From: a virus
Direction: 5' to 3' (one strand)
Length of the DNA stretch: 46,956 nucleotides
IMG/VR virus record: IMGVR_UViG_3300010375_000025
Location: 1 to 46,956 of that record
In this document: positions 1-46,956 of the stretch, piece by piece
How positions within the stretch are numbered: the stretch's first letter is position 1
Layout of the letters: every line of letters starts with the position of its first letter
Notes under the pieces: generated by a model
The model's database searches: none
The model's input: only the letters and a program-made list of their open reading frames with translations
What the model was told of the DNA's origin: nothing
Position numbers and translations under genes: made by a program

Positions 1-76
1 CGGGGCATGCCGCGCCGTCTAGCGCGGGCCGGCATGGTGGTCTTGAACGAAACCCACCGCCCTCAGCGCGCGGGAT
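1..76. other. Host chromosome flank, left of attL
   Basis: Lies outside the left copy of the 47-bp att repeat, so it is host DNA next to the target tRNA-Gly site. It is GC-rich and too short to show a gene. An open frame that starts here runs straight through the att repeat and is not credible as a gene. Confidence 0.6.
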
Positions 77-123
77 ATGGAGCGGATGAAGGGAATCGAA
101 CCCTCGTCGTAAGCTTGGGAAGC
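77..123. repeat. attL: attL, displaced 3' part of tRNA-Gly
   Basis: These 47 bp are identical to 46834-46880. Reading the minus strand, the repeat covers the 3' part of the tRNA-Gly(CCC) gene from the anticodon stem through the T arm to the encoded CCA. The flanks diverge at once on both sides (t versus c at the outer edge, c versus t at the inner edge). This copy lacks the tRNA 5' half, so it is the host 3' end displaced by phage integration. Confidence 0.93.
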
Positions 124-299
124 CTTATACGTCGAGGCTTTTCAACGCTTTCGCACGTCGATGCAAGCCCGAAACCAGTGAACGGAGCGGGTCCGAATCG
201 TCAACATCGGCAGGTTTTACCGCAAGTTTACGGCACACAGTTGAGGCCCGACCGCCGGCCAGCGATCGAGCCTCTGTCAACCCGGCATGGAGGTGCCAG
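124..299. other. Gene-free phage DNA inside attL
   Basis: About 176 bp between attL and the first phage gene. I see no convincing ORF, promoter or terminator. Together with the short stretch downstream of the integrase it would form the attP arm region in the circular phage, so integrase or excisionase arm sites could lie here, but no clear repeats were visible by eye. Confidence 0.5.
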
Positions 300-461
300 A
301 TGACTGACGACGTTCTAGCCAGAGTGCAGCGCGCTTGGAATAGCGTGCCAACCGTTCCCGAGATGGATTGGACGGAGGATGAGGCGCGGCAGTTCATGGC
401 CGCGCTGCTTCCCAAACCAGTCAACTGGCGCGAGCCGTCGATTGAAGAGAGGCCGTACTGA
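300..461 (+). CDS. Small hypothetical phage protein (53 aa)
   Basis: A 53-residue acidic protein starting MTDDVLARVQ and ending IEERPY. A GGAGG ribosome-binding site at about 290-294 precedes the ATG at suitable distance, which supports this short gene. Its TGA overlaps the ATG of the next gene (TGATG). It is first in a chain of five coupled plus-strand genes. No domain recognised. In the excised circle this chain would lie just beyond attP from the integrase. Confidence 0.6.
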   Translation: MTDDVLARVQRAWNSVPTVPEMDWTEDEARQFMAALLPKPVNWREPSIEERPY

Positions 462-670
462 TGACCGACGCCATCGACGACTTCCGCGCGCTCAAGTCCT
501 ATCGCAAGCTGGTGCGTGACCGCTTCGGGGTTCCATGCCCGCGTTGCCAGCAAGAACAGCCGCTACGCCAGCCCACCATCCTGACGCCTGGTGATCGCTG
601 CCGTGTCCACCGGCCTGCCTACGTCGATCAGCGCACCGAACTCACGCAGAAGGATATCGACACGCTATGA
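461..670 (+). CDS. Small hypothetical protein with CxxC (69 aa)
   Basis: Short protein with a CPRC motif near residue 26 and a later single Cys and His, a possible small zinc-binding fold, although the second half of the site is incomplete. The start overlaps the previous stop and its own stop overlaps the next start (ATGA), the pattern of a translationally coupled phage accessory operon. Family not recognised. Confidence 0.6.
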   Translation: MTDAIDDFRALKSYRKLVRDRFGVPCPRCQQEQPLRQPTILTPGDRCRVHRPAYVDQRTELTQKDIDTL

Positions 671-786
671 CCGACATCCGCGAAGCCTTGGGGGAGAGGG
701 GCTGGCCCGAGATCGAGTACGAGTACGAGGATGGCTATCCCGTCGATGAGGAATTTGCGGCCTTTACCCGCGAGGCGCAGCCGTGA
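667..786 (+). CDS. Very small acidic hypothetical protein (39 aa)
   Basis: A 39-codon frame starting MTDIREALGERG and ending TREAQP, rich in Glu, Asp and Tyr. Its ATG overlaps the preceding TGA and its TGA overlaps the next GTG. The coupling and the lack of spare DNA between neighbours are the main support. No function can be assigned. Confidence 0.5.
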   Translation: MTDIREALGERGWPEIEYEYEDGYPVDEEFAAFTREAQP

Positions 787-1025
787 CCGTCATCCCCATC
801 CGCCCCGCGCTCTACGAGGCCAAGCTATTTGAGGCTCACGGCTGGCAAATCGCCGGCACGCTCTGCGGCTGTATCGACGTTGCCACGCCGGCAAGCGGGA
901 CGTACGCCATGACGCCGGATGAGGTGCAGGCGCTGATCGTCGCTCTGACGAATGCCCGTGCTGATGTGCTGGCGAACTCTCGGCCGTTCAGCGATCCACG
1001 GATTTATGAGGGGAGGCAGTCGTGA
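783..1025 (+). CDS. Hypothetical phage protein (80 aa)
   Basis: 80 residues starting at GTG, overlapping the previous stop (GTGA). Predicted mixed alpha/beta, with a C-terminal helix around residues 42-60 (MTPDEVQALIVALTNARADV). The pattern of a short beta-rich start followed by one helix resembles many small phage accessory proteins of unknown function. The stop overlaps the GTG of the following gene. Confidence 0.6.
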   Translation: MTVIPIRPALYEAKLFEAHGWQIAGTLCGCIDVATPASGTYAMTPDEVQALIVALTNARADVLANSRPFSDPRIYEGRQS

Positions 1026-1309
1026 GCGAGATGATTGAGCGTGTGGCGAGGGATCTGTGCAGCAGGGACTATCCGTGTCTGTACGGCCCCGATCGGGTTA
1101 GTGCCTACGATTGGATGCGTCATCTTCGCGATGAGTATAACCAGGTCGCCCGCGCCGTGATCGAGGCCATGCGCGATCCCACCGAATGGTCGATCGAGCA
1201 GGGCCGCCGCTATGCTGTGGCCGCCGGCTTCGACATTCCCGATGAGGTCGTGCGCAATATGCATCGCGCCATGATCGACGCCGCCCTCGCGCAGGGCGGG
1301 CCCTCCTAA
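1022..1309 (+). CDS. Hypothetical phage protein (95 aa)
   Basis: 95 residues from a GTG start, mostly helical, beginning MSEMIERVARDLCSRD and ending ALAQGGPS. This helical pattern (an opening ERVARDLC-type helix and a later IEAMRDPTEW) is seen in many small phage proteins of unknown role. It ends the left plus-strand block; its stop overlaps the end of the convergent lysis genes, leaving no room for an intergenic terminator. Confidence 0.65.
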   Translation: MSEMIERVARDLCSRDYPCLYGPDRVSAYDWMRHLRDEYNQVARAVIEAMRDPTEWSIEQGRRYAVAAGFDIPDEVVRNMHRAMIDAALAQGGPS

Positions 1310-1371
1310 GCCCAATGCACCACCGCGATCAGCAGGATCGGGAGGAGTAGGACGAGGGCGAGGGTTTTCAC
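1306..1371 (-). CDS. Possible 21-aa membrane peptide after Rz1
   Basis: A GTG-initiated 21-codon frame, MKTLALVLLLPILLIAVVHW plus Ala, almost entirely one hydrophobic segment. GTG overlaps the TGA of the o-spanin gene (GTGA), so it could be translated by coupling as the last gene of the lysis cassette. It also overlaps the convergent neighbour by 4 bp. Its tiny size makes this tentative. Confidence 0.35.
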   Translation of the reverse strand: MKTLALVLLLPILLIAVVHWA

Positions 1372-1667
1372 GGCTTCGTGCAAGGGCCTATCATCGCCAC
1401 CAGCGACCGCCCCCAGACACGCACCGCTGCAAGCTTCGCCGCGAGCAGAGCATCATCGTTCCGCGCGTCGCCGGTCAGCGTCACGGTACCTGGTTCGGCG
1501 GGCACATCGCTGGCGTTGATGCAGGCGGTTGGCACCGGAACATTGACTTTCTGCACCTGAACCGTCGGCACGCATGGGGCGGTGCTGCATGCTGAGAGAA
1601 TCAGTCCTAAAGCCGCAGAAAACTGCGAAAAACGCCCGGTGTTGAGGGGGGAAGGAAATCGGCTCAC
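1368..1667 (-). CDS. Rz1-like outer-membrane lipoprotein (o-spanin)
   Basis: Starting at the GTG that overlaps the Rz stop (GTGA), the protein is 99 aa with a basic N terminus, a hydrophobic stretch and a lipobox LSAC at about residues 22-25, then a Pro/Thr/Val-rich region (PCVPTVQVQKVNVPVP). This is the usual o-spanin layout: a lipoprotein in the outer membrane that meets the inner-membrane Rz protein to fuse the membranes in the last step of lysis. The adjoining Rz-like gene with a transmembrane start and coiled coil supports the call. An upstream in-frame start would add residues before the signal and is less likely. Confidence 0.75.
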   Translation of the reverse strand: MSRFPSPLNTGRFSQFSAALGLILSACSTAPCVPTVQVQKVNVPVPTACINASDVPAEPGTVTLTGDARNDDALLAAKLAAVRVWGRSLVAMIGPCTKP

Positions 1668-2080
1668 AGCTTCGCTCCCATCACTTCCGTCGGTGTCGTG
1701 CATGGCTCGGCGCTCGAATAGGTCCGCTTCGCCACGCCCGCGAGCGTGGCCTGTGTCTTCACCAGCGAGGCGTTCGCATTCAGGGCCGCATCCTTCGCCG
1801 CAGCAGCTGCACGCGCCCGCTCTTCGCCGTCGACCGCCAGTGCCTGCACCTTCGCGTTCTGGTCGTTCAGCGCGCCGCGCAGCAGGTTGATAGCGTCAAT
1901 GCCGCGCTGCATGGATGCGTTGTCCGAGGCGATCTGCGCCTGATACTTCGCCTGTGCGCGATCGTAGCCCCGTGCGTCGATCCAGAGGTAGGCAGCAATC
2001 AAAATGCCCGCGAGCGCCAGCCATGGCAGCGCCTTGAGCAGCGGGCCTTTGATGGCCTCCCATGTGAGACTAGCAAACAT
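1664..2080 (-). CDS. Rz-like inner-membrane spanin (i-spanin)
   Basis: 138 aa from the ATG that overlaps the previous stop. An N-terminal transmembrane segment (LPWLALAGILIAAYLWI, about residues 18-34) is followed by a long Ala/Gln-rich helical region (about 40-110) expected to form a periplasmic coiled coil, ending in a short tail with one Cys. This is the classic Rz topology. It overlaps the o-spanin gene by 4 bp and lies downstream of endolysin and holin candidates, forming a complete lysis cassette. Confidence 0.75.
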   Translation of the reverse strand: MFASLTWEAIKGPLLKALPWLALAGILIAAYLWIDARGYDRAQAKYQAQIASDNASMQRGIDAINLLRGALNDQNAKVQALAVDGEERARAAAAAKDAALNANASLVKTQATLAGVAKRTYSSAEPCTTPTEVMGAKL

Positions 2081-2379
2081 CAGCACAGACTCACGCTAGG
2101 AGTGCCGTGGTCAGACGCGATGCTGCATGTGACGACTGGGTAGAGCGGAAACGGGTCACCGGTGCCGGGATAGCGATAAGGGTTTGCCGGCTTCTGACCG
2201 ATCTCTCGCATGATCTCGGCGAGATCTTTTTGTGGTGGGATACCGACAGGCGGCGTCACCTTCTTGAACACCAAACCGAGATGCTCGCGGATCGATTTCC
2301 ACTGCGCCTTGCTCGGCGGGGCATCACCAGAGAGTTCCGCGAAACCCTGAAGCCAATAAGCGAATTGCTGTGCGTCCAT
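2080..2379 (-). CDS. Conserved lysis-region hypothetical protein (99 aa)
   Basis: Begins MDAQQFAYWLQGFAEL, a form I recall from small proteins in many Proteobacterial phage lysis regions, but no function is established for it. The middle (WKSIREHLGLVF) is helical and the C-terminal part is Pro-rich. It sits between a one-TM membrane protein and the i-spanin gene. A GGGAG ribosome-binding site lies about 10 bp upstream of the ATG. Confidence 0.65.
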   Translation of the reverse strand: MDAQQFAYWLQGFAELSGDAPPSKAQWKSIREHLGLVFKKVTPPVGIPPQKDLAEIMREIGQKPANPYRYPGTGDPFPLYPVVTCSIASDHGTPSVSLC

Positions 2380-2380
2380 G

Positions 2381-2602
2381 TTATTGCGCTCCCTGGTTGA
2401 CGGTGTCAGCCTTCTGGACCGTTGCGGTGCTGGTGGCCTGCGACGGCGACTTGATCACGCCGATTAGGCCGGTGACCGCCGCGCCGACGCCCACGGCCTC
2501 GATGCTATGGCCCGTGGTGGACGCCCATACGCCCATAGCGACGAGCAGCACGATCGCGACAAGGGTGGCGATGTAGGCGATGAGCATGTGGTTGGCGGTC
2601 AC
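2381..2602 (-). CDS. Small membrane protein, holin candidate (73 aa)
   Basis: Starts at GTG overlapping the endolysin stop (GTGA). Residues about 6-24 form a strong hydrophobic segment (MLIAYIATLVAIVLLVAMGV) and a second weaker apolar segment lies near 33-46 (VGVGAAVTGLIGVI), followed by a hydrophilic tail. Size, topology and position right after the endolysin fit a class II-like holin or other lysis accessory, but several other membrane proteins lie nearby, so which one is the pore-former is undecided. Confidence 0.55.
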   Translation of the reverse strand: MTANHMLIAYIATLVAIVLLVAMGVWASTTGHSIEAVGVGAAVTGLIGVIKSPSQATSTATVQKADTVNQGAQ

Positions 2603-3186
2603 GACAGTACGCCCCTTGCCTTGTTGATATAGATGAGCCGGGATTGCAGGCCATTCACGCCGCCATTGATCCGGCGCGTGATGCCGGTCCAATCTTCCTT
2701 GTCGGCGAGTTCGTTCAGGCCGCGCAGCTTCCAGAACTCCAGCGCCGTGAGGACCGCCCCGGATGGCTGTTCGGCGATCTCCGGATGGCCCACCAGATCC
2801 AGACCGAGCCGCGAGCCGAAATCGCGATAATTATCCTTGCCAGTCAGCTGGATCAGGCCGCGCCCGCGATATTTGAAGCCCTCGCCGGGGCCATTGCCCA
2901 TCCGTCCATCGTAGGATTTCTGTGCGTCGGTCGGACCCCAGATTTCGCGCAGGAAGGTGAAGCCTCCGCTTTCGTGGCAGCATTGCCCGAGGAATGCGCC
3001 AAGGCGATCGTCAGACAAATCGACGCCATAGGGATGAGCATTCAGCGAAAGCGCGAAGCCGAGATCGTTGGCCAACGGCACTGAGCGCCCGGCTATATAG
3101 GACAGCAGCGCGCCATAGGTGACGCGGCCGGCCACGCCATCGGGCTTCACGCCGAGACGCGATTGGACCTTGGGCCAGTCGATCAT
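2599..3186 (-). CDS. GH19-family endolysin with peptidoglycan-binding start
   Basis: 195 aa. Residues about 5-30 (VQSRLGVKPDGVAGRVTYGAL) match the PG_binding_1 pattern. Residues about 45-195 form a glycoside hydrolase family 19 (chitinase-like lysozyme) domain: LGQCCHESGGF carries the likely catalytic Glu72 and FKYRGRGLIQLTGKDNY is the family hallmark. Such enzymes cut glycan strands of peptidoglycan. There is no signal peptide, so it should need a holin to reach the cell wall. Overlaps its neighbours by 4 bp on both sides. Confidence 0.9.
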   Translation of the reverse strand: MIDWPKVQSRLGVKPDGVAGRVTYGALLSYIAGRSVPLANDLGFALSLNAHPYGVDLSDDRLGAFLGQCCHESGGFTFLREIWGPTDAQKSYDGRMGNGPGEGFKYRGRGLIQLTGKDNYRDFGSRLGLDLVGHPEIAEQPSGAVLTALEFWKLRGLNELADKEDWTGITRRINGGVNGLQSRLIYINKARGVLS

Positions 3187-3509
3187 GGCCGCCCCCGATC
3201 ACGCATGTGTGCAGCTGCTTGCGCCGCAGCGCGGAGATTGTTTCGCCGATGCCGAATGTGCCGACTGAGCCGGCCGCCGAAATAGACGAGCGCGCCCATT
3301 GTCAGCACCGTCGTTGCCCAACCATCGAATGGCGTTCCGTCGTGCTGCGTGTCGTTGATCAGGGCGATGGTGAGGAACGATGCGCCGCCCATCATCCCCA
3401 TGCCAAGCCGCTCGGGGAAATTGAGCATGTCGCCGTAGTTGATCAGCTTGTAGCTGATGAACAGCGTGAGCAGCACACGCAGGAGAGAGTTGAGGATTAC
3501 AAAGGTCAT
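3183..3509 (-). CDS. Multi-pass membrane protein, holin candidate (108 aa)
   Basis: Three apolar segments (about residues 3-20, 36-52, 64-78), then a basic tail (RHIRHRRNNLRAAAQAAAHM). Three transmembrane helices with a charged cytoplasmic C terminus is the class I holin plan, and the gene overlaps the endolysin start by 4 bp, the usual holin position. An AAGGA ribosome-binding site precedes the ATG. Holin is the best guess from topology and context; no family signature was recognised. Confidence 0.55.
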   Translation of the reverse strand: MTFVILNSLLRVLLTLFISYKLINYGDMLNFPERLGMGMMGGASFLTIALINDTQHDGTPFDGWATTVLTMGALVYFGGRLSRHIRHRRNNLRAAAQAAAHMRDRGRP

Positions 3510-3513
3510 CCGT

Positions 3514-3816
3514 CTATCCTTCGCTTCCGAGGATCCGGTTCAACCTGCGGACCAGTGTGGGGAGGATCGTGTTCGACCCTGTCGCCATGACGTAGGTCAG
3601 CCCTGTCGTGGTGCGGGCATCGGCCTCGCTCACCCCAAAAATCAGGTGTGCGATCCATGGCGTGACGAACATCGCGAAGGAAAACCCGACGAAGACGGCA
3701 AGGCATATCTCGACGCGCGTCATCTCCTTCCACCGCATGAAAGCGAGCGCCGTCACCGATCCGGCGAATGCGGCCATGGCGGGGTAGACCACCTTGAACA
3801 GGGGATTGTCCTGCAT
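3514..3816 (-). CDS. Membrane protein of lysis region (100 aa)
   Basis: Two to three hydrophobic segments (about residues 8-26, 36-60 and possibly 70-85) and a basic C terminus ending VRRLNRILGSEG. The ATG overlaps the preceding stop (TGATG); a GTG one codon upstream is also possible. Located two genes before the endolysin, it could be a holin or antiholin paired with the neighbouring three-TM protein. No specific family recognised. Confidence 0.55.
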   Translation of the reverse strand: MQDNPLFKVVYPAMAAFAGSVTALAFMRWKEMTRVEICLAVFVGFSFAMFVTPWIAHLIFGVSEADARTTTGLTYVMATGSNTILPTLVRRLNRILGSEG

Positions 3817-4271
3817 CACGGGCGCCTTAATCGTCGCTCGCTCGGCGAGGAGCGAAGAGCATCACGAACGCGATGAAGAGCGCGCAGCAGATGAAACCAG
3901 GCATTCGCTACCCCCGTTGACGCTAGAACAGCCAGTTCGAGAAAGCCGATCGCATTGTAGATCAGCGCATAAAGGACATAGCCGCCTACTGCCCCGTAGA
4001 GGCCGTCCAGAAGGAGTTGCGCGCTGGCAGCGGCAAGGAATACCGTCCGCCAGCGCGCCGGCTGTGATGCCCTCAGGATGAACGCCAGAATGGCTACCAG
4101 AAGGTCCAGCACAGGAAGGGTGGCAAGCTGATCCGTCTGCCACGCACAGGCCGTGACGACCCATCCGACGAACATGAGCAGCGACAACACGAACGCATCG
4201 TCGGGACCAAACCAGGCGATGATGATCGTGATGAGCGCGGCAATTCCGCAGATGGTCATCAGCGGGTCCAT
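3816..4271 (-). CDS. Four-helix membrane protein (151 aa)
   Basis: About four transmembrane segments (residues about 5-20, 28-44, 52-66 and 84-115) and a strongly basic C terminus. It lies between the tail fibre genes and the holin candidates. Larger than usual holins, so it may instead modify the cell envelope or act as a lysis accessory. The sequence does not decide. Confidence 0.55.
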   Translation of the reverse strand: MDPLMTICGIAALITIIIAWFGPDDAFVLSLLMFVGWVVTACAWQTDQLATLPVLDLLVAILAFILRASQPARWRTVFLAAASAQLLLDGLYGAVGGYVLYALIYNAIGFLELAVLASTGVANAWFHLLRALHRVRDALRSSPSERRLRRP

Positions 4272-4272
4272 A

Positions 4273-4359
4273 TCAGCCCTGCGGGGGCTTCGGCGGGGGC
4301 TTGATCGGAAGGCCGATGCCGTCTGGATCGGGGATCGGATCGGGAGGCGTGCTAGCCAT
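4273..4359 (-). CDS. Proline-rich 28-aa peptide
   Basis: A 28-codon frame, MASTPPDPIPDPDGIGLPIK followed by PPPKPPQG. A strong AGGAGA ribosome-binding site lies 7 bp upstream of the ATG, which argues that it is translated. Short proline-rich peptides of this kind occur in tail/lysis regions of other phages, but I know of no function. It lies in an otherwise empty gap between the tail protein gene and the membrane-protein gene. Confidence 0.5.
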   Translation of the reverse strand: MASTPPDPIPDPDGIGLPIKPPPKPPQG

Positions 4360-4397
4360 CTGTCATTCTCCTATGCCGGAAGGCCGTCCGACGCGGG

Positions 4398-5288
4398 TTA
4401 GGAAAGGATGTTACGCTTCACAACTGCCGCGTAATCGGCATCCAACACCGTTGTCGGATCGCGGCCCGAGCGCGCCAGGTTCTCAATATGCAGGATGCCA
4501 AAGCGATATCCGTTCAGCCCCTGCGAGGTAGAGGCGGCGCCATAGAAAGGGCCTCCTCGCCCGAACAGAAGCTGGTTCGTCGAAAAATCCTGAGTGTTGT
4601 CAGAACCTAGCGCAGCAGTTGTCAGGACGGTCCCGTTCACCGAGCGCAGCCGGAGACCTATACCCGAGGCGTTGCGCCAGAATGCGATCTGGACGACCTT
4701 GCCGTAATCGGCCGCTGCCGGAGCAAGTGTGTAGCTGGTTGCGGTACCTGATGCGGTTTGACGAGAGGCGACCAGCAAACCGCCCGTCCGCATTCCGATG
4801 GTCAGAAGGCTAGGATTGGCAAAATAGCTTTTGTCGCCGATGATCGAGATGTCCGCGCCGTTCGTGTTCCAATCGGCCAACAGTGGGATTTTCACCCACA
4901 TGATGATGAGAAATTGTTGTTTCACGCCACCAAAGGCAGTGGCAATATCGGCAGCGACCGATGCTGGAGCGGCAATGGCTTGGTTGCCGGATGTCAATGC
5001 CGACGCATCGAACATGTTGCCCGCATAGGTCAACTGCGTGCCCGTCGTTGCCATGGCTCCATTCGCCAAACCTGCCATGTCATAGATGGTTTGACCGTTG
5101 ACCGGAGGGCCAGCAGCAGGACGCGATGATGGCGCGCCGCCAGGGTAGCTCCATGGGAAGGCTGTATCGGCACGGAACCGGACACCAGCGTTAGGCACAT
5201 TTTTGAGTGCCTGATCTCGCCATGCGACAGGCTTCGTCGCGTCCGTGATCGCGCTGAATTGCTGGGTTGCTACGCCAATTGCCGCCAT
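4398..5288 (-). CDS. Tail-associated protein, LamG/ConA-like (296 aa)
   Basis: Follows the tailspike gene. The middle (about residues 60-280) reads as a beta-sandwich: alternating short strands, LIIMWVKIPL, SIIGDKSYF, VVQIAFWRNASGIGLRLRSVNG and a closing NGYRFGILHIEN. This resembles concanavalin/LamG-like carbohydrate-binding domains on phage tails. I infer a receptor- or glycan-binding accessory tail protein. An AGGAGAAAG ribosome-binding site precedes the ATG. Base composition is visibly less GC-rich than the head genes, as for the tailspike, suggesting that the two were exchanged as a unit. Confidence 0.6.
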   Translation of the reverse strand: MAAIGVATQQFSAITDATKPVAWRDQALKNVPNAGVRFRADTAFPWSYPGGAPSSRPAAGPPVNGQTIYDMAGLANGAMATTGTQLTYAGNMFDASALTSGNQAIAAPASVAADIATAFGGVKQQFLIIMWVKIPLLADWNTNGADISIIGDKSYFANPSLLTIGMRTGGLLVASRQTASGTATSYTLAPAAADYGKVVQIAFWRNASGIGLRLRSVNGTVLTTAALGSDNTQDFSTNQLLFGRGGPFYGAASTSQGLNGYRFGILHIENLARSGRDPTTVLDADYAAVVKRNILS

Positions 5289-5298
5289 CTTCTTTCTC

Positions 5299-7719
5299 CT
5301 AAAAGTCTACGAGGGAGCGATAAACACCCTCTTCCTGCACGGCGCCGCCAAGAGAGCTTGCATGGACCAAGTCGGGGTCCATCCAGGGGCGCGCGCTATT
5401 GGAAGCCGCATAAGCGGCACCGAAATTGGCTGGAGATCCGAAATAAAACTGCAGATCAAGATAGGCGCATTCTGGCGAGGAGTTGATAACATATTCACGA
5501 ACCGCTTGAGCATAGGCCGGGATCAAGGGCGTAACGGTCGTGCGATTATTCTCCTGCGGCATTATGATTTCAATGTCGCAATAAGGCAGAACAGATCGGA
5601 TGTTTGTCACGATCGTCGCGATATCCGCTGCGAACTGCGTCGAGGTGCGGCCTATCGTCTCATCATTGGTGCCGAGTGTGATCGAGACGAAATGCGGAGC
5701 GAAAGCCCCCAAGTAGGAAGCCCACGTCGCCTGCGTCACACTCGCCCATTGCTGAGCAGTCGAGCCACCTGAGGCTACCTTATGAAGACGAACGCCATCG
5801 GCCGTCGATTGCATATCCACGCCACAAATCGCCACGCTCCCAGAAATGACTTTCAGCCTGGCGAATCCAGCTGTGGCGGGCGGCGCAGCAAGGGCGATGG
5901 TCGAGCCTGCGGCTATGCTTAGCGCGATATTTGCTGACCATGTTGCGCCGTCATCCCACGACACTTGCACAACGCCAGAACCATCACTGGCGCCATAGTG
6001 TAGGATTGCAGAGGTGTGGCCGGTGGTGAAGTTCCAGCGGAAATAATCCCCAGGCGTGCTCGACGTTGCGACGCACAGCTCAGGGGTCGAAAGCTGGGTG
6101 ACGTGATAATTGCACGACCAAGTCCCGAACGCGCCGACATAGGTCACCAGATCGGCGCGGGCGGTCCAATTCGGGCTTGGTAGCGATCCGCTCCATGGAC
6201 CGGAGGACGTGCTATTGAACGCAAAGCTAATCCAGCCCAGCCCGGCCATCCCGAACTGTGTCTGAAGGCGCTTTGCGAGCCGATTGGTGAGGAGAAGCTG
6301 TTTCTGGATATAGCTATCCCCCAGCATAACCATCACAAATTGCGTGCTTTCGCCAAGTGCGCACTGCCCTAGGCGCAGTCGCGTATCGCGCAGTCTCCAA
6401 ATTCTCGAAGTTGGACCAACCGGATCACCGCCAGGAGTCAGGCCATTATTAAGGCGGATTGCAGCATTGGGCTGAGAACCGGCCATGCTTGCAAGCAAGG
6501 TGTCAGCGCTGCTGGAACCCGTATCAATTTCGGCAAGCACATGACCTCCGCTTTCGAGCAAGAGGGTGGCTAGATAGGGATCGGTCGTTTCATAGAAACC
6601 AGCAACCGGAATGGTTGATACATCGAGTGATGCTGCATCCAGCACCTCGCTGAGAACCCTTCCACCACTATCTAGAAGCCACCAAACACTAGCTGTATCG
6701 GTAGTTTCGTAAAGTATCGGAGCAAAAGTCTTTGCAGTGTCAGACCAGAAGTGGGCGCCTCTATCGCCTGGATTTCCGCCAGGTACATCAGTGTCCGTGT
6801 CGTCATTAGCGTAGTGGCCGGCCAGGATCGCACTCGCGGCTGCGGCATCGGCGAAGGGCTTCGCCAGAGCCGCATCGGTCGGGTAGAGGTAATGCGCTCC
6901 GGTCCCGCTGACACCCGTGGCCCACACATGGATACCAGTGTTTGGCACCGTTGCCCCGTTCGTTGGGTCGGTATGGGTGCCAGTGTCAGTAACGGGAATC
7001 TGGAAAACCTGACCCTCAAGAGGATTGCGAAACTGCCTCCAATAAGCGTCAGAAACAGCAGGCAGCGCGGGCGGAGCGTGGCCCGCCCCGGCCACAGCAT
7101 TGATGTATATCCACATCACGCCCTGATCGACGAGCGTCAGGCCCTTCGAGTAGGTCGCACCAGAATTATAAGCTGAAGTCGCAGCGACGTAATCCGCCCA
7201 CGTATCATAGGGGAGATAGGCAACGCCGTTCGAACTTTGCAGCGCGCCAATCTCGTTCTCAGTGATCGCAACGCGGTTGGTCAGGGCGTCACCGGCTGCT
7301 TGGGAAAAGCCAACGGCATCGGAGACGATCAGAGCGCCAGCGTTGTCAAAGGCCGCATACTTGTTTGCCCGATCGGCCGCCGCCGGGAGGGTGGCAACGG
7401 TTTCGCCGGCTGGGACCTTGATTGAGCGCGCAATGCCGTCTTCCTGCTGCGCGTCGTCATAGATCTCGTAGCCGTCGATCCATTTCGTGTCTTCGCCCGG
7501 ATTGTCCTGCTTCAGGCTGTAGGTGCCGCTGTTGGCGTAGAATTCCCAATAGCCCTTGGCATCCGTGAAGAGGCCTTCCGTGATCTGGGTCGGAGGGTTG
7601 GCGTTGTCGGAATAGATGATCACCGGGGTGACATGATCGGCCTGATAAAGGCTAACCTGCGCTCCCTGGATCGGCCTACCAGTTGCTGTCGCGGCGATGC
7701 TGCCAAAGCTCTTGCGCAT
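5299..7719 (-). CDS. Tailspike with SGNH/GDSL hydrolase domain (806 aa)
   Basis: N terminus (about 1-110) is a beta-rich virion-attachment domain. Two internal repeats of the form YETTD...LL-SGG-VL-E lie at about 337-362 and 376-398. The C-terminal third is an SGNH/GDSL hydrolase: VMLGDSY (Ser about 469), ASGGS (about 650-654, block II Gly), LGTND (about 682-686, block III Asn) and DPDLVH near the end (Asp about 783, His about 786, block V). Phage enzymes of this family often deacetylate surface polysaccharides, so a capsule or LPS deacetylase is likely (inference). The ATG overlies the end of the fibre gene; an upstream in-frame start is less likely. Less GC-rich than its neighbours. Confidence 0.8.
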   Translation of the reverse strand: MRKSFGSIAATATGRPIQGAQVSLYQADHVTPVIIYSDNANPPTQITEGLFTDAKGYWEFYANSGTYSLKQDNPGEDTKWIDGYEIYDDAQQEDGIARSIKVPAGETVATLPAAADRANKYAAFDNAGALIVSDAVGFSQAAGDALTNRVAITENEIGALQSSNGVAYLPYDTWADYVAATSAYNSGATYSKGLTLVDQGVMWIYINAVAGAGHAPPALPAVSDAYWRQFRNPLEGQVFQIPVTDTGTHTDPTNGATVPNTGIHVWATGVSGTGAHYLYPTDAALAKPFADAAAASAILAGHYANDDTDTDVPGGNPGDRGAHFWSDTAKTFAPILYETTDTASVWWLLDSGGRVLSEVLDAASLDVSTIPVAGFYETTDPYLATLLLESGGHVLAEIDTGSSSADTLLASMAGSQPNAAIRLNNGLTPGGDPVGPTSRIWRLRDTRLRLGQCALGESTQFVMVMLGDSYIQKQLLLTNRLAKRLQTQFGMAGLGWISFAFNSTSSGPWSGSLPSPNWTARADLVTYVGAFGTWSCNYHVTQLSTPELCVATSSTPGDYFRWNFTTGHTSAILHYGASDGSGVVQVSWDDGATWSANIALSIAAGSTIALAAPPATAGFARLKVISGSVAICGVDMQSTADGVRLHKVASGGSTAQQWASVTQATWASYLGAFAPHFVSITLGTNDETIGRTSTQFAADIATIVTNIRSVLPYCDIEIIMPQENNRTTVTPLIPAYAQAVREYVINSSPECAYLDLQFYFGSPANFGAAYAASNSARPWMDPDLVHASSLGGAVQEEGVYRSLVDF

Positions 7720-7721
7720 GG

Positions 7722-8360
7722 TCAGACCCCCACCGCGATCCACCAGCAGGAGACGGCGCCGTCCACTGCATTGAATATCTCGAAGCCTGTCGGGCTGGTG
7801 CCGGAAACCCCCGGGTTATTGTCTTGCGCGCTGGTGCTGAGCGCCGCGCCGCTGACTTGAGCCACCGAGAAATTCGAGAAAGTAGAGGGATATGTGACGG
7901 GCGTCGTGCCGTTGCCGGAAGCCGAGACCGTACCCCACTGAATGCCGAACACCTGGCCGGTCGGGAGCTTGAACTTGATGTAGCCGGGCACCGCGAGGCT
8001 CATGGAATCGACGCCGATCGCGCCGATCGTAGTGCGCGCCGTGGCGGCATCAGCATCGTCGAGCAGGGTACGGGCAAAGGCCGTCAGGACTGCTTCCTGG
8101 AACGTCTGCGGCGCGGTGCTGTAGAGCAGCCTGTCAGCGACGGTTCCAAGCTGCGCGATCGAGGCCAGCGTTCCCGTGACGCCGCCGAGAGAGCCATTAG
8201 CAAGGCCTGCATCCAGCGCCGGATTGATCGCAGAGCGCAGGTCGGACATGATCGTCCGCATGCCATTGTTGACGTTCCCGGCAGGGCATCCCTCGCCGAT
8301 GAACGTCGTCTCTACGAACTGATTGGCGTCCGGATCAGTGGACCATTGGCTGAAACCCAT
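7722..8360 (-). CDS. Tail fibre protein with gp53-like C-terminal domain
   Basis: 212 aa. An N-terminal adaptor-like part (GNVNNGMRTIMSDLRSAIN) is followed by Ala-rich linker helices with a DADAATARTTIG segment common in tail fibres. Residues about 125-212 match the gp53-like fibre tip pattern: GYIKFKLPTGQVFGIQWG, a strand with YPSTFSN, and a closing WWIAVG. Probably the trimeric fibre that links the tail to host receptors. Translation may be controlled by the leader hairpin just upstream, and a putative promoter precedes it. Confidence 0.75.
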   Translation of the reverse strand: MGFSQWSTDPDANQFVETTFIGEGCPAGNVNNGMRTIMSDLRSAINPALDAGLANGSLGGVTGTLASIAQLGTVADRLLYSTAPQTFQEAVLTAFARTLLDDADAATARTTIGAIGVDSMSLAVPGYIKFKLPTGQVFGIQWGTVSASGNGTTPVTYPSTFSNFSVAQVSGAALSTSAQDNNPGVSGTSPTGFEIFNAVDGAVSCWWIAVGV

Positions 8361-8414
8361 GCGCAGCGTTCCTGATGAGTGGAAACGGCTGCGCGCATGG
8401 AGCGTGCTGGGCTC
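8361..8414 (-). promoter_or_regulatory. Conserved 5' leader hairpin of the tail fibre gene
   Basis: On the minus strand this leader begins GAGCCCAGC and runs to the fibre ATG. It shares most of its bases with the leader at 13884-13932. The segment complementary to 8381-8392 (GCAGCCGTTTCC) can pair with that complementary to 8363-8372 (GGAACGCTGC) with two bulges, burying the GGAA Shine-Dalgarno. In the second copy the stem has an A-U pair where this one has G-C, a compensatory change that favours a real RNA structure. Confidence 0.5.
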
Positions 8415-8420
8415 AGGAGG

Positions 8421-8449
8421 GTTTTAGACTATTGCCGCGCGGTTGAAAA
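8421..8449 (-). promoter_or_regulatory. Putative sigma70-type promoter for tail genes
   Basis: Minus strand: -35 TTTTCA (8444-8449), 17-bp spacer, -10 TAAAAC (8421-8426). Each box matches consensus at about 4 of 6. It stands in the same position relative to the GAGCCC leader start as the better promoter at 13940-13968 (6 versus 7 nt), which raises confidence. Confidence 0.45.
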
Positions 8450-8478
8450 GGGGCGGTCGCTGGCGTACAGGAGGGAAC

Positions 8479-8916
8479 ATGAGATGGGGGATCATTGCAC
8501 TCGCAGCGTTTGGATTGGCGTCCTCAGCAGCCGCGAGAACGCATTTTGAATCCTACGAGGGGCGAGACTCTGTCGTAGAGGGGAGAGGTGGCACCCGAAC
8601 GACTACGGACGGAATCGATTTCTGGACGATGGGTGATCCACCTCGCCGCTATCAAGTTATTGGCGTCATCACAGACAAACGGGGCACCGGACTTCTTTCA
8701 AAGTCAGCCGTGAACGCATCAAACGTCGCAAAAGCAGTTCGCGATGCAGGCGGGGATGCGGCAATCATTCTAAGCTCTGATCGTCAGCGTATTGGGTACG
8801 TTGGTGGTGGGCAACTTCGGACAGAGGCAAATCAGGCATTTGCCAATGTGTGGGCCGCCCCGGTCGATAGAGCGATTACAAAGCTCATCGTTGTTAAATA
8901 TCTTACGCCTCAGTGA
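8479..8916 (+). CDS. Exported protein of unknown role (moron gene)
   Basis: 145 aa from the ATG preceded by AGGAGGG; a TTG 12 codons upstream is less likely. Residues 1-18 form a signal peptide (MRWGIIALAAFGLASSAAA), so the mature protein should be periplasmic. The core (about 55-140) alternates strand, helix and strand: YQVIGVITDKR, AVNASNVAKAVRDAGGDAAI, then KLIVVKYL. The family was not recognised. It reads against the surrounding virion operon, has its own strong ribosome-binding site and is less GC-rich, as expected for a lysogenic-conversion (moron) gene. Superinfection exclusion or envelope change is possible but unproved. Confidence 0.7.
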   Translation: MRWGIIALAAFGLASSAAARTHFESYEGRDSVVEGRGGTRTTTDGIDFWTMGDPPRRYQVIGVITDKRGTGLLSKSAVNASNVAKAVRDAGGDAAIILSSDRQRIGYVGGGQLRTEANQAFANVWAAPVDRAITKLIVVKYLTPQ

Positions 8917-9170
8917 CCAACTGGACCCAGATATTCGTCGCCTGCGTCGGCTTTGGTGCTGGCGGAGAAGCCGTGCGACAATACCGCGCGGCCAAGGTCC
9001 GGCGACGCAGCATGACCGCCCTGGAGCGCAATGCCGGGTTCTGGACCGATCGGCGGTTTCTGGCGGCCGAGATAGCGGTATTTGGGGCGGTGGCGTTGTT
9101 CGTGATTGCGATGCTCGATACCACGCTTGTTATGATGGGCATCCTACCGCTCTCAGCGCTGCCATTTTAA
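8913..9170 (+). CDS. Small membrane protein, second moron gene (85 aa)
   Basis: GTG start overlaps the stop of the exported protein (GTGA), so the two form an operon. A weak apolar N-terminal segment (about 5-17), a basic middle (RQYRAAKVRRRS) and a strong hydrophobic stretch (about 47-75, LAAEIAVFGAVALFVIAML) suggest an inner-membrane protein. Its TAA overlaps the TAA of the convergent ejection-protein gene. No family recognised; a membrane partner for the exported protein is an inference. Confidence 0.6.
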   Translation: MTNWTQIFVACVGFGAGGEAVRQYRAAKVRRRSMTALERNAGFWTDRRFLAAEIAVFGAVALFVIAMLDTTLVMMGILPLSALPF

Positions 9171-11809
9171 TACCCCGGCGCCGTGTACATGAGCGCCAAG
9201 GGACGCCCGAACATTCCGCCCAAGCGCTGATAGCGGCCCACCGTGTTGCCCAGATTCACTGCAGCGTCAGGCCGATCAAGCAACAAGCGCGCGATCGCCG
9301 GCTGCGTCAGGTCGCTATAGAGCGGAGCATTAACGGTATTACGGACAAGTGCCCGTGCCGCCGCGCGAAGACCACCTTCCTGCTCCAAGCGCCCCGCCGT
9401 TCCGCTATCGGGAATGCGGGAGGGTAGAACCTGCTGTCCAGCCCGAGAAAGTTCGAAAAATGGCTGGTCGGTCGTTCCCTGCGTGCCACCGAACCGCCTA
9501 GCATTGGCTGCAGCTGCGTCCGATAGCTGGGACGGCATGACTAGGCCGGTCTCACCCGAGCGAGATCCGTTGCGCGCCCTGTTCACAGCATCTTTCACAA
9601 CCTCGACGTTGCGATTGAGGGCATTGGCAGCGTTGAGGTCTCCGACCACGCCCGGCGCTTGGCGATCCAGCAGCCCAGATAACGCGCCTTCAGCCTGTCG
9701 AGTGACGTTCCCAAAGTCCCATCCATAGGGCTGCGATTCGAGGGAAGAGGCGTCGCGCCTCAAACCTCGAAGGGCCTGCTGGTAATCATGCCCCGTGAGA
9801 TTGCCTTGGGGGTCGAACGAATTTCCAACCCGCGTTGGCAGCGTGTAGGCGGCATTCCCACGCATGGGCTCAGGAAGCGCTTGGCCCGCTGCAATGGCCT
9901 GCCGCATGTCGCCGACAAACGGTTGGTCGGCGGTCACATTCACGCCATCCAGTGCAGCGTTGTAAGCCTGTCCACGGGCATTACGGAGAATGTTCACACC
10001 CTCTTCGCCGATCACACCGTTGGTGGATGTTGGCCCCGCGTACTGGCTTATATTGGCAGCTGGGGCCAGCGCCTGATCGCTCATCGCGCGGTTGAACCCC
10101 TGAAGGCTTCCAATGCGCTGATCGTTGATCGCATCGCCAATGCCGCTGAAACCAGCAAGGCGATCCTCACGTCTGGCAAGTCGCGCACCAAGTCGCCCGC
10201 TTTGGCTGACCATCTGCCCGGCCGTCATCGGTACGCCCTGCGCCCGGAGATACTGGACCGCATCATTGCGGACACCGGTCAACGCGTTACCGGCGCCCGC
10301 GACAAGGCGCCTGCCGAACATGCCGCCGGCTGTACCGATCGCCGCACCCTTGAGGGTATCGTTAAGCGAGCCATCGCCAGAGAGGTAGCCATTCGTGCCG
10401 CCATAGATCGCATCAGCAGCGATCGGCGCCGCGCGACCCAGACCAGCCGCAGCGCCTAGACCCTCAAGACCTGCGCCAGCCAGAGCGCCGCCCGCGAGCG
10501 TGCCCGCGAAAGCGGATTTCGGATTGGCCTGCCCAAGTGCGGTGATACCAGCTTGAGCGAGGGCGGGGTTGCTCTGAAATTTCGGGATAGCTCCGGCGGT
10601 TACAGCATTCGCGCCGGTAATGATGCCCGTGCCCACAGGGGACTGAGCCGCAGCGTTGATCGTGCTACGTAACGGCGACAGCGGCACCTGCCGGTTCTCA
10701 ACCGAGATGGTGTACTGGTCGATCGGCACATTAGGATGCTGCGCTCGAAATGCCGTTGCAGCCGCGAGGTCAGATGCGCGCGCATCGCCGAGCCCAGGCC
10801 GGATGGTGTTCATGTAAGCGACGATATCGCCCGTGTGCGCACCGGCCTGGATCATGCCACGGATGTGAGCATTCACGCCCTGAAGCGCAGGGTCAGCTTC
10901 GATCTGATATCCGCTATTGGACAGCTGCAACGGTGTGCCAGGCGTTGGGGAACCCGGAGAAGGCGGAGTGCCGCCATTGCCCCCAGGGCCGCCGCCTGCT
11001 CCGCCAGCAGGAGGCAAGGGCGGCGGCGAACCCGGAAGGACAGGCGAAACCGGCGGCACTGAAGGGTTCTGCTGCCCTTGTGTGCCGGGAAGATCGACCA
11101 TGATGCCATATTTCTTCGCAACGTTCGGGTCGCGAGGATCCTCATTATTCAGGAGCGCTTTCGCATTCCGATAATGCAAATCGACCTGCGCAAGATTGCG
11201 GAGCAGCGAGTCACGGTCTTGGGTCTGCTGAAGCGCGGCAACGGACGCGGCGAGCCTATCAGCCTCCGTCTCGGTGAGGCTTCCGTAGCCCGAAGCGCCA
11301 TTCGCCGATGATGCTTTCAGGGCGCTGATCGTGTCGTTGATGATGCTGCCCTTCACACCACTTAGTGTGGCAGCAAGATTGGACGAATTTTGGCCAAGAA
11401 GCGGCACATACTGGAAAGCCGAACTTCCGAAGACATTGCCGGTATCATAGCCTTGATTGACCTGATCGCGTGCCGTCTGGATGTTGCCCAGCACGTTGTC
11501 AGTCTGAAGATCGCGCGCAATCTTCGCTGACATGGGGTCGGGCGCCTGAGCCTGCTCAGATTGTGCCTTCCTGATCTCCAGTGCAGCCTTCTGGTTGGCC
11601 AACTCCTGAGCGGTAAGCTCGCCAGGAGCCTTTTGGACATCAAGTCGGTTCTGCGTAGCCGAGCGGACGGCATTGGCGCTCGCACTCAATGTCTCGGCAT
11701 TGGTGTGCTGAACATCAGCAGCCGCCTGCGGACCCTTATACTGGAAATCAGGCGCGGGGCCGGAGACGGCGCCATTATCGAACTGATCGAAGGGATTAGC
11801 CTGCGCCAT
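9167..11809 (-). CDS. Large internal virion/DNA ejection protein (880 aa)
   Basis: Largest virion protein, in the podovirus ejection-protein position (last of three before the tail fibre). Residues about 40-230 are helical and Gln/Ala-rich; about 245-295 is a Pro/Gly linker (PGSPPPLPPAGGAGGGPGG); about 385-480 is Ala/Gly-rich with weakly hydrophobic glycine-zipper-like stretches that could enter membranes; the rest is helical. This fits a protein that leaves the capsid with the DNA and helps form the channel across the host envelope. No lytic transglycosylase motif was seen. Confidence 0.65.
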   Translation of the reverse strand: MAQANPFDQFDNGAVSGPAPDFQYKGPQAAADVQHTNAETLSASANAVRSATQNRLDVQKAPGELTAQELANQKAALEIRKAQSEQAQAPDPMSAKIARDLQTDNVLGNIQTARDQVNQGYDTGNVFGSSAFQYVPLLGQNSSNLAATLSGVKGSIINDTISALKASSANGASGYGSLTETEADRLAASVAALQQTQDRDSLLRNLAQVDLHYRNAKALLNNEDPRDPNVAKKYGIMVDLPGTQGQQNPSVPPVSPVLPGSPPPLPPAGGAGGGPGGNGGTPPSPGSPTPGTPLQLSNSGYQIEADPALQGVNAHIRGMIQAGAHTGDIVAYMNTIRPGLGDARASDLAAATAFRAQHPNVPIDQYTISVENRQVPLSPLRSTINAAAQSPVGTGIITGANAVTAGAIPKFQSNPALAQAGITALGQANPKSAFAGTLAGGALAGAGLEGLGAAAGLGRAAPIAADAIYGGTNGYLSGDGSLNDTLKGAAIGTAGGMFGRRLVAGAGNALTGVRNDAVQYLRAQGVPMTAGQMVSQSGRLGARLARREDRLAGFSGIGDAINDQRIGSLQGFNRAMSDQALAPAANISQYAGPTSTNGVIGEEGVNILRNARGQAYNAALDGVNVTADQPFVGDMRQAIAAGQALPEPMRGNAAYTLPTRVGNSFDPQGNLTGHDYQQALRGLRRDASSLESQPYGWDFGNVTRQAEGALSGLLDRQAPGVVGDLNAANALNRNVEVVKDAVNRARNGSRSGETGLVMPSQLSDAAAANARRFGGTQGTTDQPFFELSRAGQQVLPSRIPDSGTAGRLEQEGGLRAAARALVRNTVNAPLYSDLTQPAIARLLLDRPDAAVNLGNTVGRYQRLGGMFGRPLALMYTAPGY

Positions 11810-12598
11810 TTACTGCCCCAGAACCTGCGCGGATGCGCCCGGCCCATATTTCTGATCGAACTGCGCACGAAGGCTTGGATTGGCCCTCAGATAGGATACC
11901 GCAGCGGGCGGAGGACCAGACGAAGCCATGCCGCCCTTCGGCACGAACCGAGCCATCCCGGTTGCGGGGTCAGTCACCAGCTGCGTGGGATTGGCCTCCG
12001 CCCGCACGTAGCTGCTCGCTAGATTGGGATCGATACCCTTGATGAAGTTGTAGTTCTTCTCGATCGACCCCGTTTCCTGCGGCTTGGCCTGCAGCAATGC
12101 CAGCTGGCGCTGATATTCGAGCGCGTTCTTGTAGGCATCAATCTGGGTCTGACGGCCGAATTGACGCTCCTGTGCATATTGCTGCAGCAACGGGGCGCCG
12201 GCCGGATTTCCGCCAGAGGCCATGAGGATGGCGCCAGCCTGTCCCAACTTCCCCGCGAGGCCACCCGGATCATTGAAGCCAGGCTTGGGCATCGGCACGT
12301 TGGGCATCGGCGCATTGATCGCTTGGGACAGATTGGGGGACAGGCCGAATTGCGCGGCAGGCGCGGCAGCAAGCCCCTGAGGCTGCGCAGGAGCCGCTGA
12401 AGCGATCGGAGGAGCGCTACCGCCGAAGGCCATACCGGCCGGCGCCTGCATTCTCGGGAGCGTCTGAGGCTGCAGCGGATTGCCCATCGGCGTCTGGTTG
12501 AAGCCGGCCGGATCAGGCGGAAGCCCATTGTTCGGGTTCCACATCGTGCCGTCAGTGAGCTTGATCATCCCATTGGGCTGGAGGCCGAATGCCGACAT
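11810..12598 (-). CDS. Ejection/internal virion protein (262 aa)
   Basis: Starts at the ATG overlapping the previous stop. The N-terminal half (about 1-110) is rich in Pro, Gly, Ala, Met and Gln; the middle (about 140-180, QERQFGRQTQIDAYKNALEY) is helical; the C terminus is a short helical domain with SLRAQFDQKYGPGASAQ. This low-complexity head plus helical middle is typical of internal virion proteins in P22- and BPP-1-type phages. It precedes the 880-aa ejection protein with one base between stop and start. Confidence 0.55.
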   Translation of the reverse strand: MSAFGLQPNGMIKLTDGTMWNPNNGLPPDPAGFNQTPMGNPLQPQTLPRMQAPAGMAFGGSAPPIASAAPAQPQGLAAAPAAQFGLSPNLSQAINAPMPNVPMPKPGFNDPGGLAGKLGQAGAILMASGGNPAGAPLLQQYAQERQFGRQTQIDAYKNALEYQRQLALLQAKPQETGSIEKNYNFIKGIDPNLASSYVRAEANPTQLVTDPATGMARFVPKGGMASSGPPPAAVSYLRANPSLRAQFDQKYGPGASAQVLGQ

Positions 12599-13446
12599 CA
12601 AAGCCTCCCGTAATTAACAGTGGCGACGCCCATGACCTCGGGGCCAAGCGCCCATGGCCGGATCTGCGCGACCTCATCGGCCATGACACCCGTGCGGACA
12701 GGACCGCCAGCCTTGTAGCGATATTGGTAGAGGCCCAGTCCATCCTCTGCTTCACCGATCTTCACGATATCGGTCTTGAGGCGACGATCCGAGAATAGCG
12801 ACGCGAGTGACAAGGCTGTTCCAAGCCCGCTTTGGATGGAACTCGCAGTGCTCGGCGTCTGCGTCGTGCTGGTCTTGTTGCCCCACAGACCCCCAAGGGT
12901 GTCAGCATATTGGTTCGCCACAGTGCCGGGAAGTTCGGCAGTGCCGGTGAGATAGGACAACAGAGACCCGATGCCTTGATTCTGCGCCCCTGCGACCGTT
13001 GCCGCATTCCCTGCGGCGGTGTTCATGTTGTTCCGCTCGTTGGTGTAATCAGTGTAGCGGAGATTGGTCTCGTTCTTCGCCAACTCGCGCGCCAGAAGCT
13101 GAGCCTGTGCGGAACCGCCCGTCAGTCCGCGGGTGCCGATGCCAGTGTTCACGCCATTCGTGACATCCTGGTTGGTCGCGTCGATCTGTTGCTGGAGATA
13201 GGGGTTTCCAGTCAGGTACTTGCCCCCCAAAACGTCCTGATCGTAGCTGTTCGCCGCCGCCAAGGTCGGATTGTTGAGCGTCTGGCCCAGAACGGTCGGG
13301 ATGTTCTGGTTCAGGATGCCGGTGATGTTCGAGACATTGCCGGCGTTGGAGTTATAAGCCCCTGTGGCCGCGTTCGAGCCCGCCTGAAGGTATGGCAACG
13401 CCTGCTTTGAGACGTTCGTGGTCGAGGTTGCTCCCTTTTTCGACAT
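12598..13446 (-). CDS. Virion protein with peptidase S74-like C terminus (282 aa)
   Basis: Residues about 1-200 are Asn/Gln/Ala/Gly-rich and largely helical, like ejection proteins. Residues about 215-282 match the intramolecular chaperone (endosialidase tail, peptidase S74) pattern: SDRRLKTDIVKIG, LGLYQYRY, then GVMADEVAQIRPWAL and a closing VNYGRL. In tail spikes this domain aids trimer folding and cuts itself off using a Ser-Lys pair; the start SDRRLKTDI retains both. Its use on a protein encoded among ejection genes is notable. The gene overlaps both neighbours, consistent with one operon. Confidence 0.7.
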   Translation of the reverse strand: MSKKGATSTTNVSKQALPYLQAGSNAATGAYNSNAGNVSNITGILNQNIPTVLGQTLNNPTLAAANSYDQDVLGGKYLTGNPYLQQQIDATNQDVTNGVNTGIGTRGLTGGSAQAQLLARELAKNETNLRYTDYTNERNNMNTAAGNAATVAGAQNQGIGSLLSYLTGTAELPGTVANQYADTLGGLWGNKTSTTQTPSTASSIQSGLGTALSLASLFSDRRLKTDIVKIGEAEDGLGLYQYRYKAGGPVRTGVMADEVAQIRPWALGPEVMGVATVNYGRL

Positions 13447-13883
13447 CAGGCCGCCCTCAGGTCCATTTCGAAGCCGATCACGGGTGTGGTCCAGCCCTCG
13501 CGCTCAAGAATTCGCTTCCAGCCAGGCCGACCCCATGCCCGGAGGCCCACGCAGCCCGATTTTAGCGACCATTCCGCCAGCATCGACGACAAGCGCGGCA
13601 CCCAAAGCTGATAATCGCGCCCTGCGATCAGGAAGACCTCGGTCACGGGGCCTTCCTTCCCCTCGATGGTCCTGAGAACCATCGCCGCGTAGAGATCACC
13701 TCCCTTCAGGACTGCGCCGAGATCAGCCTTTCCTTCGAAAAGCTGGGCTTCGACGGCATCCCACGTCTCGTCCGAGAGATCGAGCGCAGGCGAGAGCAAC
13801 GCACGCGCCTCAGGCCAGCGATCCCAAGCCAAGGGATGCGGGATGAGGCCAATGTCGAGATCGGAAGCGTCCAGCGCGGGCAT
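13446..13883 (-). CDS. GNAT-like protein of the tail/ejection module (145 aa)
   Basis: Mixed alpha/beta: LYAAMVLRTIEGKEGPVTEV then VFLIAG, a helix LSSMLAEWSLKSGC and a closing GRPGWKRILEREGW. That last element (strand, G.., helix, EREGW) is like the end of N-acetyltransferase folds, where a protein describes its own substrate-binding turn. Acetyl-CoA contacts are not obvious, so it may be a structural relative only. A promoter and leader hairpin lie immediately upstream, making it first of the ejection-gene transcript. Confidence 0.5.
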   Translation of the reverse strand: MPALDASDLDIGLIPHPLAWDRWPEARALLSPALDLSDETWDAVEAQLFEGKADLGAVLKGGDLYAAMVLRTIEGKEGPVTEVFLIAGRDYQLWVPRLSSMLAEWSLKSGCVGLRAWGRPGWKRILEREGWTTPVIGFEMDLRAA

Positions 13884-13932
13884 GCCATTCCTCGATTAGT
13901 GGAAATGGCTGCGGCAAATGCGCGCTGGGCTC
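13884..13932 (-). promoter_or_regulatory. Conserved 5' leader hairpin of the ejection operon
   Basis: Minus-strand leader starting GAGCCCAGC and ending at the ATG of the GNAT-like gene. GCCATTTCC (complement of 13901-13909) can pair with GGAATGGC (complement of 13884-13891) with one bulged U, enclosing the GAGGAA ribosome-binding site. Closely matches the leader at 8361-8414, with a G-C to A-U exchange in the stem that keeps the pairing. Confidence 0.55.
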
Positions 13933-13939
13933 GAACGGC

Positions 13940-13968
13940 ACTATATCAGCAAGAATGAGGCCTGCCAA
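13940..13968 (-). promoter_or_regulatory. Sigma70-type promoter for ejection and tail genes
   Basis: Minus strand: -35 TTGGCA (13963-13968), exactly 17 bp, -10 TATAGT (13940-13945); five of six bases match consensus in each. It sits in an 85-bp gap of an otherwise tightly packed operon. The conserved leader begins 7 nt after the -10 box, near the expected transcription start. Confidence 0.65.
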
Positions 13969-14319
13969 CTAGGTGACGCGGACCTGCACGATGCTGCCAT
14001 TGCGATACAATCCGCCCACGGCCACGCCCCCAGTCGCCGCTGCAGCATCGTCGGCGTAGTTGGTCAGTGTGGCAAAGGATGCCTGAAAGGCCTCCAGCGC
14101 GGTTGCGCGGTCCTGAAGCGCCGTGATTTCACCATCGACCGCATCAGCGCGGCCCTCAAGGGCGGTAAGCCGTGTCTCCGCATCCGTCTCTCGCAAATCG
14201 AGATCGGTGATCTTGCTTTCCGCCGTCCCGAGGCGACTGATCAGATCATTGACCGCATTGGCGCACTTGCGGATCCAGTCCGGCATGCCTGTCGCGGTCA
14301 CAGGAACGCGCAGCGCCAT
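13969..14319 (-). CDS. Small coiled-coil virion protein (116 aa)
   Basis: Starts at the ATG overlapping the stop of the nozzle gene (TAATG). Residues about 15-95 carry heptad-like repeats (LGTAESKITDLDLRETDAET, later ALEGRADAVDGEITALQ), a clear coiled coil, followed by a short beta end (GGLYRNGSIVQVRV). A trimeric minor tail or fibre-anchor protein is plausible from the combination of coiled coil and beta tip. A longer upstream frame is not needed. Confidence 0.6.
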   Translation of the reverse strand: MALRVPVTATGMPDWIRKCANAVNDLISRLGTAESKITDLDLRETDAETRLTALEGRADAVDGEITALQDRATALEAFQASFATLTNYADDAAAATGGVAVGGLYRNGSIVQVRVT

Positions 14320-15746
14320 TAGCGGGAACCTCCCGGAACTCCGGTATGCTCGACACCCTGTACATAGGTCCAGGTCGCGCCAGCGGCATAGTCGAACGTG
14401 GTCCGCACATATCGACCCTCCGCCCGAACCGGGAAATCGCCTGACCCATTCAAACTGGAATAGCTTGACGTGGAGGGGCTTCCTCCAAGCATCTGGCGGC
14501 ATTCCAGCGTGAGCGTGAGATTGCGGTTTACGTCGCTGATCGGTCGCACGAACCTCAGCCGCGTGCGCCGGCCGGCGATCAACTCCTGATACGGCGTCAC
14601 GAAGCGAGCCGCCATGTTGGCCCCGCTGAGCGTCCCGATGCTGTTTTCCATGCTCACGACAAGGAATAGGGGATCACCGCCAGCGAACCGCGCGTCGTCG
14701 AGAGAGTAGGGGATGCTATCGAGCCCGGAGGGATACAGCGTGTCCAGTTGCTCCAGCGATATCGCCGTCGTGAAGCCCGACAGGATACCCTTCGCGGGGA
14801 TCGAGATGATCGACCATTGGTCCAGCTGCCAGTTGTAGACCCATATCCGACCCGTCGCTCCAGGCACCAGCCACGCGACGGTTGTCCGCTTCGGATCGAT
14901 CGCGGCATAGATCTGATCCAGCTGCTGACGGCTGTAGGTCTTGAAGAAAGTCGCATCGACCCGCTCGTTGCCGATCGGTGTCACGTCGTTGCCGTCGCAG
15001 AACATGAAGCCGCGATCGGACAGGAAATAGGTACGCCGGCCGGAATTGGTGATCGAGCCCTTCGAGACTGCACCCACATTCGGCGCGATCTCGTCGAACT
15101 GCCACACCAAGGGCACATCATCCGTCGTGTCCGCGGTGTAGGTCATGCGAACGACGCGGTTGCGCTGGATGATCAAGCCATATTCGCCGCCGATGATGCC
15201 CTGGACATCACCACCGGTCAGCATGGGCTGGAAACCAGCCTGATCCACGCCGGGCGTATTGCCATTCTGGTCATTGAAAGCAGACCATTGGACCATCGCC
15301 GCATTCCCGGCTGCACCGCCATAGACGACGAAATCGCGGACGGTCGCTACCGACGTGCCGGAGGGAGCGCCGACAAGAGGCGCGGCAGTGCCCGCAAGCA
15401 AGTCTACCTGCTGCGTTGGGCCGCCGTTGACGCAGATCACATAATCGCCGAACTGCGTGAACTGCCAGCGCGAACTGGTGGCCAGTCCGGTTTCGAGCGC
15501 GCCCCATGCGCCGCCGCTATACTTGTACAGCGCCGTCAGGGTGCCAGCGATCAGCGTCCCGGCTTCCGTCGAGGCCACGAATGCCGCTCCGCCATAGAAA
15601 TCATCATCGAGGCTGCTGGTGACGCTCGCGAACTGTCCGACCGGGCGAAAGCCATTTGCACCGGGATAGGCGTTCGCCATGTCCGTCAGACCAGATTGCA
15701 GGAATGGCGCCTTGTCGGGCTCATAGGGGCCGAACAGCGTCTGCAT
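14319..15746 (-). CDS. Tail nozzle / DNA stabilisation protein (475 aa)
   Basis: A beta-propeller-like pattern of repeated short strands with aromatic turns (GDYVICVNGG, VRDFVVYGG, RTYFLSDRGFMF, GRIWVYNWQLDQWS) spans about residues 50-340, as in P22 gp10-type nozzle and packaged-DNA stabilisation proteins of short-tailed phages. It sits directly after the adaptor gene, the standard order portal, adaptor, nozzle. Role: forms the tube below the connector and plugs the packaged DNA. No enzyme motif seen. Confidence 0.7.
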   Translation of the reverse strand: MQTLFGPYEPDKAPFLQSGLTDMANAYPGANGFRPVGQFASVTSSLDDDFYGGAAFVASTEAGTLIAGTLTALYKYSGGAWGALETGLATSSRWQFTQFGDYVICVNGGPTQQVDLLAGTAAPLVGAPSGTSVATVRDFVVYGGAAGNAAMVQWSAFNDQNGNTPGVDQAGFQPMLTGGDVQGIIGGEYGLIIQRNRVVRMTYTADTTDDVPLVWQFDEIAPNVGAVSKGSITNSGRRTYFLSDRGFMFCDGNDVTPIGNERVDATFFKTYSRQQLDQIYAAIDPKRTTVAWLVPGATGRIWVYNWQLDQWSIISIPAKGILSGFTTAISLEQLDTLYPSGLDSIPYSLDDARFAGGDPLFLVVSMENSIGTLSGANMAARFVTPYQELIAGRRTRLRFVRPISDVNRNLTLTLECRQMLGGSPSTSSYSSLNGSGDFPVRAEGRYVRTTFDYAAGATWTYVQGVEHTGVPGGSR

Positions 15747-16387
15747 CAGCAGCGCTCTCGAACGTCGGACCTCATGACGAGCGGACCGGAGCCATAGCGC
15801 AAGCGGTTTCCGGCCATCTGAAGTTCATCCAGAGACTCGTCGAGCGCCGCCTTGATGAGTGTAAGCCGGTCATCGTTCCAACCGTAGAATTCCGCCTGCG
15901 CAAGCGACCCGAACAGATAGATGTCAGGATGTTTGGTGAGCAGCCAGTTGGTTTCCTGATCGGGGCCGAGCGGCGGGATATTGGCGCGATAGGTCAGGGT
16001 CGCGGAATAGACATCATCGGCGATCGGCCACGTCTTAATCGCGCCAGCTACGATGGTGAACCTGTCTGGCGTGCCCATTAACTCAGGAATGAGCCGATTG
16101 TAGTCCGCCAGCGTGATCTGCTTCATCGGCTCGAAACCGGGAATGGCCAAGCCCCTCAGGGAATCGAAATCGGCGGGCAAAGCCGTGCTGACGGCGTCGC
16201 CGAAGCTGACCTGCACCTCCATCTGAGGCATGACGATAACGCGCCGAAACCGCGCCTCGGCAAGCTTAATGAAGTCGGGGATCTGGTCCTGCAGGTCGCT
16301 CCGGTTCAACCAGCTACCGATGCACGTTACTAGCCCGTCGTAGTCCGACAGGGAGAGCGTGGTTTCGGCGTCGAGGAAGATGGTCAC
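15746..16387 (-). CDS. Head-tail adaptor, SU10-adaptor-like (213 aa)
   Basis: Begins at GTG overlapping the previous stop (GTGA). The N-terminal pattern, an aromatic-rich start with CIGSWLNRSDL, IPDFIKLAEARFRR and later ALPADFDSLRGLAI, matches the adaptor family typified by phage SU10 (a ring of 12 under the portal). The C-terminal half has KHPDIYLFGSLAQAEFYGWN. It would join portal to nozzle. About 210 aa is usual for the family. Confidence 0.75.
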   Translation of the reverse strand: MTIFLDAETTLSLSDYDGLVTCIGSWLNRSDLQDQIPDFIKLAEARFRRVIVMPQMEVQVSFGDAVSTALPADFDSLRGLAIPGFEPMKQITLADYNRLIPELMGTPDRFTIVAGAIKTWPIADDVYSATLTYRANIPPLGPDQETNWLLTKHPDIYLFGSLAQAEFYGWNDDRLTLIKAALDESLDELQMAGNRLRYGSGPLVMRSDVRERC

Positions 16388-16824
16388 GGCTCAAGCGCGA
16401 TCATGTGTAGCGTCGCCGCGATTGGTGTTGGGTTGAGCGAGAGCGCGCCAAGCAGCAGGGCGAGAAGTCCTGCGGAGACACGGTTGATCTGGAACGTGCA
16501 CTGCGTGTTCGTGGGCGTGCCGACGATCTGCACGTTGAACAAATCCTGATTGCCCGATGGCACCTGCACGATGCCGCTCACCACCGGAACGACGCCGGCA
16601 CTAAAAGCGGTCGGATAGGTCCATGTGTAGGTCGTGGCCGCAGAACCCATCGTGATGATCTGTTTCCGCGCCTTGCTGGCATGAGTGTGGTTCTCCATCG
16701 CGTAGCGTGCGATCGAACCCTGCGAACTCGTATCGGTGACGCCCGGAGGAGCTGCTTGGGCCGGCCCTGGGATATTCAGGGACGCAGGATTAAGCGGAGG
16801 GTAAGAAACCCCATCGTCCGCCAT
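16384..16824 (-). CDS. Virion-associated hypothetical protein (146 aa)
   Basis: Lies between capsid accessory genes and the adaptor. The N-terminal third is Pro/Ser-rich (GVTDTSSQGSIARYAMENHT) and the rest beta-rich, with a hydrophobic end (GLLALLLGALSL). Overlaps both neighbours. Position suggests a minor head or decoration protein; no family recognised. Confidence 0.5.
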   Translation of the reverse strand: MADDGVSYPPLNPASLNIPGPAQAAPPGVTDTSSQGSIARYAMENHTHASKARKQIITMGSAATTYTWTYPTAFSAGVVPVVSGIVQVPSGNQDLFNVQIVGTPTNTQCTFQINRVSAGLLALLLGALSLNPTPIAATLHMIALEP

Positions 16825-17267
16825 CAGAAGGTCTCCAGAACGGCCAGAGTCTGCGCAGCAGTGGGAGAGGTTGCGAAAATTGCCGCAGCAGTGGCGATCG
16901 TCACAGATGCCCCTGCCGCTCCCGCAAGGAAGAAGCCCGTGGTCACACCCGTGGTCGCCGCCGTCGCGGTGAAATAGACCGGCTGGGTGCCGGTGATATT
17001 GGTGATGGTCACAGCCTGGCGGCCGGTGCGCGCGGCGACAATCTGGGTCGCCGCAGCCGGCGACACGGAAGATGCGGCCTGCGAGGTCGCGAGCGAACCC
17101 GACCCCTGTGATTTGGTGACGGTAGGATTCGCCGCATTACCAGCACCGGCGGCATTGCCAGAGCTATCGACGGAGACAGTACCTATCGCGTAAGCCGTCG
17201 TCCCGTCACCCAGCGTGACGGGAAACAGCTGATAGCGAGCGCCAGAAAAATCACCTGTAGCGGCCAT
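16824..17267 (-). CDS. Ala/Thr-rich virion protein (147 aa)
   Basis: Beta-rich, dominated by Ala, Thr, Gly and Ser, with alternating strands such as QAVTITNITGTQPVYFTATA. This composition is usual for surface-exposed capsid decoration or fibre-like proteins. A GGGAGA ribosome-binding site precedes the ATG. It follows the small HeH-type protein in the head-completion region. Assignment as a decoration protein is inference from composition and position. Confidence 0.5.
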   Translation of the reverse strand: MAATGDFSGARYQLFPVTLGDGTTAYAIGTVSVDSSGNAAGAGNAANPTVTKSQGSGSLATSQAASSVSPAAATQIVAARTGRQAVTITNITGTQPVYFTATAATTGVTTGFFLAGAAGASVTIATAAAIFATSPTAAQTLAVLETF

Positions 17268-17288
17268 CAGCCGTCTCCCGTCTCGTTG

Positions 17289-17615
17289 TTAAAGCGCGGG
17301 TTCCTGGGCCGCCTTTATGGCGGTGATCAGGGCATCCTTGTCGCTCTCGATGCCGGCCGTGTTGACGTTCTTGGTCGTCGCGATGGCCTGCAGCGCAGCA
17401 ACGTCCAGATTCTCCAGCGGCGGGTCGCCCGGGACCTGCTGCGTGGAGGCCTGGATGGCCTGCACGTCCTTCGGGTCCTGCGGGACCCAGTTGTCTTCGG
17501 CATCGGCGTCCGTCACGAACACGTCGCCTGCCTTGGTATAGATGCCCGACACGTAGACATCGTGGGGCGCGGTATAGGCCACGGGATTCTTGGCCTTGCT
17601 GTCCTTCTTCGCCAT
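17289..17615 (-). CDS. Head-region protein with HeH/LEM-like C terminus (108 aa)
   Basis: N-terminal half includes KNPVAYTAPHDVYVSGIYTK and an acidic stretch; residues about 70-105 (LENLDVAALQAIATTKNVNT, then SDKDALITAIK) read as a small helix-extension-helix domain, as in LEM/SAP/HeH folds of phage head proteins. GAGGAG lies 7 bp before the ATG. It follows the cement gene, a usual place for such minor proteins. Confidence 0.6.
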   Translation of the reverse strand: MAKKDSKAKNPVAYTAPHDVYVSGIYTKAGDVFVTDADAEDNWVPQDPKDVQAIQASTQQVPGDPPLENLDVAALQAIATTKNVNTAGIESDKDALITAIKAAQEPAL

Positions 17616-17626
17616 GGTCCGGCTCC

Positions 17627-18070
17627 TCAGAGGATGCTGTTGGTCTGCTGGCCGTCCACGATGCCGGCAGTGATCTGACCCAGCGTGGGGGCAGTGCCGG
17701 CGACCGTGTAGAGCAGGCGGTGATAGCGACGGTTGGCCTCGATCGGCACGCTGTCCGGAAGAAGATACCGCGCGCCGCTCGCCATGTCGGCCAACGCGTA
17801 GGCCGGCGAGGTGAAGACCGTCGTCTTGTTGGTGCTGAACGCCGCGTCGTCCGCCACCTCATAGGTGATGGTCAGCGAAGTGAGGTTGTTGAAGCTCTGC
17901 ACGACGCGGATCGCGAGCGGCAGGGGGATGCCCTTGCCGAGATCGCGACGCAGCGCCGCAGCAGCGCCATAGACGGTTCCCGTGGCGCCGGTATCGAGCA
18001 CGTTGGTCGAAGCCGCCGTGCCGGTGATCGCCTGAGCGCTGGAGAACAGTTCGGTACGATCGAAAATCAT
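17627..18070 (-). CDS. Capsid cement protein, Bbp16 family
   Basis: 147 aa. The start (MIFDRTELFSSAQAITGTAA) and the middle (LPLAIRVVQSFNNLTSLTITYE) fit the Bbp16 family named from Bordetella phage BPP-1, in which trimers bind on the capsid surface and stabilise it. It comes right after the major capsid gene, as in BPP-1. An AAGGGAGA ribosome-binding site lies upstream. This is the best marker linking the virion to the BPP-1-type podoviruses. Confidence 0.75.
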   Translation of the reverse strand: MIFDRTELFSSAQAITGTAASTNVLDTGATGTVYGAAAALRRDLGKGIPLPLAIRVVQSFNNLTSLTITYEVADDAAFSTNKTTVFTSPAYALADMASGARYLLPDSVPIEANRRYHRLLYTVAGTAPTLGQITAGIVDGQQTNSIL

Positions 18071-18082
18071 GGCTGTTCTCCC

Positions 18083-19120
18083 TTACGAAGCCGCAACAAC
18101 GCGGGCTTCCGCATTGATGATGCTGTCGGTTTCGCGGATGGGCATGTTCTTGTAGGTCATGACCTCGGTGCCGGCGACTTCATCCGGGGTGAGCCGGACA
18201 TAGTTGTCGGTGCTGCCGCGGTTGACCGACAGGCTCTCCAGATAGTTCAGCACGCCGCGATTGGCGTACATCACCGTCTTGCCGGGCGTGACCATGCCAC
18301 CGTTCTGGATCTTCCGGTTCCGACGAACCTGAAGCTGATAGTAGGCGGCGCGCAGGAACTTGTAGAGATCCAGCGTGCCCGCGTTCATCGCGGCGACCGA
18401 GATGTTCGCCACGCGCGCGTTGAAGCGCCAGTCGCCGACCCGGACACCCACGTCCTGGCGGAAATATTCCTCCTTGACGTAATAGGGGTTGCCGAGATCG
18501 TCGAGCGTGCGCTGTTCGCCCTTGTCCATGCGCTGGATACCGGCCGCCGAGCCTTCCGGGTAGATCAGCGCGGTCTGAGCCTCGCCCCACGTCACGAACC
18601 ACACCGAAGTGTTATCCGAGCCCGTGCCGCCCGCGTCGATGATCTGGTTGCCGGCGCCATAGCTGCCGATCGCGCCGTAACGGGCAGCGAGGCCCTTGAA
18701 GCGCTCCGGCGTGGTCGCGGTGTCGGCGTAGAAGAAGTTGGTCGCGACCTCCTGCGACATCGACTCCAGGAAGGCGTTGGCCTCGCTGGCCCGGAACGCA
18801 CCGGGGTCCTTCTGACGGTCCAGAAGGCGGGTATCGACGGTGGACAGAGCCTCCACGAAGCCCGTCGAATCGTGAACCTGCTGGGTCACGGACTTGGACT
18901 GCGGAATGCCCTGATAGAGCTTGCCCCAGGCCGTCGAAGGAAGGCCGGTGCGGATGGTGGAGAGGTGTCGCGCGCCATCGTTGCACTCGATCATCACCGC
19001 ATCTTCCATGATGGGGCTGACGATGTTCAGCGCTTCGATGATCGGGACGATGTTGCGATTGCGGTCGGAGCGGCGGTAAGCGTCCGCAAGCCCCAGAAAG
19101 CTGTTTCCGATGGTAGCCAT
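18083..19120 (-). CDS. Major capsid protein (345 aa)
   Basis: Follows scaffold and precedes cement genes. The sequence is typical of HK97-fold coat proteins of BPP-1-like podoviruses: helical start (LGLADAYRRSDRNRNIVPII), a long middle including DRQKDPGAFRASEANAFLES and a P-domain-like middle with YGAIGSYGAGNQIIDAGGTG, then late helix LDLYKFLRAAYYQLQVRRN. A strong GGGAGG ribosome-binding site lies 5 bp before the ATG, as expected for the most abundant virion protein. Family name not certain; role well supported by order. Confidence 0.8.
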   Translation of the reverse strand: MATIGNSFLGLADAYRRSDRNRNIVPIIEALNIVSPIMEDAVMIECNDGARHLSTIRTGLPSTAWGKLYQGIPQSKSVTQQVHDSTGFVEALSTVDTRLLDRQKDPGAFRASEANAFLESMSQEVATNFFYADTATTPERFKGLAARYGAIGSYGAGNQIIDAGGTGSDNTSVWFVTWGEAQTALIYPEGSAAGIQRMDKGEQRTLDDLGNPYYVKEEYFRQDVGVRVGDWRFNARVANISVAAMNAGTLDLYKFLRAAYYQLQVRRNRKIQNGGMVTPGKTVMYANRGVLNYLESLSVNRGSTDNYVRLTPDEVAGTEVMTYKNMPIRETDSIINAEARVVAAS

Positions 19121-19157
19121 GTGGCCTCCCTGAGCGTGGAGGCCGGTTCACAGCCTC

Positions 19158-20105
19158 CTAGTTGCGCGGCATATCGTTCGGGTAGAGGGCACGGATCGGA
19201 TCAGACGGGGGCTGTTGGCCACTCGGCGAGCCGGGACGTGCCGCAGGAGGCGTCTGTTTCGCTGCGCGGACGGGGACCATCTTCTGCTTCATCAGCTGGT
19301 CGAGCTTGGCGGCTTTCGCCTTCCATTCCGATGCTGTCTTGAGAGCGATGATGTCAGCCGCTCGGGCTTGTGACATAGCCTCTGCCGAGTATCCGAGTTC
19401 TGCCGCGATGGGCTGCAGGGTATCTAGCAGCTTCGCGCGCTCCGATGGGTCGGACCATTCGGGCACTTTTTCGGTGAGCAGCGTGATTTCCTGCTGGATG
19501 GCAAGCTGCTGCTCATGCTGCTCCAGTTGTTCCGCCTGTTGAGCGGCCTGAGCAGCCTCCTGCTGCGCTTGCGTGCGCTGGGCAGTGGCGTGACGATACG
19601 CCGCTTCCTGCTGGAAGTAAAGATCACGGTGAGACGGATCACCACTGTTCAGTAGCCGCAGATCAGGCTGCTGGACTTCGAACTGCGAAGCATATTGCTG
19701 AAGCTGCTGCGCGTGGTTGCGGCTGATCTGCAACAGCACCTGGCGGGCCTCGGATTCAACCGTCTGTCGGGTCTGCGCCGCCTCGCGCGACTTGGTCTGC
19801 AGGAACGTCTCCCGCTCCGTCTCGCGCTTGGAGATGATCTCCTGCATATCGCGCGGCAGGGCGGCGAACTGCTCCTTGTAATCCTTCGACCATGAGCCCG
19901 GCGCCTCGATCGGCGTCAGGTCTTCCTGGGCATCGGCTCCTTCTTCGGCCTGTCCTTCGGCTCCCGGCGCCGCTTCTTCGGCCGGCTTGTCATCGGCGTA
20001 GAAGTCGGTTGCGCTGATATCGTTCTCGGCTTGCGGCTGCTGGGCCGGGTTCGGGTCGGCCGGTGCGGCAGTTGCATCAGTGATCGTCTCGGGTGCGGTT
20101 GCCAT
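19158..20105 (-). CDS. Capsid scaffold protein (315 aa)
   Basis: Acidic, disordered N terminus (about 1-75, Glu/Ala-rich), then a long Gln-rich helical region (about 80-270, with AYRHATAQRTQAQQEAAQAA) and a basic, Pro-rich C terminus (about 270-315). Acidic start, coiled-coil centre and basic end is the standard scaffold plan, the basic end usually contacting coat protein. It lies immediately upstream of the capsid gene. No protease domain seen. Confidence 0.75.
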   Translation of the reverse strand: MATAPETITDATAAPADPNPAQQPQAENDISATDFYADDKPAEEAAPGAEGQAEEGADAQEDLTPIEAPGSWSKDYKEQFAALPRDMQEIISKRETERETFLQTKSREAAQTRQTVESEARQVLLQISRNHAQQLQQYASQFEVQQPDLRLLNSGDPSHRDLYFQQEAAYRHATAQRTQAQQEAAQAAQQAEQLEQHEQQLAIQQEITLLTEKVPEWSDPSERAKLLDTLQPIAAELGYSAEAMSQARAADIIALKTASEWKAKAAKLDQLMKQKMVPVRAAKQTPPAARPGSPSGQQPPSDPIRALYPNDMPRN

Positions 20106-20107
20106 GA

Positions 20108-20287
20108 TCAGTTCCCCAGTTTGGCAATGGCGGCATCAATGTCCGATGCACGCTTGCTGAAGTCATGCGATTGGGCGCGGGCCAGCGCGGCCTTCTGTGT
20201 GTAATCCTGCTCTTCGCGAGCGTGGGTCGTAGCGCGCTCGCGAAAGTCGGCGGCCTGGACCTTGAGCATGTCGATGACGCTCTTCAT
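20108..20287 (-). CDS. Small helical head-region protein (59 aa)
   Basis: 59 residues, one long charged helix (MKSVIDMLKVQAADFRERAT ... ASDIDAAIAKL), likely coiled coil. The chosen ATG (20287) lies one base after the previous stop; an extended upstream frame would overlap that gene. Sits directly before the scaffold gene. Function unknown. Confidence 0.5.
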   Translation of the reverse strand: MKSVIDMLKVQAADFRERATTHAREEQDYTQKAALARAQSHDFSKRASDIDAAIAKLGN

Positions 20288-20288
20288 T

Positions 20289-20453
20289 TCAGTATGCCTT
20301 TGGCAGTTTGCGGTTGATGCGGATGCGTTTGCTCTGCCGCTCGCGCTCGGCATCCAGCTCCTCATCGAAATGCCGGCGCTGCTCGGGCGTCATCAGCGCC
20401 GTGGCGTGCTGCGCATCCAGAAGCCGCTGGTAGCATTCCTCCGCGAAGCTCAT
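20289..20453 (-). CDS. Small basic head-region protein (54 aa)
   Basis: 54 residues, helical, with a strongly basic C terminus (ERQSKRIRINRKLPKAY). The ATG at 20453 overlaps the stop of the XRE-type gene (ATGA). Unknown family. The basic tail could touch DNA or scaffold, but this is guesswork. Confidence 0.5.
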   Translation of the reverse strand: MSFAEECYQRLLDAQHATALMTPEQRRHFDEELDAERERQSKRIRINRKLPKAY

Positions 20454-20794
20454 TTGATCGCCTCCAGGGCGACAAGAGCGCGCATCGCAAGGTCGATGTA
20501 AGCCGGGAAAGCCTTGCCATTCTCCCATGCGGAGAGGCGCGGCGCGTCGAGGCCAAGGCGCTCCGCCAAGGCCGATTGCGTCATGCCCAGCGCCTCACGC
20601 GTGGCTCTGATGTCGGTGATCGGCGCCGTGAGATCTGGTGAAGTGCGGGCGACCACATCCTGAGGGGCTGGGCTGTTAGCGCCGTGGTCTGGAACGGGGC
20701 TGAAGGAGCGCTGCCCCTGTAACATCGCCTTGCTCTGCGCAGCCATCAGCCGGTCATAGGCCTCGGAGACGAACGGGACGTTCAGGGCTACCAT
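20450..20794 (-). CDS. XRE-family HTH regulator inside the head module (114 aa)
   Basis: Residues about 60-112 form a complete Cro/CI-type helix-turn-helix: ITDIRATREALGMTQSALAE followed by RLGLDAPRLSAWENGKAFP, with the usual Gln and the W/ENG recognition end. The N-terminal 55 residues are of low complexity. The ATG at 20794 gives good spacing to AGAGGA; an ATG nine bases upstream is too close to it. A DNA-binding regulator between portal and scaffold genes is unusual and might tune late expression or act on the host. Confidence 0.7.
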   Translation of the reverse strand: MVALNVPFVSEAYDRLMAAQSKAMLQGQRSFSPVPDHGANSPAPQDVVARTSPDLTAPITDIRATREALGMTQSALAERLGLDAPRLSAWENGKAFPAYIDLAMRALVALEAIK

Positions 20795-21099
20795 GAGTAC
20801 CATTTCCTCTGCTCTTCAGTCATTTCGGCGAGCCGGTTGGCACGCTGCTGGTCGTGACGGGCCACTGCGCCGTCGGCGATCACCATCTCGATCTCTGCCT
20901 GGATGTGGTCGATGACCTTCACCCCCATCGACAGGCGCTCGATGCGCTCGGGATCACGCTTGCGGGTAGGCTGACCAGCGATCTCGATGATCATCTTGGC
21001 GTATTGCGCCTTGAGGTCGATCAGCACGGGATCAATCCAGCGCGCTTTTGCGTCTCGCGCCTGCTCGGCGGCAGCGAGGCGATCGGCGGTTTCAGTCAT
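20788..21099 (-). CDS. Helical hypothetical protein of the head module (103 aa)
   Basis: Starts MTETADRLAAAEQARDAKA at the ATG overlapping the previous stop (ATGA). Almost wholly alpha-helical and charged. Lies in a run of five small genes between portal and scaffold; in related phages such a run is filled by unknown proteins. No domain recognised. Confidence 0.55.
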   Translation of the reverse strand: MTETADRLAAAEQARDAKARWIDPVLIDLKAQYAKMIIEIAGQPTRKRDPERIERLSMGVKVIDHIQAEIEMVIADGAVARHDQQRANRLAEMTEEQRKWYSW

Positions 21100-21335
21100 T
21101 GGACCTGCATCCATTCCGGTGCCTGAGGAAGGTTGTTGACCGCATCCGCAAACTGCTCGGCGGCAACCAGATCGTTGATCACGCTCAACACCAAGCGGGC
21201 GTCGGTCTCATATTCTCGCCAGCGTTTCTCGACACGGCCGGCAAGAAACAGGTTGTCCGCATTGGGGTATTTGCGGGCATAAAAGCCCATGCAAATCGCC
21301 TGCGCGACCTTGTCGAGCATGCCTTCATCGCTCAT
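21096..21335 (-). CDS. Hypothetical protein of the head module (79 aa)
   Basis: Begins MSDEGMLDKVAQAICMGFYA, a helical pattern similar to the LDKVA-AI-type starts of many small phage accessory proteins, with KRWREYETDARLVLSVIND following. It overlaps the upstream 50-aa gene by 11 bp and the downstream gene by 4 bp. Function unknown. Confidence 0.5.
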   Translation of the reverse strand: MSDEGMLDKVAQAICMGFYARKYPNADNLFLAGRVEKRWREYETDARLVLSVINDLVAAEQFADAVNNLPQAPEWMQVQ

Positions 21336-21477
21336 CGGGCATCTCCGCTGTCCAGTCCTTGATGACCGCGATGCAGGCATCGGCGAAGTCGGGGATCAGG
21401 AAATATCGAACGCCGGGACGCTTATCGTCGCGGACGCGCTCCATGGCTGCAATCAGGGCTTCGCGCAGGTCACTCAT
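21325..21477 (-). CDS. Small hypothetical protein after portal gene (50 aa)
   Basis: 50 residues, MSDLREALIAAMERVRDDKR then PGVRYFLIPDFADACIAVIK, one helix and one short alpha/beta part. The ATG at 21477 overlaps the portal stop by 8 bp. The long upstream extension of the frame lies inside the portal gene and is a shadow. Confidence 0.45.
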   Translation of the reverse strand: MSDLREALIAAMERVRDDKRPGVRYFLIPDFADACIAVIKDWTAEMPDER

Positions 21478-23683
21478 CGAGCGCGCCTCCCGGGCGATCG
21501 TTGCTGATCGTGTCGTCGCTCTGCGCGGCTTGTGCATGCTTCTTGCGAGCCATCTCCTGGTCGAAGGCGAACCGGCGCTCGGCGAGATCCATCTCGAAAT
21601 CCTGCTGGCGAACAGCGAGGGCACCCTCGGCCTGCGCCTTCTGCGTCTTGAGATGCGTGTCGAGCGCCGCGGACTCGCGCTTGGCCTGCAGATCATATTC
21701 GTTCTGCTGCTGCTTCAGCGCGGCGTCTGCCTGTTGCTGCTGCTCCTGAAGGTCCAGCTTGCGAGCCGTCGCTTCCTGATCGGCCTGCTGCTGCGCCTGC
21801 TTGAGCATCAGTTCGCCCTGGTTCTTCTCGGCCTCGGGATCGGGCTTGGGCGGCTGCGGCGGCAAGGTATCCGGATCCTGCCAGTAATCGGTCGCCACGC
21901 CGCCAAGCGTGTCATCGATCAGCGCCTTCATGTTGTTGTAGATCTGCTTCGGCCCAACACCGGGCAGACCGCCTGCAATCGCCTGCTGCTGGTAGTTCAG
22001 AAGCTGCGCGCGGTACGTGGTGCGCTGATCCTTGGAGCCCGTGCCGAGCCCGACGTTGATCGTCACATCGATATCATCGGGCCACTTCGACGGATCGACC
22101 TTGCGATACTTTCCGTCGATCTTCATCCGGAAAGGCGGCGTGTACTGGCGCATCAGATGATAGCGGCGGGTGAAGATCGGCGCGACCAGCTCTTCCACGA
22201 AGTTGCCGGCGACGTAGACCTCGATCTGATCCGCATTGGCCTGCAGCATCGCCATGCCAGTCGCGGTCTTGTTCAGCGTGTCCGGGTTCATGCCCTGCGA
22301 CTGCCGCGTGATGCCCGTGCGGCTCTCGCGCTCGTTGGACATCATCTCCATGGCGTTGAACGCCGTCTGCGACGTGTCGGTGGTCTGGAACGGGGCAGGG
22401 ACTTGACCGGCCTTGTAGCGGATCAGGGCGCCGGGACGCACCGTCAGGAGGTCGTCAATCGTGTCCTCCGTCATGCCCTCGATAGGGACGGTCGATCGCG
22501 GGGCATTGGCGAGATACAGGCTATCGAGCGCCTGGCGAAGTAGCACGGTGCGGATGCGCTGGATGTCGCCCGTCTTGTCCGCCATGGACTGCCCGGTGAA
22601 GCGATGCTGCATCGGGACCGGCGTCCAGCCGCTGTAGGGCTGGTCATCGACCGGCATGACCTTGAGAACGTTGTTGCCGATGCGGTGCACAAAGACGCGC
22701 TCGGCAATGCCATCACCGTCGAGATCCCACAGCACATATTCTTCGTTCAGCCAGCGCTGGCTATCGGCGCCAGGCCGTTGACCGATGGTCTGACGAGACT
22801 GCGACCGGTCGGCATCACGGGCGCGCTCCACCACGGTATCGGCCGGCGCGTTATCCCAGATCGTCTTGACCTGCTCATAGTCGTAGCCGAGCTGAACGAG
22901 ATCGCTGACGGTCTTCGGGGTCCGGTCGCCCACATAGATGGCGGTATCAAGGTCCACCGCGTCAGGCGAGACGAGGAACCACTCATTCGGGATCGGCACA
23001 TCCTTGATGACCGGCGGCTGGGGCTGCAGCACCGTCACGGCATGCAAGCGAGATCCCATATCCGCCATGCCCTGCGCGATCAGCATGTCGTGATCGGGAT
23101 CATCAACTGGCTGCGCATCAGCAATCTGCTGACCGCCTAGCGTGGATATCCCCTCCGCAGGCGTCTCAATATCGGCACCGAAAGCCATCTGCTGCACGCG
23201 GAGCGGGGCACGGGATTCGGCGATCGTCTTCACGATGCCAGTCTTTTCGAGCAGGCCAGCCTTCAGGCTGTCATGCAGGACGCGATAGCCCTTGGGCTTC
23301 TGCTTGCGGAAGAACTGGTATTGAACCGCGGCAGTCGCCTCAGCGCCGTAGTCCACGGACTCCATGACTGGCTGCTGGGTCTGTGGATCGATCTGAGGCT
23401 TGCCATCCTCGCCCATCACCGGAACCTGATCGGGCTCGGTCTCGAACTCCACGGCCTTGCCGCCGGCCATGACCGTGCCAAGGATGCCCACCACGAACTG
23501 ATCAACGACCTCGCTGACATCGCGTGTGACGGCCTGCGAGCGCCCCTCCTGCTCATCGCCGTACTTGTCGCCCTGGTAGGCGCGAATGCCAGCGGCGCGC
23601 TGCTCATTAAGGCGCGTGTCGATCGCGCGCTGCTCTTCGCCCTGCAGGAAATTGAGCAGTTCCGTGGGAACGACATCAGCCAC
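21470..23683 (-). CDS. Portal protein (737 aa)
   Basis: Begins at GTG overlapping the terminase stop. Large size, order after terminase, and the sequence pattern (VPTELLNFLQGEEQRAIDTR, AYQGDKYGDEQEGRSQAVTR, a central YNA...ERESRTGITRQSQGMNPDTL, then a Gln/Glu-rich C-terminal helix) match portals of podoviruses of the P22/BPP-1 type. Residues about 600-725 are a very long coiled coil, like the barrel extension inside P22 heads. Twelve copies form the channel through which DNA is packed and released. Confidence 0.85.
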   Translation of the reverse strand: MADVVPTELLNFLQGEEQRAIDTRLNEQRAAGIRAYQGDKYGDEQEGRSQAVTRDVSEVVDQFVVGILGTVMAGGKAVEFETEPDQVPVMGEDGKPQIDPQTQQPVMESVDYGAEATAAVQYQFFRKQKPKGYRVLHDSLKAGLLEKTGIVKTIAESRAPLRVQQMAFGADIETPAEGISTLGGQQIADAQPVDDPDHDMLIAQGMADMGSRLHAVTVLQPQPPVIKDVPIPNEWFLVSPDAVDLDTAIYVGDRTPKTVSDLVQLGYDYEQVKTIWDNAPADTVVERARDADRSQSRQTIGQRPGADSQRWLNEEYVLWDLDGDGIAERVFVHRIGNNVLKVMPVDDQPYSGWTPVPMQHRFTGQSMADKTGDIQRIRTVLLRQALDSLYLANAPRSTVPIEGMTEDTIDDLLTVRPGALIRYKAGQVPAPFQTTDTSQTAFNAMEMMSNERESRTGITRQSQGMNPDTLNKTATGMAMLQANADQIEVYVAGNFVEELVAPIFTRRYHLMRQYTPPFRMKIDGKYRKVDPSKWPDDIDVTINVGLGTGSKDQRTTYRAQLLNYQQQAIAGGLPGVGPKQIYNNMKALIDDTLGGVATDYWQDPDTLPPQPPKPDPEAEKNQGELMLKQAQQQADQEATARKLDLQEQQQQADAALKQQQNEYDLQAKRESAALDTHLKTQKAQAEGALAVRQQDFEMDLAERRFAFDQEMARKKHAQAAQSDDTISNDRPGGALDE

Positions 23684-24996
23684 TACACAACACCCCTGTT
23701 GACGTTGGAATAATCGATGCGGCGCGCCTGCTGGGGCGGCTCGTAGTCCATGGCAGCGAGGCCGAATGCGTCGGCGCCATGGCTTGACCAGTCGTGGTCC
23801 GGACCAAGGCCTATTCCTCGGGCCTCATCGCGCTTCTCATGATACCAGCCGATCGCATCGAGGCCGCCTGCGCACTTATCCTTGTGGAACCACATGGACG
23901 GGAACAGCCTGCGAGCCGCTTCGACCCGCTGCATGGCCGCGCCAGCGCCTTGGTTCGGAATGACCTTCACTGCGAAGCCTGCTGTGCTCAGCGAGCCTTC
24001 GTAAGTGGTCTGTTGAATCTTATCGTGCTGCGCGCCGTCGTGCGGCAGAACGCATAGGGCGTTGCCATAGCCATTCGCGCGCAACCACTGGACATGGGCT
24101 GCAAGTGGCTGGCCGACTGCCTCGTAATATTCGAGAAAGCGGATTTCCCGACTGATGTACTGGACTATCCAGATCGCCGTTGCATCGGCCTTCGCGCCAG
24201 TCCCTCCGATGTCCCAGATCGCCCGAAACGTCATCAACGGATCGGCGGCGAGGTTTCCGATCCGGCCTTCCGAGCGCGCCTTGTTGATATCTTTGGCGTA
24301 GTAGGCGCCGCTGGCGACGGTGACGTAATCACCCTCCCAGATATGCTGATAATCGTCAGGCGTGAGGCGCAGGCAGTTCTGCCGCTCCATCTCCAGTTCG
24401 GCGGTGAACCACGGGTTGTCCTGCCAGTTGGCACGCCGGATGATCGCGCCGCTCGGATTTTCCACACCGCGGAACATCACATCCACAGGATCGGTCTTGC
24501 GGCGCGGGTTCCACGTCCAGAGCATCTGGGAGCCGGGAGAGCGTATCGTTGGGCGCAGCAGGTTCAGGCTATGTTGCGTCGCGCCGTGAGCCTCTTCCCA
24601 CCATGCCCGCTTAAACCCCTCCAGGGACTTGATGCTGTCGGCGGTGTAATCCTGCATGCCCTTGAAGATCATGAGACCGTCGCCGGGCGTGCGGATCACA
24701 TCGCGATAGACCTTGAAGCCGTCGGCCTCGCCAAGCCCGAAATCGGAGAGCTTGGTCTCGATCAGCAGCTTGGACGATTGAGCCAGATCCTTCTGTACCT
24801 CACGAATGCAGACCGTGCGCAGGCCTTCGCCCGCATTGTCGCCAGGCTCGGCAAGGCTGTCCTCGATCAGCAGGCCCGCTGTGAAATGCGACTTGCCAGA
24901 ACCGCGCCCGCCGTAGATCGCCTTGTCACGCGCTGGCTCAAGCAACGGCGTGAAGACATCTGCGGTCTCGATGCGAAGAGCGGCAGCAGTTGCCAT
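23683..24996 (-). CDS. Terminase large subunit (437 aa)
   Basis: ATG overlaps the small subunit stop (ATGA). Walker A GGRGSGKSHF at about 29-38, Walker B-like KRAWWEEAH near 128-136, and the motor motif WTWNPRRKTDP afterwards. The C-terminal half has nuclease carboxylates, first in FRAIWDIGGTGAKADATAIW (Asp near 234), then PHDGAQHD. This is the ATPase-nuclease that cuts concatemers and pumps DNA into the procapsid. Length is normal for Terminase_3/6-type subunits. Confidence 0.9.
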   Translation of the reverse strand: MATAAALRIETADVFTPLLEPARDKAIYGGRGSGKSHFTAGLLIEDSLAEPGDNAGEGLRTVCIREVQKDLAQSSKLLIETKLSDFGLGEADGFKVYRDVIRTPGDGLMIFKGMQDYTADSIKSLEGFKRAWWEEAHGATQHSLNLLRPTIRSPGSQMLWTWNPRRKTDPVDVMFRGVENPSGAIIRRANWQDNPWFTAELEMERQNCLRLTPDDYQHIWEGDYVTVASGAYYAKDINKARSEGRIGNLAADPLMTFRAIWDIGGTGAKADATAIWIVQYISREIRFLEYYEAVGQPLAAHVQWLRANGYGNALCVLPHDGAQHDKIQQTTYEGSLSTAGFAVKVIPNQGAGAAMQRVEAARRLFPSMWFHKDKCAGGLDAIGWYHEKRDEARGIGLGPDHDWSSHGADAFGLAAMDYEPPQQARRIDYSNVNRGVV

Positions 24997-25301
24997 CAAC
25001 GCTCACCTGGCTTGACGACGACGCGCTCAATGCGATGGACGATGGGCCTGTCGGGATCACCCTGCAGCTGGAGCGGAAGAACCTTGCCCACCAGCGTCAA
25101 GAACGCGGCGGGATTCCTGTCTGCCTGCTCCGCAAGATATTTCTCGCCGCCAGCTTTATCGAGGGCCGAAAGGATCATCTCCTTCACGGCCTTCGTTGCC
25201 TTGTTCTGAGAACCCTTTGGCCGACCTTTGCCGGCATTACCCTTATTCGCGCCTAGTTTAGGCTGCTCGGACTTCTGGGGACTGGGCCGTTGGGCTGTCA
25301 T
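24996..25301 (-). CDS. Terminase small subunit-like protein (101 aa)
   Basis: Residues about 20-35 (NAGKGRPKGSQNKATKAV) are the basic GRPKGSxNK segment usual in this small-terminase type, followed by a helical part AGGEKYLAEQADRNPAAFLT and LVGKVLPLQL. It recognises viral DNA and feeds the large subunit. First gene of the head-assembly order. No clear Shine-Dalgarno precedes its ATG; a 7-bp inverted repeat lies just upstream. Confidence 0.8.
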   Translation of the reverse strand: MTAQRPSPQKSEQPKLGANKGNAGKGRPKGSQNKATKAVKEMILSALDKAGGEKYLAEQADRNPAAFLTLVGKVLPLQLQGDPDRPIVHRIERVVVKPGER

Positions 25302-25314
25302 AGCCCGGACCAGA

Positions 25315-25338
25315 TATGCGAATTTTCAGGCTCGCATA
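25315..25338. promoter_or_regulatory. 7-bp inverted repeat before the terminase operon
   Basis: Perfect arms TATGCGA (25315-25321) and TCGCATA (25332-25338) with a 10-base centre, in a 50-bp gap 14 bp upstream of the small terminase start. It may be an operator, possibly for the adjacent 61-aa HTH-like protein, or an mRNA hairpin. No run of U follows, so it is not a typical terminator. Confidence 0.4.
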
Positions 25339-25351
25339 ACGGAGGTAAAAT

Positions 25352-25537
25352 TCAAGCCATGGCCCCATACCGCTTCAACTCGCCGACGATCCGCCGCGCC
25401 TCGCGATAATCGCACAGGTTGCACCGCCGTGCCAGTTCGGCAAGCTTCACCTTCTCGCCGGTCGTGATCATATCGGCATAGTGGGTCAGCACCTGTTGGC
25501 GGCGCTGGGTCATCTGTCCTGCAGGTCGTCCACGCAT
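25352..25537 (-). CDS. Small HTH-like protein before terminase (61 aa)
   Basis: ATG at 25537 preceded by GAGGAGA. Basic start (MRGRPAGQMTQRRQQVLTHY), then VKLAELARRCNLCDYREARR and IVGELKRYG, a pattern of helix-turn-helix with two Cys. It is the last small gene before the packaging operon, a position where late-gene activators are often found. DNA binding is inferred from the fold pattern only. Confidence 0.6.
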   Translation of the reverse strand: MRGRPAGQMTQRRQQVLTHYADMITTGEKVKLAELARRCNLCDYREARRIVGELKRYGAMA

Positions 25538-25623
25538 CACGCGGTCTCCTCGATAGGCTTGTGGGTGTGGTGATGATACTCCGGGATCCCCTGCGCTGCG
25601 GTGATGGGGGTGATGGCGTTCAT
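25537..25623 (-). CDS. His-rich 28-aa peptide after SSB
   Basis: A 28-codon frame, [20 protein letters not shown] then HKPIEETA. Its ATG overlaps the SSB stop (ATGA) and its TGA overlaps the next ATG (TGATG), so it fits the translational chain without spare bases. Its four His and lack of homology allow no function call. Confidence 0.4.
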   Translation of the reverse strand: MNAITPITAAQGIPEYHHHTHKPIEETA

Positions 25624-26105
25624 CAGAACGGCACCTCGTCATCGAGATCCGCACTCGCCCCGGCGAAGGTCGATCGCATCTCGCTCATCGACTGCTGCGA
25701 CGAGCGCCGATCCTGCCCGTAGGTCCGATCCTCGCGCTGACCGCCGTCCTGCTGCGGTTTCCCGTCGAGCAACACGATCTGCCCGTTGAAGGGTCGCAGC
25801 ACGATCTCGGTGCTGTAGCGATCGGTACCCGACTGATCCTGCCACTTCCGGGTCTCAAGCTGGCCCTCGATGAAGCACTGCGATCCCTTGCGCAGGAACC
25901 GCTCGGCAATGCCCGCCAGCCCCTCGTTGAAGATCGCGACGCTGTGCCACTCGGTACGCTCCTTGCGCTCGCCGCTGGTCTTGTCCTTCCAGGTCTCCGA
26001 CGTGGCGATGCGAAGGTTCACGACCTTGCCGCCGTTCTGGAAGCTGCGCGATTCCGGATCGGCGCCTAGACGGCCGATGAGCTGGACTTTGTTGAGAGAC
26101 GACAT
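25623..26105 (-). CDS. ssb: Single-stranded DNA-binding protein
   Basis: 160 aa with the typical bacterial SSB order: [16 protein letters not shown] at the start, [40 protein letters not shown], then a Gln/Arg-rich linker and an acidic tip ending LDDEVPF. The OB fold binds ssDNA; the acidic tip recruits partner replication and repair proteins. ATG at 26105 chosen because AGGGG stands upstream; the TTG two codons earlier is less likely. The gene follows the iteron region and the primase-helicase. Confidence 0.93.
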
Positions 26106-26121
26106 GGTCAAAAACCCCTGA

Positions 26122-26260
26122 TCAGTGATGTCAGTGAAGTCAGTGATTTCCTATTATGTGTTTTTTCGATCATCCGACTGAAATCCCTTGAGAAAATGAT
26201 AAAGCGTACACGTAGGAAAAAACGGTAATGGCAGATCACTGACTTCACTGACTTCATTGA
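26122..26260. repeat. Inverted arrays of 9-bp-spaced iterons, origin candidate
   Basis: TCAGTGA occurs at 26122-26128, 26131-26137 and 26140-26146, exactly 9 bp apart. The reverse complement TCACTGA occurs at 26236-26242 and 26245-26251, and the variant TCATTGA at 26254-26260, again 9 bp apart. Between them lie about 89 bp that are AT-rich (including TTTTTTCG and GAAAATGATAAAG), a contrast with the GC-rich genome. Position between ssb and the primase-helicase suits a replication origin or an initiator-binding site. Confidence 0.6.
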
Positions 26261-27765
26261 CCGTTCCCGAAAGTGCGACTGGCGGTCAGCTGGTCGGCGG
26301 CGATGAACCTTTCACGGGTTGTCATTGCCTTTTTGGCGTAAATCGCCTGCCTCTTGCCTCCGACCTTCCACAGGCCGTCCTGGGCATTCTCGTTGTGAAC
26401 GGCGATGTAGCCGGCTGCCTCAAGCCTGTGCGGAATCTTGCGGCTGTTGCGTCGATCCTTCAGATATTCCGAGAACGACACCGCGCATGTGATGCTGGCG
26501 GCGATGCTCGATATCGTGGTGGCGTCGGGCCATCCGATCCCGTCGATCGCGTCAGCCATCTCGGCATCTTCCGGTGACCGATTGCTGCTGACAATCTCAT
26601 GCCATGCTGGCGTCTTGGGCGGCGGTGCCTTGGGATTGAAACCAGAGATGTCGAGCGTCCGCAGATACTCTGCGACGTTCTGGCGGCCACCACCGTCGTA
26701 CCAATCCCACAGGTCACGCCAGTAGGCTTCCGTGAAGTCATCCTTGGTGAGGTCCGACCACGCGACATAATGCCGCCTGTCGTCCGCCGGCAGGTAGATG
26801 CCGTCCATCTTGTTGTTGGTCGTGATGATCACGCCGACGACATTGAAGATGGAATGCTCTTTGGTGTGCTTCTCGTCGACCCGCAGCACGTCAGGGGGCG
26901 CCGCAGTGTACGTCTTCATGTGCTCATAGAAGGCGTAGCGATCGACGTCGCCGAGATCGCGGGCCTCGCTGACACGCATGATTACCGATTTGAGGAAGCC
27001 GTTGAACCGGCCGAGCAGTTGCTGCGGGGAGACCTCCGAGCAGTTCCACGGGCCAACACCGTATTTTACCGGCTCCAGCATCGTGTCCTTGCCGACGCCC
27101 TGATTGCCACCCAGCACAAGAGCGTGGTTGATCTTCTCTTGCGGCCGCTGCACCCGATGCGCGAGCCACGCGATGATGTGGTCTGCGTCGTGCGGGTAGA
27201 CGGTCATGATGTGGTCGATCCACTTCATCACGTCGTTCTTGTCGCCGCGCTGGACAATCGGCGGTCGATACAGGTTGAAGCAGCTGCATCCGTTGCGCCG
27301 GATCCAGCCGCCCTCTGAGACAAGTCTGTCCTCGATGATCATCGGCTCGCCCGGCGCCCATGTCATCTGCTCGACAGCGCGCTCTTTCGCGAGCCATGCG
27401 GACGCAGCCATGTACACGATTTCGCCTTCGCGGCGGATGATCTGTCCACGCTTGTCACGAGCCGGCTGCGGCGGGACACGACTGTTGACGCTCTTACTTG
27501 GCCAGAATTCCCGCGAAGGCGAAAAGATGTAATTCCCTGCCGGCATGTAGGCGTAGAAATCAGTGAGGTTTACCCCTTCGTCCCCGCCAGGTGTGGCGAT
27601 GCTATTGCGTTGCTTGGGGAGGGCGACGACATTGCTGTCGGGCCCAATTTGGGAGATAGAGTCGACATCATCCGGCGGCCCGTCGGGGCACTCCGTTTCG
27701 GGTGGGATGGAGTCGAAATACGCATTGATGCCATCGGGATCGTTGATGTCTTCCGCCACCTTCAC
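26254..27765 (-). CDS. Primase-helicase, SF3-like ATPase (503 aa)
   Basis: Starts at GTG overlapping the previous stop. Walker A GGNQGVGKDT at about 219-228, Walker B-like SVIMRVSEARD near 255-266 and a sensor-type segment VVGVIITTNNKMDGIYLP follow, matching the virus-type superfamily 3 or DUF5906 helicase domain of phage primase-helicases. The N-terminal 200 residues lack clear primase catalytic motifs, though CSCF and FNLYRPP-type elements are present. Likely unwinds DNA at the adjacent origin candidate. Three iterons reach into the last codons. Confidence 0.85.
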   Translation of the reverse strand: MKVAEDINDPDGINAYFDSIPPETECPDGPPDDVDSISQIGPDSNVVALPKQRNSIATPGGDEGVNLTDFYAYMPAGNYIFSPSREFWPSKSVNSRVPPQPARDKRGQIIRREGEIVYMAASAWLAKERAVEQMTWAPGEPMIIEDRLVSEGGWIRRNGCSCFNLYRPPIVQRGDKNDVMKWIDHIMTVYPHDADHIIAWLAHRVQRPQEKINHALVLGGNQGVGKDTMLEPVKYGVGPWNCSEVSPQQLLGRFNGFLKSVIMRVSEARDLGDVDRYAFYEHMKTYTAAPPDVLRVDEKHTKEHSIFNVVGVIITTNNKMDGIYLPADDRRHYVAWSDLTKDDFTEAYWRDLWDWYDGGGRQNVAEYLRTLDISGFNPKAPPPKTPAWHEIVSSNRSPEDAEMADAIDGIGWPDATTISSIAASITCAVSFSEYLKDRRNSRKIPHRLEAAGYIAVHNENAQDGLWKVGGKRQAIYAKKAMTTRERFIAADQLTASRTFGNGQ

Positions 27766-28067
27766 CGTCCCCTCCCGATCACTTCGAGAGACGCGGCGAT
27801 GCGGAAAAGCTCGGCCATGGACGTTCGAAGCGTTTGTAGTTCAGCGGTGTCGAGTCCAGCCGTTGAGTATGCGCAGCCGAGCGATTGGACCGTGGACAGG
27901 ATGTGTCCCGCCGCCCAATCGACGTCGTGCTGCTGCATGATCTGGCCCGCGCGATCCCGCATGTGCATGATGCGAGCGCGCATCTCGCGCGTCTCCTCAT
28001 CCTGGCCGACACAGAACGCGTCGACCGCAGCGAGGTAGTGTCGCCATGCTGGGGTGTGCGCATTCAT
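27762..28067 (-). CDS. Helical hypothetical protein of replication region (101 aa)
   Basis: Starts MNAHTPAWRHYLAAVDAFCV at an ATG overlapping the VRR-NUC stop (ATGA). Almost entirely helical (ETREMRARIMHMRDRAGQIM ... SMAELFRIAASLEVIG). Lies between the nuclease and helicase genes in one operon. No family recognised. Confidence 0.55.
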   Translation of the reverse strand: MNAHTPAWRHYLAAVDAFCVGQDEETREMRARIMHMRDRAGQIMQQHDVDWAAGHILSTVQSLGCAYSTAGLDTAELQTLRTSMAELFRIAASLEVIGRGR

Positions 28068-28492
28068 GCTGGCGCACCCCGTGACCGAAGCCACCTGATA
28101 GCGCCGTCCGCAGTCCGGCAAACCGCGACATTCTTCCCCATGCGATGCAGCCGGTTAAGCCGATCGACCTGATTGGGGCGCGGCATTTCCTTGCCGTTCT
28201 TCATCTCGATGACGGCGGATCCAGCAGTCCAATCGAGGCCGAGATCGGGCTGGCCGGCGACGACGCCCATGCGCTCACCACGAAGACGCGACCAATCGCT
28301 CTGCCGCCCCCCATTCGGGACGGCGTGGAAGGCGAGGTGCGGGCAATTCTTCAGCCGCTTCACCAGCGCCATCTGGCGATCGTCCTCGCTTGCCGGATCA
28401 TCGTCACGCGGCTCGACATAGATAGCCGGATCCAGCTTCTCGCGAAGCGGGGCTTCTGGAATGTCGGAAAAGAAGTCAGGCAGTGACGCCAC
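28064..28492 (-). CDS. VRR-NUC family nuclease (142 aa)
   Basis: GTG start chosen at 28492 (VASLPDFFSDIPEA), with AGGTGG upstream. The catalytic pattern of the VRR-NUC (PD-D/ExK) family is clear: HAVPNGGRQ, then GVVAGQPDLGL with Asp near 83, VIEMKNG with Glu96 and Lys98, and RPNQVDRLNRL with Gln108. Such stand-alone phage enzymes probably cut branched or flap DNA during replication and recombination. It overlaps the previous gene by 17 bp. Confidence 0.85.
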   Translation of the reverse strand: MASLPDFFSDIPEAPLREKLDPAIYVEPRDDDPASEDDRQMALVKRLKNCPHLAFHAVPNGGRQSDWSRLRGERMGVVAGQPDLGLDWTAGSAVIEMKNGKEMPRPNQVDRLNRLHRMGKNVAVCRTADGAIRWLRSRGAPA

Positions 28493-28667
28493 GAGCCACC
28501 TGCGCTTTCGCAATGATGTCCTGCGCGTCGGCGCGGGTGAGCCGATAGCGTTGGACAAGCAGATCAACGCTGGGAATTTCCCGCGCATTATAGACAAGCT
28601 GCACCGCGGCAGCGCGGTCTGCGGCCTTGCTCGGACGACGATCAGGGAAGGACTGGCGGCGCATCAT
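28476..28667 (-). CDS. Small HTH-like protein (63 aa)
   Basis: ATG at 28667 overlaps the previous stop (ATGA). Basic N terminus (MMRRQSFPDRRPSKAADRAA) and a C-terminal helix-turn-helix pattern (IPSVDLLVQRYRLTRADAQD), like resolvase- or CRP-type short HTH modules. A small regulator or replication accessory is plausible; no family assigned. Confidence 0.55.
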   Translation of the reverse strand: MMRRQSFPDRRPSKAADRAAAVQLVYNAREIPSVDLLVQRYRLTRADAQDIIAKAQVARGVTA

Positions 28668-28861
28668 GCAAAACGTCCGTTCGGACCGCGCTTCCGCTCG
28701 CCCTTGATGCGGGCGAGGCGCCGATCCTCGATCGCCTGCAGGGTATTGACCCGCCATGTCGCTGCCTTGAGGCGCGCGCAGGCCTGCACATAGCGGTTGC
28801 TGATCCAGATGAAGCCGAGGGAGGCGCCGAACGCCTCGACGAAAGCGAGCGTGGCGATCAT
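28664..28861 (-). CDS. Small single-pass membrane protein (65 aa)
   Basis: One N-terminal hydrophobic segment (MIATLAFVEAFGASLGFIWI), then a basic helical cytoplasmic tail ending GERKRGPNGRFA. Overlaps both neighbours by 4 bp. Unknown; may act on the host membrane in early infection. Confidence 0.55.
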   Translation of the reverse strand: MIATLAFVEAFGASLGFIWISNRYVQACARLKAATWRVNTLQAIEDRRLARIKGERKRGPNGRFA

Positions 28862-29697
28862 GCAATCCGCTCCCATGCCTTGGGGTCGAAACCCTTGTTT
28901 TTGGCGAACTCGACCATCGCGACGGCGGGCATGGTGCGCCCGAACACGCTGTAATCGTCGCCGCGCTTGAAGACCGGTCCGATGCGCTGGAGGTGACGCT
29001 GCGCCTGACCGGCGAGATCGGCCGAGCGACCATCGACGTCCGGCGCTTTCTTCGGCCCGCGCCAGCCAGTCCATGCCCGGAACGTGGCACCCGTCTCTCG
29101 CGCCCATCGCTTGATCACATTGTCCGATCGATCGTAATGCCGGCACGCCTCGATGATGTAGAGGCTTGCGACCGTGCGCCTGAAATCAGCGGGCGCGGGC
29201 TCTTCCTTGACGGCACGCATGGCCTTGACCGCGCACTGCTTGCGCCAGCGGCTGAAAATGTGGTCGCTGTTGCCAGGGAAGAGATCACGCAGTTCAGCGT
29301 TCGACCGATGCGCATTATCCGCGAAGCCGGCCGGCATCAGCTTCGGCGGGCAGGGGTTCTTAACCCGCGCCGAGATTTCGTCGGCAATGCCCAGTTCCTT
29401 GCTCCATTTCGCATGCAGCCTATGGCCGATACCGAAATGCTCCCGCGTCTCGTTGACGGTGTGGCTGAGCGCATGCTCGCGGAAGCCCTCAGGCGCTCCC
29501 GAGCGGACGATGGCGCGATGGGCCGTTCGCTTCTCTAGGCGCTGGCGGATGGCATCGGCGATGCCGATTTCGACGCACCAGCGATGAAACAGCGGATAGC
29601 CGATGCCGTAATGGACGCGGGATTCGCGGATGCTGTGGGCAAGCGCGAACTCACGAAAGTCGGAGGGGATGCTGGCGTGTTTAGATTGGCGGGGCAT
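28858..29697 (-). CDS. Four-repeat helix-turn-helix DNA-binding protein (279 aa)
   Basis: Contains four tandem copies of an about 45-60-residue HTH-like unit: IPSDFREFALAHSIRESRVH (with YGIGYPLFHRW), APEGFREHALSHTVNETREH (FGIGHRLHAKW), MPAGFADNAHRSNAELRDLF (and IFSRW) and APADFRRTVASLYIIEACRH (NVIKRW). Each ends in a recognition-helix-like segment with conserved basic-Trp. The C-terminal about 70 residues are a separate domain (AGQAQRHLQRIGPVFKRGDD). A multi-site DNA binder in the replication operon suits an initiator or regulator. The repeat array is unusual; function is inferred. Confidence 0.65.
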   Translation of the reverse strand: MPRQSKHASIPSDFREFALAHSIRESRVHYGIGYPLFHRWCVEIGIADAIRQRLEKRTAHRAIVRSGAPEGFREHALSHTVNETREHFGIGHRLHAKWSKELGIADEISARVKNPCPPKLMPAGFADNAHRSNAELRDLFPGNSDHIFSRWRKQCAVKAMRAVKEEPAPADFRRTVASLYIIEACRHYDRSDNVIKRWARETGATFRAWTGWRGPKKAPDVDGRSADLAGQAQRHLQRIGPVFKRGDDYSVFGRTMPAVAMVEFAKNKGFDPKAWERIA

Positions 29698-30197
29698 TAT
29701 GCGGTCCTCCGAAGATCGGTGACATTGTCGCCGCGATACACCGTGCCCTGATCGATCAGGCTGGACGCGACCCGCACGACCTCGCGCAGCAGGTCATCCA
29801 TCGCGAGGATTTCCGGCCCGACGATGCGACGCCCGCCAGGGCTGTCCGGATGCTGCGCCTCGATCAGCTTATTGAGCAGGCGCGAGACCAGCACCGACAC
29901 GTCGTCGGTGTCGCAGACGGCATCTGAATCGACGATGCGAGCGCCCTTCTCTCGCAGCCAATCATCCAACACCGATGGGTTGATGTCATACGCGCGGTCG
30001 ATCAGCTCAAACGACGGGAAAGAGCCGGTCATATGACCAGTCAGAGCGGGCCGAGTGATGTCCATCTTGTCGAGGAAGCCACCCTGGCCACCACATGTCG
30101 CGATGACGCGTGTCCAGCCGAGCATGAGTTTGGAATGCAAGTCAGCCTTCGAAAGCGGCGCGCGTTTCGAAGGGACAGTTTCGCTGCGTTGCATCAT
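29697..30197 (-). CDS. Putative phage regulatory protein (166 aa)
   Basis: ATG at 30197 overlaps the previous stop; the long upstream frame is a shadow. Residues about 15-75 (KADLHSKLMLGWTRVIATCG, MDITRPALTGHMTGSFPSFE) read as an HTH-like fold (helix, turn, helix) followed by NPSVLDDWLREKGARIV. The rest is helical. A CII-, O- or P-type function in the early left operon is conceivable. Ends TAATG with the tandem-HTH gene. Confidence 0.55.
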   Translation of the reverse strand: MMQRSETVPSKRAPLSKADLHSKLMLGWTRVIATCGGQGGFLDKMDITRPALTGHMTGSFPSFELIDRAYDINPSVLDDWLREKGARIVDSDAVCDTDDVSVLVSRLLNKLIEAQHPDSPGGRRIVGPEILAMDDLLREVVRVASSLIDQGTVYRGDNVTDLRRTA

Positions 30198-30346
30198 TTG
30201 TCCCCAATATGGATGAAAGAGACCCCACCCCGATCGGCGACCTGCTGCGCGCGCTGCTGGCGACGCTCGCGGACCTCCCAGGCGTGGAAGGCGGCGACGA
30301 TGAGCGCGATCAGGGTGACCCAGGTGAGGGGGATGAGGGTGAGCAT
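30194..30346 (-). CDS. Small membrane protein (50 aa)
   Basis: 50 codons, MLTLIPLTWVTLIALIVAAF then HAWEVRERRQQR: one transmembrane helix with a basic helical tail. Stop overlaps the next ATG (ATGA). Resembles single-pass host-takeover peptides seen in early phage operons. No family. Confidence 0.5.
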   Translation of the reverse strand: MLTLIPLTWVTLIALIVAAFHAWEVRERRQQRAQQVADRGGVSFIHIGDK

Positions 30347-30481
30347 CTAGGCGCGCTTTCCGCTGAGGCCGATGATGATCAAGGTCGCGGCGGCCAAGAC
30401 ATCGGCGGTCGTTGCCGGCGCGCCTGTCGGCGCAAACCAAGCCATGATTCCGATCAGGATGAGGGAGAGCGAAAGGCGCAT
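30347..30481 (-). CDS. Small hydrophobic protein (44 aa)
   Basis: 44 codons, MRLSLSLILIGIMAWFAPTG ... AATLIIIGLSGKRA, with two apolar stretches. Exactly fills the gap between the MT-A70 gene and the next membrane peptide, without overlap. Probably a membrane peptide of the early region. Confidence 0.45.
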   Translation of the reverse strand: MRLSLSLILIGIMAWFAPTGAPATTADVLAAATLIIIGLSGKRA

Positions 30482-31054
30482 CTACGCCGCCGCCGCCGAG
30501 AACTTGTCGGTCTGGTTGCCCCACACGTCCCAGCCCGGCCGCTGCTCGCGACCAAACAACTCGGCATAAGGACCCGCAAACAGCGCCTCGACATCTTCGT
30601 GCAGATCGACCGGCTTCCGGCTGTGTTCGCGGACAGGGGCCAGAATCAGGTTGCGCACCGATCGGGACTGGATCTTCGGCTTGCCGATCGTGCCGACCAG
30701 ATAGAACTCAGCGGCCGAGCGGAAGATATAGCCCGTGCCGAACGCGAGCGATTTGCCGGTGCTGGACTGCTTGGCCCATGCGCCGGCCGTCTTGAAGGTG
30801 AAGCCCCACGCGGACATGAGACGCAGCGCGTCGGGGAGCATCGGCGCCGTTGCCCACATGAACAGGGCGCAGTCCGGTGCGGCCAATTGCGAGACGGGCA
30901 GGGCGGCAAGATCGACTTGGCCCATGCAATCATAGTGCGCGACCGGATTTTTTGCCTCGCCTGCAGCCGAGTAATTGCGGAAATACCACGGCGGGTCGGC
31001 GATGATGGCGCCGTACCGGAGCGGAATGAGGTCACCGAAGGGCCAAGCGGACAC
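30482..31054 (-). CDS. MT-A70 family adenine-N6 DNA methyltransferase
   Basis: 190 aa starting at GTG, preceded by AAGGA. The catalytic DPPW tetrad lies at residues 20-23 in YGAIIADPPWYFRNYSAAGE, and LFMWATAPMLPDALRLMSAW, the usual MT-A70 downstream segment, follows. It transfers methyl to adenine N6, probably to shield phage DNA from restriction or to mark it. It shares the early left operon with replication genes. The phage also carries a C5-cytosine enzyme in the right operon. Confidence 0.88.
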   Translation of the reverse strand: MSAWPFGDLIPLRYGAIIADPPWYFRNYSAAGEAKNPVAHYDCMGQVDLAALPVSQLAAPDCALFMWATAPMLPDALRLMSAWGFTFKTAGAWAKQSSTGKSLAFGTGYIFRSAAEFYLVGTIGKPKIQSRSVRNLILAPVREHSRKPVDLHEDVEALFAGPYAELFGREQRPGWDVWGNQTDKFSAAAA

Positions 31055-31057
31055 AGG

Positions 31058-31195
31058 TCAGTCCTTCCGCTCAACAACAAACACCGGCCGCCGCCACGAT
31101 CCGTCCCGCAGAACCGGGTGAAAGGCGAACCGCCCCTGCTCGCTGACGATCACGGCGGCGTGCGATTTCGCGACGCGGTCGGCGGGGGTGGTCAT
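31058..31195 (-). CDS. Small hypothetical early protein (45 aa)
   Basis: Starts MTTPADRVAKSHAAVIVSEQ at 31195, overlapping the previous stop (ATGA); ends VFVVERKD. A short beta-rich protein. The upstream extension of this frame lies within the membrane protein gene and is a shadow. Function unknown. Confidence 0.5.
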   Translation of the reverse strand: MTTPADRVAKSHAAVIVSEQGRFAFHPVLRDGSWRRPVFVVERKD

Positions 31196-31395
31196 GCCGC
31201 CTCCGACTTCGCCGCGTCGAGGCGGACACCGGCATGAGAAACAGCATCGATCAGAAACCACAGATTCGCGGTGCCGCAGCACGCGATGATCGCGAGCATT
31301 CCGTACTCGCGGGCGACGCCGTGCTGAGCGAGGAGACCGATGTCCCACAAGAGACCCCAGCCGTTCCAGAGAATGGCGAAATTTCTGTAGGTCAT
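31192..31395 (-). CDS. Small membrane protein after cro (67 aa)
   Basis: Two hydrophobic segments (about residues 6-24 and 32-52, YGMLAIIACCGTANLWFLID). ATG overlaps the cro stop (ATGA) and its stop overlaps the next ATG. Second gene of the early left operon. Function unknown. Confidence 0.55.
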   Translation of the reverse strand: MTYRNFAILWNGWGLLWDIGLLAQHGVAREYGMLAIIACCGTANLWFLIDAVSHAGVRLDAAKSEAA

Positions 31396-31607
31396 GCTGC
31401 CCCTTTCAGTTCGGCGGGCATCAGGTCATCGACGGCCAGCGTCTTACCGTGAGAGGATGCGGCCTGGATCAAGCCCGCCCAGTGTTCGACCGGTATGCGG
31501 CTGCGATCGGCCCAGCCCTGCACCGTGGTATGGGAACTGTGCTCCAGCATACCGGCGACCTTGCGGATGCCTCCGAGGCGTCGGATGATATCGCTATGGG
31601 TTTCCAT
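31392..31607 (-). CDS. Cro-like regulator, carph-isopro-type HTH (71 aa)
   Basis: Divergent from the CI repressor. The pattern DIIRRLGGIRKVAGMLEHSS, HTTVQGWADRSRIPVEHWAG matches the short Cro/YdaS-like HTH often called the carph-isopro domain (helix, turn, Val-Gln-Gly-Trp recognition start, then the Arg-Ile-Pro turn). First gene of the leftward operon. Its promoter is overlaid by operator 31617-31633 and its mRNA leader is very short, with a weak Shine-Dalgarno. Likely opposes CI to favour lytic growth. Confidence 0.75.
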   Translation of the reverse strand: METHSDIIRRLGGIRKVAGMLEHSSHTTVQGWADRSRIPVEHWAGLIQAASSHGKTLAVDDLMPAELKGAA

Positions 31608-31613
31608 GTCCCG

Positions 31614-31642
31614 TACGTACGCTCACAACGTACGTCAGTCAA
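31614..31642 (-). promoter_or_regulatory. Leftward early promoter (cro promoter)
   Basis: Minus strand: -35 TTGACT (31637-31642), 17-bp spacer, -10 TACGTA (31614-31619). The -10 box is weak, but the -35 box and spacing are good and the operator lies between the boxes, so repressor would block RNA polymerase. Drives cro and probably all genes to 25352 or beyond. A GATAAT at 31647-31652 could serve as the -10 box of the opposite cI promoter, whose -35 region is poor. Confidence 0.6.
31617..31633. promoter_or_regulatory. CI/Cro operator 1 (17-bp palindrome)
   Basis: GTACGC-TCACA-ACGTAC: arms of six bases in inverted orientation with a 5-base centre. It matches the sites at 32417-32433 and 32452-32468 in arm sequence and total length. 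Lies between cI and cro. An extra half-site-like CGTAC overlaps on the left (31612-31616). Confidence 0.7.
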
Positions 31643-31679
31643 CGTGGATAATGGACGCGCCTTTTCCGACAATGCCGGC

Positions 31680-32417
31680 ATGGCAGAATCAACGATCGGC
31701 GAGCAACTCATCGCGCTTCGGAAGCGCTCCGGCCTCTCTATGGAGAAGATTGCGCAGGCCATGGGTCTCGCGGGCCGGTCGAGCGTGCAGCGCTTTTTTG
31801 ATGCGACGCTTGACCGGTTGGACATCACCGACGCGATCAAGCTCGCTGACGCGTTGGCGGGGCAGGGGAAGCCGCCGATCGATCGGCAGGAAGTTATAAG
31901 CCTTTCTGGCCTGAGTGCCCTGTTCGAGGCAGTCCCCAACAATGAGCTAGCCCCAAAGTATATGGACCTTCCGAGGGATGTTCCCGTATACTTCACCGCA
32001 ATGGGCACGTACCGGAACGGAGAGGATGAGGGCCAAGCTATAGAGCAGGCCTTCATAGACCCAAGCGAAACGCTCGATTATCTTGAGCGTCCGCCGGGCT
32101 ATCTGACGCGCGGCGGCCTCTATGGTGTTTACATTCAAGGCGATTCCATGGAGCCACGCTGGGAAAGCGGTGATCCATGCTACGCAGATCCGAAGAAGAC
32201 GCCTGCTATCGGTGATGACGTGATTGTCTATCTGGTTCGCAAGATCGACGAGCAGGAGGAGATGGCGGCGGTGCTCATCAAGCGCCTTGTCAAGCGATCT
32301 GCCGGCTTCATTGAACTCCGCCAGTTCAATCCGGACATCACTTTCAGGGTCGAAACGCGCCATATTTCGGCGATCCATCGCGTGATTCCTCGCCGGGAAC
32401 TCCTCACGGTCAGATAG
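31680..32417 (+). CDS. CI-like repressor with S24 peptidase domain (245 aa)
   Basis: Residues about 5-62 form an XRE HTH (IGEQLIALRKRSGLSMEKIA, QAMGLAGRSSVQRFF). The C-terminal domain (about 105-240) is a LexA/CI-type S24 peptidase: nucleophile Ser156 in YIQGDSMEPRWESGD and general-base Lys201 in VLIKRLVKR, so self-cleavage during SOS induction is expected. The ATG at 31680 starts right at the HTH; longer upstream starts would run through the operator. Divergent from cro; a second control region directly follows its stop. Confidence 0.9.
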   Translation: MAESTIGEQLIALRKRSGLSMEKIAQAMGLAGRSSVQRFFDATLDRLDITDAIKLADALAGQGKPPIDRQEVISLSGLSALFEAVPNNELAPKYMDLPRDVPVYFTAMGTYRNGEDEGQAIEQAFIDPSETLDYLERPPGYLTRGGLYGVYIQGDSMEPRWESGDPCYADPKKTPAIGDDVIVYLVRKIDEQEEMAAVLIKRLVKRSAGFIELRQFNPDITFRVETRHISAIHRVIPRRELLTVR

Positions 32418-32433
32418 TACGTTCGCGACGTAC
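32417..32433. promoter_or_regulatory. CI/Cro operator 2 (17-bp palindrome)
   Basis: GTACGT-TCGCG-ACGTAC, the most symmetric of the three sites. It overlaps the last base of the cI stop codon and lies just upstream of the -35 box of the rightward promoter. Confidence 0.65.
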
Positions 32434-32442
32434 AAATAGTTG

Positions 32443-32471
32443 TTGACGCCCGTACGCTGAGGGCGTACATC
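32443..32471 (+). promoter_or_regulatory. Rightward early promoter
   Basis: -35 TTGACG (32443-32448), 17-bp spacer, -10 TACATC (32466-32471). The geometry copies that of the cro promoter, including an operator between the boxes. Located about 50 bp upstream of the HNH gene, it would start the recombination, methyltransferase and accessory genes. Confidence 0.6.
32452..32468. promoter_or_regulatory. CI/Cro operator 3 (17-bp palindrome)
   Basis: GTACGC-TGAGG-GCGTAC, same arm and centre lengths as operators 1 and 2, placed between the -35 and -10 boxes of the rightward promoter. Confidence 0.7.
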
Positions 32472-32518
32472 ACCTCCATCAGCCGACGCCCACCGCGTCG
32501 CGATGATGGGAGACCACG

Positions 32519-33085
32519 GTGTTTCACTCACCGAAAGTTCAGACTGAGTTCTGGTCGCGAGTTGAGCGCCGTGGGGCGTTCGACTGCTGGCCGTGGACCG
32601 GAACCTTTGTGGGCCGCGAACGGCATCGCCGTTATGGTGTCTATGGTGCTGGCTCGGCTCGCATCCGTGCCCATCGGCTGTCTTGGGAGATCGCCAACGA
32701 TACGGTGATTCCGGCCGGCCATGTGATTTGCCATGCGTGCGATCACCCTTGGTGCGTGAACCCGCGCCATCTTTGGGTTGGTACGCAGCGTCAAAATATC
32801 AGTGATGCCGAGTCAAAAGGACGGATGCGGACGCACGGCGACCGCACATACTGCCCGAACGGCCATCTTCGCACTGCAGAGAACACCCACTGGCAGCGAA
32901 ATCATCGCGGTCGTGCGCCATACCCGCGCTGCCGAGATTGTGCGCGTGACCGAAGCCGGTTCCGCTCTGGAATTCTCCTTATGTGTGATGAGGACCTGGG
33001 CGCTCTGGTGATGGACGCTGCCAAGCAGGCCACGCCTTCTGCAGTGGGCTCGCGACTTCGTGCTCTTATCATGGGGGCTGCCTAA
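32519..33085 (+). CDS. HNH homing-type endonuclease (188 aa)
   Basis: GTG start with GGGAGA upstream. Typical HNH_3-type order: CWPWTGTFVGRERHRRYGVY, then RAHRLSWEIAN, IPAGHVICHACDHPWCVNPR and HLWVGTQRQNI, with the catalytic His and Asn and paired Cys. After residue about 105, a second short Cys/His part (CPNGHLRT, CRDCARDRSR) may bind zinc. It is first in the rightward operon. Free-standing HNH genes of this sort are often mobile, but some take part in phage DNA processing. Confidence 0.8.
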   Translation: MFHSPKVQTEFWSRVERRGAFDCWPWTGTFVGRERHRRYGVYGAGSARIRAHRLSWEIANDTVIPAGHVICHACDHPWCVNPRHLWVGTQRQNISDAESKGRMRTHGDRTYCPNGHLRTAENTHWQRNHRGRAPYPRCRDCARDRSRFRSGILLMCDEDLGALVMDAAKQATPSAVGSRLRALIMGAA

Positions 33086-33086
33086 C

Positions 33087-33431
33087 ATGGCCGCCCCGCT
33101 CACCCCACGCGCCCAAGCCATCTTCGACGCCGGCATCGAACGCCGCCGCGCCGCAGCCGACGCCTTCGCAGCGTCCGGCACCCTCGGCGACGAGGTGCAG
33201 CGCCGGATGCGTCGCAAGGTTCATTACGAGCTGGCCGTCGCGTTCGATCGGCAGGAGGCGGCGCGTCTCGCCCATGTCGAGGAGCGCACCGCACAGAACC
33301 TCGCTTTCAGTTCCGGCACCCCCGCCGGAGACGCCCCGGCCGCTTCCCTTCCCTGTGCCGGGGCGTCGAAATTCATGCCGGGCATGGACGGGCTGCTCTC
33401 GAACATCATCCAACATGGAAAGGCTGCTTAA
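33087..33431 (+). CDS. Hypothetical early protein (114 aa)
   Basis: Begins MAAPLTPRAQAIFDAGIERR, one base after the HNH stop. Helical and Ala/Arg-rich for residues 1-75, then a Pro/Ala-rich, less ordered end. No domain recognised. In the rightward operon before the recombination genes. Confidence 0.55.
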   Translation: MAAPLTPRAQAIFDAGIERRRAAADAFAASGTLGDEVQRRMRRKVHYELAVAFDRQEAARLAHVEERTAQNLAFSSGTPAGDAPAASLPCAGASKFMPGMDGLLSNIIQHGKAA

Positions 33432-33432
33432 G

Positions 33433-33759
33433 ATGATCAGCGTCACTGACATCAAGGTCGCGAAGACCTACATCGACGGCAAGTATTGGAAGCCGACCTA
33501 CGAGGCTCGGATCGCCATTCGCCTGCCCGAAACCTATTCGGATCAGTGGATCAAGCTCAGCGAGGAGAAGACGGCCAAGATCGTTGACCTGATCCTGTCT
33601 CTGGCCACCGAAGACCTTCGCTTCGAGCACTATGTGCCGAGTGAGCCTGAGCCTGAGCTTGAGCCGGTAGCCGACGCCGTTGGCGATGCTCCCGCCTGCT
33701 ACGACGAGGCTTATGCGGCCATAAAGCCGTTCCCGGCCGACGAGATGGAGCCGCTGTGA
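33433..33759 (+). CDS. Hypothetical early protein (108 aa)
   Basis: ATG at 33433, one base after the previous stop; an ATG at 33415 overlapping it is also possible. The sequence MISVTDIKVAKTYIDGKYWK, then EARIAIRLPETY and KIVDLILSLATEDLRFE, is beta-beta-helix and ends in an acidic Glu/Pro tail. Unknown family. Confidence 0.55.
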   Translation: MISVTDIKVAKTYIDGKYWKPTYEARIAIRLPETYSDQWIKLSEEKTAKIVDLILSLATEDLRFEHYVPSEPEPELEPVADAVGDAPACYDEAYAAIKPFPADEMEPL

Positions 33760-33989
33760 TGGAAGAGCACCCCATCCAGCAGCCGATCCGCGAGATCGAC
33801 GTGTATCTCTCTGACGAAGGTTCGACGAACTACACCGTCGGGAGACGCGGCGTCACCCGGATCGAGGCCTGCCAGAAGTCCGGACTGCACGCGAACATCC
33901 CCTACGTCCGCGTCTGGAAGGACGATGTCTGCGAGGCGGAGTTCTGCCAGCACAATATCGTCGGCGTCTATTTTGGTGACGCGGCATGA
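33759..33989 (+). CDS. Hypothetical early protein (76 aa)
   Basis: 76 aa from the ATG overlapping the previous stop (TGATG). Small, beta-rich protein (IREIDVYLSDEGSTNYTVGR, ANIPYVRVWKDDVCEAEFCQ). Two Cys, no metal motif. Function unknown. Confidence 0.55.
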   Translation: MEEHPIQQPIREIDVYLSDEGSTNYTVGRRGVTRIEACQKSGLHANIPYVRVWKDDVCEAEFCQHNIVGVYFGDAA

Positions 33990-34180
33990 GCCTCCACACC
34001 CCCATCCGCGACGCCTTGTCGGTCCCCCCGATCGCCATCCGCGCGATCGAGCCCACGGACCTGAGCGACGTGTGGCAGTCGAGCGACCCGGCCGCATTCT
34101 ACCGGCGCCTGCATGAAGCCTATCCGCACGATAGCGAGATCGCGGCTGAGTTGGCGCAGGCTGAGGGGAGGGCGTTCTGA
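33986..34180 (+). CDS. Hypothetical early protein (64 aa)
   Basis: Starts MSLHTPIRDALSVPPIAIRA; ATGA overlap upstream, TGATG overlap downstream. Mostly helical with a conserved-looking LSDVWQSSDPAAFYRRLHEA. No family recognised. Confidence 0.5.
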   Translation: MSLHTPIRDALSVPPIAIRAIEPTDLSDVWQSSDPAAFYRRLHEAYPHDSEIAAELAQAEGRAF

Positions 34181-34281
34181 TGCGCTTCTTGCTCCTCATC
34201 ATCACCGCCTTCGCGCGCGGCTTTGGCTGGCGCCTCGGGTCCGATGCGGCTCGCGGCATTGAGAAAGGCTTGGGTTTATGA
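34180..34281 (+). CDS. Small membrane-active peptide (33 aa)
   Basis: 33 codons, MRFLLLIITAFARGFGWRLG then SDAARGIEKGLGL: a short amphipathic or membrane segment. Overlaps both neighbours (TGATG and ATGA), leaving no spare base, which supports translation. Too short for database recognition by eye. Confidence 0.45.
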   Translation: MRFLLLIITAFARGFGWRLGSDAARGIEKGLGL

Positions 34282-34988
34282 ACGCGCATACCAAAATCTT
34301 GAGCGCCAAGGGCGTCGTCATCCATCGCGATGTCGAGCAGGGCAGCGAACAATGGCACCAGCTTAGGGCGGGGATTCTCACTGCCTCTGAGATGAAGCTG
34401 ATCATCACGCCGACGCTCAAGGTCGCTAGCAACGACAAGGAGCGCGCACATCTCTACGAGCTTTTGGCGCAGCGTATCACCAACTACGTCGAGCCGCATT
34501 TCGAGAGCTACGACATGGAGCGCGGCAAGTTCGACGAAGAGCATGCCCGCGCCAAATATTCCGAGGAATATGCGCCGGTCGAAGAATGCGGCTTCATAAC
34601 CAACGATAAGCTTGGCTTCACGATCGGCTATTCACCGGATGGACTGGTCGGCGACGATGGCCTGCTAGAGGTGAAGTCTCGCGTCCAGAAGTGGCAGATG
34701 CAGACGCTGGTCGAGTTCGTCGCGAACCATGAGGTTCCGGCCGACTTCATCATCCAGTGTCAGACCGGCTTATTCGTAGCCGAGCGCGAGTGGCTGGACT
34801 TCACCAGCTACAGCGGCGGCATGAAGATGGCGGTCGTCCGCTGCTATCCAGATCCAGTCATCGCCGACGCGATCGGCAATGCGGCAATCCAATTCGAGAA
34901 GCGCTTGGCCGAAAAGCGCGAAGTTTACGAGAAGCTGATCGCGTCTGACGCGCGGCTCGTTGCCACGGAAAGGTTGATTTACCTATGA
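34278..34988 (+). CDS. YqaJ/lambda-Exo-type exonuclease (236 aa)
   Basis: Viral recombinase (YqaJ) family. QGSEQWHQLRAGILTASEM is the family start; conserved acids follow in ERGKFDEEHAR (Glu near 81-88) and in GYSPDGLVGDDGLLEVKS, with Asp121, Glu131 and Lys133 as the metal and catalytic set. It digests the 5' strand of dsDNA to leave 3' tails for annealing. The overlapping next gene is the likely annealing or ssDNA-binding partner. Confidence 0.9.
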   Translation: MNAHTKILSAKGVVIHRDVEQGSEQWHQLRAGILTASEMKLIITPTLKVASNDKERAHLYELLAQRITNYVEPHFESYDMERGKFDEEHARAKYSEEYAPVEECGFITNDKLGFTIGYSPDGLVGDDGLLEVKSRVQKWQMQTLVEFVANHEVPADFIIQCQTGLFVAEREWLDFTSYSGGMKMAVVRCYPDPVIADAIGNAAIQFEKRLAEKREVYEKLIASDARLVATERLIYL

Positions 34989-35842
34989 GCACTCTCGCAG
35001 AAGCGCTGGCACCTCGTTCGGACCAGCTTAACGCCGACGACCTGATCCATGGTCCGCGCACGATCAAGATCACTGCAGCGCGCATCGTGAAAGATGGTCG
35101 CGATACGAAGATCGTCATCAACTTCGAAGGCGACAACGGCAAGCCGTGGAAGCCATGCAAGACGATGGGCCGGGCGATGGTGTTGGCATGGGCCATCACC
35201 GATGAATCCCAACTCGTCGGCAAATCGGTTCGTCTTTATCGTGATGCTTCGGTCAAGTTTGGCGATCAGGGCGAAGTTGGCGGCATCCGTATCAGCCACA
35301 TGTCCGACATCCAAAAGCCGGTGAACCTGAAACTGACGGTTTCGCAGGGCAAGAAGGGCATGTTCACCTTCCATCCGCTTCTGGTCGAGCAGAAGGCCGA
35401 CAAAGTTGCCGATGGAGTCGCGACCCTTATCGAGCGGATCAAGGCCTGCCATCCCGCCGACCTGCTGAGCATCACCGACGATCCTGCCGTGGTGAAGCAG
35501 CGCGCCTGGTTGACGAAGAACCGGCCCGAACTGGCGGCGGAAGTCGATGCCGTTCTGGATGCCAGCCCAACGGTCAATGAGGACGATCCTTTCGGCCTGC
35601 CTGCGCTCGACCAGGAGAAGCGCGGCGACGATGAGATGGGCGAGTCCCACACCGATCCCGATCCGCAGCATCGCAAGCTGGCGGACATCATGATCACCGG
35701 GATCCGCAAGGCGAACGGCGATGTCGATGCGATCGGCGAGATCATGGATGCCCAGCGCGACGCTATGAAGGAATGGCCGACCGCGCTGAAGCAGGAAGTC
35801 TATGACGAGCAGAACATCGCGCTTGGTCGTGGTGACGCGTGA
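34985..35842 (+). CDS. YqaJ-linked putative ssDNA-binding/annealing protein (285 aa)
   Basis: Overlaps the exonuclease by 4 bp, the slot of RecT, Erf or Bet in other phages, yet the sequence shows none of their motifs I know. Residues about 20-135 are beta-rich, LIHGPRTIKITAARIVKDGR, IVINFEGDNGKPWKPCKTMG, then VGKSVRLYRDASVKFGD and VGGIRISHMSD, and fit an OB fold. The C-terminal half is helical and acidic near 200-225. I infer a ssDNA-binding protein that pairs with the nuclease. Confidence 0.6.
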   Translation: MSTLAEALAPRSDQLNADDLIHGPRTIKITAARIVKDGRDTKIVINFEGDNGKPWKPCKTMGRAMVLAWAITDESQLVGKSVRLYRDASVKFGDQGEVGGIRISHMSDIQKPVNLKLTVSQGKKGMFTFHPLLVEQKADKVADGVATLIERIKACHPADLLSITDDPAVVKQRAWLTKNRPELAAEVDAVLDASPTVNEDDPFGLPALDQEKRGDDEMGESHTDPDPQHRKLADIMITGIRKANGDVDAIGEIMDAQRDAMKEWPTALKQEVYDEQNIALGRGDA

Positions 35843-36051
35843 TGCCCTGGGCCATCCACAACCTCGCCAGCCAGGCAGTCCTCACCGACGCCAACGGCAC
35901 CTACTCGCACAACGGGATTGACCGCATCCCCGCGCCGACGCCCCTGCACGTCGAGGAGACCCGCGAGGAAGCCGAAGCATGGCGGTTCGCCCAGCCTAGC
36001 GACGTTCCCGCCCACTCTCGCTGGAACACTCTGTCTGGAGACGTGGGGTGA
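35842..36051 (+). CDS. Hypothetical accessory protein (69 aa)
   Basis: ATG overlaps the previous stop (TGATG). Beta-rich start (MPWAIHNLASQAVLTDANGT), then PTPLHVEETREEAEAWRFAQ. Unknown. First of a long run of small accessory genes. Confidence 0.5.
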   Translation: MPWAIHNLASQAVLTDANGTYSHNGIDRIPAPTPLHVEETREEAEAWRFAQPSDVPAHSRWNTLSGDVG

Positions 36052-36449
36052 GCCTCTTGGAACTGGCGGAGCGCTGCGAGCAGATGGCGGACGCCGATGG
36101 CATGAGCGCCGAGATGCGGACGCTCAATGCGGATGTTCTTCGCGCGCTCGGCTGGCGGCATGCAGAAGGCGATGTGATCGATCCGGCCGGCAACCTTGCC
36201 TATCAGATTCCGTATTATGTCGGCTCGCTCGACGCGGCGCTGACTCTGGTGCCGCAGGGTATGTCTGACTGGATGGTTGGCAACTTCCACGATAGCGGGA
36301 TGTGCGCCGACATCTTTTTCCCGATGGCGGGAAATCCCAGCGTGATCGATCAAGCGACGGCTAAGGCCGCAACCCCCGCACTCGCCCTGACCGCAGCATC
36401 CCTCCGCGCCCGCGCCGCAATCTCGCTCGCTGGAGAGGGGGCAAAATGA
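36048..36449 (+). CDS. Phage ABA-sandwich-type protein A (133 aa)
   Basis: GTG start overlapping the previous stop. The central pattern YVGSLDAALTLVPQGMSDWM and the end AATPALALTAASLRARAAI match a small phage alpha-beta-alpha sandwich family (often listed as phage ABA sandwich or DUF2591-like). The gene at 39442-39801 has the same pattern, so these are paralogues. No function is established for the family. Both sit in the same coupled accessory operon. Confidence 0.6.
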   Translation: MSLLELAERCEQMADADGMSAEMRTLNADVLRALGWRHAEGDVIDPAGNLAYQIPYYVGSLDAALTLVPQGMSDWMVGNFHDSGMCADIFFPMAGNPSVIDQATAKAATPALALTAASLRARAAISLAGEGAK

Positions 36450-36640
36450 GCGCCCCCGACACCTATCGCGGCTGGCTGATCGAGCAGAACTGGCTGCACG
36501 AATGGGAGGCGACGCACCCGGATTTCGATCCGACGCCGCTCTACGCCGACGATGGCCCGAGCGACAACCGGCACGTCAGCGCCAAGACCATTCCCGAACT
36601 GCACGCCGAAATCGATTTCTGGATCGAGGAGAACGAGTGA
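36446..36640 (+). CDS. Hypothetical accessory protein (64 aa)
   Basis: Starts MSAPDTYRGWLIEQNWLHEW with ATGA overlap. The short beta start, a GWLIE strand and closing helix IPELHAEIDFWIEENE resemble other small phage proteins built of two strands and a helix. Function unknown. Confidence 0.5.
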   Translation: MSAPDTYRGWLIEQNWLHEWEATHPDFDPTPLYADDGPSDNRHVSAKTIPELHAEIDFWIEENE

Positions 36641-36858
36641 TGCTGCGGGTCAACTGGACCAACTTCGGCGCATCGGTTCGCGCTCATATCCTAGCCAGTG
36701 TCGGCAATTACTCGGGCACTGAAAAGCTGCTGAGCATTTCGCACGCACGTTTGCACAACGCCGCGCACGGCAAGCCTGTCGGCACCGAGATATTCCTGAC
36801 GCTCTGCCACTGGATGGCAGTCGATCCGATGCACTACTGCTTTGAGGAGCAAGCATAA
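36640..36858 (+). CDS. Small HTH-like protein (72 aa)
   Basis: ATG overlaps the previous TGA (TGATG). The run ASVGNYSGTEKLLSISHARL then HNAAHGKPVGTEIFLTLCHW is like an XRE helix-turn-helix with a short recognition helix (RLHNAAHGKPV) and third helix. DNA-binding is probable but divergent. It would regulate either the accessory block or host genes. Confidence 0.55.
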   Translation: MLRVNWTNFGASVRAHILASVGNYSGTEKLLSISHARLHNAAHGKPVGTEIFLTLCHWMAVDPMHYCFEEQA

Positions 36859-37103
36859 TGCTCACGCCCCTAGACATTCCGCCCTTCGCCCCGACCGCCA
36901 AGCGTTCCGGCGACATCGTGATCCATTCGCACTCGGCCTATCGGGTCGTTGACGATGGGTCGTGGCGGTCGCTGGATGATCAGCCCGAGCGCGACACCCG
37001 CCCGTCCTGCGAGGCCGTCCAGTCAGCACCTCTCCGGCATTTCGCGCTCTGCGGCTTCGTGCTGGGCGTGCTGATCGCGCTGTATCTTGTGAAGGGGTGG
37101 TGA
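36858..37103 (+). CDS. C-terminally anchored membrane protein (81 aa)
   Basis: Soluble N-terminal part with beta strands (DIVIHSHSAYRVVDDGSWRS), then a C-terminal transmembrane helix (FALCGFVLGVLIALYLVKGW). Tail-anchored layout. Overlaps both neighbours. Unknown. Confidence 0.5.
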   Translation: MLTPLDIPPFAPTAKRSGDIVIHSHSAYRVVDDGSWRSLDDQPERDTRPSCEAVQSAPLRHFALCGFVLGVLIALYLVKGW

Positions 37104-37444
37104 TGGCGTACTTCCCGAACGGCACCGCAGGCATGTGCTACGAAGAACAGTGGTGCGCCAACTGCGTCCATTCCAAGTTCGATCAGGACGAGGGCATGTG
37201 CCCGGTGATGTTGGCTCACAACATCTACAATTACGACCTGTGCAACGACAAGGAGCATCCCGGCAAGGTCATCCTCGAATGGCTTATTCCGACCAGCGCA
37301 GACGGCATTGGTGCCGAGCGGTGCGAGATGTTCCATCCGCTTGAGGCGTCGCTTGATGACGGCAAGATCGTCGATGCCGACTTCGCCCGTGAGCAGCGGC
37401 AGAAATATGAGCAGGCGCTCGCCGAAATGCGGAGGCCATCATGA
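37103..37444 (+). CDS. Cysteine-rich hypothetical protein (113 aa)
   Basis: Cys at about residues 12, 18, 21, 33, 47 and 73 (MCYEEQWCANCVHSKFDQDE, MCPVML, DLCND, ERCEMF) suggests a zinc- or Fe-S-binding fold. The C-terminal part is helical. The ATG overlaps the previous TGA. Similar Cys-rich proteins occur in phage early operons; I know no function. Confidence 0.55.
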   Translation: MAYFPNGTAGMCYEEQWCANCVHSKFDQDEGMCPVMLAHNIYNYDLCNDKEHPGKVILEWLIPTSADGIGAERCEMFHPLEASLDDGKIVDADFAREQRQKYEQALAEMRRPS

Positions 37445-37497
37445 CCCTCGCCCTGATCACGATCGGGCTGCTTGGTATGGCGGGGGCGTTCCGGTGA
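37441..37497 (+). CDS. Possible 18-aa leader peptide
   Basis: MTLALITIGLLGMAGAFR, one hydrophobic segment, ATGA-coupled to the gene before and GTGA-coupled to the one after. It may serve only to carry ribosomes to the next start. Low confidence. Confidence 0.25.
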   Translation: MTLALITIGLLGMAGAFR

Positions 37498-37877
37498 GCC
37501 TAGAAATCCCAACCTGCATTGAGTGCGGCGAGCCAGCGTCGATCGTTGGTGGCCAGCATATCTATCCGCACCGGCCGGACCTGTACGCCAAGAAGTTCTG
37601 GCTATGCCAGTGCGGCGCCTATTGCGGTTGCCATCCCGGAACGCGCGACCCTCTCGGATCGCCGGCTGGTGCTGCAACCCGAAAAGCCCGCTCGGCAGCA
37701 CATGCCGCATTCGATCCGCTGTGGAAGCGCGGCGAGATGTCACGGAAGTCTGCCTATGCGTGGTTGGCTCGCACGACCGGGATCAATCCGCTTCGCTGCC
37801 ATATCGGGATGATGGACATCGCGCAGGCGCAGCTTGTCGTGAAGGTCGTCGCCGAGCGCGCACAGGTGCCCGCATGA
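37494..37877 (+). CDS. DUF3268-type zinc-finger protein (127 aa)
   Basis: GTG start overlapping the previous stop. PTCIECGEPASIVGG, LCQCGAYCGCHPGTRDPLGS, then RKARSAAHAAFDPLWKRGEM and SAYAWLARTTGIN match the DUF3268 zinc-finger family of phages and bacteria. Two Cys pairs should hold zinc. Function unknown. A 13-codon frame (37874-37915) bridges to the methyltransferase gene and is probably translational coupling only. Confidence 0.75.
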   Translation: MSLEIPTCIECGEPASIVGGQHIYPHRPDLYAKKFWLCQCGAYCGCHPGTRDPLGSPAGAATRKARSAAHAAFDPLWKRGEMSRKSAYAWLARTTGINPLRCHIGMMDIAQAQLVVKVVAERAQVPA

Positions 37878-37914
37878 CCAAGATCCTGTTCGCGCTGTGT
37901 GGGGAGGCGGGGTG

Positions 37915-38928
37915 ATGGGCGCCTACTACAACGAGATCGATCCCGACGCGGCGCTGATCCTTCGCGCGCTGATCGCAGATGGCGTGATCGCGCCAGGCGA
38001 CGTCGATACCCGCTCCATCAAGGAAGTGCAGCCCGATGACCTCCGCCCGTATCGCCAATGCCACTTCTTCGCAGGCGGAGGGCTTTGGTCTGTTGCCGCT
38101 CGAATGGCCGGATGGGATGACGATCGCCCCCTCTGGACCGGAAGCTGCCCCTGTCAGCCGTTCTCGATCGCGGGCAAGCAAGGCGGTACCGACGACGCTC
38201 GGCATCTGTGGCCCGACTTCTTTCGCCTCATCCGTGCCGTCCGGCCCGCTGTCGTCGTGGGAGAGCAGGTTGCGGGACAGGCTGGCTATGGTTGGCTCGA
38301 CGGAGTGCGCGCTGATCTGGCGAGAGAAGCCTACGCCAGCCGGGGCGTCGATATCCCGGCTTGCGCCGTGGACGCCCCCCATATCCGCCAGCGGCTCTAC
38401 TGGTGCGCAGTGGCCGACGCCGAAAGCGAGCAACGCCGGGCCGGACTTCGCGAAGATGACGCGCTCGGCGACGGGCTTGTCGTTGCAGACGGTAATGGCG
38501 GCGTCCGCTTGGGTGACACCATCGGCTCGCGACTGGAAGGACAGCGCGGGCATGGCGACGGTTCGACCGGACGGCCGCTCGCGGATCGACCAGCTTCCTC
38601 GCCAGATGGTGGCCTCGGCGCCTTGGACAACGCCGTGCGCATCGGAAACGGGCAATCGGCAGGGCAAGTACCCACAGGGCGGAACGTCGCTGAATACGCA
38701 AATCGTGCACGTGCCGGGCGTAATGGAAGCTTCTGGTCTGACCACGAATGGATCGCCTGTCACGACGGGAAAGCGCGGCGCACCCAACCCGGCGTTCCCT
38801 TGCTGGTTGATGGGCTTCCCGGCCGAGTGGGTCTCTGGCGCGTGGCGGGCAATGCAATCTCGCCCGTCCTCGCGGCGGAAATCATCGGCGCGCTGATGGA
38901 CACCCTTGATATGCGAGACGCCGCATGA
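37915..38928 (+). CDS. C5-cytosine DNA methyltransferase (337 aa)
   Basis: Motif I CHFFAGGGLWSVAARMAGW (about 49-67), motif IV TGSCPCQPFSIAGKQ with catalytic Cys80, motif VI VVVGEQV (116-119; EQV in place of ENV), motif VIII IRQRLYW (about 157-163) and motif X AGNAISPVLAAEI near 311-323 are all in one frame, so the enzyme looks complete. The variable region between VIII and X is the target-recognition part. Probably protects phage DNA against restriction. A second, 286-codon reading frame overlaps residues 41-327. Confidence 0.9.
   Translation: MGAYYNEIDPDAALILRALIADGVIAPGDVDTRSIKEVQPDDLRPYRQCHFFAGGGLWSVAARMAGWDDDRPLWTGSCPCQPFSIAGKQGGTDDARHLWPDFFRLIRAVRPAVVVGEQVAGQAGYGWLDGVRADLAREAYASRGVDIPACAVDAPHIRQRLYWCAVADAESEQRRAGLREDDALGDGLVVADGNGGVRLGDTIGSRLEGQRGHGDGSTGRPLADRPASSPDGGLGALDNAVRIGNGQSAGQVPTGRNVAEYANRARAGRNGSFWSDHEWIACHDGKARRTQPGVPLLVDGLPGRVGLWRVAGNAISPVLAAEIIGALMDTLDMRDAA
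38036..38896 (+). CDS. Overlapping +1-frame ORF inside the methyltransferase gene
   Basis: A stop-free 286-codon frame beginning ATG at 38036, with AGGAAG nine bases before it. Its second half has the segments WVTPSARDWKDSAGM, RSRIDQLPRQ and NPAFPCWLMGFPAEWV. From memory, such RDWKD/WLMG-P-W segments occur in the C-terminal regions of other phage cytosine methyltransferases or in ORFs overlapping them. It may be a real overlapping gene, or a frame kept open by GC bias and by conservation of the host gene. No homology search was possible. Confidence 0.35.
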   Translation: MTSARIANATSSQAEGFGLLPLEWPDGMTIAPSGPEAAPVSRSRSRASKAVPTTLGICGPTSFASSVPSGPLSSWESRLRDRLAMVGSTECALIWREKPTPAGASISRLAPWTPPISASGSTGAQWPTPKASNAGPDFAKMTRSATGLSLQTVMAASAWVTPSARDWKDSAGMATVRPDGRSRIDQLPRQMVASAPWTTPCASETGNRQGKYPQGGTSLNTQIVHVPGVMEASGLTTNGSPVTTGKRGAPNPAFPCWLMGFPAEWVSGAWRAMQSRPSSRRKSSAR

Positions 38929-39263
38929 CCCAAGAGCCACAAGGGCTGCTGGCGGGGGCGATGGACCCGCATTGCTTGTGTTGCTGCCGTCCGCTGAGCG
39001 AGCATAACGAAAAGCGCCAGTGTCCAGAGACGACGTATTTCGTCGAGAACGTGCCGGCTCTCACCTCCCTCGCGGCGAAGGATGCGGAGATTGCGGGTCT
39101 GCGCCATGAGGCTCAGTTCCTCTGCGATCGGCTGGATAGCCTCGAATGGTCGGATGGTTTGTCAGGCTACGAACAGGTTCTGCGCGAGTATTTCGGCCAC
39201 GTCGAACCGTCGCATGCTCGCCTGAAAGCGCTGCTTCACGAAAACCCGGAGTCGAAGGCGTGA
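38925..39263 (+). CDS. Hypothetical protein with CLCCC cluster (112 aa)
   Basis: N-terminal HCLCCCRPLSEHNEKRQCPE gives a possible metal site, then a long helix (LTSLAAKDAEIAGLRHEAQF, LCDRLDSLEW) that should form a coiled coil. This design (short Cys-rich start, then AKDAEIAxLR helix) is common in phage accessory proteins with no known role. ATGA overlap with the methyltransferase. Confidence 0.55.
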   Translation: MTQEPQGLLAGAMDPHCLCCCRPLSEHNEKRQCPETTYFVENVPALTSLAAKDAEIAGLRHEAQFLCDRLDSLEWSDGLSGYEQVLREYFGHVEPSHARLKALLHENPESKA

Positions 39264-39445
39264 GCGCTTGGATCTCATGGAAAGGCGGGGAGTGTCCGGT
39301 GACAGTGGACACCACCGTAGAAGTTAAATTCCGCGACCATTCTACGGCATCTGGAAAGGCTTGGTCGGAGAAGTGCGGTGATTTCTGGAATCATACACGA
39401 CCACCGGAAGATCACATCATCGCTTACCGCGTGGTGCAATTATGA
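39260..39445 (+). CDS. Small beta-rich accessory protein (61 aa)
   Basis: GTG start overlapping the previous stop (GTGA). WISWKGGECPVTVDTTVEVK, FRDHSTASGKAWSEKC, DFWNHTRPPEDHIIAYRVV: three or four strands. Similar short proteins ending in IIAYRVV-type strands are frequent in phage genomes, function unknown. Less GC-rich than neighbours. Confidence 0.6.
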   Translation: MSAWISWKGGECPVTVDTTVEVKFRDHSTASGKAWSEKCGDFWNHTRPPEDHIIAYRVVQL

Positions 39446-39801
39446 GCGCGGAGATGGAGAAGCTGGCGGCGAGGGTCGAAGCGCTCGCGGGGCCAGATCG
39501 TCGCATAGACACCGAGATATTGGAAATGGTGGGCGGCTTCACGCCAACCGGGCTTCCTACATTTCGGGGCGGCTTGGGATATCCTGCCTTTACGCAGTCT
39601 GTGGACGCGGCGATGTCGCTGGTGCCGGAGGGGTGGGCTTGGACGCTCTACAGCGACGCATCCTGTGAGATTGGCTACGAGCCCGAGCGTGGCGGCTTAA
39701 TGAACCCGGAGTTCCAATCTGACGCCGCTACCCCAGCGCTCGCGCTCTGCGCCGCCGCCCTCCGCGCCCGTCCGACCGCCACCGGGGAGTCGGGATTGTG
39801 A
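39442..39801 (+). CDS. Phage ABA-sandwich-type protein B (119 aa)
   Basis: Same pattern as 36048-36449: SVDAAMSLVPEGWAWTLYSD and DAATPALALCAAALRARPTA. The N-terminal parts differ (this one has KLAARVEALAGPDRRIDTEI). Two copies in one operon indicate duplication or separate acquisition. No known function. Confidence 0.6.
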   Translation: MSAEMEKLAARVEALAGPDRRIDTEILEMVGGFTPTGLPTFRGGLGYPAFTQSVDAAMSLVPEGWAWTLYSDASCEIGYEPERGGLMNPEFQSDAATPALALCAAALRARPTATGESGL

Positions 39802-40097
39802 GTGGGCGCGTTATAGAGCGCTTCGAGACGACGATCGTCGATCGGCGCATAATCCACGACGACCGCACTATTTCTTGGGACGACGCCGACAAGAGGGCAG
39901 GGCGACGGCTGGATCGTAGGAAGGCGTGGGCCTTTGTGGACGGCGACCTGTGCGAGGCCGTCTCGTGGACGCAAGCCTGTTCAGGCTGCGCCTACGAATC
40001 CGAGCCGCGCGGTTCCGGCTGTTCCGAGTGTGGCCACCACGGCGTTACGCGGGAATCCATGTGGGTCCCCGCCGCCAATCCTGGAGTCCAGCCATGA
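39798..40097 (+). CDS. Zinc-ribbon-like accessory protein (99 aa)
   Basis: GTG start. Beta-rich first half (VIERFETTIVDRRIIHDDRT); second half QACSGCAYESEPRGSGCSEC forms a CxxC-x10-CxxC zinc ribbon. Zinc ribbons in such proteins may bind nucleic acid or proteins. Unknown family. Confidence 0.6.
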   Translation: MSGRVIERFETTIVDRRIIHDDRTISWDDADKRAGRRLDRRKAWAFVDGDLCEAVSWTQACSGCAYESEPRGSGCSECGHHGVTRESMWVPAANPGVQP

Positions 40098-40750
40098 ACC
40101 CCACCCCGCCGGAAATCGATGCTCCGGAGCGGAGGGAGGCTGCACCATCACGATGGGACGTCGCGAAAATCATCGATCGTGATGCTTGGCATAACAGCCT
40201 GCCGCGCGATGGTTGCGGCGCCTATTGGTATGACCGGCGCCACAAAGCGCTCGCCAAAGCCGACGCCATCTTGGAACTCCTCGCCGCATCGTCGGGAGAG
40301 CGGGGGGCGGCGCTGGAAGCGAAGGTCCGTCACTTGACGCAGCTTCTAGACGAGGCTCACGGAACACCCTGTGCCCAAATCGCGTGGGAGCAAGAGCGCG
40401 GCGAGATGCGGACGCTGCTCGACAAGGCATTCGATGCCATGTGCGCAGCCCGTCCCGTAAGCGGTGATGACGAGGCATTCCAAGACGTGATCGATGAGAT
40501 CGGAATGTATCGCTCCGATAAATGGATTACGATCAAGGTAGAGGAAGCCGATCGCGCAGACTGGCCGCAGAAGAGCGCCGAGGAAATCAGCGAGATCATC
40601 CGAGAGGCCTATCTGGCGGGCGGGCTGGCAGCGACGGGCTACACCTTCACTTGGAAGGCCCTGAAAGACGCTGCCTACGACTACATGATGTCAGTCGGGC
40701 CGCTCGTTATCGCACCCACCCCCGCGACCGTGGAGGAGCCCAAGGTATGA
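40094..40750 (+). CDS. Hypothetical accessory protein (218 aa)
   Basis: Helical, with a coiled-coil-like centre (SGERGAALEAKVRHLTQLLD). The first 70 residues (VAKIIDRDAWHNSLPRDGCG ... ALAKADAILELLA) read like a small domain used in several phage accessory proteins, followed by an unrelated C-terminal part (SAEEISEIIREAYLAGGLAA). Looks like a composite of modules. ATGA overlaps on both sides. Confidence 0.5.
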   Translation: MNPTPPEIDAPERREAAPSRWDVAKIIDRDAWHNSLPRDGCGAYWYDRRHKALAKADAILELLAASSGERGAALEAKVRHLTQLLDEAHGTPCAQIAWEQERGEMRTLLDKAFDAMCAARPVSGDDEAFQDVIDEIGMYRSDKWITIKVEEADRADWPQKSAEEISEIIREAYLAGGLAATGYTFTWKALKDAAYDYMMSVGPLVIAPTPATVEEPKV

Positions 40751-40992
40751 GCTACGAGCAGGACCGCGCGGATTTCGAATATCTCGAAAACATCGCTGAA
40801 GTTGAAGACATGGTCGTGATCGACGCCGATGTTTGGTCGTTGATGCGCGATCCGACCAAGAAACGCGCTGCCGAGATGTACCGCTGTTCGATCTGCCTTT
40901 GGATGGCCGAACACAGCGCGAACTACGCGGACGCCGAAGACGTTTGCGAAATCGCCGATCGACACTGCATCGATATGGAGCCAGCAGCATGA
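40747..40992 (+). CDS. Small acidic accessory protein (81 aa)
   Basis: Starts MSYEQDRADFEYLENIAEVE. Acidic and helical, with MYRCSICLWMAEHSANYADA holding a CxxC pair and a later Cys/His (VCEIADRHC). ATGA-coupled on both sides. Net acidic charge and small size are also features of DNA-mimic anti-defence proteins, but this is only a suggestion. Confidence 0.5.
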   Translation: MSYEQDRADFEYLENIAEVEDMVVIDADVWSLMRDPTKKRAAEMYRCSICLWMAEHSANYADAEDVCEIADRHCIDMEPAA

Positions 40993-41780
40993 CCGATAAG
41001 ATCGAACGCGGCCACGTCTGCGAACACGGCATCCGCTGGCCGCACGCCTGCCAGCCCTGCGACGATGCGGCTTGGGCTCAACGCGACCCAAAATCTCCAC
41101 CGCAGCCGGCGGTTAGTGTCGAGCAGTGCGCTTCGTGTGGAGGAACGCGCGACACCTGTATGGGTGCGATTATGCACGCGGATAGGTGCGAGGTGATGCT
41201 CAACATGCGCCGTGCTTCCGCCGCCCCGCCTGCCGATGGTGTGCTGCGGGAGGCGTTGAAGCGTCTGAAATTTCAGGTCGATTTTCAGCGAGGCTATGGG
41301 TCGGATGACATCCGGCTCCGACGTGCGGACGGAGATACGCTCTTCGCAGCCCTCTCCGCCGCCCCGAAGTCCCCCACCGCTCCGATCGGGGAGGTGGGGA
41401 AGGGATTGAGAGAGGCGGTTTGCGCTGGTTTGCGGGCATGGATCGCTAGCACTCCAGACATCGACCTGTCGTCTCGCATGATCAGTGACGCCGCCGATTT
41501 CATCATCGGCCAGCCTCTCGCCGAGAGAGGCGGTTTTGAGGCCGGGATCGAGGCGCTGGAGCAGGACAAAGCGCGTCTCGACGCCCTCGCCGGTGAGAGT
41601 TGGGACCTGCGCTGTTTTGACGTCCCGACCGGCGGCGATGACGCGGATATCGGCTGGCGCGTAATCGGTCACTGGATGGCCGAGCCGCGCGAACGGATCA
41701 TCGGCGAGGTCTATCACGACAATCCGCGCGCCGCCATCGACCAAGCCCGCGCCCGTCTCGCCCGAGGAGAGGGCGAATGA
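40989..41780 (+). CDS. Composite accessory protein with zinc-binding start (263 aa)
   Basis: An N-terminal Cys/His part (GHVCEHGIRWPHACQPC, then QCASCGGTRDTC) suggests two small metal sites. It is followed by helical modules (LREALKRLKFQVDFQRGYGS, LREAVCAGLRAWIASTPDI) and a C-terminal alpha/beta end (WRVIGHWMAEPRERIIGEVY, AIDQARARLARGE). The linkers are Ala/Pro-rich. Such modular proteins are typical of shuffled phage accessory operons. Confidence 0.5.
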   Translation: MTDKIERGHVCEHGIRWPHACQPCDDAAWAQRDPKSPPQPAVSVEQCASCGGTRDTCMGAIMHADRCEVMLNMRRASAAPPADGVLREALKRLKFQVDFQRGYGSDDIRLRRADGDTLFAALSAAPKSPTAPIGEVGKGLREAVCAGLRAWIASTPDIDLSSRMISDAADFIIGQPLAERGGFEAGIEALEQDKARLDALAGESWDLRCFDVPTGGDDADIGWRVIGHWMAEPRERIIGEVYHDNPRAAIDQARARLARGEGE

Positions 41781-42106
41781 CCATGGACCCGAATAAGCGC
41801 GGCAATCAGCCTTTCGAGGCCAGCAGCTATGCGGCCGGTCTGCAGCGGCGCGTCGAGCGACAGGGCAAGTGGATCGAGGCCGCAAAGGTCATGGCCCGCG
41901 ATCTGCTGACTGGCGATGGCTTGGACAAGGCGGCGGCCGCAGCATGGTGGCGCCAGCAACTCGACGAGCCCCAAGTCGTGCTGTCCGCCGACGAGGTTCG
42001 TCAGGCGGTGAAAGAACCCGAATGCTCCCGGCCGGAAGGATGCGTCTGCGGCGGTGACACGCCACGGGTTCGCGCCGGCTGCTATTACATGAGGAACCCG
42101 AAATGA
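41777..42106 (+). CDS. Hypothetical accessory protein (109 aa)
   Basis: Helical N-terminal part (RQGKWIEAAKVMARDLLTGD) and C-terminal CSRPEGCVCGGDTPRVRAGC with four Cys, possibly a metal knuckle. ATGA overlaps at both ends. Unknown. Confidence 0.5.
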   Translation: MTMDPNKRGNQPFEASSYAAGLQRRVERQGKWIEAAKVMARDLLTGDGLDKAAAAAWWRQQLDEPQVVLSADEVRQAVKEPECSRPEGCVCGGDTPRVRAGCYYMRNPK

Positions 42107-42471
42107 CCCATCCCAACCCGCCCGAGGTTGTCACGCAGGGGGATCGCGAGGCTGCTGCGCATCTGCACGAATGCATCTGGGGTACGGAAGACCTTGATGC
42201 CAAGGCCGGGCATGCGCGACTGCTGAACGGAGAGCGGGATGGCGAATTTATGGTGCAAGCCTTCGCCCGCCACCGTCTCCGCCACACGCCTGACAGAGAG
42301 GCGATGGCGAGGGTGATCGATCCGGCAGGATGGGACCTGCTCGACATCAATGCCCACCGCGCGAGCCCGGAAGCAGTGCAGGCATGGAAGGCAGAGAACC
42401 TTGGCGCCTCGCTGCGCAAGGCCGACGCCCTTATCGCGATGATCGAGGGAGGCGGGGATGCCCATTCGTGA
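42103..42471 (+). CDS. Hypothetical accessory protein (122 aa)
   Basis: Two short modules: REAAAHLHECIWGTEDLDAK up to FARHRLRHTPD, then a second module DREAMARVIDPAGWDLLDIN that ends LRKADALIAMIEGGG. This second type (start with an AMARVIDP-type helix, end with a KADALIA-type helix) recurs in phage accessory proteins of unknown role. The gene overlaps the HNH gene by 14 bp. Confidence 0.5.
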   Translation: MTHPNPPEVVTQGDREAAAHLHECIWGTEDLDAKAGHARLLNGERDGEFMVQAFARHRLRHTPDREAMARVIDPAGWDLLDINAHRASPEAVQAWKAENLGASLRKADALIAMIEGGGDAHS

Positions 42472-42784
42472 AAGCGAGCGCGCCCGCTACCCGAACAACT
42501 GGAAGGCGATCAGTCTCGCCGTTCGCGAGGAGGCAGGACAGCGCTGCGAGGGGTCTCCGGCCTATCCCGACTGCCAAGCGATCAACGGCCAGCCGCATCC
42601 GGTGACCGGCTCGCGCGTCGTTCTAACAGTCGCCCACCTCGATCACACGCCCGAGAACTGCGAGCGCGAGAACCTGAAGGCCATGTGCCAGCGATGCCAC
42701 CTGACCTACGACGCCGAACATCATCGCAAGAACGCTGCCGCCACCCGTCGAGCGCGTCTCGGCATTCTGGAGCTACCGCTATGA
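42458..42784 (+). CDS. HNH endonuclease (108 aa)
   Basis: Compact HNH: SLAVREEAGQRCEGSPAYPD, VVLTVAHLDHTPENCERENL, KAMCQRCHLTYDAEHHRKN. The conserved His in AHLDH, Asn in ENL and His in CHLTYD form the metal-binding nuclease site; Cys pairs bind zinc. A second HNH gene in the same operon as the one at 32519-33085, but of a different subtype. Could act in DNA packaging, mobility or host DNA attack. Confidence 0.82.
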   Translation: MPIRESERARYPNNWKAISLAVREEAGQRCEGSPAYPDCQAINGQPHPVTGSRVVLTVAHLDHTPENCERENLKAMCQRCHLTYDAEHHRKNAAATRRARLGILELPL

Positions 42785-44004
42785 CCCCCACCGAAACCGC
42801 CGAGGCGAGGGCGCCGTCCTGCCCACAATGCTACAAGCACTTCACCGATGGCATGGAGGCTGCGGCGCAGATTTGCGGATCACTCGCCGAAACGACCTAT
42901 GATGATAGCGATGGCTTTGAAGCGGCCACTGGTTGCGAGGCCTCGATCATGGCCGTCGTCCACGATCAGCGTCGAGAGCAGGCTGACATAGCTTCGGGCG
43001 CCTCGCTCACCCCGCCCGCGCAGAGTGGGGAATGGCGCTGGGTGCCGGTCGAGCCGACTGAGGAGATGGTCGCTGCCGGAACGCTTTCGATGCATCCGTG
43101 CGGTTTCGTCCACAATGTCCATGTTGTGTGGGGTCAGATGCTCTCCGCCATCCCCGACGCAGCGCCGGGGAGACCCTCCGCACCCACGGCAGAGAGGTTG
43201 AGGAGCGCGCTGGAGCGGATAGCAGCGCCGATGCCCGGATGTGAATACGCAGCGACCGAGCGACAAGAAATCGCCCGCGCCGCCCTCTCCGATGCGGGGG
43301 AGGGTTCCGGGGTCGCCGACGCTGGGGCGGTGGCGGGGAGTGGGGAGCGACTGGTAGAAGCCGCCCAAGCCGTCATCAACACGATGCGAGGCACGTACAA
43401 GGCCCGCAATGGTCGGGAAGTCGGCATCCAAGGCGATGATGGCGAGAAGTGCTGGATCGTCCATAGCGACCAGATCGAAGACTTGCGTCGCGCCCTCTCC
43501 CCGATCCCAAGCACTCCGTCCGGAAAGTTGGGGATGTCGAACGCATACGTCGAAGCGATTGCGACTGCGGTGATGCGGTGGGCGCGGCCCCACTTGAAGC
43601 ATATGGTCGCGTTCTCGGTTCTATGTGAGGCGATTGAGGGGGCGATTTCGAATGCCGCCCCAAGCAATCCGCCCGCTCCGTCCGATGGGCTGCGGGCGCT
43701 TCGGGAGGCACTGGAAAATCTAGCCGAAATTCTCGAAAAGGATTGCGATTGCCCTCCATGCGAAGGTTCTGATGCGCCTGCCGAGCACTGGCTCGGCGTT
43801 GCGAAGCGACTGCTTGGGCATCCTCCGACATCTAGCGCTGTGAGGCATGCCCTGGATCGCCGCAAGGCCGTCAACCGCGTTCTGGCTGAACTGATCGCGC
43901 CCTATGAGGTTGATGTCGTCAAGCGCATGGAAATCGGCAACAGGGCTTGCAGCGAAATACTCGTCGCCCTCGATCAGCCCCAGAGCGGGGAGGGCGGAGA
44001 GTGA
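42781..44004 (+). CDS. Large composite accessory protein (407 aa)
   Basis: ATG at 42781 overlaps the HNH stop (ATGA). A mosaic: Cys motif SCPQCYKHF at the start, the segment WRWVPVEPTEEMVAAG (about 83-98, a module found in many phage accessory proteins), a helical RLRSALERIAAPM part, a NTMRGTYKARNGREVGIQGD part, then two helical regions at 290-400. Pro/Ser/Ala linkers and GEGSGVADAGAVAGSGE separate them. Probably grew by fusion of small modules. Function unknown. Confidence 0.5.
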   Translation: MTPTETAEARAPSCPQCYKHFTDGMEAAAQICGSLAETTYDDSDGFEAATGCEASIMAVVHDQRREQADIASGASLTPPAQSGEWRWVPVEPTEEMVAAGTLSMHPCGFVHNVHVVWGQMLSAIPDAAPGRPSAPTAERLRSALERIAAPMPGCEYAATERQEIARAALSDAGEGSGVADAGAVAGSGERLVEAAQAVINTMRGTYKARNGREVGIQGDDGEKCWIVHSDQIEDLRRALSPIPSTPSGKLGMSNAYVEAIATAVMRWARPHLKHMVAFSVLCEAIEGAISNAAPSNPPAPSDGLRALREALENLAEILEKDCDCPPCEGSDAPAEHWLGVAKRLLGHPPTSSAVRHALDRRKAVNRVLAELIAPYEVDVVKRMEIGNRACSEILVALDQPQSGEGGE

Positions 44005-44279
44005 TGCCGAGCGCATGGGAATGGTGGGCCGGGATCGTCGGCGACGACTGCTACGAACTTGCTGGCGGATGCTCAACGAAAGAGCGGGCGATCACGGAGG
44101 CCCTGCGCAATGCGGGCGACGAGGATGTGATCCAGATCGTCGAGGCGCGATCGTCATCCGCCATGAAGTACGAGGGCGCGGATTTCGTGCCGTTCGTCAG
44201 GACGCGCAATCACGAAGTGCTGGGTCGGGCCGGCGATCTTCGCGCCACCCCTCGCGCGGAGGGCTTGGGCGATGCGTGA
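44004..44279 (+). CDS. Hypothetical accessory protein (91 aa)
   Basis: Starts MPSAWEWWAGIVGDDCYELA. Alpha/beta pattern: a TKERAITEALRNAGDEDVIQ helix, then VIQIVEARSSS and a disordered end. Small single-domain proteins with WWAG-type starts are common in phage accessory regions. TGATG overlap upstream. Confidence 0.5.
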   Translation: MPSAWEWWAGIVGDDCYELAGGCSTKERAITEALRNAGDEDVIQIVEARSSSAMKYEGADFVPFVRTRNHEVLGRAGDLRATPRAEGLGDA

Positions 44280-44538
44280 TCTGCATGAGCAACTTCTGGA
44301 AGCGGAAGCCCGGGTTGCGCTGATCAAGCGGTCCCTCGCCGCCGCGCCATGCAGCGAGGTTGGACATCGATGGAAGTTCCTGGGCGGTCGCAACGTCGGC
44401 TGCGAGGAGATGGGCAAGGATTGCTCATGCTCGACATCGGTCCACGAATGCGAGGTCTGCGGCGACTGCGACTATGGCGACACGCCCGAGCAGGCCGAAG
44501 TCATCGCCCGCTGCAAGGAGTTCGGCTGTGGCAACTGA
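44272..44538 (+). CDS. Cysteine-rich accessory protein (88 aa)
   Basis: Helical start (LHEQLLEAEARVALIKRSLA), then KDCSCSTSVHECEVCGDCDY with several Cys in CxC/CxxC spacing, and CKEFGC near the end. A zinc-binding fold is likely. Overlaps neighbours by 8 and 11 bp. Confidence 0.55.
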   Translation: MRDLHEQLLEAEARVALIKRSLAAAPCSEVGHRWKFLGGRNVGCEEMGKDCSCSTSVHECEVCGDCDYGDTPEQAEVIARCKEFGCGN

Positions 44539-45001
44539 GACCGATCGCGACCCGCAAACCGTGGCGCGGGGGCTGACGCGTCTGGAGGCCGCCGTAGCGC
44601 GCAGCAAAGAAGCAGGGCCGCTCGCGCTCTATTTCGGGTGCTGGGATCAGCCGGGCCATTATCTGCACCGCCCGAACGGAGGTCGGATGTGGGATCCGGA
44701 ACCGTCGCTGCAACTCCCGTGGAATACCGGCCACATGGACGGTGGCTTGCTGAAGAATGGCCAGCGCGCCGACAGGCCGGACGGGCGCGTCTGGTGGACC
44801 TGCGGCGGCCTTACGTTCTGGTATGCCTTCTTTTGGTGGGATCGATCGGGTGATGCGCGCGGCGCCTCGAACTCGGGCTTCTACGTTCGAGGCTTCGGCT
44901 GGCCTGAGACGCGAGAGGCTTTCGACTACGCCTGTTCGGCCTTTCCGCACGTTGTGGACCGCCAGAAGCACCCGCTAGTTTTGCAGGATCCCCGCCCATG
45001 A
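44528..45001 (+). CDS. Trp-rich hypothetical protein (157 aa)
   Basis: GTG start at 44528. LALYFGCWDQPGHYLHRPNG, WWTCGGLTFWYAFFWWDRSG and NSGFYVRGFGWPETREAFDY form an aromatic beta-rich domain; this looks like a conserved, single-domain phage protein. No catalytic motif is evident. ATGA overlap with the next gene. Confidence 0.6.
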   Translation: MATETDRDPQTVARGLTRLEAAVARSKEAGPLALYFGCWDQPGHYLHRPNGGRMWDPEPSLQLPWNTGHMDGGLLKNGQRADRPDGRVWWTCGGLTFWYAFFWWDRSGDARGASNSGFYVRGFGWPETREAFDYACSAFPHVVDRQKHPLVLQDPRP

Positions 45002-45438
45002 GCCCCGAGGAGCAGGCGAGGGCGATGCTGGGTGCCGAGTGCGCCCGGATCAACTATCTCGATACGGCGCGAGCTGTTCGTGAGGCGGATGACACCTCGT
45101 CTATCGTGGTGCCGGCGGATGCGGCCGTCCGCGCGCTCACCAAAGCCCTCTCTCGCGAGGAGCAGGTGCGGGCGGAGATCAGGACGCTCAAGCATGAGAT
45201 CGCCAAGAAGGATCGCGCGCTGCACGCCCGTAACGTCGCGCTCGACGGCATGGCGTGGGTCTGGTGCAACGGCGGATGCCAGGGAGGCGTGTTCCGGTTC
45301 GCCGATACCGAGTTGACCGATGAGATGCTCGCCCTGATCGAGCGCAACACCGAGCGGCTCAAGCAATGGGCCAAGAACCGCGACTATCGCTCAGCCGCCG
45401 CCATCCGCTCGGCTCCTTCCTCCCAGCGAGGTGATTGA
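44998..45438 (+). CDS. Hypothetical protein with coiled coil (146 aa)
   Basis: N-terminal helical part, then a coiled coil (SREEQVRAEIRTLKHEIAKK), then MAWVWCNGGCQGGVFRFADT with two Cys, then ELTDEMLALIERNTERLKQW. The last part is common in small phage proteins of unknown role. TGATG coupling to the gene before the integrase. Confidence 0.55.
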   Translation: MSPEEQARAMLGAECARINYLDTARAVREADDTSSIVVPADAAVRALTKALSREEQVRAEIRTLKHEIAKKDRALHARNVALDGMAWVWCNGGCQGGVFRFADTELTDEMLALIERNTERLKQWAKNRDYRSAAAIRSAPSSQRGD

Positions 45439-45749
45439 TGGGGAGCCTGCCCGAACTTGACCGGCGCCTGTCGCGAAAGATCGAACAGGGGAAGGCGATC
45501 CAGCTTTCGCCGGACGACCTGGATATGCTTGTCGGCACGGGCGCGATCGACACATTCCGTCGCGCCGTCCAAGATTTTCAGAGGAAACAATGCCAGCATC
45601 GAAGCGCCCGAAGCCGCTCTATCAGCGGGGACCTTATGCCCTCTACCAGCGGGAAGGGCGCAACCTTGAAATCGTCTGGTACGACGCCGAGCGAAAGCGC
45701 GAGCGAAGTGCTAGCGCAGGTACAGGGGATGTTGCGACGGCAAAGCTAG
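45438..45749 (+). CDS. Small integrase-linked protein overlapping int (103 aa)
   Basis: Starts MGSLPELDRRLSRKIEQGKA. Residues about 20-55 (IQLSPDDLDMLVGTGAIDTF, RRAVQDFQRKQC) are helical and resemble short proteins often encoded right before prophage integrases. The frame runs on for 160 bp into the integrase gene; the C-terminal tail (ISGDLMPSTSGKGATLKSSG) is of low complexity and may be of little use. A role in directing integration or excision is only a possibility. Confidence 0.55.
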   Translation: MGSLPELDRRLSRKIEQGKAIQLSPDDLDMLVGTGAIDTFRRAVQDFQRKQCQHRSARSRSISGDLMPSTSGKGATLKSSGTTPSESASEVLAQVQGMLRRQS

Positions 45750-46816
45750 CCCTCGATCGAAAATATCTTGCGGATGGCGGCCACGGGCTCTGTCCGACGT
45801 GCCATCGCCCGATTGATGAAGGCTCTCCGCTCGTCACCCGAGCCGTGCTGGATTATCTGCTGAGCAAGGAAGGCTCAGCCGGCTACAAGGCTACCTCAAC
45901 CCGGCTGACCCACGCCATCACGTTCATCGCCGAGACGAACCCGGCGCTCACGTGCGCTCTGGCCGATGAGGCATGGGCCAAGCGATACCGCGAATGGCTG
46001 GCGAAGCGCCCGGTGCTCAACTCGGCTGGCGAAAAGATCGGCACCTATTCGATCGGCCACATCGAGGGTTGCATCCGTCAGCTCGCGGCTGCGGTCAATG
46101 CGGCGCCGGGTCAAGAAGCGAAGTTCAAGGCCGAACAGCCCCGCGTCGTCAGCAAGAGCCCCGTGTTCCGTGCCAGCGTGGCCGACCTCGCCAACATGTT
46201 CAACTATTGCCTGCGCCCCAATGGCCGCACGGAGAAGATCCGGGCGACGCAGATGGCCGAGCGCGCGAACCTGCTGCGCTACCTTCGCATGGCCGTGGCG
46301 ACATGGGCGCGGCCGGATGCGATCTTCGAGGTGACGGCGAAGCAATGGCACGCCCATGCCGGCGTGCTGGACCTGAACCCTCCCGGCCGGCGCCAGACGA
46401 AGAAGCATCGGCCTCGCGTGCCGATCGCCAAACAGTTCGCACCGCTGCTCACCAGCGGCGACGCCTATCTCCCGATCGCCGTCCTCAACTCGCCGTGGGT
46501 CAAGATGCGGACCCATCTGCATCTGCCGGGTGGGCGCGAGGCAGGTCCGAAGCTGATCCGCCGCAGCATGGCGACACTGGCCCGCAAGCGCATCGGCGAG
46601 GCCAATTGGCGACAGGGCGAAATGATGCTGGGGCATGTGAAGGCGTCCGTCAGCGATATCTATGCACTGCCCGATCCGGCGAATCTCGGGCTGGTCTTGA
46701 CAGCGACCGAATCGATTATCGATGAGATCGAGGCCATGGCTCCCGGCGCCTTTTGCCGCACGGTTACCGCAACTGGTGTCCAGCTTTCAGTTGTCAGCGG
46801 AGGGAAAAATGGCTAA
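45590..46816 (+). CDS. int: Tyrosine-family integrase (408 aa)
   Basis: Tyrosine recombinase with Arg241 (ATWARPDAIFEV), Lys321-x-x-Arg324 in GPKLIRRSMATLARK (Lys where most have His), His349 (EMMLGHVKAS) and nucleophile Tyr358 (VSDIYALPDP). N-terminal arm-binding and core-binding regions cover about 1-200; a Cys pair (GLCPTCHRPIDEG, about 66-78) is an unusual addition. Located 17 bp from attR, it should recombine attP with the 3' end of tRNA-Gly. ATG start with AGGAAA upstream. Confidence 0.92.
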   Translation: MPASKRPKPLYQRGPYALYQREGRNLEIVWYDAERKRERSASAGTGDVATAKLALDRKYLADGGHGLCPTCHRPIDEGSPLVTRAVLDYLLSKEGSAGYKATSTRLTHAITFIAETNPALTCALADEAWAKRYREWLAKRPVLNSAGEKIGTYSIGHIEGCIRQLAAAVNAAPGQEAKFKAEQPRVVSKSPVFRASVADLANMFNYCLRPNGRTEKIRATQMAERANLLRYLRMAVATWARPDAIFEVTAKQWHAHAGVLDLNPPGRRQTKKHRPRVPIAKQFAPLLTSGDAYLPIAVLNSPWVKMRTHLHLPGGREAGPKLIRRSMATLARKRIGEANWRQGEMMLGHVKASVSDIYALPDPANLGLVLTATESIIDEIEAMAPGAFCRTVTATGVQLSVVSGGKNG

Positions 46817-46833
46817 TTTCTGCGGTATGAAGC

Positions 46834-46880
46834 ATGGAGCGGATGAAGGGAATCGAACCCTCGTCGTAAGCTTGGGAAGC
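46834..46880. repeat. attR: attR, core within tRNA-Gly
   Basis: The second 47-bp copy of the att repeat, identical to 77-123. It covers the 3' part of the tRNA gene from anticodon stem to CCA, so the phage DNA restores an intact tRNA at this junction. The tRNA 5' part beyond 46880 is host DNA. Confidence 0.93.
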
Positions 46881-46908
46881 TTCTGCTCTACCATTGAGCT
46901 ACACCCGC
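46835..46908 (-). tRNA. tRNA-Gly (anticodon CCC)
   Basis: A full cloverleaf on the minus strand: 7-bp acceptor stem (GCGGGTG with CATCCGC, one G-T pair), D stem GCTC/GAGC, anticodon loop TTCCCAA giving anticodon CCC, T arm with GGTTCGATTCC, discriminator T and encoded CCA. The first anticodon-stem pair is G-A, tolerable. Reads GGG codons. It is the phage integration target and remains functional. Confidence 0.93.
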
Positions 46909-46956
46909 AAGAGCATGAAAATGGTCGTTTTCAGCCCGGATTCGCGGGGCGTTGCA
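46909..46956. other. Host chromosome flank, right of the tRNA
   Basis: 48 bp upstream of the tRNA gene on its strand. It should hold the tRNA promoter, but the fragment is too short to name one. Confidence 0.5.

Follow-up and report, generated by a model that had tools for sequence, protein, structure and literature searches.

The two segments of this DNA that lie immediately ahead of an ejection-type operon and of a fibre gene raise the question of whether their short leader RNAs fold over the ribosome-binding site, and of what such a fold would do. The window, that is, the whole stretch of 46,956 bases analysed here, is a prophage-like record whose ends carry a 47-bp direct repeat overlapping a tRNA-Gly gene, and it is a Sphingomonas prophage. 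Its structural proteins are podovirus-like, comprising a terminase, a portal, a head protein, an SU10-type adaptor and a nozzle-type protein. The first-pass annotation had proposed that two promoters are each followed by a similar leader in which a stem takes in the Shine-Dalgarno (SD) sequence; both leaders are present on the minus strand (Table 1), and the observation turned out to be stronger than first put.

In copy A, TATAGT is followed after 7 nt by GAGCCCAGC (13932-13924) and then by the ATG at 13883; in copy B, GAGCCCAGC lies at 8414-8406 and the ATG at 8360. Promoter A is good (TTGGCA-17-TATAGT) and promoter B weaker, as had been described, with the sigma-70 scan reporting the former and missing the latter, for which AATAGT or TCTAAAA is the best -10-like hexamer. 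The window contains exactly two occurrences of the shared 20-mer CGCAGCCRTTTCCACTMATC, with 0.01 expected from shuffles, and no further site when 3 mismatches were allowed. GAGCCCAGC with one mismatch is unremarkable (19 found versus 23.6 expected), its exact matches lying only at copies A and B, and no further leader copies were found in the window. Matches of model R1 at window positions 19507-19587 and in the G009 homologue fall within the coding sequence of a scaffold-like repeat protein and were discarded as chance.

The downstream genes are of the kinds claimed for the two cassettes, fibre and ejection; the ejection-type operon is led by a GNAT-fold protein, modelled by AlphaFold with a pLDDT of 87.7 and matched by Foldseek to GNATs of the PDB (E about 1e-6, prob 1.00). 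The three genes that follow the GNAT gene occupy the place of T7 genes 14-16, and from this position their products are probable ejection proteins.

Table 1. Features of the two promoter-leader cassettes and of their downstream genes (window coordinates).
Feature	Position (strand)	Details	Evidence
Promoter A	13940..13968 (-)	TTGGCA 13968-13963, 17-nt spacer, TATAGT 13945-13940	Consensus scan, 10/12 matches; TG before -10
Leader A and first codons	13863..13933 (-)	Folded 5' region of the GNAT/ejection operon mRNA	MFE, model R2
Leader A, 5' strand	13921..13932 (-)	GAGCCCAGCGCG, pairs with CGCGCTGG 13878-13871 and GCTTC 13868-13864 (early codons)	MFE
Leader A, P3	13884..13909 (-)	GCCATTTCC 13909-13901 / GGAATGGC 13891-13884; SD GAGGA 13893-13889	Sequence, MFE
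Leader B	8361..8416 (-)	5' region of the fibre-gene mRNA; weak -10-like AATAGT/TCTAAAA upstream, about 8433-8423	z -1.8
Leader B, P1	8350..8416 (-)	CUGAGCCCA 8416-8408 with UGGGUUUCAG 8359-8350, begins inside AUG	
Leader B, P3	8361..8394 (-)	GCGCAG(C)CGTTTCC / GGAACGCTGCGC; SD AGGA 8373-8370	Sequence, MFE
GNAT-fold protein	13446..13883 (-)	145 aa, first in operon, place of T7 gene 13	AlphaFold, Foldseek
Rest of operon (probable ejection proteins)	9167..13446 (-)	12598-13446 (virion structural), 11810-12601, 9167-11809 (880 aa)	phrog_6121 (12598-13446)
Fibre protein, first fibre gene	7722..8360 (-)	212 aa, Gp53-like C-terminus	PF21882 1.2e-6; tail-fibre PHROGs
Large fibre protein	5299..7743 (-)	814 aa, GDSL lipase domain	PF13472 2.5e-8; phrog_38670 7e-61

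Relatives were gathered through the nozzle-type protein (22 viral loci and 4 genome loci), to which more Sphingomonas-group prophages and the viral record L061 were then added. Further copies exist: the leader is carried by about ten related phages and prophages of the Sphingomonas group as 19 distinct copies, with one or two per phage, nearly all of them ahead of the same two genes (window A and B; L005; L006; L007; L009 a, b; L012 a, b; L025; L027 a, b; L028 a, b; L058 a, b; L061 a, b; L138). Copies labelled a precede the GNAT gene and those labelled b a fibre gene, the leader standing almost always 5' of the GNAT-fold gene or of the first fibre gene; the L138 copy, which a pattern scan picked up blind, lies instead 5' of the adaptor gene. 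Records near the window, with about 54-65% identity in the nozzle-type protein, carry the same leader; it is absent from the G120-group prophages, presumed Zymomonas-like, and also from relatives in which the identity of the neighbour protein is at most about 45%. Several relatives of this second kind have a GNAT-type gene that directly abuts or overlaps the preceding gene. A test for concerted evolution of the A and B copies within one phage was not significant (p=0.13).

In eight phage records the two-block pattern GCCCAGC..GCAGCC hits 12 sites at leaders and one other, and the reversed pattern 3. Three degenerate scans of viral contigs returned about 150 stretches, among which, beyond the known copies and records, only L138 had a promoter and a leader; an exact-pattern match in viral contig L002 lies inside an opposite-strand ORF and was taken as chance, and the GNAT protein as query against viral contigs found nothing. 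When 396 genomes of the order were searched with model R2, one real match was obtained, in a known prophage, and five further chromosomal matches (E about 0.002-0.01) fall in coding-like sequence without the invariant blocks and are probably due to chance. Rfam 15 holds no family that matches at the gathering threshold, the window yielding only a tRNA, and nothing was reported at the leader of leader-bearing loci with E up to 5-10. A literature search, mostly outside subscription papers, found no description of the leader.

The 19 leaders are enriched for a -10 box located some 10 nt 5' of GCCC (summed score 92.5 versus 61.7 ± 3.6, 0/2000 shuffles), and for this reason the RNA probably begins at the strand that forms the first helix, P1. 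The consensus fold is a three-way junction with invariant GCCCA-GC...GC-A-GCC, to which unconstrained folding of single sequences leads in most copies, with z about -3 for many. P1 is formed by the mRNA 5' end, NGNGCCCA, and nucleotides adjacent to the AUG or immediately 3' of it. P2 is a short hairpin, GCnn..nnGC, with the variants UC/GA, AC/GU, GC/GC and CG/CG; an invariant A separates it from P3, a GCC-stem-GGC hairpin whose 3' arm carries the SD. The stem of the first-pass annotation is one arm, P3, of a larger junction, the third helix of which joins the first transcript nucleotides to sequence surrounding or following the AUG. In L005 and L006, P1 is GCGCCCA/UGGGCGC, its UG coming from the AUG, and in some b copies it lies just upstream, as CGCGCC/GGCGCG in L028b and CGUGCC/GGCACG in L009b. 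Since P1 covers the AUG in some copies and lies just upstream in others, occlusion differs among them; the SD of L025 and L027 keeps some of its bases, the AAA of AAAGGA, in a loop.

Pairing in this fold is kept through sequence change. The stem that had been described as kept through a double change, A-U in copy A and G-C in copy B, is so kept (GCCATT(T)CC/GGAATGGC versus CGTT(T)CC/GGAACG), and in both copies the SD overlaps its 3' arm, as had also been claimed. Across phages, any of C, U, A or G is found immediately 5' of GCCC, with its complement in the 3' strand in most copies, and the complementary changes include codon 3 (GCG/ACG). In the R2-fitted alignment, which leans to structure, the seed A5 of the model being hand-made with loops trimmed or N-padded, 86% of cells are paired against 27-52% in slid controls, and both-side changes amount to 27 cells against 8.7 ± 3.3 in shuffles, a comparison that relatedness among the sequences inflates. 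A partner-swap test free of any covariance model, setting each copy's own partner against those of the other copies, gave p=0.0004 for P1, p=0.0001 for P2 and p=0.0003 for P3. Of the interpretation in the first-pass annotation, a paired translational or transcriptional switch for ejection and fibre genes, support extends to the two promoter-leader cassettes, to an RNA structure that is conserved and covaries across phages with the SD and AUG within it, and to the kinds of gene downstream; the existence of a structured, covarying 5' leader is well supported, with high confidence on our part.

Copies A and B of the window are the least typical of all, their fold being degenerate. Leader A has an MFE of -29.7 kcal/mol (z -3.3) and scores 20.4 bits against R2, with E 0.14 in the locus search and 0.010 in the window alone. 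Its best fold departs from the consensus junction in that P1 and P2 are fused in one long helix with codons 2-7 (GAGC-CCAGCGCG with CGCGCUGG-ac-GCUUC), P3 being kept; its own P1 duplex reaches only -6.3 kcal/mol, rank 15 of 19. Copy B has P1 and P3, but its P2 is remodelled, and a search with R2 at E<=1 misses it. Its P1 duplex is of -10.7 kcal/mol; among the 19 3' windows, its own suits its 5' strand best, and the reverse also holds. What the two copies share is an RNA 5' end that pairs beyond the start codon and a P3 that holds the SD.

As in cis-regulatory leaders that occlude a ribosome-binding site, the SD and/or start codon are held in conserved base pairs. The predicted energy for opening positions -16 to +6 in transcript context averages 15.6 kcal/mol for leaders and 11.8 kcal/mol for 219 further gene starts picked automatically in these phages (p=1.5e-5); the two distributions overlap, the 75th percentile of controls being 14.5. 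The fibre gene of L005, L006 and L025 lacks the three-way-junction leader and is preceded by a different one, conserved only among these three, in which 5' GUCGGAGG pairs with codons 3-7 around an SD-holding hairpin (z -4.2, -2.5 and -2.7). That an unrelated sequence should take up this architecture ahead of the same gene speaks for a role at the translation start.

Considering (i) the position of the leader, (ii) the reach of P1 into early codons and (iii) this second leader, control of translation is the best reading, and it appears somewhat probable that these RNAs are a new family of 5'-terminal three-way-junction mRNA leaders controlling translation of phage structural operons. Transcription would start about 10 nt upstream of GCCC or nearer, as the -10 box suggests; the first RNA nucleotides would then pair beside or just after the AUG, and P1 so formed would enclose P2 and P3, with the SD in the 3' arm of the latter. 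In this closed state the ribosome-binding site would be costly to open, and translation of the GNAT/ejection operon and of the fibre gene may be lowered or delayed. Because invariant nucleotides sit at the junction (GCCCA-GC, GC-A-GCC), a binding partner is suggested, so that a protein or other factor may recognise the junction and set the balance between open and closed forms. A wider proposal, which we hold possible though doubtful, is that of a late RNA regulon of the phage: a dedicated factor, from phage or host, would read the invariant core and co-ordinate at least two structural operons post-transcriptionally, the 5' end on early codons acting as the switch and the architecture having been built twice, from unrelated sequence, at the fibre gene.

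Other functions were weighed against this reading. Stems at the 5' terminus that protect mRNAs are well known in bacteria, and P1 might seal the 5' end against 5'-end-dependent decay and so prolong the life of late mRNAs, the overlap with the ribosome-binding site being a by-product of a short leader. Pairing of the first nucleotides of the inferred transcript in most copies agrees with such a stability element, but a mere hairpin would suffice for it, and the invariant junction nucleotides and the compensating early-codon changes would be left unexplained, so we consider it unlikely. Were GCCCAGC..GCAGCC a DNA signal of the late promoter, in the initially transcribed region or as an activator site, with hairpins secondary, its fixed position just after the -10 box and its two invariant blocks would be accounted for; this is improbable, as compensating changes preserve the pairing of P1, P2 and P3, the spacing between blocks varies, and the P1 partners lie beyond the AUG. 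A thermometer, or a simple fold acting without a partner, would sequester the SD in a hairpin as seen here, but the predicted unpaired probabilities of SD and AUG are nearly constant from 28 to 42 C and the invariant junction is not explained, which makes this a very remote prospect.

Action on RNA polymerase, with the two hairpins countering pausing or termination across long late operons, is suggested by the putL and putR RNAs of HK022, present in two copies with two hairpins, about 70 nt long and near the transcript start (PMC9378689). The leader, of about 60-70 nt, likewise occurs twice per phage where transcripts begin, and its two main hairpins, P2 and P3, closely follow the inferred start; putL, too, is found immediately downstream of its promoter (PMC9378689). 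The put-type RNAs bind the beta' zinc-binding domain of RNA polymerase and suppress termination. The leader overlaps the ribosome-binding site and early codons on structural-gene transcripts, an overlap not described for the put RNAs in PMC9378689. Ribosomes would disrupt a P1 paired with early codons, and a terminator scan, which stays at chance level, found no terminator array downstream on the minus strand, so that a put-like role has little probability.

The leader can also be set beside better-known phage and bacterial systems. T7 has separate promoters before gene 13 and before the fibre gene 17. These bear the names phi13 and phi17 (PMC3737178), and the layout of separate promoters ahead of gene-13-position and fibre genes is shared, although here there are host-type -10/-35 promoters and a conserved three-way-junction leader, and no T7 RNA polymerase promoter. 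Genes e, soc, 49 and I-TevI of T4 have initiation-region hairpins with the late promoter inside the 5' arm, so that late transcripts escape the fold (PMC3014915). A phage mRNA helix over the SD and/or AUG beside a late promoter is common to both, but the T4 stems are single hairpins, and here the -10 box upstream of GCCC implies a start that would leave the 5' strand of P1 in the RNA and a transcript that should contain the fold in full. With a three-way junction where translation begins, the leader resembles the uS15 operator of rpsO mRNA in B. stearothermophilus and T. thermophilus, for which a protein-stabilised initiation block has been proposed (PMC10931766); the genes here are, on the contrary, phage structural ones, and the junction GCCCA-GC..GC-A-GCC matches no Rfam family. 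The RNA family is new, and the kind of control known.

What is known of RNA leaders controlling structural genes in phages comes mostly from T4 and the RNA phages. The present fold, belonging to an RNA family absent from Rfam, offers clear compensatory mutations, and the leader probably sets the timing or amount of ejection and tail-fibre protein. As a conserved, covarying junction placed on two operons in a group of temperate podoviruses, it would make a compact system for studying how a phage sets the amounts of these proteins.

A second conserved fibre-gene leader, different from the main family of three-way-junction 5' leaders, was present in only three related phage records (L005, L006 and L025) upon searching viral_contigs. 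It reads GUCGGAGGCACG.CCUCACC...GGUGGUG, its Shine-Dalgarno hairpin being enclosed by pairing of the 5' end with codons 3-7. Two fibre genes behind b copies of the main-family leader (those preceding fibre genes), L009b and L058b, displayed TTG instead of ATG as their apparent start. For the more distant phage L138, the GAGCCCAGC..GCAGCC leader precedes the adaptor-protein gene, not a GNAT or fibre gene. Upstream of leader A, the folded RNA leader before the GNAT-fold gene of the window, two ORFs share about 180 nt.

Coordinates of the leaders, ORFs and terminal features
Feature	Record	Positions	Strand	Remark
Different conserved fibre-gene leader	L005	18240-18400
	L006	16530-16690
	L025	20300-20470
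Fibre-gene start region behind main-family leader (b copy)	L009	17639-17708		apparent TTG start (sequence)
	L058	7147-7098		apparent TTG start (sequence)
GAGCCCAGC..GCAGCC leader	L138	about 12130-12190	minus	TATAA boxes
Overlapping ORFs of annotated size	window	13969-14502 (start putative); 14319-15746	minus	between nozzle-type gene and leader A
ORF, 408 aa	window	45590-46816	plus	neighbours right repeat/tRNA-Gly(CCC)
Direct repeat, 47 bp, identical copies	window	77-123; 46834-46880		one per window end
tRNA-Gly(CCC) gene	window	46835-46908	minus

At the right end, the 408-aa ORF showed no match in Pfam or PHROGs, and the tRNA-Gly(CCC) gene is overlapped by the right copy of the 47-bp repeat. 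The repeat pair probably represents attL and attR of an integrated prophage.
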